From Vitis vinifera (lineage: Eukaryota > Streptophyta > Magnoliopsida > Vitales > Vitaceae): a DNA stretch of 64,000 nucleotides. Made by a program: the position numbers and the translations under genes. Below are positions 1-64,000 of the stretch, piece by piece. The DNA lies in contig NC_081821.1 of assembly GCF_030704535.1 (NCBI RefSeq), positions 8,571,001 through 8,635,000 of the forward strand. Direction: 5' to 3'. The notes under the pieces are model-generated. The model was not told the DNA's origin. It saw nothing but the letters and a program-made list of their open reading frames with translations, and made no database searches. Numbering within the stretch: position 1 is the first letter of the stretch; each line of letters begins with the position of its first letter.

Positions 1-926
1 CTTGAGGAATTGAGTGATTTAATTTTTTTATGCAGGAAGGATAGCTGATTCCTGGCTTAGAATTAAATTTTGTGGTTGTAGTATCCAAATCTATGGGGAG
101 TGTAAGGAATTCTGTTGCATTGTAGTTTTGCTCCACCCCAAGAAAATGGTTTCCTCTCGAGTCAAGGGGATTTTTTTATCTAAAAATGACAAGTTGATGA
201 TGCTTGATCAAAGTTCCTTTTTATTTATTATGTTTGAAAGTAGATGTTGAAATGGATCCTTGCCTTAAAATTAGTTTTTACATTTAAGAATCAAGTAATC
301 TTTTTCCCCCCTTTTGAAGGATAGCTTATAAGATTGATAGCCTAGCTCTGGAGGATTACTTTGGTCATTCCATGCCCATTTGGTGCCTATGTTGTTCTTT
401 TTATCCTTGCTGTTTATTTTTCCTTCCTTTCTTTTGGGAAATCGCTTTGTATCCTCTTTTTCTCTTTAATAAATTTTCATTTCCCATAAGAAAAATTTTC
501 AAACTTGGAAGCAGACATTTTAAATTTTGCCACCCTCTAAGCTTCTGGTGTGAGGATACTTCAGGTTTTTCTTCGGTCCTTTGCAAAATGAATGATGCTG
601 TTATAATGCAATGGATTAGGGTTCAAAAAAGTTTGACAGTAAACATCACTTATTATATTTGGATATGTATGCACAAAATTAACTGACATTTGTGCATGTG
701 TGCATATACAGCTCAAGTCTTTTGAAACTTTCCATTTTCATAATATTACATGCTATCACTATTTGGAATTGTAGTGGCTAGACAGTGCTTGCTCTGTGAT
801 AAGTGACCCCATATTATGTGCTCTTTATTTTAATTCTTTGTGGGTGTTTAGATCTTTTTCCTTTCTATCCATTCATTTATTTAATATTTGCTGTCATTTT
901 GTTTTCTTGTTTTTCTGCATTGCTAG
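1..926 (+). other. Intron of the ATP synthase gamma gene (partial)
   Basis: Non-coding lead-in to the first visible exon. It is T-rich, carries no peptide resembling the conserved N-terminal gamma-subunit region, and ends in a pyrimidine-rich stretch and an AG at 925-926. The 5' exons, including the transit peptide and the first long helix, must lie before the window. Confidence 0.6.
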
Positions 927-3900
927 GTGTTGATGTAAAGAAGAATGTTATTGTTACTATTTCTTCAGACAAAGGTCTATGTGGTGGAATTAATTCTACA
1001 TCAGTCAAGATTAGCAAGGCTCTTCATAAGTTTACTTCTGGTATTTCTTGTGGGAAACTGTATTTTTGGTGATTGTTTATCTCTATCGCTGGAGGTTGAA
1101 CACTTTTTACTAGGAATCTTCTGTTCATATCAGGGCCTGAGAAGGGAACAAAGTATGTTGTTTTGGGAGAAAAGGCAAAGGCTCAGCTGATGCGTGATTC
1201 AAAGAAGGACATTGAGCTATGCATAACTGAATTGCAGAAAAATCCTCTGAATTATACACAGGTCAATTTCTAGTGCTTCTTTTCTCTATTTGACATATAT
1301 AAAAAGAGAAGAAAGCTACCTTATTAAAAAAAGGAAAAAAAAGAGAAGAAAGCTACCTTTCCCCTTTTTTTTTCTTTTCTAATGAACATGGCTTTTCTTG
1401 TCCAGATTACCAACAGAAAGGGGAACTTCTTTTCTGATTCATATTGAATGTCTAGAAATATAAATACATAAATCTATTCTTGTTAACTGGAATTGTTTGA
1501 ATTTAAAGTTCGTATGTTATAAGGCCCTTTAAACTTCATTTCACATTTAATCTATTGCATTAGTTGTTAGTAGGGTTCCATGCAAAGCATAGGCACCACT
1601 TCTATGGTTTGTCTTAAGACTTTTAGGAGTGAAACTTTTTGATAAGTAAGCAAAGAGAATAAATTGAAGATTTTAAAAACTATACACCAAGGTACATAGG
1701 TCATGTACAAAGGATAACAGAAGGCATAGCCTAGAAGAAAAACACAACAAGACTACTCCCTCTCTCATCCAAATCTCATCCAATCTACAAAATCGATTAA
1801 GGGCATTGATCCTTCCACTATGTACATTCTAACCTATAATGACAAGCTTCTAATGAAAGAGCTTTTGTACATTTGAACCAGCTGCTCTGTTTTCAAACGT
1901 TCTTTGGTGCTTCCAAATTGTCCCAAAAAATGCACAAAGGGGCGACTTTGCATACTTGTGTTTTCCTCTGACAAAGGAGCGCCATGCCAACTTAGGAGAG
2001 TCTCCCTCACCGAAGAAGGAACCACCCAAATGATGCCGAGTAAGGAGAAAAACAGTTGCCATAACACCCTGACTTTGGGATAACGAAGGACGATTTGATC
2101 AATTGATCTGCCTTTGCTTTTACATAGGTAATGTCTGTTTGCCAATGACCATCCTCTTCTCTAAAGTTGATCTAAGGTTAATATTTCCCCCAACTACCAA
2201 GGCAAGCAAAAAAAAAACTTGCTTTAAACGAAACCCATGAAGTCTAAATGATCCCCTCTAGGAAGGAATTGAGACCCTTAGCTCCAAAATAGAATTTACA
2301 GATTTGACAAAAAGGACACTGTTCCTTGCATCCATCCAAGCCACCATATCCTTCTCTTCCCTCTTTATGGATTTTCCTTGCTGCCTTGAGAAAAAAGCAT
2401 CTACATTGTCTAACTCTCAAATGTTAAAATGTCTAGCGAAACAAGGATTCCAGTGTCTTCCCTTCCCTTATTCTTCTGAAACATCTGCTACCCAAGCCTC
2501 TTTTGTTGAAGCTAAGACATACAAAAAGGGAAAAGACAGACATAAGGGTTCCTCCCCATGCTTAAAGCCTCTTTTAAGTGTTAAAACACAATGCTGGACT
2601 CTTTTCTGAGATGGTTCATTCCATTAGGTTGGACAGGAAAACAAGTAATTGAATTGGAATGATGCCTGCTTTTGTCTCTCTTTTGTAACTCTAATGTGCT
2701 TATCTCAAAAGATAAATAAACAAAGGAGCAGATTAAATAAATAAAGTAGTAAATTAAAGTTTATGCATCTAGCCATCTAGAGATATTTCTAATTCGTCTT
2801 TTTGTTTTTTCTTGTTCTTTCCCTCATGCTTCAATCAAATTGTTGTATTTCAGGTTTCTGTTCTTGCTGATGAAATCTTAAAGAATGTGGAGTATGATGC
2901 TTTGAGAATTGTTTTCAACAAGTTCCGTTCAATTATCTCATTTGTACCAACAACGTCAACAGTGTTATCTCCTGAGGTAACTATATTGCATCAAATATAA
3001 AATCACACTTTATTCTTATTTAATGCTTTTTTTTAGTTTGTGAGCTCATTTGATGTATGTTGATTTAGGTTGTGGAGAGAGAGGCTGAGGCTGGGGGAAA
3101 ACTGGGTGATCTGGACTCCTACGAAATTGAAGGTGGTGAGACGAAGGGAGAAATACTTCAGAACCTAGCGGAGTTCCAGTTTTCTTGTGTAAGTCCTATC
3201 CTTAGAGGCTAGTACCTTCCCTTTCTGAATCCTTTTTTCTTTCTAGTTCCTTCTAACCAAATATAAAAAAGGAGTAATTTTTCCAAATCATGCCTGGTAG
3301 CAGCCAGTAGGCTCTAGTTTAGATTATTAGTCCATAACTAGTCATACATCTAAATGTATGGTTGGTTGATTTATCTGAATGAAATTTCAAGAACCTAGAA
3401 TTCTTCAGGCCTGTCATATCTATAATTATTTTTAAGATTCACCCTAAATTTAATTTTTCACATTTCCCTCAGGTTTTGTTCAATGCTGTATTAGAGAATG
3501 CTTGCAGTGAGCAAGGTGCGAGGATGTCTGCCATGGATAGCTCCAGCAGAAATGCTGGCGATATGCTTGATCGTCTCACGCTTACTTACAACAGGTCTCT
3601 CTCTCCCTCCCTCTCTCTCTCACACACACAACACAAACATGAACATGTTAGACGACCTTTATTAAGAATATAGGCGGCATGGCAGGGTGTTGAGATCCCC
3701 AACTTTCACCCACAAAATTTGAATTATTATTCTTTGGTGAATAGTTGTTGCATCCATCAGTTGAATATCATGGATACTTACGGCAGGCATATTTGATTTA
3801 CTTGTATTTTTTTTTAATTTGTGATTGATCTCCCCTATTCATCTGATGTTTTGTCACAGAACCCGTCAAGCTGCAATCACCACAGAACTGACTGAGATTA

Positions 3901-3929
3901 TATCTGGAGCATCAGCACTGGAGGGCTAA
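927..3929 (+). CDS. ATPC: ATP synthase subunit gamma, mitochondrial (3' six exons, 5'-partial)
   Basis: Central rotor shaft of mitochondrial F1Fo ATP synthase. Six exons are joined by GT..AG introns in continuous phase: 927-1040, 1134-1261, 2854-2976, 3069-3188, 3473-3594 and 3860-3929 (TAA). Together they give about 224 C-terminal residues. The first exon carries the family signature [12 protein letters not shown]. The last two encode the C-terminal helix ([20 protein letters not shown], then [20 protein letters not shown] plus a final Gly), which sits inside the alpha3beta3 ring. The known plant protein is about 325 residues, so roughly 100 N-terminal residues lie upstream of the window. 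The 1.6-kb intron after exon 2 contains an antisense LINE fragment. No frameshift or stop was seen, so the gene looks functional. The chloroplast gamma subunit is excluded because no regulatory Cys insert is present. Confidence 0.93.
1638..2612 (-). mobile_element. L1-type LINE 3' fragment, antisense in ATP synthase intron
   Basis: Reading the minus strand gives, with frameshifts, the C-terminal part of a plant L1 ORF2. A block reads [13 protein letters not shown], then [13 protein letters not shown], then [20 protein letters not shown] and [10 protein letters not shown], which matches the post-RT zf-RVT-like region of plant LINEs. The 3' end lies at about 1638-1700, where the minus strand shows the tail motif GTACCTTGGTGTA and then GCTTACTTATCAAAAA. 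The fragment is decayed and immobile. No target-site duplication could be fixed. Confidence 0.75.
3595..3640 (+). repeat. CT/CA microsatellite at a splice donor
   Basis: A (CT)n run passing into (CA)n starts at the very first intronic bases after exon 5 of the ATP synthase gene, so the donor GTCTCT is itself part of the repeat. Confidence 0.85.
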
Positions 3930-5154
3930 TTGCACAACATACCCCACTGCTGCTCCACCCCCAGACAGCGACGAAATAAAAAACTTTGGTGTAAGCTTTA
4001 TTCGCAGACGGTCGTGATACGTTTGAGGCAATTTTTTTTTTTGTATTTCCTCTTTCCAATTGAGCAATTCTAATAATCTCCCGGATCAACTGCTGTGCTC
4101 AGGATTTAGGAATCAGCATCTTTCCATCTGGGATTCCTTGTTCATAATCAGCTTTTTTATTTTTGTGGCTTAAATTTTACTTGGATGGTTATGGTTTCAT
4201 TCTCATAAGTTGTCCCAAGTCCTAACTGTCTTTATCACCCCCAAAGTGGCCACTAAGCGAAGTGAAGATATATGTATATATATATTTTTTAAAATTTTTT
4301 AAATAAAAAAATAAAAATATTATATTCAGATGGTGATTTTAGAAGATATTTTTAATATAAAACTATTTTAGCCAAAAAAAAATCAGTTTTTAAAAAGTTG
4401 AAAAAGCATTGTTTGGATTCTCTCAACTCTCAAGAATATTTTCAGAAATAAGTTAAATAACAGTCACCAACAGTAAGGGAAAATAGTGAAGTCTTTTTAA
4501 TTATATGAAAATGTTTTTAAAAATAAATAAATTAGAAAGCGTAATAAAAAATTGGAAAGCAACGGGTTTCTAACTATGCCCCACGCAAGCTTGAATCTTG
4601 TGCTTGTTAAAATTAATGTGGTTGGTACTTGGTATAGTGGGTAGGGCTGGTGGGATGAATCACACATCTTCAACCTACGTGTTTCCCTTTTTTTTTCTAA
4701 TAATATTCTTTTAAAAAAAAAAAACAACGTTTTAGAAAATATAACTATCTTTCATAGAAAATAAGTTTATACTTTATAAAAACATACAAAAAAAAATGAT
4801 ATATAAATAATATACGTCTTAGAGTACTTTCAAATACTCGAATGAAATGATGAAAATCGCTTCTTAGATTATCTAACGAACTTTAATTTTGACTTTATTA
4901 TTTATTTTTATTTTATTTTAGATAAAATTATTATTATTTTTTTTTAAAAAAAAATAGGATTTTAATATAAATGTAATTTAAAGATTTATATTAAAATAAT
5001 CGATTTTGAGAAGTATATAATTTTTTTAAAAACATTCGTAACTTTTTAAAAAACAGGACCAAACATGTCTCAAGACCATGTTTGGCGCTCCCATACGATG
5101 TTGATAAATTTATAAGGATTCATGCGAGCAAGGCAAGCACAGATCCAATCAATA
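3930..5154. other. 3' UTR and AT-rich intergenic spacer
   Basis: About 330 bases of likely 3' UTR of the ATP synthase gamma gene are followed by very AT-rich DNA (4260-5060) with poly-A and poly-T runs. It ends in a segment around 5080 (CATGTTTGGCGCTCCCATAC) that resembles a decayed MITE end. No gene seen. Confidence 0.5.
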
Positions 5155-5206
5155 GAAAGACACAGAAGGTCCAGATTCCAGACAACATTCAAACGCAGCG
5201 TAAACC

Positions 5207-5693
5207 GTAAGTATTAATCTTTGTCCCTCTGTTTGTTTCTCGAGAAAATGTCTGAAACGCAAACCAATTCTCAAATGTATCTGCTTCCCTGAACCTTATA
5301 CTACAACCCATCCAAGGTAAATCTTAAGATCCGAAATTTTCTTTTCTTTTTCGTCATTTTCTCAGCTACCAAAAGTGGCTACGTGTCTCTTTTTGTCCTT
5401 GTGAATTCGGTTGTAGATCTGCAACTCCTATATCTTTTCTTCTAAGCTCTTATGTGTTTCGCTTCCTTTGAAAATTCTTGTTATCCTGTTTTAAATTTAT
5501 TGCGTTGGCTCCTGGGTTTGGCAAATGGTTTCTTGTGTCTTTGTTGATTCAATCAGTAATTTTCCTTTCATGAATCATATGAATGGTTGTCACTGGTTTA
5601 TCGTGTTTAGTGCCCTTGTTGTTTTGGCGAAATGATTACATTACACTGCATTTTCTTTCTTCTGATTATTGTTTTTCAATCTGTTGAAAACAG
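5207..5693 (+). other. Probable 5'-UTR intron of phosphoserine phosphatase
   Basis: A consensus donor (CC|GTAAGT at 5207) and an acceptor (AAAACAG ending at 5693) bracket a T-rich segment just before the start codon at 5701. This would leave a short untranslated leader exon around 5150-5206. Inferred from splice signals only. Confidence 0.5.
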
Positions 5694-5700
5694 ATAAGTA

Positions 5701-8700
5701 ATGGAAGGATTGATGAGAGTGCGAACAAATCCCATTCATCTTCATTGTGGACGACATCATTCTCCTTCTCTTCCTGCATTTCCCACATTGCAGCTACATA
5801 AAAAGTTTTATAGAAATTCATTTGGGATGATGAAACATCCCAAATCGTTCAACTCAGTAGTTGCTTCTGTTCAACCGTTAGAAGCTTCTACTCGCTTTGA
5901 CAACACTTTACCATCCAAAGGTTATATTCAAGGATTCAAGGAATTTTCGTTAATTTTATTCTATTTCAATAATTGAAATATCATTTTGATTCAGAAGTTT
6001 AAATTATTTATTTATTTTTATTTTTTAAAATTCCTTTGCACATAGTGCTCTGTTCAGTTAATCGAAGGAAAATGGATTTGTTTTTGATGTTTGAAGACAA
6101 TGAACCAAGCTATCTTGTGCAAATGTTAAGTTTACAAAATGAGTTTTTAAATACTGAACTCTAAATTGGCATTCTTGAAATTTGAGATCATAGTGCTGCT
6201 GTTGATGATTGCTCATTTCAATTTCTAGAGATTCTTGAACTTTGGCAAGATGCCGATGCTGTCTGCTTCGATGTGGATAGCACAGTGTGCGTGGATGAGG
6301 GCATTGATGAACTTGCAGAATTTTGTGGGGCTGGAAAGGCTGTTGCAGAATGGACTGCAAGGTTGGATTCCCTTGCTGTTTGTTTGGAAAAAGTTTAATT
6401 GCTAGACACTCTAGAAGGTACATGTCTGATTCTTCTATGTCTGCTTTTGCTAGAGCGATGGGTGGCTCTGTTCCTTTTGAGGAGGCCTTGGCTGCCAGAC
6501 TGTCTCTCTTTAAGCCTTCCTTATCCCAAGTCCAGGACTTCCTTGAAAAGAGGCCCCCAAGGTAGGAGGACTCTCTCTGATTCTCTAGACTGTTTTTGGG
6601 CCTTTATTTTCACTTATAGTTATTTGGCAGTGGATGAACAATGAAAAATTGAATCTTATGTTATGGAACCTAGTTTAAAAATATTAATCAAAAGAGAAAA
6701 AGTAAAGCTCATTGTGAGGAAGTTTAGCAAAGAGTACTAAGGTTAGAATTCAAGAATAAGGAGAGGGACTATTGGCTTCAGGCTTTGAGAATCAATCCAA
6801 GGAGGATGGCCTATCTTTCACACTTTTACTAGGATTTCAGTGAGCAACAGCTTATGGGAAGATCCTTTCATGAGATGGATTTTCAAATTTGTTTAAGATA
6901 ACAGCAAATCAAGAGGCTGTGGTGGCTGATTATTAGTCTATATAAGTAGTTAGTGGACATTGGCCTCCTTGGTTGATTTGATGATTTCATAACTTGGAGT
7001 TGGAAATTGTGAATTCATTTTTGGCTTTTCAACTTGTGGTGGCCATAATGGTACAAAGGATAAATTACTTTGGAAGCTATTGGAGGATATTTGCTTGTCT
7101 ATCAAATCTTATTTTAGTGCTTAAGTTCAAATCCTTGAAGATGGTATAAAGGTCTTTGACTCCTTTAGAGATTGGTTCTTTTGCTTAGAAAACAAATTCG
7201 ACAATCAATTTTTTTTCCCCCTCAATCAACTTATAAGAAGAGGAAGAATTTTAGTTCCTTGTTTGCACTTTGTGTTAATTGGGTTTTTAATTACTACATC
7301 TTGAAAAGATGGAGTTTAGCCAAAAATTGATTGGATGGATTAAATGGTGCATATCTACGGTAGATTTTTTTTGTGTTAATTAATGGCACCCATTTGGGCT
7401 TCTTCCAAAGCTATAGTGATTTGAGAAAGGGGGATACCCTTTCAAGGGGGTGGGGGGTGGGTGTGGTTGCTAATGTGGATGAGTTGTCTCTTGTGCTAAA
7501 TTGTAAGGTTAGGGAGCTTTGATCTTCCTTTAAGTTTATGCTACTTTGGGATGGGTTGGAAGAAGGTTATAGTAAATGTCGACCACATGGAAAAGATAAT
7601 ATGTTTCGAAAAGGAGGAAGGTTTACTTTGATTAAAACAATCTTATCCAAATTGTCTATCTTTTTCATGTCCTTGTTTAGTATTCCTAGGATGATCAGAT
7701 TGAGGTTTAAGAAGATTTGAGGAGACTTCCTCTAAGGAGGCAGACTTAGAGAAAAAGTTGCATTTAGTGAAGTGTTCAATTTTCTACATGGATAAGAGTT
7801 AAGGGGTTTAGGCATTAGACGCCTTTCTTTGCTTAATAAGGCTCTCCTTAGAAAGTAAAGTTGGATATGCATATGTGAAGAAGAAGCACTATGGAACAAG
7901 TTGTAGATAGGAAGTATGGGGAGGAAGAAGTGGGTTGGTGTTCTTGTGAAGTAAGAGTTGGATATGAGGTTGGTTTATGGAAAGCTATTAAGAAGGGATT
8001 GAACTTTTTCAATGGTAGAGCCTCCTTTGTAGTGGATAATGAGAAGAGAGGTGAGGTTTGAAAGGATAGGTGGGGTGGGAATAGGCCTTTTTTTTTTTTT
8101 CTTTCCCTTATTGCATGTGATAGCCTTGACAAAGGAGGCCTAGGTGTTGGATTATGGAACTAGTTAGGTGCATGGATGAAAATTTTGCTATATATTGTGT
8201 AAACGATATTGGGTGAAGAAATATTGACTAGAGGAAATTTTGGGAAAAATCACCAAGAATTGGCGAAATTTCAGGGCTGTCAAATGTGGTCAACATGGCA
8301 GTTAAACTTGGTCAAAGCTCCAAAAATTTTAAGCTTTCTGTTGATAGGGGGACTCGAACACCAAACAAAAGGCTCATATTGCATCTAGGCCAACCACTGG
8401 GGCAACTTCGCCCTTTGTTAAATATGATGCACCAAATATATATATTTAAAAGTAATCATATAAACAAAATAGAAAATGAATATTTTAAAGAACAAATTAA
8501 TTATAATTATTTTATAATAAAATGAAAAAATTTCATTTAATTGATTACCAAAAATATAAAAATTATCATGATAATTTTTTTCATAGTATTTTTAATATCA
8601 TTAATATATTAATTAAATATTAAAAAAATATACATATATCATAATTTATTTTATATCATTTAATACAATTGAATTAAATGGATCATAATTTTAATATTAA

Positions 8701-11700
8701 ATATCTTTTTAAAATTAGACATATTATAATTAAATGTCACAATATTGTTGTGGAATAATATTTGATGTAATTTAATAATAAATGTACACTAATAAAATCC
8801 ATATTTTTTATCGACGCATATGATATTATTATCAAATATGATAAATTATATCATACATATATCAAATTCATGAACAAAACAACTTTAAAATGTCTATTAT
8901 ACTTCTAATTACATTTCTATAAGGTTTTTCTTACATTTTCATAAGTTTTGATCAATTTTAGGCTTACTGATATTTTTTTTCCAAAATATACGCCGATATA
9001 TCCCCAATATATTCGTAAAATTGAAGTACCAATATATCCCTAATTATCGATATTTTCATCCTTGGTTAGGTGTGGGAGGTCATTGGAATCCTTGTTTCTC
9101 CTAACATTTGAACGATTTGGAGTTAGATAATGTAGAGACATTTTTTTCAAAATTGCAAGAAAAAGTCAATGAATAGGGAAGAAGAGGATAGGGTGGCTTG
9201 GATTGATTCAAGGAATGAAATATTTTCCATCAAGCCATTTTATTTTATCTTGGAGTTTGGGAGAACGGTATCTTTCCTCATGGGCATAATTTGGAAAGTC
9301 ATGGATTTTCTTCTAGAATGGACTTTTTTGCTTGGGATATCAATAAGGGAAAGGTATGACTTTAGATCAACTTTAGAAGAAATAGTGAATGTTGGCAAAT
9401 AGATACTTTCTCTTAAAAGGAGAAGAGGAATCAATTAATCACATTTTCCTTCATTGTGTAAAATAATGGTTTTATGGTAGTTTCTCTTGTCTTTGTTCAA
9501 CATAGATTAGGTGCTACCTTCCACAGTCAAGGAGCCTCTTTTAGGCTGACATGATTCTTTTGTAGGAAGAAAGTATAAGAAGTTTTGAAGAGTCACTCCT
9601 TTGTGCATTTTTGGGATGATGCGGAAGGAAAGGAATTGAACATGGTTTAAAAATGAGGAGCAAGCTAATCAAACTCTAAAATACACATTTCTTAGTAACC
9701 TTTTAATGTGGGTTAGGTTGTATATAGAAGAAGATTTAATGTTTTTAATTGACTTGTTAACTGTTGGGATTCTTGCTAAGGGAGGGAGTCATTTTTCGTG
9801 CTCTCTCTTTTTAACCTAGCCTTTTGGAGCCCTTTGTATATACCTTTGTACCTTGGTGTGTTGTTTCTTCTGCATTGTCTATAAAATTTTTTATTTTGCT
9901 TATCAAAGAATTTTAGTTCCCTGGTGTTGTATGTGCAAATGGGAAAAGGGATCAACTAGTCACTTATTCATCCATTGTAGGGTGGTCCATGGTATATGGT
10001 TGTTGTTGTTCTCCACTTTTGGGGCTTCTTGGATGTTGCTTTTGGTGGTAAAGGATATTTTAGTAGTTGGTATGGAAGGCTTATATGTAGGAAAAAGTAT
10101 GGAGAATAGCTCAGCTGTGGTTATTTTGGTGTTAATGGAGAAACTGGAATCAAGAACTATTTGAAGGTCAGAAGAGTTTTAGAGTTACAATTGAAAATTT
10201 TATTCCTGAACTCCATTTATATGGTTGGATAATTCCTTGGGTAGTGGAAACCTTCCTTTTTAGAATTCTTTCCTATTGGCCTTAACCTAAAGTTGGTGGA
10301 GAGGATGTTTTTATCTTTCATTTTGTTTTTTGGTGAGCCTTGTATATTTCCAGAGTAGTTTGGTTGCTGTCTCTTTTAGGTGCTAGTTAATATATTACTT
10401 TTTTCGTATAAAAAAAATGTTCAAATCTAGTCTTTCTCGGAAGTCATGGATTACTCAGAATAATAGGCCATGCCCTAATTTTCTTTTGTTTAAAAGTTTC
10501 CCTGACTGCTTCTAGCGTTTTGTGTTTAGCATACTGTGGTGCTTAGACTGTTGGACTATATGATGCCTGCCAAATTATTTTTTTCATTTCAGCACCTTGT
10601 TTCAATTTGATTGGTAAGTCATATTATGGAAGATTATGTGGCCATTATTTCCATGAAAGTACCAATACCAATACCATGGGCTTTCACTAACAGCCATAAT
10701 AACTGTTAATCAAGTTCTTAGCTATTTCAGAATCTCGATGCATAGCATAATTTAATTTTTATGCTTGTTAGACAATCTGGATCCAGTAAAGTTTCTTATT
10801 GCCATCCAACTCTCATGTTTATAATTTTGTCTGAATTAGGTTGAAAATCGTACTGGGTAATTATTTCGACTGTTTGGAGCACATATATCATGGCATTTAT
10901 AACTACCATTCAATGTCTGACCGTGGCTATTGAATCTTGAGGTTGTGTTAGGGAGCTGACACTTGGTCTACCTTTTCCTATTACCGTAGGATGTATTTGT
11001 CTATTCATAAAGAGAACCTTTACCTAAGGATGGAGTTGCTAATGCCTATGCCTAAAGAGTAGTTGCCCCTATAATTGTAGTTAAAGTTAGAAGGATATAG
11101 TGCCAAAAGTAATGGTCCTTTTAGTGTATAATGCGAGTCAGGGTCTGACCCCTACTAATAAAGAGACTTGGCAACATAAAGCAAGATGTGTTATCATATG
11201 CTTCCTAGTATTTTTATACACACTAGAGAAGATCCCATGAGTATGACCATCATGTCACAACCTGCTCCAAATGACCCTCCCTAGAGCTTATATAGGGAGC
11301 AAGAAGCTTTTGGAACCTTTTTGGAGTCATCTACACTAGTGGAAGAGTGAGAAAGGTTCTAGAGAAGCCTAGAAATGTCCACACATCTCTACCACTAAGG
11401 CGGAAGACAATGGAAGAGTATGGAGCTATCTAGAGAGTTCCAGAGGTCTCTTATAAATACTTGTACATAGCCTTTGTCTAGGAGCTTCTAGAGAATTCCT
11501 GATTGGTAAGGAACCATCCAATGTTTCAGAGAGTTCCTAAGATGCCTATAAATAGGTGGGGCCTCATTTGGCAAAGGCACCAAGCAAGTGAGAGCTTCCA
11601 AGCATTGTTAGGATCCTTGTGCAATACAAGCTTCCTTAAAGTGTTGCCTTCAGTTCTTATCCTAGCTTCCAAATCATGTGCCCAACTTAGCCTAACTAGC

Positions 11701-14067
11701 TAAGTACGAAGGGAAGGCTAACATAGCAATGTCAAGTGTCTTGAGTTGTTTAAATGCTGCACATGAGCTTAGAAAAAGCCTAAGTTCATGACAATCTAAT
11801 GGTGAATTCTAAGGTTCAAAGATAGGGCTAATTCATAACTACAAAAGCCTGGCATGGCTCTAAATATGCATTGGATTCAAGATTTGATCTGTTTACTGAG
11901 ACAAAGACATAATAATCAGAAAGATTATGAAGTTTCTTTTTTTAGCACTTAACTTTTTTCTTGGATTCCATTGTTCAAAAATGCCCGCAAAGCATGGTGA
12001 GATGATGATGGTGCAAGGCCAAAGCTTGATGAGTAACACAGTTAAATGGTGCTTTATTCTATGGTTTGCTAAAATGCCTCATAAAAATGATTGACCCTAT
12101 TATGTTATTTTGAGCCCTAATAAGTTTTAATATTAGTTTCACTATCTTATAATGAGCATATAAATAATGCATTGGAGATATTTGTAAGTGTAGAGAGATG
12201 ATGAATTTACTTGTTATGGCCTCTTACAATAAAACAATAAAACTCCACCAATTTATCCTGTTATTCTGGCCAATTTAAACATGCTGAGTGTACTATATTT
12301 TACATTGCTGCAATTTGTTTTTTTATTTCTATATTTGCTTTTTTTTTTCATGTAATTTGATACCGTCTGGTTTCCCATACTTAATTGAGTCTAATTTCTT
12401 GGACATTCACCATTCTGCTTGTGTAGAATTTCTCCTGGAATAGATGTGTTGGTCAAGAAGCTGAAGGCTAGGAATACCAACGTTTATCTGATCTCGGGAG
12501 GCTTTCGTCAAATGATTAATGTACACTGCTGAACTATGGAATGAGTGCCCTGGTTTTTTCTTTGTTTGTTTGTTTCTTGAAAGCATGCATCAGATGTTAA
12601 TCTTTTTCTTTAATTGGGAGGGAGTAGCTTTCAATAACTTAGTGTTATTTGGAGAAGATGCATCATGCAAAACTGAAGCTTATAATGCTATTATCTAATG
12701 AAGGGTCAAAAAACATCCAGTCAAAGGTGTCATCTGAAGATATTGTGCTTAAGCCATATTCTTAAATTGTTGTTTAGGAAGAGGTTTAAAACTGAAAATA
12801 GTGCCCCTGGGAAGGAGGTTGAAATTGTGTGCTGATGGGATACTGCTTCACTTTATATCATGTCAATCGTAGTCAAGCTTGTTAAGTTGAATTTCTGCTA
12901 GCAATCCTAAAATTTGACTTGACTGTTGATTTTTTTCGTGACACACGTACATGAAGTTCAATTCTACAGCTTGATGATCTAGTGGTTCTGTTATATAATG
13001 CTTAGATTCTAGATGCCTCAACTCTTCAAATGCCAGAAGATAAGCAATTTCCTTTCTTTGTATTGCATATTATTATCATGGGACCCAGAAGATGTTCTGT
13101 ATCTATTGGAGCCCATGAATGGCATAAGTGTCCTGTGTGTGTGCGTGTGCATGTGTGTGCATGTCAATTTTATCTTGGAAATATTAATGAGAGCAACTTC
13201 CTTTGAAGCCTGTTGCATCAATCCTGGAGATTCCACCTGAAAACATCTTTGCAAATCAACTGCTGTTTGGAAGCTCTGGGGAGTTTTTGGGGTTTGACGC
13301 TAATGAACCTACTTCAAGGAGTGGAGGGAAAGCCACAGCAGTTATGCAGATAAGGAAGGTCAGTCTTTTAGTTCTTGGTTTCATGAATGATGAGAATTTT
13401 CTTACAAAGCTGAGTACGATGATTTTCCAGGTTCATGGATACAAGAGATTAGTCATGATTGGAGATGGTGCAACTGATCTTGAGGTAAGCAACCAAAGCT
13501 GATCTGTGAGCTTAGTTGTTTGGCACATGTGGTGGTTTGATTTGAAGATATTTTCTTGGGGGTGCTACCCCACCTTTGTTTCTTTCTCGATTTTGTGGTT
13601 ATTGTCCTTTCCTCTGGAACTGCTTCAGGTTTCTTCTTTATGAAGAGATCTTCTTTTCATTATATTTCTTTATGATGTCGCGTTTTCTCTGGAAAAAAGA
13701 AAGGGAAAATTCAATGAAACTTTCTGTTGTGCTCATATTAGGACTTGGTAACCCTGTAGACAAACCCTGCAAATCACGACTATTTGATGTATAAATGTTG
13801 GTCAAATTCATCTAAATGTCTAGTATCATATACTGAAGACGAGGCAATCTTGTTGTAAGTAAGCCCCTGTATTGGAACATTAAGTTCCTATTTGATCTGA
13901 TTCTTTTCATCTTTTTGTTCTATTCCTTCGATTCTATGCAGGCTCGTAAACCAGGAGGTGCTGACTTATTCATTTGCTATGCGGGAGTTCAACTTCGCGA
14001 GGCCGTTGCATCAAAATCTGATTGGCTAGTTTTCAATTTTAAAGACCTGATAAATACCTTGGAATAA
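5701..14067 (+). CDS. PSP: Phosphoserine phosphatase, chloroplastic
   Basis: Last step of the phosphorylated serine pathway in plastids: O-phosphoserine is hydrolysed to serine. Seven exons join in phase: 5701-5920, 6229-6361, 6454-6561, 12427-12520, 13209-13358, 13431-13484 and 13942-14067. The product is 294 residues, close to the Arabidopsis enzyme (295). The first ~70 residues are basic and Ser-rich with few acids, as in a plastid transit peptide. HAD-family motifs are intact: motif I DVDST with the phosphorylated Asp88 and general acid Asp90, motif II Ser177 in LISGGFRQM, and motif III GDGATD (Asp247, Asp251). The start is the first ATG after a likely leader intron. Intron 3 is 5.9 kb and is filled by LINEs, a nested DNA element and an LTR-like segment, yet both splice sites are preserved. 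No defects seen. Confidence 0.95.
8171..9064. mobile_element. Non-autonomous DNA element nested in the LINE
   Basis: An 894-bp AT-rich insert interrupts the LINE. Its ends are inverted (CATGGATGAAAAT at the left, ATTTTCATCCTTG at the right) and it is flanked by the 8-bp direct repeat GTTAGGTG at 8163-8170 and 9065-9072. The LINE peptide continues on either side. An 8-bp duplication suggests hAT; a Mutator-like origin is possible. There is no transposase ORF. Confidence 0.75.
8346..8416 (-). repeat. tRNA-like module inside the nested element
   Basis: The minus strand shows an A-box-like TTGCCCCAGTGG and, about 40 bases on, a B-box-like GTGTTCGAGTCCCC. This is the spacing of an RNA polymerase III internal promoter. 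It does not fold into an obvious complete tRNA, so it is more likely a SINE head or a captured tRNA fragment. Confidence 0.4.
9913..10428 (+). mobile_element. Second L1-type LINE 3' fragment
   Basis: Directly after the first LINE's tail, a peptide CCMCKWEKGSTSHLFIHCRV gives the zinc-finger-like C-x2-C...H-x4-C pattern found in plant LINE C-termini. GIWLLLFSTFGASWML follows. The segment ends in an A-rich tail near 10428. 5'-truncated and inactive. Confidence 0.65.
10945..11830 (+). mobile_element. LTR-like segment with TATA boxes (tentative)
   Basis: The segment carries two TATA-type motifs, TATAAATAC at 11452-11460 and TATAAATA at 11547-11554. Each is followed by the kind of leader seen in retrotransposon U3/R regions. 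No TG..CA ends or target-site duplication could be defined and no coding remnant is present. It could be a solo Copia-type LTR in the phosphoserine phosphatase intron. Confidence 0.3.
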
Positions 14068-17000
14068 CTCGAAACACTCGACCTTTTTCAAGGTATTTCA
14101 TTTGGCTTTGTTTTGTTTCATTATTATTCTGTGGTGCTGCCTGGGGGCACCTGCATCTTATAGTTGCATTCTTCCCAGAGGTATCAATTTTCCTTTACCA
14201 TAACTGAATGTAAAGAAGAAGGAAGAACTAATGTCATTGAAAGAAAATGGTTCTTAGGTGTTGTTCCTGTGATGTAAAGATGATCATATATTAATATCTT
14301 TTGTTCCTGAAAATGAAGTTCTCCTTCTAATATTGTTTTTTCTGTAAATTTCTTAGGTGATGTTTGTTTGTTTGGTTTTTTTTTTTTTTTAAACTTAAAT
14401 TTAAATAGAATTTAATTTAATTTAACTTAAATATAATTTCATAGTTTTAAGTATTAAATTGCTTATTTTTTTATTATTTTATTTTTGTTAAGTATTAAAT
14501 ATTAATATGGTAAGCGACATGTTTGATTGTATTTTGATTATTTAAAAAAATTATTTTTAGTTTTCAATAAAAATTTCTATTCAAATAATTCGAAGTTTGA
14601 AAACAAATTGCATTCGTTGTTAACTTAAAAAACAATAATCACCTTACTTTCAATACTCATTTACCATTTTCTCTCTTAGTTCAATTTGCAAGAAGAGAAA
14701 GGTAAATTGGTCTTTTTGATACTCTATTTTTATTTATTTATTTATAGTTTGAATAGACTTGAAAGATATTTATGGGTTTGTTTGGGAATTGTTTTTAAAA
14801 CAATTTTTTGTTCTTAATAGATAATTTGGTATTTTTAGAAAACATATTTTAGTTGTTTTCTATTGTGTTTTACTTATTTTTTAAGAATTGTTTTAAGAAA
14901 TAATTATACAAACATGAAAAATAATTAAAAATAAAACACTAGATACAAAAATTATTTTTAAAACATATTTAAAAGTATAAAAAATAGATTAAAAACATTT
15001 TAGTTTTCTAAATGAACTTTTATTCTACTAAAATTAGATAACAATTTTCAAAAAGTAGTTTTCAAAATTGTTTTTGAAAACAATTACTAAAAAGGCCATA
15101 AGTATTAAAAAGATAACTTAGCATGCATTATTTTGTTTTTTGAAGTGTAGTTTTATTTTATTTTTTCATTATAAGAGAGGTAAAAAATTAAATTTTTATA
15201 TAAAAATATTATTGTGAATTATATTTAAATTAATTTTTATTCACATCTTAGATAAATTTACATCTTTTCATACTTTAAATAAGAAATTTGTAAAAAGTAG
15301 GTGATACTACATCTATTCCTAAATCCTAAATGGAATGTAACGATATACGAATTCATTTTTCGATACATAATCTATTTGGATAAGTTTGAATGAACTTTTC
15401 TCACAACAAAAATGCACATAATTGTATTCTTACTTGGTTTGATATGAAATAAACTTTTAATCATGAAATCGATTCAATCATCATACTATATATTATAAGT
15501 TCATAATTCTAGCCCTTTATTAAAGATGGTAGGAGGGATTATGACTTAAGAAATACATCCTAAAAGCTAAAAGAGATATCCAAGAACAATTGCAATAATT
15601 GGATTCATTAATGTTTTTGGTATGATAGATGTTATCACACATACCATCATACTCAACATGATGGAAATGTTTGAACTTTTAGAGCTCTTATAGCATTTCG
15701 CATATGAGGGGTTATTTCTTGATTTTTAATTGGGTTTTGTTGGGTCATTAATAACTTGATAATAGCTTATAGAAACAATCCTCATAACTCCTTAGAAGTC
15801 TTATTAAAATCAATTTCTATAAATACGAGCTTTTTTGTTCTTCACATCAGAATACTAAAAATGCGTTTAGACGTGATTTTAAAAAGCGTATTTAATATTT
15901 TCAATACTTAAATGATAACATTTTTAAAGTAATAGAAATATTAAAAATATTTTTTAAAATTACTATCAAACGAGCTCTAAATGAAGTTTTTAAGAAAAAC
16001 TTGGTGGTGTGTTTTGGTGCATAATCCAAACAAACAATAGAATGAAAGCAAAAGTAAAAGAGATGAGGATTTGGGGAAAATTTTGTTTTTGGCACATGAT
16101 GCACAGGATCAAGGTAATTAGCCTCTTACTATTGTCCCACTTGCCCATATCAATATGAATTCCCATTGCCAAGTTAGCATTGCTTGATGGGTCCCCTCAT
16201 TTTGTTCACTTTGCTTGAATCCAACAACCACATGCACAAAGGATATATAATAATGATAATGCACAAAATCAAAACCCAAAATATTGCACAAAAGAAAAAG
16301 GGAGAATCCCTTAATATAATAATATAAATGTCATTTTCAATGAGTTACATGGAAAGCAACTTTATATGAATATCCAACAACTTCACATATTCACCAAGAA
16401 AAATGAGTCTCCATTTTCTTGTCATTTTTCTTGCATCATGATGAACTCACTTGCTTCAAGCAAAAGCTTACCCTTTTCTTGAACTTAAACCCTAATTCTA
16501 CACACAATGAGAAGAATTTCAAGATTGTACCAACCCTAGAAAAACAGGTTGAAGTTTTTGTGATTGAACGCCATGTGCACAAAGGATTAAGGTAAGAAGA
16601 TTGGTTGTTGAATTACTTATACCCCTTTCACACTTGCACATAAAAGTAATTGAAGGAAGAGAAAAAGTGTAGGCTTCAAATTCTTGGCCACCAAACATTG
16701 TTTGCTCTTGTTGTCAATGGCGATTATGTCTAGGGTTTTACAGAGAGAAAACAAAAAGGTCTTTTCAACCCCATGTGCCTCCTACACAAGAGATAAAACA
16801 TCATCATTAAAGAGCCCTAAGAAAGTTGAATTGAGACCTTCCTCTATAAATTAGTACAACTGTTCACATTAATATTGATTAAAAACTAAATTTTTGTGTA
16901 CTTATTTGAATTTTTCCTTCTCAATAACATTATATTCTAAAAAATGTTTTATACTTAAATCACACAATTTTTCCACCTCTCACCACCCAAAAGAAAATTG

Positions 17001-17620
17001 TTCAGCAATTAATATCACAACTCATTTTGTTAAAAGAGGTTTAAAACATTTTAATGAAAATAAATTAATATTTGTTCCACTCATTTTATCTATGGGCCTA
17101 TATAGCAGTAACTAAAATCGATCATATTGGTTCCATTTTGTTCCATTTTAAAAAATAAAAAAGTCGATTTTCTTGTCTCCTTATAGATAAAGATTAAATC
17201 AAACCGATATTCTAAAACTTATATATAATTATTTGATATTTGATAAAATAATTTTATATTAAATTTAATTAAAATAATTTATTGTTTTTATATTTTGGTC
17301 AAATTAATTTTAAATACATTTAATATATTTTTAACATTAAATTAAAGTTGGTTTCGATTAATTTTAAAATCAGGTTAGACTTAAGGTCTAATATAAACTC
17401 AAATTAATGAGATTTGAGTTTAAAACAAACAAAAATCTATATGTTTAACACTATAAAAATGTTCTTAAGTTAAGTGTAAACCAATCAAATCTAATCAATA
17501 TCACAAAGTTTGGTTTAGTTCTAATTTTTACTTTCAAATTTAATTAGTTCGGTTTTTATTACATATAAAATCAATTATATTGGTTTTATTCAAAAAATTG
17601 ATTAAAAATAAATAAGAATA
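14068..17620. other. AT-rich intergenic region
   Basis: 3' UTR of phosphoserine phosphatase to about 14330, followed by AT-rich DNA with poly-T and several MITE-like inverted stretches. Short reading frames here have no recognisable protein character. No gene seen. Confidence 0.5.
14773..15102. mobile_element. MITE-like inverted-repeat element (tentative)
   Basis: The left end GGGTTTGTTTGGGAATTG and the right end (inverted: GGCCTTTTTAGTAATTG) each run into copies of AATTGTTTTNAAAACAATT facing each other. The borders are approximate and no clean target-site duplication was found. Confidence 0.4.
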
Positions 17621-17693
17621 AATAAATAAATACGTGTATATATATATAATTCTAAAAATGGATTATTTAATGAATTTAGTTTATTTCTTCTTT

Positions 17694-18653
17694 TGTAAGA
17701 GCCGCCTCGTTCGAGTTGTACGATATTTGAAGGTCTATGTAAAAAGTAAAAACAGAGCAAATGGGTGTGGTTCTTACAAGGGTTCCAACCAGCTCTGCGA
17801 CATCTTTTGGGAAAATTTCTCCAAGAGGTACTTCATTGATCCTGAAAAAAAAAAAATTTTTTCTCCTCCTTTTTGTTCTTCAACCGGGACTACGGTGGTG
17901 AGCCTTGGTGAAACGGGGCTTTTCTCATTCATGGGTTTTGTAGTGCAGTGGTTGCTTTTAATTGGGTAGGGCTTGATTTTTCGTGCGCGGTCGACGAATG
18001 GGGCTAGTGGTTCTCATACGAGGGAGTTTTGGGTGAAAAGGGTAGTTCTCGTTTATGGGTTCTGCAAGCAGAGATTGATCCGTTCGCTAATGGAGTTGCT
18101 GGTTCATGTACGACAGAGTTTTTAGTGAAATAGGTTCTTTACGTTGGTGGGTTTTTGAATACTGACGCGCCTCGCAATGGGATGCCGTTCAGATTTCTGA
18201 CGTCTGTTCGCAAATGTATGTGTTAAAATGTCGCTGCTTCTGGTATTGAGTTCGCTTGTTGAAGTTTACAGATTAAGGAAGGTCTCTGGGAGAATTGATC
18301 CTTAAGTTTCTTTCAATTGATGGTTCTAGTGTTGGATTCTTTTAGATTTTTATTTGTTGCTCTATCGGAGTGGTGTTGGTTCATTGTTTTTTCTGAGTCT
18401 GAGGGTTTTCCATTTTCCTGAAATTGGCTGTTGCTTAGAGAATTGGTGAGGCTTTGGTTATCAGGTTTGGACATTATTTCTCATTTTCGGATTCCTTGAG
18501 TCTTAGTGGGTTTTCAGTTCTTGGATTCAAGCATTGTTTTTGTTTTCAATTTAATGAAAATTATCATTTTGGGTACTTCGGTGGTGGGAAATGAAACAAA
18601 AGGGAAACTTTTAGTTTTGGGATTTGGATGCTGTTTTTCTTGTGGTGGGGAGC
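17694..18653 (+). promoter_or_regulatory. Probable promoter and long leader of the POLAR-like gene
   Basis: This segment is less AT-rich than the DNA before it and runs into the coding exon without an obvious intron. It contains several short upstream ATG frames. TATA-like repeats lie at about 17635-17650. The transcription start cannot be fixed from the sequence. Confidence 0.35.
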
Positions 18654-21600
18654 ATGAAAATGGATATATGGATTGTTGTAGCAGCTGCCTCTGCAGTATA
18701 TTTATCTAAGCAGTGGCAAAAAATTTTAAGGCACAGGGAAAATTCTTCAGAGTCATTTTGTGGGACTTCTGATTTTGAGAAACCCAATCCAGCATCCACG
18801 TGGTGGCTTCCTGACAAGAAGAGCTGTCCCTTGCGCAGTTTGGCTTGGAGAAAAAAACTAGATGAAGACATTTCTATAGAAAAAGAAAATATCTCCAAAG
18901 GGGAAGTTTCAGAAATGACCCAGTTAGATGGTACTCCAGCAGCAGAAGTGGCCTCTGCTTGTGGGGCTGATGGTGAAAACCTTGTAAGTTTGGGGAATCA
19001 CAAGGATTGCAATGTACTTTTTATTTCAAGTTTGGCTAATGGATTTTCGAGAAATGACAACCTTCAAGAGAATGAGGATGGAATTAGGATGACTGGTGAT
19101 ATTGATAGTTCTGGTGATTCTGTACATGAACCTTCAACTGTGAATGTGGGTCCTTTTCTTGGTTTATTGAGGAAAGGAAGAGCTCTTAGAACTAAGCGGT
19201 TGCATGCACGTTTTGCTAGGCCTATAAGTTCTCTGGAAAGTTGCCTTATGGCTCAGTTATATAATGAGCATGCTGAAATGGAAGAATATGTGCTTAGTTC
19301 CTTGCAATCACCACCCGCACCAACTGTGAGGCCATTATTTACATCCGACGGAAGCAGAATTATAAACAAGGCAAGTGGTGATTCTCCCAGCATGTGGATT
19401 GGAACTGGGGATGACAATCTACACAAGGAGGCCTATTTAGAAGGTAAGGAGACTGCCATTGGTGTTCCTTCACTTCCAAAGTTAAGGTCTATGGAGCAGC
19501 CAAGGAAAATGAAACTTAAGACAGGAAGGGGGCAGAGGCAAAGATTTGGCAGTTCCAGTAAAATGATCAACAGAAAACATTTCCATTCACAAGGAGGTAC
19601 TATTCTTATTTTCTTCTCCATCTATGCATAATTTTATTTTTATGGAAAAGAAATTATGGATGAATCTCAACTATGGATTACACCTAAGAGGATGATTCTC
19701 CCTTCTTAGTATTTTTCACTATTTAAATTTTCTCTTTCAATTCTTTTCAACAAAAAAACCAAAACACATGCAAGAAATGCAACAACACTCTCCCAACAAG
19801 TATATCAATGCAATTCACATGCAAGTGTAACAACACTCCCCAATAAGAATTTTCATCAACTTGTAACTGCTTTAAACACAAATCCAAATACCCTTTATTT
19901 CAAACAAAAATTAAGCTAAAAATTATTATGCTATTTCAAGGATCACATAATCAAATTTTAGTTCAGATTCTCTGCTAATCTACTTATTAAAACAATGTAA
20001 TTTTCTTAATCAAGATAAACACAAAGAAAATTAACTAATGAAGAGATAGAGAGAATAAGACAATGACACCAAGATTTGACATGGAAAATCTCCAAAGAGA
20101 TAAAAAAACTACAAGCCTACAAGCTATTATGAGCATCTACTACAAAGAAAAACCAACTGACTACAAGGTTTTACCCAACTTAAGTGTACTTATCCTTCCC
20201 AAACTACTTGACTAGCACCTTCCAACTTCAACTTCACACATTTTTTCTTTCAGAGCACACTTGGAGTCAACACTAAGCATGATCTCAGCCTCTTCTTGAA
20301 TTCGCATAAGAAGAAAATGAGTTTTCACTCAAACCCAAATCAGCAAGAACACAAGAGATGAATGGAAGAAATGAATCAGCCCATTTTTCAGAAAATCTAA
20401 TTAAAAAACGATTGAAAATCAAGGTGAGGAGGATTTTCTCAGGAACCAAACACTCCTAATTTGGATTGAAGTGAGAAAGCTCAAAGGGAGTGGGAAAACA
20501 ACTGTTGGTGTTACTAGCCCTAAAATAGAAACTTTTTGGTTAAATATGAAAGAGAACCCTTGGTCTAATGGCCCAAAAAAGATCCAATAGTAGATGGATC
20601 GATCTTACATAAATGTGGATCGATCTTGAAATAGGGAACAAAAATACTTAACCAAAAAAAATTGTTGCCTAAAACTCCCAAAGCTTCTTTAAAAGATTTT
20701 CATTCATTTCAAAAACCTGGTTGATTCCATTTCATCCATCTACAACCTCAGTCACATGCCTTAGCCTCTAAGCACTTTCAACATCTTGAAGTTCTTCATT
20801 AGGCAAGTAGTCCAAAGGACAATTTGGAAGACCCCAGTTAGGAGTGCACTTAGGAGCTTTTGACCCAGAATTGCCAACCTAACTAAAGCACTCATAAAAA
20901 GAAATGTATTTTATCATTCTTTACTAATAATTCAGAACATCCTAATGATTCAATTAGCAAGTAGTTTCACCACTTTCATTTGTTTCCATTTCCCCACATC
21001 TTTTACTTGACAAACTTTCTATGGTTGTGGGAGCAATGAAGAAGAAAACAGAATGTTTTTTTTATATTATATTTTGCCAAGCCCTTGACTCATGTTATTG
21101 CTAGTTAAGGTGTCAGGGTTGCAACATCATGACTGAGAATGTTGGCATTGGGTTAGAGCACTTTAGGACCCTTGGACTTTGTCGTGAATCAAGTATTAAC
21201 TGTTAGGATGCCCAAAAGCATGGGTAAGGGCCTAGAGATGGCTTGTTCTCTTACATGTCAAGCCTTTTAACCACATATAAGTATTTAAATACAATGTTTT
21301 AAAAGGCTATAGGTGGTCATGGGTAAGGGCCTAGAGATGGCTTGTTCTCTTACATGTCAAGCCTTTTAACCACATATAAGTATTTAAATACAATGTTTTA
21401 AAAGGCTATAGGTGGTCTAGAGTTGTTTTAATAATAATAATCATGAAAATCAGAAAAACACTAATAAAATCATATGAAAAATCAAATAATGAGAAAACCA
21501 TACAATGTATAGTAATCAAATTAATTGTGTGCCATTTTCAATAGCTTCTAATTTAGTATTTTTTTGTTTTCTTGTCTCTTCTAAAATCCAACTCTCTCAT

Positions 21601-24600
21601 GTATTTATCAAATAATCTTCAAAACTACCATCACTATCACTAGTAGGATCCTCTAATGAATCATAATTATATCTAATTGCTCTATTATCCTCTCCATCGA
21701 TGTTAACGTCAACCCATTTTTCTTTGTTATCCTTTTTTTTTTTTTTTTTTTGATAGGTTTCTTCTTTATTCATTAATTACAGTGACTTTTTTTCCTTTAT
21801 CCATCAATAATAAGATAATGATTATATATAACCTCAGTCACTACAATGACCAACAGTTCTTTTATTTCTTTTTCCCCATCTCTTCCTTTCATTCCCATTT
21901 AAGGGTTAATTGATAGTTAGCTAAGCCCTTAGTTTTTTAAAAGGTTTAACCCTTAATCTTGGATGCAAGATAAAACTTATTAATCTATACCAAAACCCTA
22001 TAAAAACACAAGTCATTACAACCATAAATATTGTGGTCTAAACCTCTTAACAAATCTATACAAAAAGCCTATAAATGCCCTAAACCCATTAAAACCTTTG
22101 AATATTTGAGGCTATAACCTCAAGGTTATAAGCCTCAATCGGGTGAAGCTTAAGCTTTGATTACTCTCTATTGAGGCCATGGCCTCAAGGTTAATTTGCA
22201 TAGCCTCACCCTGAGGTAAGCCTTCATAGCCTTTTAAAGCACTGCTTAAATAATAACCTTGCAAGTTTAAGAGGCATACTAGACATGACGCCATCAGTAT
22301 AGTTAAACCTTGACAGCATGCATTTTGGATCTGGACATCAAGATGTGCATCCAATGCCTTAGATGTCTAATGACAATGGTTTTCTATGGCCTTGCAGATG
22401 AGTCCCTAAACACAGTCAGTAAAGCTGGTGTTTTGTTGACATGGTATAGCTCTTAGCCTGGAGGATTGTGTCATTGAAAGGGCTTTTGGATACCCTAAGC
22501 CTAAGGCACTTGTGATAGGGTGAGACACCATGAATGGGAGGCCTATCATCTAGATAATCCTTTGCATGTAAGGCACCAAGTGTGCCGCACCTTGTTTACC
22601 TTTGCTTGCCAAACCTTTTAGTGTAAGACGATATGCCTCAGATCAGGTCCCTTATTGCCACAAATCACTCTGAATTGCAAACACCATGTTATTTCTTTAT
22701 AAGCAAAAGTTTTATCATGTGATAAATTGAAGTTGTACCTTCTTGATTTGCAAATGTAGAAGGTACAGGCTCTGAAATAGGTTTTTAGTCATCATACTTG
22801 GAGATCTTGTGATAAAACTGAACTCATATATTGCATGAATGGTTTTCCAGGATCACCTGATGGAATGGTTCTTTTCTGTCTTGGGATTTCGATTGGCATG
22901 ATATTTTCTCAAATTTCAAATAAAAGGGAAGTAGATGAAATGAAAGAATTGTTGCAGCGGACTGAGAACTTGGTTCAGGATCTACAGGAGGAACTTGAGA
23001 TGAAGGATTCATTAACCGTGAAGGAGCTAGCTAATGAGGATTACGAATCACAATATACCCATGATCATGCATTTGGTAGTGAGGCTAATGAGGATTATGA
23101 ATCACAGGATGCACATGAGCATGCATGTCACAATGGGCCATCCAATAGGTTTTCCTCTGAACCGTGTGATCAGAAGGCAGAGGAAAATTCAGAATTAATG
23201 AGTAAAATTGAGGCAGAGCTTGAAGCTGAGCTTGAACGGTTGGAACTAAGCATGAATTCATCTTGTTTGGAGAGAAAATTATCCAATCTTGTTGAGGTAA
23301 GCATATCCTCTAACTTAATATTTTTATTGATGCAACTTGATTATCTAGTCACTTCCATGGGTTTACCCAAAAATCCATGAATTAAATTGATGTTGGATCG
23401 CTTTTCAGTTTTGTTACATTGTTTTTATTTCAAAATCGGAGTTCTAAGAGGGTTTATTTGATCAAGAAAGCAAATACTATCATTTCTACTTCCAAAACTT
23501 AAGAATTATCCTTTCCGTTCTTGTAAATTAAAATTCTTCTTTAATTCCAAGATACAGGTGACTGTCTGTCAAAACCCTTTGTTTTAGTACTTACTATTTT
23601 ATTTTGTTCTATTTTTTATAATCCAAAACAGTGATTTAGGATATAAATATTTTTGGGAACTACAGTTCTGTAATTCATTATTTAGGATATTTCAAATGTA
23701 AGAAAGTTGGCGTAGTTGTCACTGGAGAAGGAGTTACATTCCTACAAAGAACTTGAGAAGAAGTTCCATTACAAGAATCTCTATACAAAAGAAATTCTAA
23801 GAAAATAAAAATTCACCCCACGAAGGAAAATTTATCTAAGTTTGCAATGATGATCTGCACCAACCATAGCTTGGTTCCATCTATCTAGTCCAAAGTTTAT
23901 CTCATAAGTTAAGGTTTTTGTCCCACGCAATTCAATAGTTAAGCAAATTTTTTTTTCCCTAAAATCATTCCTAGATAATACTCAGAAGAAAGCATTGAGT
24001 ATTTCTCTCTCTAAATCCCTACAAGCTCTTTGGAAAGCTGTGTTTTCTTTTGGCTTTGGGCAATAAACCCCCATGATGCTTAAGCCCCTAAATTCCTATT
24101 GTTAAATTTAATTACACCAAACTTTTTTTAAAAAAAAAAAACCCCCAGAAACCTCATCGCTAATAAGAACCCTAGAATCTGAAACCATTGATATTCCTCC
24201 ATCTACAAGGAAATGCTGCTTCCCATGAACTAATGCTAATCATCTGAGATCTTATTAGCAACTATCCCATTAACTGTTTATCTGTTGTTGTGTTTGTAAA
24301 TCAAATTTCAGTCAGACATGATAAAAGACTGCTGAATTGCCTGGTTTTTCAGTGATAAATTAGTCCAAAGATTTAGGCCTTGTGGTTCTAGTAACCAAGC
24401 TAGTAGAATTGGCAAGATATGCTATATAATCACCAACTTTTGAGGCCATTATAACTTGAATTTGCAAGTGTCTGTGGATGATCTCTTTGAAACAATCTGT
24501 TCACCAGTTTCAATCAATCTTGAAATCTGTGCAGCTTGATCCAGACATTGTAGCAGATGTTGCTCAGGGTGAGCTAAAAGTTGAGATGGTTGGCAGGCAA

Positions 24601-25401
24601 ACTGGTGGCCAAGATGATTCGTACCAGGATGTGAGCAGCACATCCACAACTCACTCAGCAAACTATGCAGTCTCACCGCGTGAGTTGAGCTTGCGTTTAC
24701 ATGAAGTCATTCAATCAAGACTAGAGGAAAGAGTCAAAGAACTTGAGACAGAACTTCAAAATAGCAATAGGAAATTGCAATTCATGGAGTCAGAGCGCTT
24801 GACTTGTTATGAGGAGTTCGCAGACAGCATACTTGGGTCCTCTACCCAACGAACTCCAATTGCACTCCCTGTAGAAGAGAGCAACCCTATAGCCCAGCTA
24901 TCAGTTGTAAATTTGCCAGAAGATGCCTATAATGAGGTTGAGGACTTCATGAAGGAAACCCAGTCAGAATCAGAGGATTTTCCATCTACGGCTTATAGAA
25001 ATAACCATCAAGATGGCTTACATCAATTTGATGGAAGTGTGTTGTGGGATCATGAAGATCTCCTGAAGGTAAACCAGTCTGAGGAAGAGGATCAAGAGAG
25101 CTCACATCAAGTTGATGGAATTGCAGAATGGGGCCAGAATGGGAGGGTGGGAGATTCCATGGGATACCGCCCTACAATCAATAAGGAGAGACAAAGGAGA
25201 ACATTTATACCCCAGGAGGTGAGAACATTGGAGGAGCACATCTTGATGGACAGGGAACTGAGTGGAGATGAAAATAATGACGAGGCTGATGATGAGATGA
25301 AACTACTGATACAGCAGATAGTGGAGAAAAGCCGGCAAGGTTCTCCCATAGTTTTGAACGTCCAAAGGGCATTGTTTTCAGTGGATGAAAATGAACACTG
25401 A
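18654..25401 (+). CDS. POLAR-like protein (polar localization during asymmetric division family)
   Basis: Three exons join in phase: 18654-19596, 22851-23296 and 24535-25401, giving 751 residues. The N-terminus MKMDIWIVVAAASAVYLSKQ is a short hydrophobic segment typical of the family. A second one (about residues 320-338, MVLFCLGISIGMIF) opens exon 2. A Glu-rich coiled coil follows (EAELEAELERLELS). The most conserved block begins near residue 507 (YAVSPRELSLRLHEVIQSRL) and leads into another coiled coil. In Arabidopsis, POLAR is a scaffold polarised at the cortex of dividing stomatal-lineage cells; paralogues of this length are less well studied, so function here is inferred. The start at 18654 was preferred over an in-frame ATG at 18624 because the family begins with M-x-x-D-(I/L)-W. 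Exon 2 contains a near-repeat of ANEDYESQ. Confidence 0.85.
19960..20890. mobile_element. Retrotransposon-like repeat in POLAR-like intron 1 (tentative)
   Basis: The segment starting near 20064 (GACACCAAGATTTGACATGG) resembles a repeat often seen in plant Copia-type LTRs. No ends, duplication or coding remnant could be identified. Confidence 0.25.
21219..21416. repeat. Perfect 99-bp tandem duplication
   Basis: Two adjacent copies (21219-21317 and 21318-21416), starting CATGGGTAAGGGCCTAGAGA and ending AGGTGGT, show no difference by eye. They lie inside intron 1 of the POLAR-like gene. Their identity implies a recent duplication or an assembly artefact. Confidence 0.95.
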
Positions 25402-26468
25402 TTGAATTGTACTGAAGAAAATTTTGCAGAAAACGAGTATAAAGAAAGGAATTACTTTTCATAATCCGCCATTTCCTTTTTCCCATCAAGTACTTGCGCC
25501 ACCTCAAATCTAATTGAACATTTTCTAATACATCACAAATCAACCCAACTGTAAACATTTGAGGCTATAGAGTAAAGTTGTTGACTTACAGAGTATGACC
25601 ATTGCCTGTTCTGTTTTTTATTTTTAAAATAAAGGCAAAATAAAATTTATATGCTTACTTTATATCTTTAAAAATTATTATAAAAAATTCTTTGTAAAAT
25701 ATTACACCAAGAAAGAATTAAGAAAATTCCAGCCACCGTTTTTAGGCTCACCAAAGGATGCACTCTTACAGGATCAATTTACTTCTTGACAAGAAACCAA
25801 AACGAAAAAATATATTTTTAAAGGCCCCTGCACAGTTGTTTAGCACGGAGGAAACCTGCAACAGCTAGAAATGTTTAGGAAACAAGTCAATAATCTGAAC
25901 GACCGACTGGTATGATAATCAGCACTTTTTCTTCTTTCTTTTCTTTCTTTTTTTTAAGTGAAGTCTTCTAAAATAGAAACAATTGGGCAAAAACTCTAAA
26001 AACTCATGAACCAACGACTTGAGAGAAGAGTGAACCCACATAAAAAAAAAAGACATAATAGCAGATCCAATGCAAGTGGCAAACACCTGTGTGTAGTTAG
26101 CCTTTGTGGGGCTGCTCTTTTCCCGGAAGGGTGAGTAAATTATCAAAATTGAATACCTGTGCTTTCAACAAGAAGGCATACCATGGAAAAGAATTTCCAA
26201 TGTGTACAGCAACAAAAACAGAACTTGCATGCAAGAAGAGATGGGGCAGAACTTGTCTGTTTACAACTCTTTTATGTTTCTAAATAAATAGTTCATCTAA
26301 GTTCTTAAAGTTCTCAAAGCCAAATCCAGCACTAAATAAATCAAAGAGAACAGGGGAATGGGGAGGAAAGGTTAACTGAAAGAGGCAGTCTATCTTGAAT
26401 CTGGATAAGAAGCAAAAGTCATGTGCTTTCATTCCCACGTCTAGGAGATGATTCTTCAACCTAACTTT

Positions 26469-28381
26469 TCAAGCCCTTCTGTTGGCATAGTCATCAGGTT
26501 CATCATCGTCATCCCTGTAATTTCCTTCTGTGGCAGGTTCATCTGGAGAAAACTCCCCAGCACCATCACCCACGCTGCTGCTCTCATTGGTACCCAACTG
26601 ATCAGCCCCACCACTGGCAAAGCTGCTGCCACCACCACTAGGAAAGCCGCTACTGCTTCCAGCAGCACCACCAACATAATTGTCACTACCACCAGCAACA
26701 CTGAAATTCCCGCCACTGCCATAGCCACCGCTACTCCCACCATAACCACCACCACCACTGCCATAGTTTCCACCTCCACTCCCATAGCTATCACCACCAC
26801 CACCATATCCACCACTACCACCACCATAGCCACCACCTCCATAGCCGCCACTTCCACCATAGCCGCCACCTCCATAACCACCCCCTCCATAGCCACCACC
26901 GCCACCTCCATAACCACCACCACCTCCAAAGCCACCAGAACGTGCTCTATCCGTTGCATAGTTCACTCTCACCCTACGGCCATGAAGATCCTGGAAGAAA
27001 AATATAATATAATATCAACTGAGGTTCCTTTAATTACCAAATCCTTAGAGGGTAAACCAATTTAGTGAGGACCAAATAAGCTTTTCATGATCTCAAATAG
27101 GATATATTCTGTGATAAGCCATCCCCATTTCTCTATTCAATGGCAATTGTAAGATTAATTTCTAAGCCAAAGCAGGCTCTAGAATCTCTGGTATCAGCAG
27201 ATATTTGAGAGTCAAGAAGGAGAAATATAAATGGAGGCATTAACCATTTTGACGAGTTTTTGTCAATTGCAGGAGATTTAAGTGGCAGTTTGAAGTTTCA
27301 CCTCTTTTTTCACCTCCAACATTGCTGATAAGTAAAATCAGACCAGTCTCAAAGAGATTAAATTCATAGTCAAATTTCACACATTTACATTTTCCCTTAT
27401 ATGAAAGTTGTACTTCAAAGACTTGGAATTTGCACAAGATTTCTGGTTGATACATTTGCATAATCAATAAAAGTTGCTATATTTTATACATTATTGTAAG
27501 AAACATTTATACATTAAAATGCTTATAAGCCATTACATATTACAACAATAATCTTCAAAACTATCATTCACTTCAATTATCATCAGCAAACCATAAATGA
27601 AGAAAAAAATCCAATTCCTCTGGGTAGCATTGGATGCATTTGAATAATCAATACAATTCCAAATTTTATTAATCATCGTAAAAAACCATTTACATAGTAA
27701 AATGTTTATATGTTATGAAGTATTCTAGCAATGATTTTGAAAAACCATCCTTCATTTCATGGTCATCACCTTAGCCAATCCTTACACAAGCAAACCATAG
27801 ATGAAGAAAAAAAATCAGTTAACAGATTAAAAATACCTGTCCATCCAAGGCCTGGATGGCACTGGAGGCCTCCTCACTAGAAGTGAAAGTAACAAATCCA
27901 AATCCTCTGGATCTACCAGTCTCACGATCCACAATGACTCTTGCTGCAAGATATTTCAGGTTGTGAGCATTAATTTCTCATTACTAATTAACCTGATAGA
28001 CTAATGATCCATCCAAAACTTGCCTCAAAAACCAGCCACCCACAAAAGCTCCCTCCAATAAAGAAACATATAATCCTTTTTTTTTTATTCTTAAGATTCT
28101 GGCATATGGAGTTGGAATTTGGAATGTTTTTCAGTCATACTAGAAAATGCCATTGCTAAAAGAATTGTGAACATGCTCAACAGAGGGAGAGACTGAAGCC
28201 CATGGAACACCCATTCAAATATTATTAACACAAAAGAAGAAAAAAATTAAAGAGACAAACAGACAATGGACATGAATGCAGAGAATGTGTCACCCAAAAC
28301 ACATCGCCATCTCTTTGAAACCTTCTATTCCAAATTCCCTTTCTTTTCAAAATTGCTAACTTGAGAAGTTTATTTAAGGGG

Positions 28382-28412
<31 letters not shown>

Positions 28413-28833
28413 TTTAAAACGATACAATGAAAATAAAGCTCAAACATCAATACTTTCAAAAACCATTCACAGAAAAACCAGCAAACAGAACATGTTGGCT
28501 TAATTGTCTGAAACCTAATAAATGTCAGATGGATCAGTACAGATACCTTCAATGACTTCCCCATACTTATGGAAAGCTTCTCTTAAACTTGTGTCATCTG
28601 TGCTATATGAGAGACCTACAGCACCAAAATTAAGGGAGTGTAACACAATGCCATGAAAATGGGTAAGAACTAGTATGCAGAGGGAAAATGAATGCACCTC
28701 CAATGAAGAGTTTCGAGGATGACATGCATCTTATTGCTTGGTAGATGGATGGGTTGGAAACAGAAAACTGAGAGTTGACCTGCTTGCTTACAGTCTGTCG
28801 AAGTATGTTCCCAACTTTACCAAAGAAAGCCAT
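26469..28833 (-). CDS. RBG5: Glycine-rich RNA-binding protein, mitochondrial type (RBG5-like)
   Basis: Coding exons on the minus strand are 28833-28698, 28615-28547, 27943-27837 and 26990-26469, giving 277 residues. The N-terminus [20 protein letters not shown] is basic and amphipathic with a cleavage-like RCMSS, consistent with a mitochondrial presequence. One RRM follows (about residues 40-116), with RNP2 KLFIGG and RNP1 RGFGFVTF (81-88). A tract of GGYGGGG repeats and an acidic tail (DDDDEPDD) ending ANRRA complete it. The order matches Arabidopsis RBG5/GR-RBP5, a mitochondrial organelle RNA-editing factor class (ORRM); a role in transcript editing here is inferred. A leader intron (28836-30844) separates the start codon from an untranslated first exon. 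The high GC of the last exon reflects Gly codons. Confidence 0.92.
28383..28409. repeat. Run of 27 G (27 C on the transcribed strand) in intron 2
   Basis: An uninterrupted homopolymer at 28383-28409, preceded by GGGGA, inside intron 2 of the RBG5-like gene. Its exact length is likely to be uncertain and polymorphic. Confidence 0.9.
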
Positions 28834-28983
28834 CTCTGAAACCTAATCAAAGTAAGAAAACAAAATCAGGTAGCCATATTAATCTTAAATGCATACGGTG
28901 AAGTGCAAGTCATACATGCATATCTCAACTATAATTCACATATCAAAGAAGAAAGTCTCCATTTAACACAATTATTTTCAACT

Positions 28984-29087
28984 ATTTTTTTTATAGGTAA
29001 ATAAAATCATGTATTAGAAGCACCTAGAAGCAACGAAAACAGTACACACAAAATATACAAACAGATCGCCCAAGAAACTAGGCAAAG
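28984..29087 (-). mobile_element. Severely 5'-truncated LINE/SINE insertion with 19-bp TSD
   Basis: A 104-bp insert is bounded by perfect 19-bp direct repeats, AACACAATTATTTTCAACT, at 28965-28983 and 29088-29106. On the minus strand it ends in TTTATTTACCTATAAAAAAA, the same kind of tail as the LINEs in this window. This is a target-primed insertion, antisense to the window and sense to the host gene, in its leader intron. Confidence 0.85.
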
Positions 29088-30007
29088 AACACAATTATTT
29101 TCAACTGAATAGGAAAGCTCAAATCCACTTTCCTTATTAAAGATATTGGGCAAAGGGAAGAGAAAAGACCTAGCTATGAAATAATAATAAGAATAAGCAT
29201 TTAAAGGAAAAGAAAATGATTCAAAGTGCTTGTCCTTCATGAAGATTAGCAGGTTGATACGCAATATCATTAGCATTGCATTTGGCCATTTGGGAGAAGA
29301 GATTCTTAAAGTAGACCTTTTTTATGCACTGTGCTTCTAGCAACCTACTGTGTCCAAGAAGCATGAGAAACATAGAAAAGGGGTGCAAACAAATATATAT
29401 AGGTTATAATATTCCACCTGAGATCAAAATACTGAATAACATGGCAATACATCATAGGATGTGTTTGGTTACAGTTTCATGTGTGCTGGATAGCATTATC
29501 CACACAAATAGGGAGAAAAGAGGTGCAAAAGCACACAATTTAGAGGGCAAGTTAATTAAAGTCTTGTTTGGATACACTTTAAAAACAGAAAATAGTAGTA
29601 ATGACTCTATTTAAAAAGTATAAACTCTCATAAAATATTATACATTTATGTCTATGAAAATCACTTTCAAAAATTTTAAAATTTGAAGTAATAAAAACCC
29701 TAAATTGTTCTTGTATTTTCTGAAGAAGCTAGTATTAATTTTTTGTTTTTTAAAAACAAAAACCTGGTAGTCTATCCAAATCGACACTAAAGTTTTTTTA
29801 ATGGGCAAGGTCCAAAAAACAAAACTTTTCCAAGTAAAATTTTAGCAAAAAACGTATCAAAATAACTTCCATGCATCCTTCCCCACGATTTACATTTGAT
29901 ATAAACCTAACACAAAAAACAACTTCGTAAAAAAGCCCTTCAGAAATAACAAAATGCGTCCATACTTTTAGTTAACACCCCGAAAAACAATAAAATCCAT
30001 TCACATA

Positions 30008-30265
30008 GGCTATGTTTGGTTCCGGGAAAACTTGAAGGAAAATGAGAGGGGTAGAAAATAGAGAGAAGGTAGAAGGAAAGAAAAAGTGAAAGAAAATAAA
30101 AATAAATTTAAAATCAGTAAATTATTTTCTAAGCTACTTCAAACTCATTTCCCTTGTTTTATATATAAAAATTAAATAATTTTAATAATTTGAAATGTAT
30201 AAGTTTCTGAATTATTTTAATTATATTTTATTTTATTTTTCATATTTTCCATACTAAAACCATCC
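30008..30265. mobile_element. Tourist-like MITE (small)
   Basis: The left end GGCTATGTTTGGTTCCGGG and the weakly inverted right end (GGATGGTTTTAGTATGG when inverted) are flanked by the 3-bp repeat ATA. The left end is shared with the elements at 41878 and 48965. It lies in the leader intron of the RBG5-like gene. Confidence 0.5.
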
Positions 30266-30845
30266 ATAAAATTATTTTCGGATTTTTCTTAGCATTTTAC
30301 CATAAACTTGAGTTTTTCTCCGTTTCTTAATACAATGACAACAACAACAACTGGAATATAGTGACTTCTTTTCCTCCTCCTTCCACAGTTTCACTCTAGC
30401 AGCAACCAGCCAAACAGTAGAAAAATGAACAATAACGAAAACCACAAAAGGACCACACTCAAACTTCAAACACAAACAACGCGCAAACAACACACGCGGA
30501 TTGATGCAAAAGAGAAGAGAGAATCACTAATCTATAACATTTCGATGAGCGATCAAACCCTAAACAAGTCAAACCCTAGAAAAGCATATTAAACGTAAAA
30601 AACACAATAAATAAAAAATAAAAAAAACAACACACTCTCGAGATGTCGATAAAACACAACAAATAAGATGGGGGGAAAATCAAGAATTCATAAAAACGGC
30701 AAAGTAAAAGTCTTCAACAACGATCAGTCACTGGATTCCGGGCTCTCATTGCCTTTCAAAACATTTAACCGAGAACCAAACAGACAAACAAGAAATAGAA
30801 CCAAGATCGGCAATGAAATCCACTGATTAGGGTTTGGACCATACC

Positions 30846-30925
30846 TTTGCTTCTCTTTCTTAAACCCTAAAAGGTTTTGATCAGAGAGGGTTTTATAAAG
30901 GAACTGAGGAGAAATATAAAGTGGT
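30846..30925 (-). promoter_or_regulatory. Core promoter and first exon of the RBG5-like gene
   Basis: On the minus strand a TATA-type motif (CTTTATAAAA, 30891-30900) precedes a telo-box (TTAGGGTTTA; AAACCCTAA on the other strand, 30861-30870) and a purine-rich leader ending at the donor GCAAAG|GTAT (30845). Telo-boxes are common in promoters of plant translation and organelle-biogenesis genes. Confidence 0.55.
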
Positions 30926-31473
30926 CCGGAAATTAATATTCACCGCTGGATTTGTTTCGAGGAGTGACAACCGTCCGATGCGAGATATTTGCTAATGCGG
31001 TATACGCCCTGGGTGATGATAAATGTCAAATGACATTACCGCCCTTTCCAATTGTGTTATTTATTTATTTATTTATGTATGTTTTCCTTTAAAAGAGTTT
31101 AATCAGCATGTTTTTTAAAAACTATTTTTTATTCATCTATATTTAAAATAAAATAAAAAATCGATCAAAACAACTCTTATTTATTATCTAAAAATTATTC
31201 TCTACTTCACTTTATTTTTAAAAATTGTTTCCAAAAAATACTGGCAAAACAATGTTACAAAATTTTAAAAACTTAATATTTAAAAAAGAGTTTGTATAAT
31301 AATAGAATAAAAAATTATTTGATTAAAATGAAAAAAATAATCTCACATTTGTAAAACTAACCTCCTTGTATTTGAATCCAAAAAATAACCTATATCTAAT
31401 ATAACTATTTGTATTATTTTCATATAAGTTTTGAAATAAAATATCGTTTTTACAAAGAAAATATAAAGGGTAT

Positions 31474-34088
31474 TGTGGACCCCGCATTTCGGCTCATGCA
31501 TTTGCCACTCGATGGCGAGCTCAAATTTAATTTGAAAAATGATTTTGTTGATTAAGAAAAATTGACATGGAGTCGCCACTTATTTTTGTTTTATTTTTAA
31601 AAGGGTAAACAAAATAAGAAAGAAAAACTCTAAGTGTGATTCCTTATTTTGGAAAAAGTGGTCTGTGAAAAACCAGATCGGGTTCGGGGGTCAGGTTACT
31701 TATCGGGAAGGTACGGTAAAGACCGTAGCACCCCTCTAAGTCCCTAAAGTCGGGTCTCTACTAATAAAATGAAGCTGACGTGGCAATCAATAGGAAAATC
31801 AATAGATACTCAAATCGATTAAGCGCATATGGGAATCAAAACATGCAATAGAGAATGACTAGAATAGGAGTAGATGCGTACCTGGGCCACGAACGAGCAA
31901 TGCGCTATCATAAAAATGAGGTTAGTGCACATTATAAAGCACGAAACATATCACATGCATCACCAAACGGAAATTAAAATTGTTCGAAGGAAAACTGGAT
32001 TTTTGAAATTCATTTGAAAATTGGAGTCTTAGAGGTTATTTGAAAATTGGAATTTTAAAGATTATTTGAAAATTGGATTCTTAGGAAGTAGATGTAAGAA
32101 TGAGAATTTTAGAAATTAAATTTGAAAGAAATTGGGATTTTGAGGAATTATTTGAAAGTTTGGGATTTTTAAGGAAAACTAAGTTACGAAAATTAGGGCT
32201 TTGGGAATTAAATTTTGAAAGAGATCAGAACTGTAAGTTAATTGAGAAGTAGAAATTATGAAAGTTGATTTATGAAAATTGGAAATCTCGAAAATCATTT
32301 GAAGACAGACTTTTTAGAAATGAACAAATAAAATGGTAATAAAAATAATGATGATAACAAATGAGTAATTGAGTAAATACGGTAATTGGAACATTAGGAA
32401 ATGAAACTTAAGTTCGGAAATAGGACAATTGAAATCTCATATAGCTAAATTTGGAAATCGGAATTTTGAAGAATTAGATTTTAATGATTGAGGTTTTTAA
32501 GGGAAATAAATAGGTAAATATGGAATAAGGTTATTAATTAATAAAACGATATTTGGACGGATGAATAGTGAATAGTGAAATTTTTGAGATTGAAAATTAA
32601 ATTTAAAAAAAAACAAATTTTTGAAAAATTGAACTTTAATGATTAAGATTTTTAAAGGAAATAAATAAATAGATAAATGGAATAATGATAAGAAAATAAT
32701 AATAATTAAATAAATAAGTGTGAAAAATTAGAATTATGGGAATTGGGGATTGGAATTTGGAAATCGGAATTTATAATTATTGTTATTATTTCTTGAAGAT
32801 TTATTTTTAAATGATATTTTAAAAATTAAATTTAGTAGCTAAACTTTTTGAAAAATTTATTTGAAGGTGAAATTTAGAAAATAATAATAATAATAATAAT
32901 AATAAGATAAACTAAAGTAAGACTTAGAGGTTAGAATGAAAACGTGTAAGACCAAAAGAAAAATGGGCATGTACGTTCCAGGATGGCCCACAAAAAAAAC
33001 TTCCATTGACTTCATTGCCATGTGATGATTCCCAAGCAAGAAAATAATAATAAAAGAAAACCACAATGGTTCTCGTATGTAAGAGGAATGAATGGGTTTA
33101 TAGGTATTTAGGTGGGGTAGGTTGGTGATTGCTGTAATTACTGCAGTGGAAATAACAACCACATACTGATGATGCTCCGATGCAAATGGCTGTAATACAG
33201 GCAAAGAAGAGGGTCAAGAAGCCTCTAGCTGCTGGTCGTAATTCCCCATCAACCCTCGACTCATTTTATTCAAACCTCAGACCAAATAATATTCCCATTA
33301 TAGTGAGAATATAGGGATGAAAACAACAACAGAGGTTAGAGTGAATGCTGAGAATAGAACCAGTAGAATAACAGGCAACACACTCAAACGTATAGGGCCT
33401 CATCTCAGGAGGCTCAAAATAGGTGGGATCCTGAAACTGGGTTAGCACAGCATACATAAAGCAAAGTCATACGAGCCCCATACTAAACCATAAGGATGAC
33501 AATGAGATCAAAAACAACAAAGTAAGAGCATGATCCAGAAATCAACAGAGTTAAGCATGTATCCATTATCATCCACACCCAAACTTCGACAAACAAATGC
33601 GAAACAAGCAAATGGGAAAGAGATGAGAAGTATAGGAATCCAAGTAAGAGAGAAACTCACCTCAGAATCAAAGAAACACGCCCCAAGCTAAAAAGAATGC
33701 CCTCTTAAAATAGGTCTGCTCTCCACTCTCTCTAGTCTGAATGCGTTCCTCCCTTTACTCAAGCTCTCCTCCAGCTATCCTCTCTAAAAATCCGGCTCAA
33801 GCTATCTCTCTCTCCAGCCAGCTTTCCTCTCTAAAAATCCAGCTCAAGCTATCCCCCTCTCCAGCCAGCTTTCTCCTTTCTTTTTGCTCTCGTCCTTGCC
33901 CGAAGACCCAGCACCTCTTCTGCAGATCTCCCCTCTCTTTTTCCTTTTTTCTTTTTTTAGCTTCTCATCCAAGCCATCTCCGTACCCCCATCCCATCTGC
34001 CGCCCCAGCCCACTTCAGAGGAGTCAGAAGAACAGCAAAAAAATAATCATGCAAAAGAAAAGCCCTGTGCTCCTCGGGGGGGTCTACA
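31474..34088 (+). mobile_element. Solo LTR of a long-LTR retrotransposon
   Basis: The 2615-bp unit begins TGTGGACC and ends GGTCTACA (TG..CA with short inverted ends) and is flanked by the perfect 5-bp duplication GGTAT at 31469-31473 and 34089-34093. No second copy of the left end occurs inside, so this is a solo LTR. It contains the conserved stretch around 31560-31770 (GAGTCGCCACTTATTTTTG; GGTTCGGGGGTCAGGTTACT; CGGGTCTCTACTAATAAAA), which recurs in decayed form at 61019. CT-rich leader-like sequence occupies 33720-34020. Gypsy is likely from similar plant repeats, but not proven. Confidence 0.85.
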
Positions 34089-34093
34089 GGTAT

Positions 34094-35229
34094 TTTTATG
34101 GAAAACAATAAATATTTTTATTATTTTCATATAAGTTTTGGAATAAAATATTGTTTTACAAAGAAAATATAAAGGGTATTTCTATGAAAAAAATAAATAT
34201 TTTTATACTAAAATATAAGAAAATGTATGAGATGAAAATGGACTTATAAATACCATACGGGATAGACAGACATATGAAGAAGAACAAAAGATACCCCGTG
34301 GAGCATGATGACTCATGATAGGGTATGATTACAAGGAGTAGAAATCCAATAGCTGCATCTATTATATCATCTATAATATTATTTATTGTATAGTGGAATG
34401 ATTTTCTCTCATCACGTAAGCATGATTGGTTGAACCACATTAAAATCTCATATATATGTGTGATTGTTTTATTTTTGTGTATCATACGTATGATTGTTTT
34501 ATTTTTATATTTTTAATCTAACAACATAATTTATAATCAAAATGTATATAGAAAATTTTCAAATTTAATTTAAATCACCTTATTGAATATGGTAAAAAAC
34601 AATTCACAAAGTTTTGTGCATTTGAAGTAATAAAATCAATATTGTATTGGTTTTTGATTCACATTATTTTATAAATAAATAAATTTGAAATTATAAAATT
34701 AAATTAAATTTATTTTAAAATATTTTTCAATAATTATCTTTGTTTTTATTTCATTATTTAATTCTTGAATATATATATATATATATATCTTTAATATTTA
34801 CTCAAAAAGAGAAGAAGTTGGAAAGATGATTGTAATAAAAGTAATTTATATCATTTTATATATTATTTTATTTAAAAGAGATAATTTATTGCCAACCTAT
34901 AACTTTTTTTAAGAATAATTTTTAATCTAATTTAAATTATTTCATCCAATAAAATAAAAAGTAAAAATATTTACATAGAAAACTTTGAAGTTTAATTTGA
35001 ACTATCTTGGGAAAAAATATCATAAAGTTTAGAAGGAAATTTTATAGAAATTATTACGGCTTATTAAAATTGATTTTTAAATATTAAGCTATTGATATGA
35101 CACCAAGTTACATATGATAATGATGAAAATTAAGTTAATTATAAAATATATCCAAATCATTACCATTTATTAAAAATTAATAATTTTCAAACATGAGTAA
35201 ATTATTAACTACAATAGGGATAAAACTAA
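34094..35229. other. AT-rich intergenic DNA
   Basis: Begins with units of the minisatellite into which the solo LTR inserted (34094-34210), then AT-rich sequence with a (TA)n run near 34771-34790. No gene seen. Confidence 0.5.
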
Positions 35230-36597
35230 GGGGATATTCAGTAAAACTTAATACTTATTACTTAATGATTTAAGTTACTTAAGTTGTTGACTTAAAACTT
35301 ATTACTTAATTTTTACTTTAGATATTAAGGTTGTTTGATAAAATTAACTTAAAAAATATTCTAAATCATCAAATTTACATATTTATTTTCATAAATTATA
35401 ATTAAGGTAGAGAAAGTTGAGTAACAATGAAGATCGTGGAGCAGTGAAGAAGATTGTGAGGGTAACTAAGGCAAATAAAGGTAAAAAGATAAAGGGTTTA
35501 TTACACTTTACTCTCCTAACCTATTGTGTGTTTTGCACATTGCTCCATCGAATTTAAAATTGAGCAATGTACCCTCTATCATTTATAATCGTATGCAATG
35601 TACATTTTTTTTACTGATAGTGTTAATTTTTTGGACAGAAGACACATGTGCTTTTTGCGTGACTGAAAGCAAAAGTATCACTTTTTTTAAAGTGAGTGTG
35701 AAAGGGTCATTGTTATATTAAAACCCGAAATTCCAACCATCTTCTCCTCGACTGTTCCTCCTTGTTGTTGGTGTTAGATCTCAAAATCGAAGCCCTAGAA
35801 TCTAAAGGAAGCTAATGTAGGATTGACATCGAATAGAAGACATGAATTTAACAATATTTCTTTCTATTGCTATTTCTTTAATGAGTAGAAACATGTAGAG
35901 AAAGATGGGTAGGGTTAGGATTTCGTTTTGATTTTCATAAAATTTGGGGAAAATAAAACTCAACCAAATAGAGGAAGGTTAGGGTTTTTATGTTATATTT
36001 TCGTTTTTGGGTTAGGATTGCAATTTGATGTTTAAGAGAATTTGGGGAAATTTTGGGTAGAAATTTTGGGAAACCATATCTTGAGCAAAGAGGAACAACC
36101 GAGAAGAAAAAATTTATATGGGGTTTTAGTAGTAGTTTTGTAGGATTGGGATTCTAGGGCTTTGAATGGGAAAAAAGAACGAGAGGAGGTGAGCTACAAT
36201 TTGGGGAGTAATGGTTGACCAGAAGAGCTTGAGGTTGGAGGTTTACAAAGAAATTGACATTTTTGCCCTTGATCGTGTCGACAACATATGCCCTCTCATC
36301 TAAAAAAGTAGCATCGTGAGTTAAAAAGCGTACATTGCATGCAAGTATAAAGAATGAAGGGTACATTGTGCAATTTTGAACTCGAATGGGTAATGTGCAA
36401 AAAAACGTTGTAGGTTAGGAGGTAAAGTGTAACAAACCCAAAGATAAAATAAAAATATGGACTTAAAAATAAATTATTTTTTTATTATTATTTAAAATTA
36501 TTTTTGACTTTAAGTTGTATTATTAAGTTATATTTTCAAATATACTTAATTTACATTACTTAAATTAAGTTATTAAGTTGGTTTATCAAACACCCAC
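35230..36597. mobile_element. Tourist/Harbinger-like MITE, split by a nested element
   Basis: The outer element starts GGGGATATTCAGTAAAACTT and ends TTGGTTTATCAAACACCCAC, with a 3-bp duplication TAA at 35227-35229 and 36598-36600. Its left arm (TTGACTTAAAACTTATTACT and onward) and right arm match the uninterrupted relative at 49830-50514. The middle is occupied by a Mutator-like MITE. Confidence 0.75.
35494..36439. mobile_element. Mutator-like MITE with long terminal inverted repeats
   Basis: The 946-bp insert has terminal inverted repeats well over 100 bp long (left GGGTTTATTACACTTTACTC; the right end inverted begins GGGTTTGTTACACTTTACCT). It is flanked by a perfect 9-bp duplication, AAAGATAAA, at 35485-35493 and 36440-36448. 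The 9-bp duplication and long inverted repeats are diagnostic of Mutator. The interior has no recognisable transposase. Confidence 0.9.
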
Positions 36598-36600
36598 TAA

Positions 36601-37751
36601 TTTAATTAAAAAAATAATTTAAATAATTTTATATTATTATTATATACTATCTATTAATACAATAGGATATATATTATTTTAATTATTTAAAGAAAATAAT
36701 TTATAATCAAACTACTTTTTTTATAATGAATATAGAGAAAAAACTCAAATTTAATTTAAAATATCTTATTTAATATGATAAAAAATAATTCATGCATTTA
36801 AGATAATAAAATCAAATCTTTATAATTATCAATCACCTTCTAAAGCATTATCTCTTCCCACGTTACACCTATATTGATTTGATTTTTCATATAAAATTTA
36901 CATTAAAAAAACCATAAAATTGGGAATGACACTAATATAAAGAGACATAATATAAATTATTACTAATTATTAAAAAATTAAATTTAAATTTAAATATTAA
37001 ATTATTAATATTCTATTTTACTAATGACCTATAAAGTTCGTAAATTTTGATTTAACAATATTATTTTAAAAAATGATAAGAGAAAGCTAAAAGTCTAAAT
37101 AATTATAAAAAAAACAAAAACATATGCAGTTTTTAACTTTTACATAACATATGTATTATTTAAAAGATTGATTCATTTTAAAATATTAAATTATTGATAT
37201 TCTAGGATTCTAATCCCTAAAGTTATCGGGATAAATTTATTATACAAATGGTTTAAATGTTCATAGAAAACCAAATGAATAAGTCGTTTTAATTTTTATC
37301 TATGATAATATAATATTTGTTATTAAATTAATAATTTTCAAACATTAAATTATTATATACAAAATTATCATAGAACCACCAAAGAATTAAAAGTTTCAAT
37401 GACCATAAAAAACAACCGAACTTAATGTGAGTTTAGAATAAGAGATTAAATTGTTAAACCGTAAAAGAAATATTTTATATTATATTTCACCCAAAAGTCC
37501 ACTTGAAATTTTGAATATCATGGTCTGGCATTACCTACATAATACAATTAATTTTTCTAATATTTTTGGAAAATTTTATTATCTGTGGTAGAAGATGGGG
37601 CAAACAGACCCTTACCCGCCTACCCAAAGGTCAAGAGGAAGCTGGGAAGCTGCAAATTTTGTGTCTACCCTTCAAACCCCAAACAAATCTCAAGGACCCA
37701 TCAATCGAAACGCCATCAAGAATCAAAATTGATCCTAAAATTGGAACCCCA
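36601..37751. other. AT-rich spacer and presenilin promoter/leader
   Basis: AT-rich DNA with no recognised element, then about 180 bases of leader before the chosen start of the presenilin-like gene. The leader is open in frame upstream of the ATG, but the upstream peptide has no family similarity. Confidence 0.45.
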
Positions 37752-39065
37752 ATGGCCCAAAACCGAAGACCCAGAAGCATTATTGAATCTCTTGGCGAAG
37801 AAATCATCAGAATCATATCTCCAGTCTCAATCTGCATGTTCCTGGTGGTCCTTCTTGTAACCATCCTCAACTCCGACACCTCTTCATCGTCTTCTTCAGT
37901 TTCTACCATAGCAACCATAGCATACAGCGAGGACAGCTCAGACTCGACATGGGACAAATTCAAAGGTGCCCTTTTGAATTCACTTGTTTTTGTGGGTGTT
38001 GTCACTGTGGTGACCTTCCTTCTGGTCCTTCTTTTCTATTTGAGATGCACTAAGTTCCTCAAGTACTATATGGGTTTCTCTTCTTTCATTGTTTTGGGCT
38101 TCATGGGTGGTGAAATTACTCTGTTCTTGATCCAGGATTTCAGCTTTCCCATTGACTGTATTACATTTCTTGTTGTTTTGTTCAATTTCACTGTTGTGGG
38201 TGTTTTGGCCGTGTTCATGTCAAAGATGGCGATCTTGGTAACTCAAGGGTATTTGGTGGTGATTGGGATGTTGGTTGCATATTGGTTTACTCTTCTACCT
38301 GAATGGACTACATGGGTGCTATTGGTGGCCATGGCATTGTATGATTTGGCTGCAGTTTTGTTGCCTGGTGGCCCTTTAAGGCTCTTAGTTGAGCTTGCAA
38401 TATCCAGGGATGAAGACATTCCGGCTTTGGTTTATGAGGCCAGACCAGTGACTTATCAAGATTCATGTCCAGGAGGTGGTGTAGCTCAAAGGAGGGCATG
38501 GAGAGAAAGGAGGGGTGTTGGATCAAATTTGAGCGAAAATTCAAATAATTTGGCTACTTCTGATGTAAATGTTAATCCTGATGTGGCTTCAAATTCGACT
38601 CTTGGGACATGTTTATCTGTTGGAAGTGGCGAGCAAGAGACTAGTTTGGTCAATGCTGAGGAGGGTCGGGTTTCAGAAGGGAACTCAGAGCTTGTTGTGC
38701 CATTAATTGATCATCGAATTAATGTTGGGGAGCATGGACAGGAAGATTCTGTGTCTACTGAAAATTTGCCATTTGAGGGAATTGGGCTGGGATCTTCTGG
38801 TGCAATCAAGTTGGGCTTAGGGGATTTTATCTTCTACAGTGTGCTAGTTGGCAGGGCAGCAATGTATGATTTTATGACGGTTTATGCATGTTATCTTGCT
38901 ATCATAGCTGGTCTTGGTGTTACGTTAATGCTATTGGCAATTTATCAGAAAGCATTGCCAGCTCTTCCAGTGTCAATTTTGCTAGGTGTGTTGTTTTATT
39001 TCTTCACTCGATTCTTGCTTGAAGCTTTTATTGTACAATGTTCTTTGAACCTCTTGATGTTCTAG
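37752..39065 (+). CDS. Presenilin-like protein (GxGD aspartyl protease)
   Basis: Catalytic subunit type of gamma-secretase-like intramembrane proteases, found in endomembranes in plants. A single exon of 437 residues, intronless like its plant relatives. It starts MAQNRRPRSIIESLGEEIIR, which matches the family start; an upstream in-frame ATG at 37566 would add 62 unrelated residues. Nine hydrophobic segments are expected and visible. The two catalytic aspartates are present: Asp198 in ALYDLAAVL (TM6) and Asp358 in LGLGDFIFYS (TM7). The PAL motif is LPALP (Pro403-Pro406). A polar Ser/Asn-rich loop lies between about residues 235 and 350. All features required for activity are present. Confidence 0.95.
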   Translation: MAQNRRPRSIIESLGEEIIRIISPVSICMFLVVLLVTILNSDTSSSSSSVSTIATIAYSEDSSDSTWDKFKGALLNSLVFVGVVTVVTFLLVLLFYLRCTKFLKYYMGFSSFIVLGFMGGEITLFLIQDFSFPIDCITFLVVLFNFTVVGVLAVFMSKMAILVTQGYLVVIGMLVAYWFTLLPEWTTWVLLVAMALYDLAAVLLPGGPLRLLVELAISRDEDIPALVYEARPVTYQDSCPGGGVAQRRAWRERRGVGSNLSENSNNLATSDVNVNPDVASNSTLGTCLSVGSGEQETSLVNAEEGRVSEGNSELVVPLIDHRINVGEHGQEDSVSTENLPFEGIGLGSSGAIKLGLGDFIFYSVLVGRAAMYDFMTVYACYLAIIAGLGVTLMLLAIYQKALPALPVSILLGVLFYFFTRFLLEAFIVQCSLNLLMF

Positions 39066-39237
39066 AATTATAACTTATTTTTTATTGGAATTACCTATTG
39101 ATGGAATCCATGTCTTGTCTTTGTGATTGTACTGGCTCCACAAAGTGTTCTCATATTTTTACTTGTTTTATAATCAATTTGAATTGTGATCAAATTTGTT
39201 TAGGTAAGAGACTCCTCAAACAAATAAAGGGTAAGGA

Positions 39238-40085
39238 CAATTTTTTTTTTTTAAAAAAAATTTGTATTTTGTTTATAGGCAAACAAAAAGATATATTAAA
39301 AAGTGTCAATCAAAAAAAGGAGGTGCACCCTATGTACATAGGGAGTATACAAGGGGAGGCACCTGGACAAAAGGAAGCTGCAATGCAAACAAAGAAGCAC
39401 ATTCCCTCTCTAAAGGGATTCTACACCATTAAATAAGCGACCTAATAGGGGTTTCTTTTAGCTTAAGGTCCGTCAGCTCTTCCCCATCGAAGATCCTTCT
39501 ATTTCTTCCCTGCCACACACCAAAACAAACAAAGAGGGGCCATGCTCCACACCCTTCTCCACCATGTGTGGCCTTTCACCCTCCAACCCAGAAGGGGAGC
39601 TATTTCACAGAATCTAAAAATATCAACTGAAGCTTGAAGATTGCTAACAACATGTCCCACATCTTTCTAGTTTTGTTGCAATGGATAAGAATGTGGTTTA
39701 TTGATTCCTCATTGACTTTGCAAAGACTGCATATATTAGTCATTGATTGTCCTTTCCTTATAAGAGCATCAATGGTTAGGATCTTCTCCCACTTAGCCTC
39801 CCAAGCAAAAAAACAAATTCTCGAAGGGGCACAAGTGCTTCAAATTCCTTTGGTAGGGAACAGTGCTTGATTCTCATCACGTAAAAAGTTATAGAAATAT
39901 TTCACTTGGCATGTCCCTTTTTTTCCTCCCTTCAAAGTAGGCTATCCTCCCTTGATTCTAGCACTCTTACCTTGTGGATGAGCTCTGAAAATTGCATCAG
40001 GTCCCAAGGGAAATTAACCAAAGAAATATTTTCTGGACCTAAAAGAATTGGAGTGGGTAAAAGCTATTCAGAAAGGGTTGAAAAT
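39238..40085 (-). mobile_element. L1-type LINE 3' fragment
   Basis: On the minus strand: FFAWEAKWEKILTIDALIRK, then ICSLCKVNEESINHILIHCN with the LINE zinc-finger pattern, then KMWDMLLAIF and PLFVCFGVWQGRNRRIFDGE. The tail is poly-A-like at 39240-39260 (T run on the plus strand). Several stops and frameshifts occur. It lies 3' of the presenilin gene in the opposite orientation. Confidence 0.75.
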
Positions 40086-41877
40086 TGAAACATAGAAAAG
40101 GGGAGAAAAATTTAGGAAGAAACAAGAACTAGTTATAAAACCACCCATTTGATTCCTGTTGCTAACAATCAGCATTGTGGCAATGGTTTATTCTCTGGGT
40201 CTTGCAAAAAACTACTTATTCACACCATGGGACCTGGCCATAACTTAAGTTATCATCTTGAGTGCAAGGAAGGGGATGCAGAGGGTAGTAAGCATGGTAA
40301 CTAGAATGGTTGAGTCTCGTCCATTCTTTGTAAGAAGCGTTTCTCTAGTTTCAATGAACAAGTAATCATGGAGTGTGCGATTGAATCCATAGGCAAAATA
40401 CAGGTATCATGAGGGTTGAACTTGCTTGAAGGCACACAATTCAAAATGTGTATTGGAGATGGTATGGGAGATCGAAGCACAAGATACAGATTGAAAAGAA
40501 TAACAGACAAAATGTGGGGAATTATTTTGTTCTGCTGAACCTCTGTATTAGCTATGTCAAAATGAAATGGATTGTCAGAAAACATACAATAAAAATATAA
40601 TAAATCTCAAAATTTCACTTCCATGTTATGGGAACCTGGGTCTCTGGAAGTCAGTTTACCTGTAAAATTTCACATGACTTTTTGCAATGACAAAAATAGG
40701 AAGTGGAACTCAATACAAGTTTTGGGTAGTGAATATTGTGATATAAAAGGTTGGAAGGGGCACACAGGACATGGAGAAGTGTGTAATCCCAGGAATAATA
40801 GTGTTAATCCAAGGAGCCAAGGGAGCTATTGGACACAAACTTTCAGTTAACTGGCAGATTTTTCCTGTGCTTACTTCTACTTTGTGGTAGGTATGCCAGA
40901 ATGCGGGGTTAATAAATAAAAAATCTTGAGGCCCTCCTGGTTGTGGCTTTTGAGAAATTTCCTTTTCTTTCTTAGAATGGTGCTAACAACTATTTTCTGG
41001 CATCTACTTATTTCTTTGCCACAAATTTTGAAGTAGGGAAGCCTCTGCAGTGCATTAGATATATAACTGCGTTGGTCGCTTATATAATTTCTTCTCAAAC
41101 TATCCTCTGAAATGATGAAATAAGAAGCTCACATCTTTATTGATCCAGTTTCTGGAGAAAATATCCTAGATGTGACCAGCTCAACTTTGTAGTGGTAGTT
41201 TGGTAAGAAGAAGCAGTTAAGAGATTTTATCATATATAAATGTGCAAAGCTAATTTTTGTATGTTTAAATTAACATTTTGAAAACAAAGAGAATTGGGTA
41301 TGGGGTGCTTTGGAAGGAAATCATACTTTTAACTGTTGTCAAGTAGGTTGTTCATATCATGAGTCATATCTAATTGCATTTTATTTGGTCATTGAGCCAA
41401 GATCATTCTCTACAAGAGACTAATAGAACAAAGGAAGATGATGAAAACTATCCTGTCATTATTTTTATTTGACCACACTGAATCCATTAAATGCTTGGCA
41501 TGTATCTTTCAAATGCTAAGCAAAATTGTGGAGTTTTACTGGGCAGTGGGAGTACATGACTGATGACTTTGATACCCTGAGAACAGTTTCATACTTTAAT
41601 GCTGTCGGTTTAGTCTTTTATATGGATCCATTAAACATGAGGTTTTGTCGTTTGAAAGATTCCTTATGATATAGATACCTTTTACCATTGGTGGCTGCTT
41701 TTATTTCTTGCACTTTCTTATGGTTATGATCCAACTATATTTGTTTAAAGACCAAGCCGAAGTCTTTAAAATCGCTCAAATTAATCTCTTGTTCTGAAAT
41801 GTGTGTGTTTCTCTTGTTGGATGCTATGAAGTGAGTATTTACTATGTTTTTATGTGTAGAAATCTTAAATAATCTTA
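40086..41877. other. Intergenic region, nothing recognised
   Basis: Moderately AT-rich unique-looking DNA. Short frames have no protein-like composition. The left 200 bases may still belong to the LINE. Confidence 0.4.
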
Positions 41878-42283
41878 GGCTATATTTGGTTGACGGGATA
41901 CGATAGGATAAGGTAGGATACGATCTTAGGATATTATATCCCGTTAGATAGGAAATGCATATCTTAGGATATGATTTCTAATGAGATATGATATCCTTGG
42001 ATATTAAATTCAATGAACATAATATCCTAAGGTAGCATATCTAATGAGATATGTTCTGCTATGTTTATATTTAATTTGTAAAATGAATAAAAAAATAAAA
42101 TAAAATAAAATATATATTATTTTTTAATATTTAAAATAAAAATTATATTGCATTCCAATATTTTTTATTTAAAAAAATATGAAATTTCTTTTATGTTTTA
42201 CAATATTTTGTATTCATGGTTAAAATATTTAAACTTTATAAATAAATAAATATATTATGTTATTCAATTTATAAAACTAATAC

Positions 42284-42327
<44 letters not shown>

Positions 42328-42720
42328 ATAATATTAATGTTATTTTACAATATATTTTATAAATATTTTTTAGCCATAAATCTAATTTTATAATAAAAGA
42401 TTTTTATTTTGAAAAATAAGTAATGTAAAAAAAAATGAAAAATTGATAAAAATAAATAAATAAATTTATGATACATGGGATATATATATCTTACTTCTTA
42501 GCTTAAAATTAACATATTTCGTGTAGAATGGATATAAAAGAGATAATGGATAATATATTTCATCACCGATCAAAAAATATTTGGTTGAATGTAAGATAAG
42601 ATAATTGATGTGATATAACTTATTAGTTATTCTATCCTATCACCAACCAAACTTGGGATAGGATATGCTAGCCCTTCTCTTATTCTATCCGATGTTATAT
42701 TCAGCCAACCAAAAATAACC
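41878..42720. mobile_element. Tourist/Harbinger-like MITE
   Basis: An 843-bp element: left end GGCTATATTTGGTTGACGGG, right end inverted GGTTATTTTTGGTTGGCTG, 3-bp duplication TTA at 41875-41877 and 42721-42723. Both ends carry GATAGGATA-type subrepeats. The centre contains a palindromic (ATAC)n(AT)n(GTAT)n run at 42281-42330. No transposase ORF. Confidence 0.85.
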
Positions 42721-43725
42721 TTAAAGCTTGTGAAAGATTGGTTAGATAAGCATTAGAACTGAAATGTGCAAGTTTATTTTCTGAGTACAAGTCATAGCAA
42801 TTTTGAAGAAAATGGCTGAAATGAATGTGGTGTACTATGGTTTGTACCCATGCATCAACTGCACCCCCAACTTGCATCTTTATGTTGCACATGTACCTGA
42901 AAAAACCCTGATAAAGCTGCCTAGGTCTTCAGGGTCTTGACTTTGTCCAGCCATGGAAGTTATCAAGGGCCAGTATCACACAGTCACTTTTGGCTGGATT
43001 AAAGACTATCATGTTCACCACCTTATCCACCTTCCTGGCTTATACCCAACTAGTGCCTCAACCAAACTAGGTCAAGCTCAACCAAGGAGGACGGCAACAC
43101 CATATAGAAAACCAGTTTGAATGCGTCCAGGCCTTGGGGGCCCTGTACAACAGGAAGTGTCAAGATCACTAGGATGCTTCTGTCCAACATTGAATGCCAT
43201 CACTATCATCATCACTTTCTCATCTTCAAACACAAACACAATTAACTGGAATTGGGACAAAATCCTGGACCAGTTTAATCTGAGTAAACAAAAAGGGTAG
43301 CATTGTCCTAGTTTTGCAAGGAGTACTCTGTTTTTCGGTTTCTATTTTCAGTTTTAATTGTACCCCTGGAGCATAGAAGGATTTGGGTCTAGGATCTAAG
43401 GCATTGTTTAATGTTTTGGACCCTGAAAATGTGATCAGGCAGTGTTGAGTTCTTTACCAGCATCTTCCCATGCTAATATTAAAAAACATAGGCACATAGA
43501 GCATAGCAAAAAAGAGGGAAGGAAATAACCATATAACCCTGCCTATAATCCCACTCAATATTATCACAAGATAAAGTTACAGTTATATAACAGCCTAGTT
43601 TTGCGGCTTGAGAACCGTTGACTGTAGCCATAGAGTGAATCACTTAACATGTTTACATCAATGACAAATATGAAATAATTAAGGAGCAAAGAAAACGAAT
43701 ACTGAAACTCAAAACTATTCAGATT

Positions 43726-45657
43726 TCACTTCCTTCTATTGTTCAGTGATTTTGGTGACCCTTCAAAGAGATTGTGGACATAATTCTCCAGATCATCTGC
43801 TGAGTACTTGATGTGCTTGTCACTGAGATTTTCAGAGTTCCTCCCAATAAAACCCCGATATGCCTGGATTATTTTCTGTGAAGTCAAAATTCGTAAATTA
43901 TCACGAAGCTGAGGATCAGGGATAAACCAGGCTGTCTGGTTTTTGTATACCTCCTCAAAAGCAATACTGAAGCCCCTGCACCTCTCTTTAAGAATCATCT
44001 TCCAGGGTGAACTTGAACCCGAATTTCCATCTTCTCTAAGCAAAGAAAGGACTGAACTCCAAGTAGTTCTCTCGTAGCTTGTCACACGCTGCTGAACCTT
44101 CACCATGTGCTTCCTGATCCATTCATCACCAAAGAAACCCCTTAGTTCAGACCCCTTAACCTTCTGGACCATGTAGTGAATGTTGTTCATCAAAAATATG
44201 TGTTGTAAAGACACATCTTTGTATAATTTGGATCTGCTTTCAAGGTTAGATTCCAGGAGAGATGCGATTGAACGAAGGTGATGAGCTACTGGACAGACTA
44301 CTTGAGAAGGAACACCCTGCGCATTCTCTGCTTCAATAAGAGGCTCTGGATCCTCCCCATTCTGGTCCTTGAGAAGCAAATTGAGCGTATTGCTGTATTC
44401 AGTAAGGATCTTGATGTAATTCATGACATACCTGGTGAGATGGAGAATGCCACCTCCTGGGAAAGGGCTCGTTGATGTGTATGATGCAATAGCAGTCTCA
44501 AATTCCATAAAAGTTGCTCCCGCAGCATCACCCAATTCCCTTTGAAGCTTGTGGAAATCAATCCTGATGGAAGCGCCGGCTTCTTCAGAGAACAGAGCAT
44601 CTATGTGTAGGAGAAGATCTGCCAGAGCCTCATACATGTTCAATAAGCTGAACAACTTCTCCGGCAGATGCTGCCCAATTGCTACAGCTTCACCAAAATT
44701 CAAGAGGCGCAACATTGAAACCTTTGAAGTTTCAACAAAGCAAATTGGATTAATGGATCCAAAATCCCCCAAGATGTGGTCGCATAGCCGTTTCTCGCTA
44801 GCCAGATAAACCCGAATGATTATCTTCATAGCCCTGATCCACTTCTTTATCTCGTAGTTCAAGTTTCCCCAATCCATCCTCAGCACATCCTCAATGCTGA
44901 GTTTCTCCAGCTCAAGAATGCCCAAGTACTCATCCAAGGCATCTTTCCGGGCACCAATGAAAGCCTGGCAAAATTCCTGGTCATAGTTGGAAGCAAACAT
45001 CACATTTGCAATGGATTTGAGATGAGGAATTACTTCTGGATTGATCAAACCTATTGTATATTCCTTGGATTCATCCCCATTGCTATCTCTCCTTGATGAG
45101 TCCTCAGAGATGTCATCTTCCACCGAAACAATGGATTCTTCATACACAACAACCTCCTCACAAGAATGAAAAGATGCGAATTCAGGCTCAAATGATTGCT
45201 TCTTGTGTCGAAGAATGTGGAGTAGCTCTTCCTCAAGCCTTACCATTGCGATCTGCAGAATGCTCTCCGCTTGGCGAAGTAGTCTCTTCTGTTTCTCACC
45301 TCCATTCAAAGACAAGCTCTCCAAACTTTCTTTCAAGGTTTGGACTTCTTCAACAGCTTGCAGATACTCCAACACTTGCTTAGAACCCGAGTCCCATATC
45401 ATCAACTGCTTCGACTCCCGATTCATTATCTTCTTCTCTGCACATTTGAGCCGCAATTCAACCTCACTCAATTCATCTCCCTTTCTTTCATTGAGGATGG
45501 TCATGGTGGACAGGTGGGTGTCAAGATCCACTAGGATTTTTTTGAAATCCCCCGTGAGGTTCTTACTTGCCATTAGTGCCTTCACCATATGATGAGCTGC
45601 AGCCACCACATGTTCTTCTCCTTCATAGGTTGGGATTATTGCTCTGCACTCCTCCAT
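43726..45657 (-). CDS. EXO70E: Exocyst complex component EXO70, E-clade-like
   Basis: EXO70 subunits bring the exocyst tether to the plasma membrane by binding phosphoinositides. This single-exon gene encodes 643 residues, the usual length. The N-terminal part (IIPTYEGEEHVVAAAHHMVK, then LVDLDTHLSTM) resembles the E clade. The C-terminal Exo70 domain spans roughly residues 210-630 (VIPHLKSIANVMFASNYDQE; SALHYMVQKV-type helix as NNIHYMVQKVKGSELRGFFG; ISIAFEEVYKNQ-type as FSIAFEEVYKNQTAWFIPDP). In Arabidopsis, EXO70E2 marks exocyst-positive organelles; transfer of that role is an inference. An in-frame ATG at 45696 would add 13 residues; the start at 45657 (MEECRAIIPT) fits the family better. 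No truncation. Confidence 0.9.
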   Translation of the reverse strand: MEECRAIIPTYEGEEHVVAAAHHMVKALMASKNLTGDFKKILVDLDTHLSTMTILNERKGDELSEVELRLKCAEKKIMNRESKQLMIWDSGSKQVLEYLQAVEEVQTLKESLESLSLNGGEKQKRLLRQAESILQIAMVRLEEELLHILRHKKQSFEPEFASFHSCEEVVVYEESIVSVEDDISEDSSRRDSNGDESKEYTIGLINPEVIPHLKSIANVMFASNYDQEFCQAFIGARKDALDEYLGILELEKLSIEDVLRMDWGNLNYEIKKWIRAMKIIIRVYLASEKRLCDHILGDFGSINPICFVETSKVSMLRLLNFGEAVAIGQHLPEKLFSLLNMYEALADLLLHIDALFSEEAGASIRIDFHKLQRELGDAAGATFMEFETAIASYTSTSPFPGGGILHLTRYVMNYIKILTEYSNTLNLLLKDQNGEDPEPLIEAENAQGVPSQVVCPVAHHLRSIASLLESNLESRSKLYKDVSLQHIFLMNNIHYMVQKVKGSELRGFFGDEWIRKHMVKVQQRVTSYERTTWSSVLSLLREDGNSGSSSPWKMILKERCRGFSIAFEEVYKNQTAWFIPDPQLRDNLRILTSQKIIQAYRGFIGRNSENLSDKHIKYSADDLENYVHNLFEGSPKSLNNRRK

Positions 45658-46700
45658 GACAAGGAAGATTGATGGAGGGAAAGAATCACCAACCAAAAAA
45701 TCGAAACCTTGAAAACCCTCAAAAGGAAATGGAGACCCAAATCTACCAAGCCTCTCAAATTGGAGGAACCCGAATCAAATCAAATCAAATCGTTGCCAGA
45801 ACAGACTCAAAAGGACAAAACATGAACTGGGGTACAAGAGAAAGCCCCCCAGATAGAATTTAATCTCAGACGTGGGGAAATTGTTGCGATGTTATAGGGG
45901 AAAGAAATAAAAAATTCAAAGGCTCTATGGATAAGAAATTCACTTTGCAAGAGAATGGATTCAGCAGTTCTAGGTTACAAGAGGTGATTCAACAGTTACA
46001 CTTACAAGAGAAGTGAAACCCACCAGCCCATCTGAACTGCTGCAAAGAACCAGACCCAGAAGTGAAGAAGATGGAGGAAGCCCACTTACCCATGACCCAG
46101 GAATGAAGAAAAATTACTGAAAATTCACGATCACAAATCAAGTTCAAGAAATTTCAAGCTGCATATGCCATGAAGATCTAGTACAATCACACAAAATTTT
46201 TTGTCATGCTCTATCGCATAGTCCTATCAAAGAATAACACAAAAGACGAATCCAAAACTCCAGAAACCCCAGAAATCAACCCCAAATCAACAACTCTGTT
46301 TCGGAAAACCAACAACAATAAAAAGAAGAAAATAAACCAAAAACATCATCAACAACAACAACAACAACAGACGTCAAAGAGGAAAACTGGTAGACAAACT
46401 AACCCATGAATCTCCTTCTTGATACGTGACTGAATCGAGACAACTGCCATGAAAAGGGTGAATGGCCTTTTGGGAGGAAAATAAGCCAATTCCGCGTTTT
46501 TTTGTGCCGAGAAAATGAAGGAAAATATGAATAGTGGGAGGAAAAAAAAGAGAGAGAAATTGAAGCTGAAACTTCGTAAATGTCCGATAGCGTGCGTTGA
46601 CATTTGACTCAGAGTTTCTTGGGAACATGAACTTGCTACAGTGTTGTCCCACTGCCCAATCCTAGGTTGCCATCGGCCCATCACACAGTTCCGCTTACAT
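45658..46700 (-). promoter_or_regulatory. Leader and promoter region of the EXO70 gene
   Basis: Mixed-composition region upstream of the EXO70 start, including a (CAA)n microsatellite at about 46348-46368. Plant EXO70 genes often have a leader intron, but I could not fix splice sites here. Reading frames in this region are not protein-like. Confidence 0.35.
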
Positions 46701-48964
46701 AATCATATGCTTGTCTTTATTTTCAGTGTCTTTGGCCTTTGTTCCTTTTGGACGTCCTAAATCGTAGATACAACCGCGGTTTTATGGATTCCATATGTCC
46801 ATTTTTATTGTTTTATATCTTATTTTCATGGTCTCTGTCATCGTTCAATGATATTCAACAATCAAGATGAAAAATTCAATAGATATTTCTTCAATTTCTT
46901 TTTCTTTTTTTCATTTGATTTCATTATTAGTCGTTCATTATGATATGAACTCTCAATTTTTTTTGGCAAATATCGTCCTTGCGTTCATTTTTTGAAGGTA
47001 ATTAATTAATAATAAGTTTTGGATAACATGGTAATTTCACAAATAAACCTTTAGAGCCCAATACAATAATGTCATTAACCAACAAATCTAAAACTAAATA
47101 AAATATTTCAAATACTACTACAAAAATCCTAAATAAACAATTTTAGACTGTCAATAAAGAAACACCCTTCCTATCCTGAACTTTCTTTATCGATATTACT
47201 TGTATCTGAAAGCGGAATAATAGAGAAGATCGACAATTTAGTAAGGAAAAATGGTTCAATAAGAAGGATCAAGTATAATACATGATTAAATCACTGAAAA
47301 TATCACATCTTTATAAAAATCAATTAGCAAGCAAGCTCATATAATTCAATAATTTAATTCTTTTTTTTTTGAAAAATTCAACACTTTCAATCTAAAGATA
47401 AACCCAAATAAAACATTGCACAATCAAATCATATTCAAAAGAATTTTACAAACAAATATTTTACTTTGATCCATTAACATTGTGCTCGAATATTGGGACT
47501 TGCGATAGGTGGCTAGTCTCAAAATATACCACCAGCAAATAACACTTTTATTAAGAAGGATTGCACTACATCACTATCCTCACAAAGGGTCACACAACCA
47601 AAGTTTTCAAAATTATTATAATAAAATTCACTTGTAAAGTAATAAACAAATTGATATTTCCAATTTATTTAATAAACTAAAGAACAAATCAAAAAATATT
47701 TTAGAATTTTAGGGAATTTAAACATTTTAACACTTCTAAAAACAAATGAAAAAATAGATAGAAAATTATAAAATAACTTAATGCACTATTAAGTCTTACC
47801 TAACTTACATAAACATAAAGAGGTAGAGTTGTGAAAATTTCCCATGAATCACCGTGTGAGAGATTTAAAAAAATCTCACAAATTAAAATTCTCATAAATA
47901 TTATACTCTAAATATATATTTATTTATTATTTAGCCCGGTACTATAATAAGGTAAATTAATATTCCTTTAGGGAAATATCCAATTTTTATTAGTGAGGTT
48001 GACTTAACTTGTTTTCCTAATCAATTATTCGACTTTCTTTTCTAAGGAATCAAAATATACTTATTAACCATATCATAGTGTTCTTAAAGTCCCCACATAA
48101 TAACCCTTTAGTCTTCATATGCAATTCTTATGAATTTCTCAACAATGACAAAATATCAATAAGTCCACAACATATTTCCATAAAATTCAAACTTTCATAC
48201 TACGGCTAATTTTTTATTCTTAAATCTTCATCAAAATAACTCTAAATTTAAGATTTATTAATTCTATATTATTCTAAATATCAATTTATTTATCTTTGTA
48301 CTTTTATATTATTATTTTTTTTTTCCAAATAACACCTAAACTACGTCCAAATTTCTTTTTTAAATAAAATTTAAGGATTTTAAAAATATTTACTTCATAT
48401 AATCTAAACGAAATCAATGTAAAGTATTGGATAACGGTAAAAGTGTTTACCTCGAGATGTGGAAATTGACTTGAAAAATGACCTTGGAATTTTATGATCT
48501 AATTTCTATGGTTTCAAACGAGAAAAAGACATTCCACCCTCATTTATTTATTTATTATTATTATTTTCCAAAAGCCCAAAATTCATCTCCATAACCCAAG
48601 TCAAAAAGTCAAAATTAGAGTCTATCATATTTAACTAACCAAAAATTTTATTTTCTTAATTAATTAAATTATAATTTTACCCTAATTTAAGATGGGGGTG
48701 TCATAGTTCTTGAATAATGTTTTCATTTTTTTTTTTACATTCTCTGTATTTTAATCTCACTTTCATCCTTTATACGCTTTAGTTAAATTCTAATACCCCC
48801 CATTTGCTGCAAAATTGTGAATAAATTATTAAAAACATGATTAAAAAAATAATGACAAGATTAGAATAAGGAAAAAATATATATATGAAAAAAAATTAGT
48901 AAAAAGTATTAAGGATCATTGTTGTAACTCTGATAATTTTTTTTTTTTTTTTTTTGTATTCTTA
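46701..48964. other. AT-rich intergenic DNA with a possible LTR remnant
   Basis: The stretch 47450-48710 reads on the minus strand from GACACCCCCATCTTAAATTA, a beginning often seen in plant LTRs, but no second end, duplication or coding remnant was found. Otherwise nothing recognised. Confidence 0.3.
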
Positions 48965-49289
48965 GGCTATGTTTGGTTCCTAGAAAATATTAGGAAAAGA
49001 AAAAATAAATCTTAAAGAAAATATTTTTCTCATATTTGGTTTGTAGTATAGAAAATATAAAATAAAATTAAATAGATTTAAAATTTATATATTTTTAAAT
49101 TATTTAATTTTGTTATAATAGAGATAAATAAGTAAAATGAGTTTGAAGAAAAATATAAAATTAATTTATTAAATTTCTCTCCATTAAATTTATAATAACT
49201 TATTTTTTTATTTTATTTCATTCTACTTTTTCTCTCTATTTTCTTTCATTCCCATTTTCTTTCAAATTTCTCGGAAATCAAAGATAGCC
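48965..49289. mobile_element. Tourist-like MITE
   Basis: A 325-bp element: left end GGCTATGTTTGGTTCCTAG, right end inverted GGCTATCTTTGATTTCCGAG, 3-bp duplication TTA at 48962-48964 and 49290-49292. Same end family as the elements at 30008 and 41878. Confidence 0.85.
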
Positions 49290-49829
49290 TTAGTTAAAAC
49301 TTAAAAGTGATGATGAAACGAAATGATATGTTATAACATAATGGATAATTTATGAAAGATTGATAGTGAGCTCTCCACATTAGTTTGATTAGTATCCTCT
49401 AATCATATGCTCAATGTCTTTTTCTATGACCAAATCCACTAATCAATTGAATGAATGCGCGTAAACCATAATTTAATATTGGTAAAATAATTATAATAAT
49501 CATATTTTTCTTCCGACTCCCTTTGATTCTTCCTTAAGATATTCCCCTTTTTGTTATAGAATGGTTCAAGATTCTCTCTTTAAAAAATTCTCCTTTAGTA
49601 TATTTTTTGGTCCCACTAAGGAAGTGATCATCTTATGACAATTGTACATTTTTTGAGTCCACTCTACAAATAAATGCTTATCCTTCCATGTTTTTGAGAA
49701 GTTTGAAGATTTTTTTTCAAGTTTAGTAAAAATTTCCTTAACTTGTATGCCTTAAAAGGTGGTTTGATGTGGAAATTATACAACTTCAGATGTTAGGTAA
49801 AGCTAAAAATGATAATACTGTTATAATTA

Positions 49830-50514
49830 GGGGGTGTATGATAAAACTTAATACTTAATCACTTAAGTTGATTTTAAGTTAAAATATATTTAAGTTATTG
49901 ACTTAAAACTTATTACTTAATTATTAAAGTCGTTTGATAAAATTAACTTTAAATTTATTCTAAATCATTAAATTTATATATTTGTCTATATAAATTGTAA
50001 GTAAGACATAAGAAGCCTACTAATAATGGAGGTCGTGGAGTAACAAAATCATGAAAGTAATTAAGATAAATGAAAGTAAAAAAGTAAAATAAATATATGA
50101 ATTTAATAATAAAGTATTGTTTGTTTTTTTTTTCTACTTAATTCTGAATAGAACTTAAAACCAAATAAGGTTTAATGGTGTTAAATAATAGATTGTTTTG
50201 TTTTTGTAATATTTTATTTTTATTGATCATTAAAAAAAAAAACTAATATGTTAATTTTTTCCATTTAAAAAAAAAGTCAAATATTTTGAGTTTTTCTATT
50301 CAACAAAAATTTGTAACAAGCCATGAAAAAGTAGAAAATTAAACAATTTAAAGTTTGAAAGCGAATTGCTTTAAGTAAAAAAATTAAAAAAACAAACATC
50401 TTCTAAGTTAATTATTTTTACTTATTATTTAAAGTTGTTTTTTTTACTTTAAGTCATACTTAATTTATTTAATAACTTAAATTAAGTTATTAAGTTGATT
50501 TACTAAACACCCAC
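49830..50514. mobile_element. Tourist/Harbinger-like MITE, uninterrupted copy
   Basis: A 685-bp element starting GGGGGTGTATGATAAAACTT and ending TTGATTTACTAAACACCCAC, flanked by TTA at 49827-49829 and 50515-50517. Its arms match the split copy at 35230-36597, including the internal motif of an AGGTCGTGGAG type near 50030. Confidence 0.8.
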
Positions 50515-50517
50515 TTA

Positions 50518-51967
50518 GTTTGGCCTTAACAGGTTCTTACACTTTTAAAATATATCCATCTAGTTATATATATATATAATTTTAAAAATTTGTTTTTTCA
50601 TTTGACGTAGGTTATCACAAAAATAAAAGAAAATATATAGTATATAATTTGGGCATCTTTATTAGATTATTGCCGGTTGATTCAACAAATTCAGTTGAAG
50701 AATCTTTCTCTTAGAAAAAAATGACCATTGAATTTGACAAAGTGGCATCTTTTGATTTTCTTTTGATCAAGTCTTGTGGAGACATGAAAGGTGGTGGTGG
50801 TCACATAGGCTGACTTGCATGGAGTCATGTGGTCTAGGTTATATGATCCTCAAAGATTGCATTGAATAGGACGAGTACGTGGAAAACCTTCCTCCATCAA
50901 TGGCTCTTTTGTTGTTGAGGGGCCATTGCTTTTACTTTGTTGTCCTTTTGTTTTACCGACTTGCCTTCTTGATTTGGTGGAGTCAATCCCCCTTCCACAT
51001 TCCACATTCAATATGGTTTCTATTAAATAGATCACTTATTATTAAATATTTAATATATATTTGATTATTTAATATATGATTTATTTATAAAAGGTTTGAG
51101 AGTGCTTTTATTTATAGTATTTTTAATCAAAATAAGTTATTTGAATGTATTTTTTAGAGAATCGTACCTTAAATGTTTTTTAAGAATTGTTATATTTTTT
51201 TAAAAATTATTATAAGTAGTATTTTGTTTTTTCTTAAAAATTGTTTTATAAATTTTATCAAATATTTAATTTTTATTCAAGAGTGCTTTTTAAGTTATAA
51301 GTATTTCTTAAAATTATTATTAAATAGAATCTTAGGACTTTTTCAACTTCAATATTTAACGAGCTTGAGATGACTTTAAAAAAATTTGAAATGTGATATT
51401 TTGGGATGCATTTAGAATGACTTATTGGATTGGAATATGACTTATACCTATTTTTATTTGATTTTAGATAATTTTCCGTGACATGACTTTTTCTTTTTAA
51501 AACGTCATTTCTTATTTATATATTTTCCTACAAGTAAAATTGCGTTTAATAGTGTTTCTAAAAATCATCTTTTAAAAGTTGTTCTGAAAATTAGTTAGGC
51601 GGTGTTGTTATTTAACCCATTTCATCCTTCTATTTTTCTTTTCAAGGTAATGTTCCATAGTTTATGTATGGTCTCATTTGGGAAAAAAATTAATTTTTTT
51701 ATTCTAATATAAATATAAATAAAGGTTAATATAAAAATTTTATTTTATATTCCCGTAAGTTGAAAAATGTTTTTACAATAAATACCATTGTACGTTTTCA
51801 TTAAGTTTCTTTTAAGGTTGATAATATTTTTGTGAATTTTTTTATTATAAAAATGAACTTTAAATCAAGTGATATTTGTATGAAATTTATTAATGCGCTT
51901 CGTTGGAGTTGGGTGGGTGTTCAATTAGACTAACTCAACCCGATCCAACCAAATAAGAGATCAGGAG
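50518..51967. other. Intergenic AT-rich DNA
   Basis: No gene. Repeated phrases near 51090-51330 (GAGTGCTTTT, AAGTATTT) suggest a further decayed MITE without definable ends. Confidence 0.4.
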
Positions 51968-52415
51968 TAGGGATGGCAACGGGGCGGGTTTTTTCGGGTA
52001 CCCGCCCCGCCCCGCCTCTAATGGGATGGGGTTGAAATTTAATAAACGGGTTTTTAACGGGTATGATATTTTTTTTTAAACCCGGGGCGGGTTCGGGTAT
52101 TGCCCCATCCCGCCCCGCCCCGTTTACATATAAAATTAATTTTAAAATTTAATTTAATTTAAAATTTAAAATTAATTTTATTTTACTATTTTTAATATAT
52201 AGATAATAATAAAAAAAATAATAAAATAAGTTATAAAAAATATAATAATTTTATTATTTATAAATATATTTATTTTAATGTAATTAAAAATTAAAAAAAA
52301 AAAAAAAAAAAAGGAGGCTAAACGGGGCGGGGCGGGGATGAGAATTATTTTTGATAAACGGGGCGGGGTTGGGATGGGGGCGACCTGTCCCGAACCCGCC
52401 CCGTTGCCATTCCTA
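51968..52415. mobile_element. hAT-type MITE with GC-rich ends
   Basis: A 448-bp element beginning TAGGGATGGCAACGGGGCGG and ending CCCCGTTGCCATTCCTA, with the perfect 8-bp duplication ATCAGGAG at 51960-51967 and 52416-52423. The ends are runs of GGGGCGGG and its complement, while the core is nearly pure A/T with a poly-A run (52296-52313). The 8-bp duplication and TA(G)GG..CCTA ends indicate hAT. Confidence 0.9.
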
Positions 52416-52423
52416 ATCAGGAG

Positions 52424-54129
52424 AGTAGTTTTTGAGAATTGGAATTATCAAAAATTGCCTAGAAAACACTCCAATAATAAAATAAAATAAAAAATCTCAA
52501 AAGTTCTTAGAAAAATAAGGTAAAAGACTTTTATGCAATGAAACAAAGTGGTTCTTGATTTTGTGTTGTGAAATAGAGTGATTATCGATTTTAGTGTGGT
52601 TCTATTTATAATTTGGGGCGAAAAATTGAATGGTGAAACATCTATTTTTTTTTTTTTTTGGATCTTGGGCATTTAAAAAAGGTAATCCAAAATTTTCTTA
52701 CCACGTTTAACAATTTTTTAAAAATAATTTGGAACTCCAAAAATAAATCTAATCATTCAAAAAATAATAGATCAAAACTCAAAAACTCATATATTATAAA
52801 TCATGATTTTACTATTGCTACATATGTACACACAAATTTCACGAAAATCCTGCAACGTAAGCAAAATAATAGGGGAAAATAATGTGAATAATTTTTTTTT
52901 TATTAAAATTGATAAATCACGGGGTACAATATTTGTGGTAATATTATTTTACAAAAGAATATATCATTCTGATTTTTTCACCTCAGTCATAATTTGGAAA
53001 ACAACAATGATGTTTTTTTTTATTTTAAAGTTTAATCAAGGGTCACAAGTGACTTATTTTTAAATGAACTCGTTGAATGACAAAGATCGCGTGTATAGAC
53101 AACAAAGACGTTTTCTTTGTTTTCAAAGTCAATCAAAAACTTAAAGTTGCCAATTCTCGAATGACTTTGTTGAAAGACGAAATATACGTGTGTACCGAAT
53201 GACTTTGTTGAAAGGCGAAATATACGTGTGTAGTCCTTTTACGATTTCTTAAACTTATAGGGAGATTTTGTGAAACATTTTAGATAATTAATTTATTCTT
53301 TATTCTTTTTTGACTTCAATTCAAATATTATTTCTTTAAGAATTTGTCAACAAAAAATTATTATTTTTTTAGTTCTTTTACTAAAGATTTAATTTTATTT
53401 GAAAGACTACATTTTGTAGTCTTCTAAATATCGTCACTAACATATGTTGTGTCAAATGTGTGTAAGACTTATCATTAGTCAATACTGAATTTTATCAAAT
53501 TGCAAAGCAACACTTTTTTAAAGACCAATTTAGTGATGATTTATTTCATTAAAAATTTTAGTCTTTACAACATACAAATAAATTATAAATTAAAATATAA
53601 TTAATAATTCAAATTCTTTAATAACTTTTATAATTTAAATTATTTAATGATTTTTTTAAGTTTTAAGAATAATTTTGAATTTTAAAAACTGATATGATTA
53701 AATTAAAATATTCTACATTATTATGCTCATTATTTTGTATTAAATGTGTACATAAAATGAAAAAGTTAACTCATTTATATGTTAAAAAAATTAAACTTTA
53801 TTCATTATTTATTTACTTTAGATAAAATATTATTTTAATTTATTATTATTCATTTTTAACCAAAAAACATTTGCAAGCTGTTAACATCCTTATTTTTGTA
53901 ACCTATTTTTTGTTTTCACAAACGTAATTGGAAATGTCAAAATGCCCTCATTATTCTGTTTAATCACATTTTCGTGGGGAAAGGAGTGGTGTTTTCTCAA
54001 GATTACCCTCAGCACGCCCTTTAATTACATTTTGTCCCTCAAAATTCGCTAGATCGCCATAGCTTTCTGCGATGTACTTCAAACCCGAATATCCAACCCG
54101 GTTAAACGGTCGACCCGGTTCATGAAACC
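52424..54129. other. Intergenic AT-rich DNA before the PB1 gene
   Basis: Apart from a short tandem repeat, nothing was recognised until about 53930. There the composition rises in GC toward the promoter and start of the PB1/MuDR gene. Confidence 0.4.
53158..53233. repeat. 38-bp tandem duplication
   Basis: Two adjacent copies (53158-53195 and 53196-53233) of a unit starting CGAATGACTTTGTTGAAAG, nearly identical. A more diverged relative may lie at about 53067-53100. Confidence 0.85.
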
Positions 54130-56624
54130 ATGTCCGCCTCCAAAGCCAAGCTCCTCTGCAACTTCGGCGGCGAGTTCACTCGCCAACTGGGCAAACTCAG
54201 CTATATGGGAGGCAAGACTCGGCTGGTCCTCGTCGACCGCTCAGTCAGTTTCGACGAACTTCGATCGAAACTGAGTCAACTCACTTGCGCTTGTCCATTC
54301 TCCATCGAGATCAAGTATCAGCTTCCCGACGAGAGCTTGGAGTCTCGCCTCGTCTCCGTCGAGTGCGAAGACGACGTCGTTGCGATGATGAGCGAGTTCG
54401 AGGCTTCGCAGAGGATTCAGGTTTACATCTTCGCTTCGGACCACAGGTCATACTGAATTGCATTGTGCTTGGGGCTTTTTGTTTGTTTTGGTTTGGTTGC
54501 TGAGAAAATAAGGAGAAAAAAATTTGAATCGTTAGGGTTGGTTTGTTTTCTGAGAAAATGTGGGAGAAGCAAAGAACCTGGAGATTTGAACATTAGGGTG
54601 TTTAAATTACATAAGAATCCATCCAATTAAGCACAGGGAAAGAGGCTGGGAACCTTAGGGTTAGTTTGCTTGATGAAAACAAGTGGGGAAAGAGAAGAAA
54701 TTGGAAGTTTGAATATTTAGAAATGGCCAAAAGATAAAACGGAATACTTCCTTGATAAAGTCTAATGTAACAGGTTATGATATTGAATTATTAATAGTTT
54801 GCTTGGTTGTTGAAATTTTTTTGAAAAAGAAAGTAATTCTAAAATTTTGAATATTAATTCAGTGTTTGCGATTCAAGCGAACAAAATACTCCACTCCAGT
54901 GAGCCAAATAGAAATATGTTGTTTTCCCTTCTTTCATAGCTGGATGCTGTGAAACAGGGGGAATTCAAATGACCCATCCACTCGTATCAAATTAATCTTA
55001 TTAGGTTATCACTATGCACTCTCTCAGGTTTTATTCCGAGAAATTAGGGAAATTCATCCTGATGATTGGGTACTCCGGCAGTTGCTTGCCTCTCTTGAGT
55101 AGAATCCATTAACATGACACTACAGCTACAAACAGATTTTCGGCCTTTCATATGAGTTGTAAAGGAACTTGAATATCATTTTCTTTTGAGTTTGTTTCTC
55201 CCTTAATCTTCACCATTGCTATGTTAATTTGTGCTAGCATTATTGTGTATTGTCTGGGCTTTGCTCATCCATTTGATTCTCAATATGCACCTTTGCTGGT
55301 GAAGATTGATTATTCCTTTGAGTTTTTTCACCACCTTTGGCCTTAGAGTAGTGGGCATAACCTGTGGTAAAGTCAAATTCAGGGTGATTAGCCTCTAAGA
55401 AAGCAACCTCCTTCCTCTCATGTCCGATATGACATTGAATTAAAAAAATAAAAATAAAATTAATGACATATACAGATATTTGATAACCGTATTTTGTTGA
55501 AGCAATGAAATATTCAATTGTAAACAATTTGAGTCAAAGTCTATGAAAAATAGGAAATGGATCATACTTCTAAAACAACCTCAAACAAAACTAGTAACTA
55601 ATATTTGGAATTAAAAAAAAAAATTGCGCAATTATTCAGTTTGCTTAGTTTTTTGCTTTATATGGTGGGTCCTTGAGGTGTAGCTTAGTGGTAGCGCACT
55701 TTGGCAATGAACCAAAGGTATCAAGTTTGAACCTTTCAGGAATTTAAGTAGTATAGAGTAGAGTGACGGGTCCATACCACTTAGGTTTTTGGAGTTCAAT
55801 GGGTGATGTATTCTTCAATGAGAGGTGCCGTTTTGAGCTACCATGTGTCCTTCGTCATAAAGAAGAGAAAAAAGGTTTGGAATGCTTATTCTAGATCATT
55901 TGGAGGGAAAGAAATAGAAAAGGTTTTGATAATATTGAAAAAGTTGACCAAGCAATTAAACAATCTTTTATGTACATTTTGTTGGAATCAGTCAGAGTGT
56001 CTTTAGGTGATTATTCCTTGTCCATGATGCACTTTGTGGAGTGGTTAGAGTCTAAGTAAGGCTTGGTTATTGTTTTTTGTGTACCCCTCATCTTGTTTTT
56101 TGGTCATTTGGTCTCCTTGTATACGTTGTATATACCTTTGTGTGCATTTTTTTTAGGTATTTTTAATATAATCAGTATTTTTACCTATCAAAAAGAAAAA
56201 AAATGCCACCCAAGTTTTTTTTTTCTTTTTTCAACAGTTGGGATTAGTGCCTCTCTGTTGGGGTGGATTCTATCAGGAGGGGGAGAGAGAGAGAGAGAAG
56301 AAGGAGAAGAGAAAGAAAAAGGAAAATGCAAGGCTTTGAATTTCTCAGCAACCAACTAGTGGTTTAGACTGCATTTGGTTTTGAATGAGAGAGAGAAGAA
56401 AAGAAAAAAAACCTTTATATGGAGCTACATGAACAGCAGAAAATGCAAGGCTTTGAATTTCTCAGCAACCAACTAGAGGTTTAGACTGCATTTGGTTTTA
56501 AATGAAAAACAAAATTGAAGTTTGAAGCTTAAGATTTTCAGCATTTAAAGCTAGAGAAAATGTAAACCTTCACTCAACTTAGCACGATGTATCTATTTGG
56601 CTTACTCTGTTCCTCTCACTCTCC

Positions 56625-56692
<68 letters not shown>

Positions 56693-58322
56693 AGAGAGGA
56701 AAAACAGAACAACTTAAAACAATATTAGTACTTCTATTTTCTATCTTCTCAGTTTTCTCAGCAATCAAGTAGAGTTGTATTTTATTTTATTTTTTTCTGC
56801 TTTTATCAATTCTCATTTTATGGGAATATTGATGTGGTTCTGGTTCAAATATACTGTTTTGTAGGGAGAATGCTAGTCCAGTTGTTGCCCAACCAGTATT
56901 TAGTGGTCCAGCCTCAACTCATGGGTACAGTGATCTTGAATATATTAGTATGCTGATTGTTAAACAAATAGTGATGTTGATTTTCTGATAAATGTTTCTC
57001 TTCCAATTTTTTCTGGGTTATCAATTCTTGAAGAGACAATGCAACACCTATTTATCCCCAGGAGCTAAATGATTGTGAAAATGACCTATTTATGTTGCAT
57101 AGGTATGTGATGAAAATAAATTTCTGTGTTTTTGCTTTCAATTTCATTTAATTTTTAATTCTTTGTCTGCCTTCTGAAACAAAATGGTAATCCATCTATC
57201 ATTTTTGTCGGTCATGGATACCTTCACCAATTGCATTCCAGTGTCAAAATGGTCTATAATTTTCATAGTATTACCAGATTTGATTGCAGATCATGTACAA
57301 TTAGGAATTTCCATCTTCATCAAGCTTAGAATGCCATGTAACAATATGGAAGCAGTTATCATGATTTCACAGGAAATTGAAATGATTGCACACCTTTTCT
57401 ATACCGTAATGAGGGCTGTCACAGTTAACAATTCTTTAAATTGCAATGATATTAGAGGAACTGAGACCTCTGGGTTCTTCTTGCACTGTCATGCAGATAT
57501 GTTGCTGACAAATTTTCATTGTAATGCAGAGTTGGTGAAGGTATTTCCCAGGCTTCTGTAGATAGCCACACCAGTCCAGCATTATCAGAATTGGTTAATG
57601 GAAGAGAAAGTGATACCTTAACTGTTGGCCAGGAATTCCCTGATGCACGCTGCTTTCGTGATGCATTAGTAGCTTCTGCCATTGCCTCGAAGTTTGAACT
57701 AACGTTTATCAGATCAGACCGGTCTCGAGTAACTGCTCGATGTGCTGCAGATGATTGTCAATGGCGAATACATGCATCTAAGCTCCCAGATGGTGAAACT
57801 TTCCAAATTAAGACATTGAAGGGGAAGCATTCTTGTGTATGGCCAGAGCGTTCTAGTCATCGCCAAGCAAACATGAAATGGATCTTAAGTTGTATCATGG
57901 ACCGTGTTCGAGAAAACATTAATTACAAACCCAAGGAAATTATGAGAGATATTGAACAAGAATACGGTGTCATTATTCCTTATTTAAAGGCTCATCGTGC
58001 TAAAGAACGGGCTCTAGAATCTATATTTGGGATGCCAATTAAGGATATAGTTCTTAATCAAGCTGAAGTTCATAATTTGGAGAATGACCTACATACTATT
58101 CTGGATCAGAGAAAAAAGAAGCCTCTAAAAGGGAGTTCGGTTCATTGCAATCTGTGCAGAAAGGCAGGACATAATCGTAGGAGTTGCTTAAAGTTGAGTC
58201 ACAATGAAAGCCAGGCTTCCAGTCTCAAAGAAAAAAACTTCCATTGCATGCTTTGCAAACAAAGTGGACATAACAGGAGGACATGCCAATGCAAGGTTAG
58301 TTCTTGGCTGACCTACTATTAA
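54130..58322 (+). CDS. PB1-MuDR zinc-finger protein without DDE domain (MUSTANG-B-like derivative)
   Basis: Four exons join in phase: 54130-54446, 56865-56924, 57034-57102 and 57530 onward. Read to the in-frame stop at 58322, the product is 412 residues. A good donor (AAG|GTTAGT at 58295) and an acceptor at 58417 allow an alternative end of about 411. Residues ~5-105 form a PB1-like domain (KLLCNFGGEFTRQLGKLSYM), as in MUSTANG-B proteins domesticated from Mutator transposases. Residues ~180-310 are the MuDR DNA-binding region with a C-x4-C-x23-H-x-C zinc finger (Cys220, Cys225, His249, Cys251) and the AHRAKERALESIFG helix that normally precedes the transposase core. The DDE core and SWIM finger are absent: the chain runs straight to two CCHC knuckles (C355/C358/H363/C368 and C388/C391/H396/C401). 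DNA binding without catalysis is the inferred activity. Confidence 0.8.
55670..56200 (+). mobile_element. tRNA-headed SINE-like insertion in PB1 gene intron 1
   Basis: A tRNA-like head has an A box (GTAGCTTAGTGG, 55680-55691) and a B box (AGTTTGAACC, 55724-55733). Far downstream a LINE-type tail (TTTTTACCTATCAAAAAG, near 56195) resembles the 3' ends of the LINEs in this window. The two parts may be one SINE with a LINE-derived tail or two adjacent insertions. Duplications not found. Confidence 0.45.
56322..56505. repeat. Direct repeat, ~67 bp, spaced 117 bp
   Basis: A unit starting GAAAATGCAAGGCTTTGAAT occurs at 56322 and again at 56439, with two differences by eye. The spacer contains GA-rich sequence. 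Located in intron 1 of the PB1/MuDR gene. Confidence 0.85.
56635..56688. repeat. (CT)~27 microsatellite
   Basis: A pure CT run ending in TTTGCAG. It forms a long polypyrimidine tract 180 bases upstream of the real exon 2 acceptor of the PB1/MuDR gene. Confidence 0.95.
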
Positions 58323-59461
58323 CTCTCTCTTTCTCTCTCAAGACATTATTTTAGATCCCCTTCTCTTCCTCAGACCATTTTTCTTTGTTCTAAAAAGTGG
58401 TTTTCTGTTCTGTAGCAGGTGGAACAAGTTTGGATAAAATAGTGTTTAGCTGTCTAGATATTTACTCTTTTTATGTAAATTTTTGTTGTTTGAAAGGCAT
58501 GTTTACTTGCTTGTTTTCCTAATCATTTTAGTTTTTTTTTAATATATTCATTTTAATCATGTATTTACCAGTACAACTTGCAGCCTTTATTTTCTTTTGC
58601 TGCAATACAGTTGGAAGAACTTTGGATTTTTTGTTTGTTGACAGATGCATTAACAATACAGTAAATGACAAGGAGGCCTTTGGATGCCCAATGAGAATGA
58701 AATAATTAGGATGCATATTTCATGGTATTTTATATTGAGTGATTTTGTTTTTCAGGCAGAGGTATCATTTACATCTATTCTTTTATTTTGTATGTTGTTT
58801 GCCATTCCATCCAAGATGATGGATTTGTGCCTTCAAATGCCATAGAAAACAAATAGATGCATTCCATCATGGTGGCACATTCAAATATTGCTGCTATAAC
58901 TCAATCCCAATCTTTAGCAATTTCTAAACCTGTGGTGGATTGACTCCTTTCCTTACTAAGTCTATTGGTATAATTTATGCATGAATAATTTCTTAATGTC
59001 GGTGTAGATCATCTTGATCTGTGCTTGAGGGCTCATTCCAGCAGTCAGCTTTTGTATGGTTTGCCTACTACTTGTTTGCAATTGCTCAAACCTGCGATTT
59101 CCTATGGACACTAATCCCCTCTGCCTTTGTGTGCATGATATCAACATTTGTGTCTGACTGCCTGTTATTGTGTTTTCCATTTCCATAGCTGTTTTGATTG
59201 GATATCCTTCATTTGTATGATGTAAAAGAAAAACTATTGCAAAGCAAAATGAAGAATGCTCCTGTGTATTACTAATTTACTACTGAACACAAATCAACAA
59301 GCCATCCCTTTAAGGACATATCTATAAGTTCCATCTGACAAGGACCTCTCCACTGGTTACATATATCTTTCTTTATGGGCCATGAAGGAAGCCCTTTTCC
59401 ATAACCCAATACAACCTAGTTGGAACATATCATCCTCAAAAGTGAAATCATTGACACTGTA
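58323..59461. other. 3' region of the PB1/MuDR gene and spacer
   Basis: T-rich sequence with possible small terminal exon at 58418-58441 (V-E-Q-V-W-I-K-stop) and likely 3' UTR. Nothing else recognised. Confidence 0.35.
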
Positions 59462-59692
59462 GGGTGCGTTTGAATGTGGGAATCGGAAAGGAAATATGAT
59501 GGGAATGAAGGTGAATCATGATACCATGTAAAAGAGAGGAATCAAAATCCTAGTGAGAGTAGTATTTGGTTTCCATAGTATTTCATTTTTTATTCTTGCT
59601 CCCATTCTAAAAAACAATCCAAACATAGTAATTAATGAAAATGAAATTGATTTCGCACTACTGTTCTCTGTCCCAGTGTGCCAAACATGACC
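59462..59692. mobile_element. Small MITE-like element
   Basis: The left end GGGTGCGTTTGAATGTGGG and the right end inverted (GGTCATGTTTGGCACACTGG) are similar. Both are flanked by TA. The inverted repeat is imperfect and the family is unclear. Confidence 0.45.
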
Positions 59693-60059
59693 TAAGTTCT
59701 ATTACCTCATTCTATTCCTAATTGACTTGAAGTTCATTTGGGCCAAAATAGAACATATTGTCCTAAGATTGAAAAGTTTATTCTTTTAAGTCTGCCTACT
59801 TTGAGGCTTCTTTTCCAAATCACTCCATTTGGGACAAACCACTGTCTAACTAAATGGTGCGTATGACCTTGCAACAAATAAAACATAATACAGTGCATGA
59901 AACCTTCCAACAAGAAAAACATTCAAGGTCCAACACCCACCTTGATCATTTTGAACATTGACACCAAAAAATCAAGGACTTTGAAACTTTTCAACCCATA
60001 TGGATCTCATGGGAGTGTAACATGAAGCATGATTAGGACATTTAAGGCTAGGGTGTTGT

Positions 60060-60360
60060 GGTAGTTGCCTTTTGTTCTCTTCAAAGTGTCTTGGGTCTTA
60101 TCCTTATCGGTGAGAGAGACTCTTCTTGGTTGGCATGACTCATTTGTGGGCAAGAAACGCAAAAAGGTTTTGAAGACAATCTCTTTATGTATTTTTTGGA
60201 CAATTTGGAAGAAAAGGAATAGACTTTGCCTTTGACAACGGGGAGTTGTCCATATAAAGGTTGAAAAACTCAATTGTTTGTACTTTTTGGTATTGGAGTA
60301 AGTCGTGATGATGTTACCATAAATTGATTTCAAACATTAGCATCGGTCTTTTCTAAAAAA
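60060..60360 (+). mobile_element. Short L1-type LINE fragment
   Basis: The translated segment, allowing frameshifts, gives RLFLVGMTHLWARNAKR or, in another frame, VGKKRKKVLKTISLCIFWTIW, then KNSIVCTFWYWSKS. This is the same C-terminal LINE block as at 1850-2070 (minus strand). It ends in an A-rich tail at 60355-60365. Confidence 0.7.
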
Positions 60361-60365
60361 AAAAA

Positions 60366-61018
60366 GAATAAATTTGAATAAATCTTGGAAGGAATTATGC
60401 TAAGTTCATTGAGCCAATTGTAATAACCAAAGTGAATGTAATTATAGACATCTCTCAAAATATTTTATTATTCTTCTTTTCCATAAATGTTTTTATCTTT
60501 TTGTCTATACCACCTATATGTCTTACTTTCTCAGGTTTTTTAAACATTTCAATCTAAAATCAAGGAAAAGGCCAAATGTATGATTGCAAAAGTTATACAA
60601 GTCATCTGAACTTTATTTAAATAAGAAATTAAATAACTACCTCCAAAACTATTCCACTCAAATTGTTGGAGAGGCTAGAGGAGCAACTTTAACAATTCGT
60701 AATTGGAAGTGACCAAGTTGATATTAAAATCCCTCCATAAACATAATACAACACATAAATCAATAATAGAAATAATTAATTAAAACAAAAAATCATATTA
60801 ACAACAAAAAATTAAAATATAGAATATTATTAATATATACTATATTTTGATTTATGTTAAGAATATTAATTTGATATTTTATAGTTGGTAGTTAAATTAA
60901 TAAAAATAATAATTATATTTTTCTATATTTAAATTAATAATTAATAATTATTTAATATTAATAATATTTAAATCTATAAAGTGTGGAATCAAGAAGTTTT
61001 TAAGATAATACTAATAAA
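60366..61018. other. AT-rich intergenic DNA
   Basis: No gene or defined element. Runs of ATTAAT/AATAAT dominate 60770-60980. Confidence 0.4.
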
Positions 61019-61550
61019 TGTTGGATCCGCATTTTTCACATGCATTCCCACTCGATGATGAAACTCGTATTTATTTAAGGTGAAAAACTGTATTTTATAA
61101 GAAACTGGAGTCGCTACTTATTATTATTTTTTTAAAGGGAAAATAAGGAAAGACAGGTTTGTAAAAACTGAGTCAGATTCGGAGGTCAAGTTACCTATTG
61201 GGAAGGTACAGTGGCTAATCATAGCTACAGTGGCTAATCATAGTACCCTTCTAAGCGTTACAAGTCGGGTCTCTACTAAGAAAACTAAGACAACTATGAC
61301 AATTGGTTGATCAATCTATGGATACCTAGCAAGAGTCAAAATATACTACGACCAAAGCATGTATCAAAAGATAATCGAATGAGTAAAGAAGGAAAGGAGT
61401 GTACTTGAGTAATAAGTCGAAGTGTGTTTCTATGGAAAACAAGGTTAGTAAATAATATAAGTATAAAATATCTCATGCCAGTCACAAACAAAATCAATCA
61501 ATATTAATCAAGCAAAGCAATTATAGGAAGGAGTGTCATGGATGTTGGGC
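61019..61550 (+). mobile_element. LTR fragment, same family as the solo LTR at 31474
   Basis: Begins TGTTGGATCCGCATTTTTCA and carries the same block order as 31474 onward: CACTCGATG, GGAGTCGCTACTTATTATT, GATTCGGAGGTCAAGTTACC, GGGAAGGTACAGT, then AGTCGGGTCTCTACTAAGAA. It contains a small internal duplication (GTGGCTAATCATAG twice at about 61210-61240). Similarity fades after about 61500, so the element is truncated or recombined. Confidence 0.75.
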
Positions 61551-62319
61551 CCACCAAGGCCCAATTTATTTTTACATGAATTAATTCTATAAATTCCATT
61601 ATTTTTGGAATCATAAAATTGATTTATGCATTAAAAATAGAGAAAATCAAGAAAAACTAAAAAAAAAAACTGTGAAAGGTGCTTGCCGGGGGAAATATGA
61701 CAGCACTGTTTATAAAAATCGGGATTTTAGTGCCTAAAATAGTCTAAAGATGAACATTTAAAACTGGGTTTATTTCAATTGAAAATAGTTTTGAAAATTC
61801 AATTTAAAAGCCTGTAAATTCTCACCAAGATAGGAAAAGCTCACCAAGAGGAAGGATTGCGCGGACTTAAGAATGGTGCACCAAAGGTGGCAATGGTGGA
61901 GTGGGGCTCGTGGGTAGGCAAGCTTGTGCATTTCCATATCAGAATCTCTGTGCTGCTGCTCATTCTCCAAGAGTCTGTAAGTCGATTCACCCCTATTCCC
62001 ATGCAGCAGAAGAGTGCTTCAATTGTCTGGTTTTGCAGCTCTCACCCTTGTGTTTACTCCAATCCAAGATTGTCCCCCTGCATCCCAATCTCTCTCTATG
62101 CTGACTCAAGCCGAGCTTGCAGAATCCCAGTCGCAGAATCATTCCTTTTGAGCTCACAAAATTAACCTGGTAATCTCTTCTTCCCAGAACTCTAGTTTTT
62201 TATTGTACTCAGTGGTCTTCCTAAGCAATTCCTCATAGCTAGCATCGGTTCCCATCTTTGGGATGCAATCTGCGCTCCATTAGAGCCCCATCTTCACCCA
62301 TAGAACTCGCCCAGGTTAC
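61551..62319. other. Unassigned sequence downstream of the LTR fragment
   Basis: Mixed-composition DNA between the LTR fragment and the gene-fragment cluster. No intact coding region. It may be LTR or leader sequence of the same element. Confidence 0.35.
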
Positions 62320-62612
62320 CAAACTCATTCCTGCCATAGCCGAGTCCTCCATTAGGCAGCAACAAATACAACACCTTAAATGGATTAGTTTCCAGATCAA
62401 ATTGGAGGACATACAGAATGCTGTCATCTAAAGGCAGCTTTTCGAGTTCAAGAGAATTTTAATGGCCAGGTGATAAGGGATCTTAGTGACAGTCAACATT
62501 CAGCTAAGCAGAAATCTGGAGAGGCTATAGTAGTGATCAGCATTGTGCCCAGCCGTACATTCACCTTGACAAAATTGTATTTGGAGGAAACATTCTGAAT
62601 GGAGAATCGAAT
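62320..62612 (-). pseudogene. Fragment of a 2-phosphoglycerate-kinase-like P-loop NTPase gene
   Basis: On the minus strand, joined across frameshifts and a stop, short blocks read SSKYNFVKVNVRLG, NADHYYSLSRFLLS, MLTVTKIPYHLAIKI, LELEKLPLDDSIL and QFDLETNPFKVL..GYGRNEF. In order they resemble a region upstream of the Walker A motif in plant 2-phosphoglycerate-kinase-related proteins, as I remember that family. No Walker motif lies in the fragment. Disrupted, so a pseudogene piece. Confidence 0.5.
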
Positions 62613-63271
62613 GGTTGGGAGAGAGGAATCAGAGATGTCTTCTTCTGGGGTGTCAGGGTTTGGACGAGTTGTGTGAAGACTGCCAGGTACTGAGGATACC
62701 ATGGCTGGGAACAAGAACTGGTCACATGTACACGGAGATGGCCATGCATGTGGATTGCATGCACATGGGAAAGATGGTGCAATAGACTTCGCTAAATTCA
62801 AGCTTCTTGGATAGCTTGCAACTTCATCCAGATAAAAGATGCTTTCTGCTTCACATAGATGTAACAAAATTGATGGGGAGAAGAGAGTTGACCACTTCAT
62901 CTCCATTAACGTCACTCTCAACATCAGGAGGAATTTCTTCTCTTGTTAACGAGGAATCTGATCTCTTAAAAGACTCTGGTGGCTCTGTTGAAGCCATTCT
63001 TCAATTGTACAATGCTCAGACTCCAAGTTGGTCACGGCCTCCAATACTAGATTCCCCAGCCTTACAATGTACACTCTTTGAACCAGTAATCTGCTCAGGG
63101 TTGCCAGGAAAGGCCCTTGGCCTTAGCATCGACAGTTTGATAATCACTTTGAACTATTGCGCTGAGAGGCGGAGAATTCTCTTCTGGTTTAGGGGTTGTT
63201 GGCACCCTTCTGTGGGCCAATCTAGACTCCTCTCTTGAGCCCCACCCATTTGCCATCACATTCATGTTCCT
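62613..63271 (-). pseudogene. Unidentified gene-like debris on the minus strand
   Basis: Several protein-like but unidentified stretches occur on the minus strand, such as RMASTEPPESFKRSDSSLTR leading to EEIPPDVESDVNGDEV (about 62900-63000) and RRVPTTPKPEENSPPLSAIV (about 63170-63230). Stops and frame changes separate them. The composition is that of degraded coding sequence. I do not recognise the parent genes. Confidence 0.35.
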
Positions 63272-63456
63272 TCATTGCCCATCAACAATAAATCTGTACT
63301 GATAAATACCCGAGGGGAGCATTTTCATAATGGCGGACTATTTCCTCATCTCTGCAAGGGTTTTCTTATCTTCCAATTATCCCATAATTCCTCCGCAGCT
63401 ACTTCCTTGCTATCATAGCTCCATGTAATCATAGTTGGAATTCCTTGCTCACTGCA
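63272..63456 (-). pseudogene. SnRK1 beta-subunit fragment (glycogen-binding domain)
   Basis: The minus strand reads [20 protein letters not shown] then [13 protein letters not shown] to a stop at 63346-63348. After a frame change it reads AIMKMLPSGIYQYRFIVDGQ to a stop at 63272-63274. These are the contiguous halves of the AMPK1-type carbohydrate-binding domain of plant SnRK1 beta (AKINbeta) subunits, where the sequence normally continues with W-R-Y and an acidic loop. The rest of the gene is absent. Confidence 0.8.
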
Positions 63457-64000
63457 CACCACCTGACCTTGGCCGCTCATTTCCAAGTCTCAAAACTCTG
63501 CCTTTCTCACCCTCTTTTACTACCTTTGAGGCTTTGCTGCAAAAGATCAAAACTGTAAGCTACCTCATGCAATGGCACACACCACCTTTTCTCAGATTCC
63601 CTTATTAGCTTGTGGAGAAATTTATTGAATTTCACATCAAAGGCAAGAAAATTGGAAGGGGACAATGAACCGCAGATAGATGAGAGAATAATGGCCTTGT
63701 CGTTGCATGTTCATGAGCAGCATGAACTGCATCCTTCATTTCAGGAACTGAGGCCCTATGACCTCCAGACCTGAAGGCTCAATGAATACTCAAAGATTCG
63801 ACTTCCTGTAGGCTTGCCACATCCTGAACAGACCTGAATTTTCTCTTATTCCGGGCCCTTGTCTCAGAAGGTGGTTCCTTAGCTGTCCTGTATGTCAGAG
63901 GCAAATTGATGCCTTGGATTAAAAGAGTCTGATGACAGAGTACTAAGATGCTCCTGATTGAAACGGAACACTTTCATAGCAGCATATTCAAACTACCACA
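63457..64000 (-). pseudogene. Further gene-like debris, unidentified
   Basis: Minus-strand stretches such as KFNKFLHKLIRESEKRWCVP leading to LHEVAYSFDLLQQSLKG (about 63510-63640) and ARNKRKFRSVQDVASLQEV (about 63800-63870) look like coding sequence but are interrupted by stops. Source genes not recognised. The cluster runs off the window. Confidence 0.35.

What the first reader, a model, noticed from the sequence alone, without database searches (positions are those of the whole stretch)
54130..58322. Mutator-derived host protein that kept its DNA-binding parts and PB1 domain but lost the transposase core
The last long exon (57530-58295) is one uninterrupted frame that passes directly from the pre-catalytic helix AHRAKERALESIFG to two CCHC knuckles, so the DDE core and SWIM finger are missing by deletion, not hidden in an intron. 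The frame is intact over four exons with regular splice sites, and the zinc ligands of all three fingers are kept, which suggests selection. A PB1 domain could dimerise it with other PB1 proteins such as MUSTANG-B. It may act as a DNA-binding regulator or as a natural antagonist of related transposases.
Basis: partly seen in the sequence, partly recalled or inferred. Interest (0 to 1): 0.75.

Follow-up and report, generated by a model that had tools for sequence, protein, structure and literature searches.

The report
Slimmed-down MUSTANG gene without transposase core
A single-copy plant gene, probably from grapevine, descends from a jumping-gene enzyme: it keeps a partner-binding domain, a DNA-binding domain and two zinc knuckles but has lost the DNA-cutting part, so it may act as a regulator that competes with its full-length cousins.

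Summary
Five exons (54130-58442, +) give an intact 411-aa frame with a PB1 domain, a MuDR DNA-binding domain and two CCHC knuckles; no MULE (DDE) or SWIM domain was found in the frames scanned. The window's own genome could be searched (495.6 Mb, 21 contigs; grapevine-like, inferred). It holds seven full-length relatives, matching the published 4 MUGA + 3 MUGB MUSTANG genes of grapevine. In all seven, 412-420 aa separate the pre-catalytic helix from the C-terminal knuckle; here 38 aa do, within one exon. The core was therefore lost by internal deletion.

The DNA-binding part groups with MUGA (99/99), although only the MUGB genes carry PB1. Its PB1 looks like the kinase-type PB1 of ordinary plant genes rather than MUGB's; separate acquisition or an ancestral PB1 lost in MUGA are both open. 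The locus is single copy and constrained on average, but its branch is about 2.4 times longer than its nearest relative's.

Best functional reading: a DNA-binding competitor or adaptor, as proposed for the DDE/SWIM-less FRF proteins of the FAR1 family. Expression, splicing, orthologues and binding are untested. A new variant of a known kind.

The parts
54130..54446 (+). exon 1: start codon and PB1 domain (PB1 match 54190-54432); ends in phase 2 (AG|G, Arg)
54447..56864 (+). intron 1 (2.4 kb), no transposase domain in the three + frames
56865..56924 (+). exon 2 (20 aa), unsupported beyond splice signals and phase
57034..57102 (+). exon 3 (23 aa), unsupported beyond splice signals and phase
57530..58295 (+). 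exon 4: DNA-binding domain, pre-catalytic helices, linker, two knuckles
57612..57809 (+). MuDR-type DNA-binding domain (PF03108)
57810..58031 (+). pre-catalytic region shared with MUG proteins, ending ...AKERALESIFG
58032..58139 (+). linker that stands where MUG proteins have the DDE core and SWIM finger; holds a basic patch (RKKKPLK)
58146..58187 (+). CCHC knuckle 1 (CNLCRKAGHNRRSC)
58245..58286 (+). CCHC knuckle 2 (CMLCKQSGHNRRTC)
58419..58442 (+). exon 5: VEQVWIK and stop; alternative acceptor gives start 58416

Best explanation
This is a host gene descended from a Mutator-like transposase of the MUSTANG (MUG) group. An internal deletion removed about 375 residues, the whole MULE/DDE core and the SWIM finger, while the DNA-binding domain, the pre-catalytic helices and the C-terminal knuckle (now doubled) stayed in frame behind a PB1 exon. 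Shown: architecture, intact frame, nearness to MUGA, deletion inside one exon, single copy. Inferred: the protein enters the nucleus, binds MUG-type DNA sites through the MuDR domain, pairs through PB1, and modulates transcription by occupying sites of full-length MUG proteins or by bringing a PB1 partner to them, as proposed for the truncated FRF proteins of the FAR1 family.
For: Intact five-exon frame with two significant domains; no MULE or SWIM in the frames scanned. Of 150 scored PF03108 matches in the genome (578 candidates) it ranks 8th, right behind seven loci with open frames of 599-825 aa; the seven align end to end with each other, and MULE and SWIM domains were confirmed by Pfam in the one scanned, C3:9346. 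Tree of the DNA-binding and pre-catalytic region: with MUGA 99/99 in both versions. C-terminal knuckle aligns with that of MUG (VHCNLCRKAGHNRRSC / VHCSRCNQTGHYKTTC). Only one copy: the next match to exon 4 is 50% identical and to the PB1 exon 49%. Own branch length at codon positions 1+2 against 3: 0.278 to 1.045, ratio 0.27; the seven MUG rows give 0.02-0.53. dN 0.43-0.54 against the four MUGA genes with dS 1.8 or more, or saturated. Published precedent for the mechanism: FRF1-FRF4 lack MULE and SWIM, FRF1 binds the STM promoter and competition is proposed (passages of PMC6000157; PMC13306707).
Against: No expression, splice-junction, orthologue or binding data. Its branch is long (0.58 against 0.24 for C3:9346), which fits relaxed constraint. 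dS is saturated, and part of the branch may predate the deletion, so constraint after the loss is not shown. A neutral simulation on 141 codons gives P(no stop) 0.08-0.14 at 60-80 substitutions and about 0.02-0.04 at 100-160, so the open frame in that region alone is only moderate evidence. Held together with MUGB, p-AU is 0.050, a borderline rejection. Models without an alignment were too poor to test folds (mean pLDDT 43.0 and 49.7).
Confidence: 0.5

Rival explanations
1. A truncated copy on its way to becoming a pseudogene, still open by chance.
For: Long branch; weak first donor; no functional data. Truncated FAR1 genes arise often: 5,559 FAR1-domain-only genes are reported in the passages seen of PMC8599713.
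Against: No stop over 404 codons of exons 1-4 at 50% identity to the nearest paralogue; zinc ligands kept; codon-position ratio 0.27 on its own branch. In the same genome three dead MUGA fragments carry one or two stops at 94-97% identity to their source.
Confidence: 0.2
2. Two units misjoined: exon 1 is a separate small PB1 gene and exons 2-5 a separate Mutator remnant.
For: Intron 1 is 2.4 kb with a weak donor. Unspliced, exon 1 ends at a stop after 108 residues (one search lists the open frame to 54456), a possible PB1-only product. The PB1 is host-like, unlike MUGB.
Against: The best candidate PB1-to-main-exon intron of 3 of 3 MUGB genes is also phase 2 and splits an Arg codon as here (chosen among several computed options); frame and phase fit through all five exons.
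Confidence: 0.15
3. A repressor aimed at mobile Mutator elements rather than at MUG host genes.
For: The genome holds many PF03108 loci beyond MUG (150 scored of 578 candidates), and DDE-less derivatives can act as dominant negatives (general knowledge).
Against: The four mobile-type copies compared are about 31% identical over the DNA-binding region against 43-50% for the MUGA genes; no binding data.
Confidence: 0.08

Closest known systems
MUSTANG-A (MUGA) genes, nearest C3:9346231-9346653 (599-aa frame)
   Same: DNA-binding and pre-catalytic region 50% identical; tree support 99/99; C-terminal knuckle
   Different: MUGA keeps MULE and SWIM and has no PB1 exon (none found for 4 of 4); here the core is gone, the knuckle is doubled, PB1 is present
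MUSTANG-B (MUGB) genes (C14:433398, C5:2901154, C11:5956385)
   Same: PB1 5' exon followed by a phase-2 intron, then the DNA-binding exon
   Different: PB1 only 26-32% identical; DNA-binding part outside MUGB; MUGB keeps the MULE and SWIM region
FRF1-FRF4 (FRS-RELATED FACTORs) of the FAR1/FHY3 family
   Same: Mutator-derived DNA-binding protein without MULE and SWIM; proposed competitor of full-length relatives
   Different: FRF proteins have the FAR1-type domain; no PB1 or knuckles are mentioned in the passages seen; different domestication line
Kinase and Kinase-derived plant PB1 proteins
   Same: QLP before the acidic motif; up to 49% identity in PB1
   Different: no Mutator-derived DNA-binding domain is reported for them in the passages seen (PMC7051960)

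Membership tests
[quoted passage not shown]
   1.9e-22; 8th of 150 scored loci
MUSTANG (MUG) | core MULE domain PF10551 | tested here: not met
MUSTANG (MUG) | SWIM finger PF04434 | tested here: not met
MUSTANG (MUG) | phylogenetic place with MUG and apart from mobile elements | tested here: met
   8 MUG-like rows against 2 mobile-type rows 100/100, with MUGA 99/99; only two mobile-type rows in that tree
MUGB subfamily | PB1 domain on a short 5' exon | tested here: met
MUGB subfamily | DNA-binding region in the MUGB clade | tested here: not met
   (p-AU 0.050, borderline)
FRF-type truncated regulators | DNA-binding domain kept, MULE and SWIM absent | tested here: met
   (works-like criterion only)
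FRF-type truncated regulators | FAR1-type DNA-binding domain | tested here: not met
   one search lists PF03108 and no FAR1 family up to E 10
domesticated transposase gene | single copy, no TIR or TSD | tested here: inconclusive
   single copy met. Of the 25 longest inverted pairs shown of 40 in 50-63 kb, one flanks the gene: 37 nt, 73% complementary, AT-rich. TSDs not searched
domesticated transposase gene | purifying selection across orthologues | not testable with these tools
   no other plant genome held; paralogue proxies
domesticated transposase gene | transcription | not testable with these tools
   no RNA data

The most novel reading that the evidence does not exclude
A third kind of MUSTANG gene: a MUGA-type DNA-binding domain joined to a kinase-type PB1 domain acquired separately from MUGB's, with the transposase core deleted. 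It would be a natural dominant-negative or scaffold that links PB1 signalling proteins to MUG target sites.
Probability: 0.25. Interest if true: 0.65.

Novelty: new variant of a known kind. Interest (0 to 1): 0.42.

Why it matters
MUG genes matter for plant growth and fertility, and the authors of PMC3435246 left open whether MUGA and MUGB come from one domestication and when PB1 was added (passages). A gene with a MUGA-type DNA-binding part and a PB1 exon bears on both questions. It would also extend to MUSTANG the route known from FAR1 to FRF: loss of the catalytic core leaving a small DNA-binding modulator.

Tried and rejected
Structure prediction of exon 4 and exon 1 without an alignment: unusable (mean pLDDT 43.0 and 49.7), so no fold search was run. 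PDB sequence search: one chain at E 0.52, not meaningful. Relatives in viral and prokaryote contigs: none confirmed, as expected for a plant gene. YN00 dN/dS failed with a math error, and the codon-model runs printed no omega value. PB1 tree: does not decide origin. Host PB1 plus this PB1 against MUGB plus mobile-type copies has 95/96, but this PB1 with MUGB is not rejected (p-AU 0.104; 0.348 in the 16-row tree), nor is it standing outside the hosts (p-AU 0.361). That tree used 12 host loci plus 3 MUGB; one search lists 34 PB1 matches, most of the others left out. The 12 host loci were not scanned for other domains. Knuckle pair: not traceable to one source; the next best match to the C-terminus has 34 bits against 196 for itself. 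Search for a DDE-less PB1-bearing MUG protein in print: listings plus passages of the papers named; none was seen, but only open-licence PMC papers were searched.

Full report
What is there. The five-exon model reads through without a stop to a 411-aa protein. Pfam finds PB1 at residues 21-101 (2.1e-11) and the MuDR DNA-binding domain at 177-242 (1.9e-22); the knuckle family stays below its cut-off, so the two knuckles rest on their C-x2-C-x4-H-x4-C spacing. No MULE or SWIM match appears in three + frames of 54-62 kb or in the two - frames scanned of 52-63 kb.

Where it lies. The window's own genome was searchable: 495,616,077 bases in 21 contigs, the window being C17:8571001-8635000. PF03108 gives 150 scored matches of 578 candidates; this locus is 8th, after seven loci with open frames of 599-825 aa. 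Three of these seven have a PB1 exon upstream and four have none, as reported for grapevine: 3 MUGB and 4 MUGA (passages of PMC3435246). That the seven are these genes is inferred from the count and architecture; no named MUG sequence was compared.

How the core was lost. In the alignment the exon-4 protein follows the MUG proteins from the start of the DNA-binding domain to '...AKERALESIFG' and then jumps to a short linker with a basic patch and to the C-terminal knuckle, which is doubled. Between these points 7 of 7 MUG proteins have 412-420 residues and this one has 38. The whole stretch is one exon, so the loss is a deletion, not hidden splicing. Pfam on the nearest paralogue, C3:9346, finds MULE and SWIM there. 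By eye, that paralogue has Gly where the other six have Asp in the first catalytic motif (motif assignment recalled), so catalysis may have been dispensable in this branch before the deletion.

Which branch. On the 141-column DNA-binding and pre-catalytic region the gene groups with MUGA at 99/99, both with the broken MUGA fragments included (15 rows) and without them (10 rows). Held with MUGB, the likelihood falls by 11.1 and 8.5 (p-AU 0.050 both times), a borderline rejection. Whether it is sister to C3:9346 (p-AU 0.406) or to the four MUGA genes together (65/62) is open.

Where PB1 comes from. The PB1 exon matches 12 ordinary plant loci at 39-49% identity and the three MUGB exons at 26-32% (16 matches of 48 candidates, one of them itself). 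[quoted passage not shown] 10 of the 12 ordinary loci have it, the three MUGB exons have FLP. The tree puts it with the ordinary loci at 95/96 against MUGB and two mobile-type copies, but alternatives are not rejected. Against separate capture, the best candidate intron after PB1 in 3 of 3 MUGB genes is phase 2 and splits an Arg codon as here, loop lengths look more like MUGB's, and mobile-type copies such as L022 carry a PB1-like 5' exon with a phase-2 donor (PB1 score 13.6 bits, below the cut-off). Either PB1 is old in this transposase line and MUGA lost it, or this gene gained its own.

Selection. Against the four MUGA genes dN is 0.43-0.54 and dS at least 1.8 or saturated. On its own branch the rate at codon positions 1+2 to position 3 is 0.278 to 1.045, ratio 0.27; the seven MUG genes give 0.02-0.53. 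So the branch was constrained on average; it is also long (0.58 against 0.24). A neutral simulation leaves a 2-14% chance of no stop in the 141 codons, depending on how much change is ascribed to this lineage. None of this isolates the time after the deletion.

Function. The most economical reading is a nuclear DNA-binding protein that can pair through PB1 and occupies MUG-type sites without the rest of the MUG protein. The FAR1 family offers the precedent: FRF1-FRF4 lack MULE and SWIM, FRF1 binds the STM promoter, and competition with full-length relatives is proposed (passages of PMC6000157, and PMC13306707); MULE-derived FAR1 genes lose these domains recurrently (passages of PMC8599713). 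For this gene each functional step is inference.

Verdict. I saw no report of a MUG-type gene without MULE and SWIM in the listings and passages. New variant of a known kind.

Noticed in passing
L016, L017, L019 (G000 C14:2455924, C19:23048265, C1:18830814): Three repeats, 97-98% alike over 1.1-1.9 kb, hold a broken 5' part of the MUGA gene C7:224882 (94-97% identical) from which a GT..AG intron and a further 96-bp GT..AG stretch are missing, as if captured from spliced RNA.
   Followed up: partly
L020, L021, L022, L023: Mobile-type MuDR copies carry a PB1-like 5' exon before the DNA-binding exon (for L022 PF00564 13.6 bits, below the cut-off); in L022 the donor is phase 2. MUGB's PB1 may therefore predate domestication.
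   Followed up: partly
window 54130-54456: Unspliced, exon 1 encodes a 108-aa PB1-only product, a possible small interfering isoform.
   Followed up: no
L024 (C3:9346, nearest paralogue): Has Gly where the other six MUG proteins have Asp in the first catalytic motif (by eye).
   Followed up: no
G000 C1:11258182-11258430 (L047): A 149-aa open frame with four knuckles of the same GHNRRTC type, three of them spaced about 30-40 aa.
   Followed up: no
window 52083-52122 and 52364-52403: GC-rich inverted repeat (40 nt, 70% complementary) in AT-rich DNA, perhaps a small non-autonomous element.
   Followed up: no
window 59820-60020: Weak multicopper oxidase-like stretch (PF07731, E 0.01, below the cut-off) with stops, in one + frame.
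   Followed up: no
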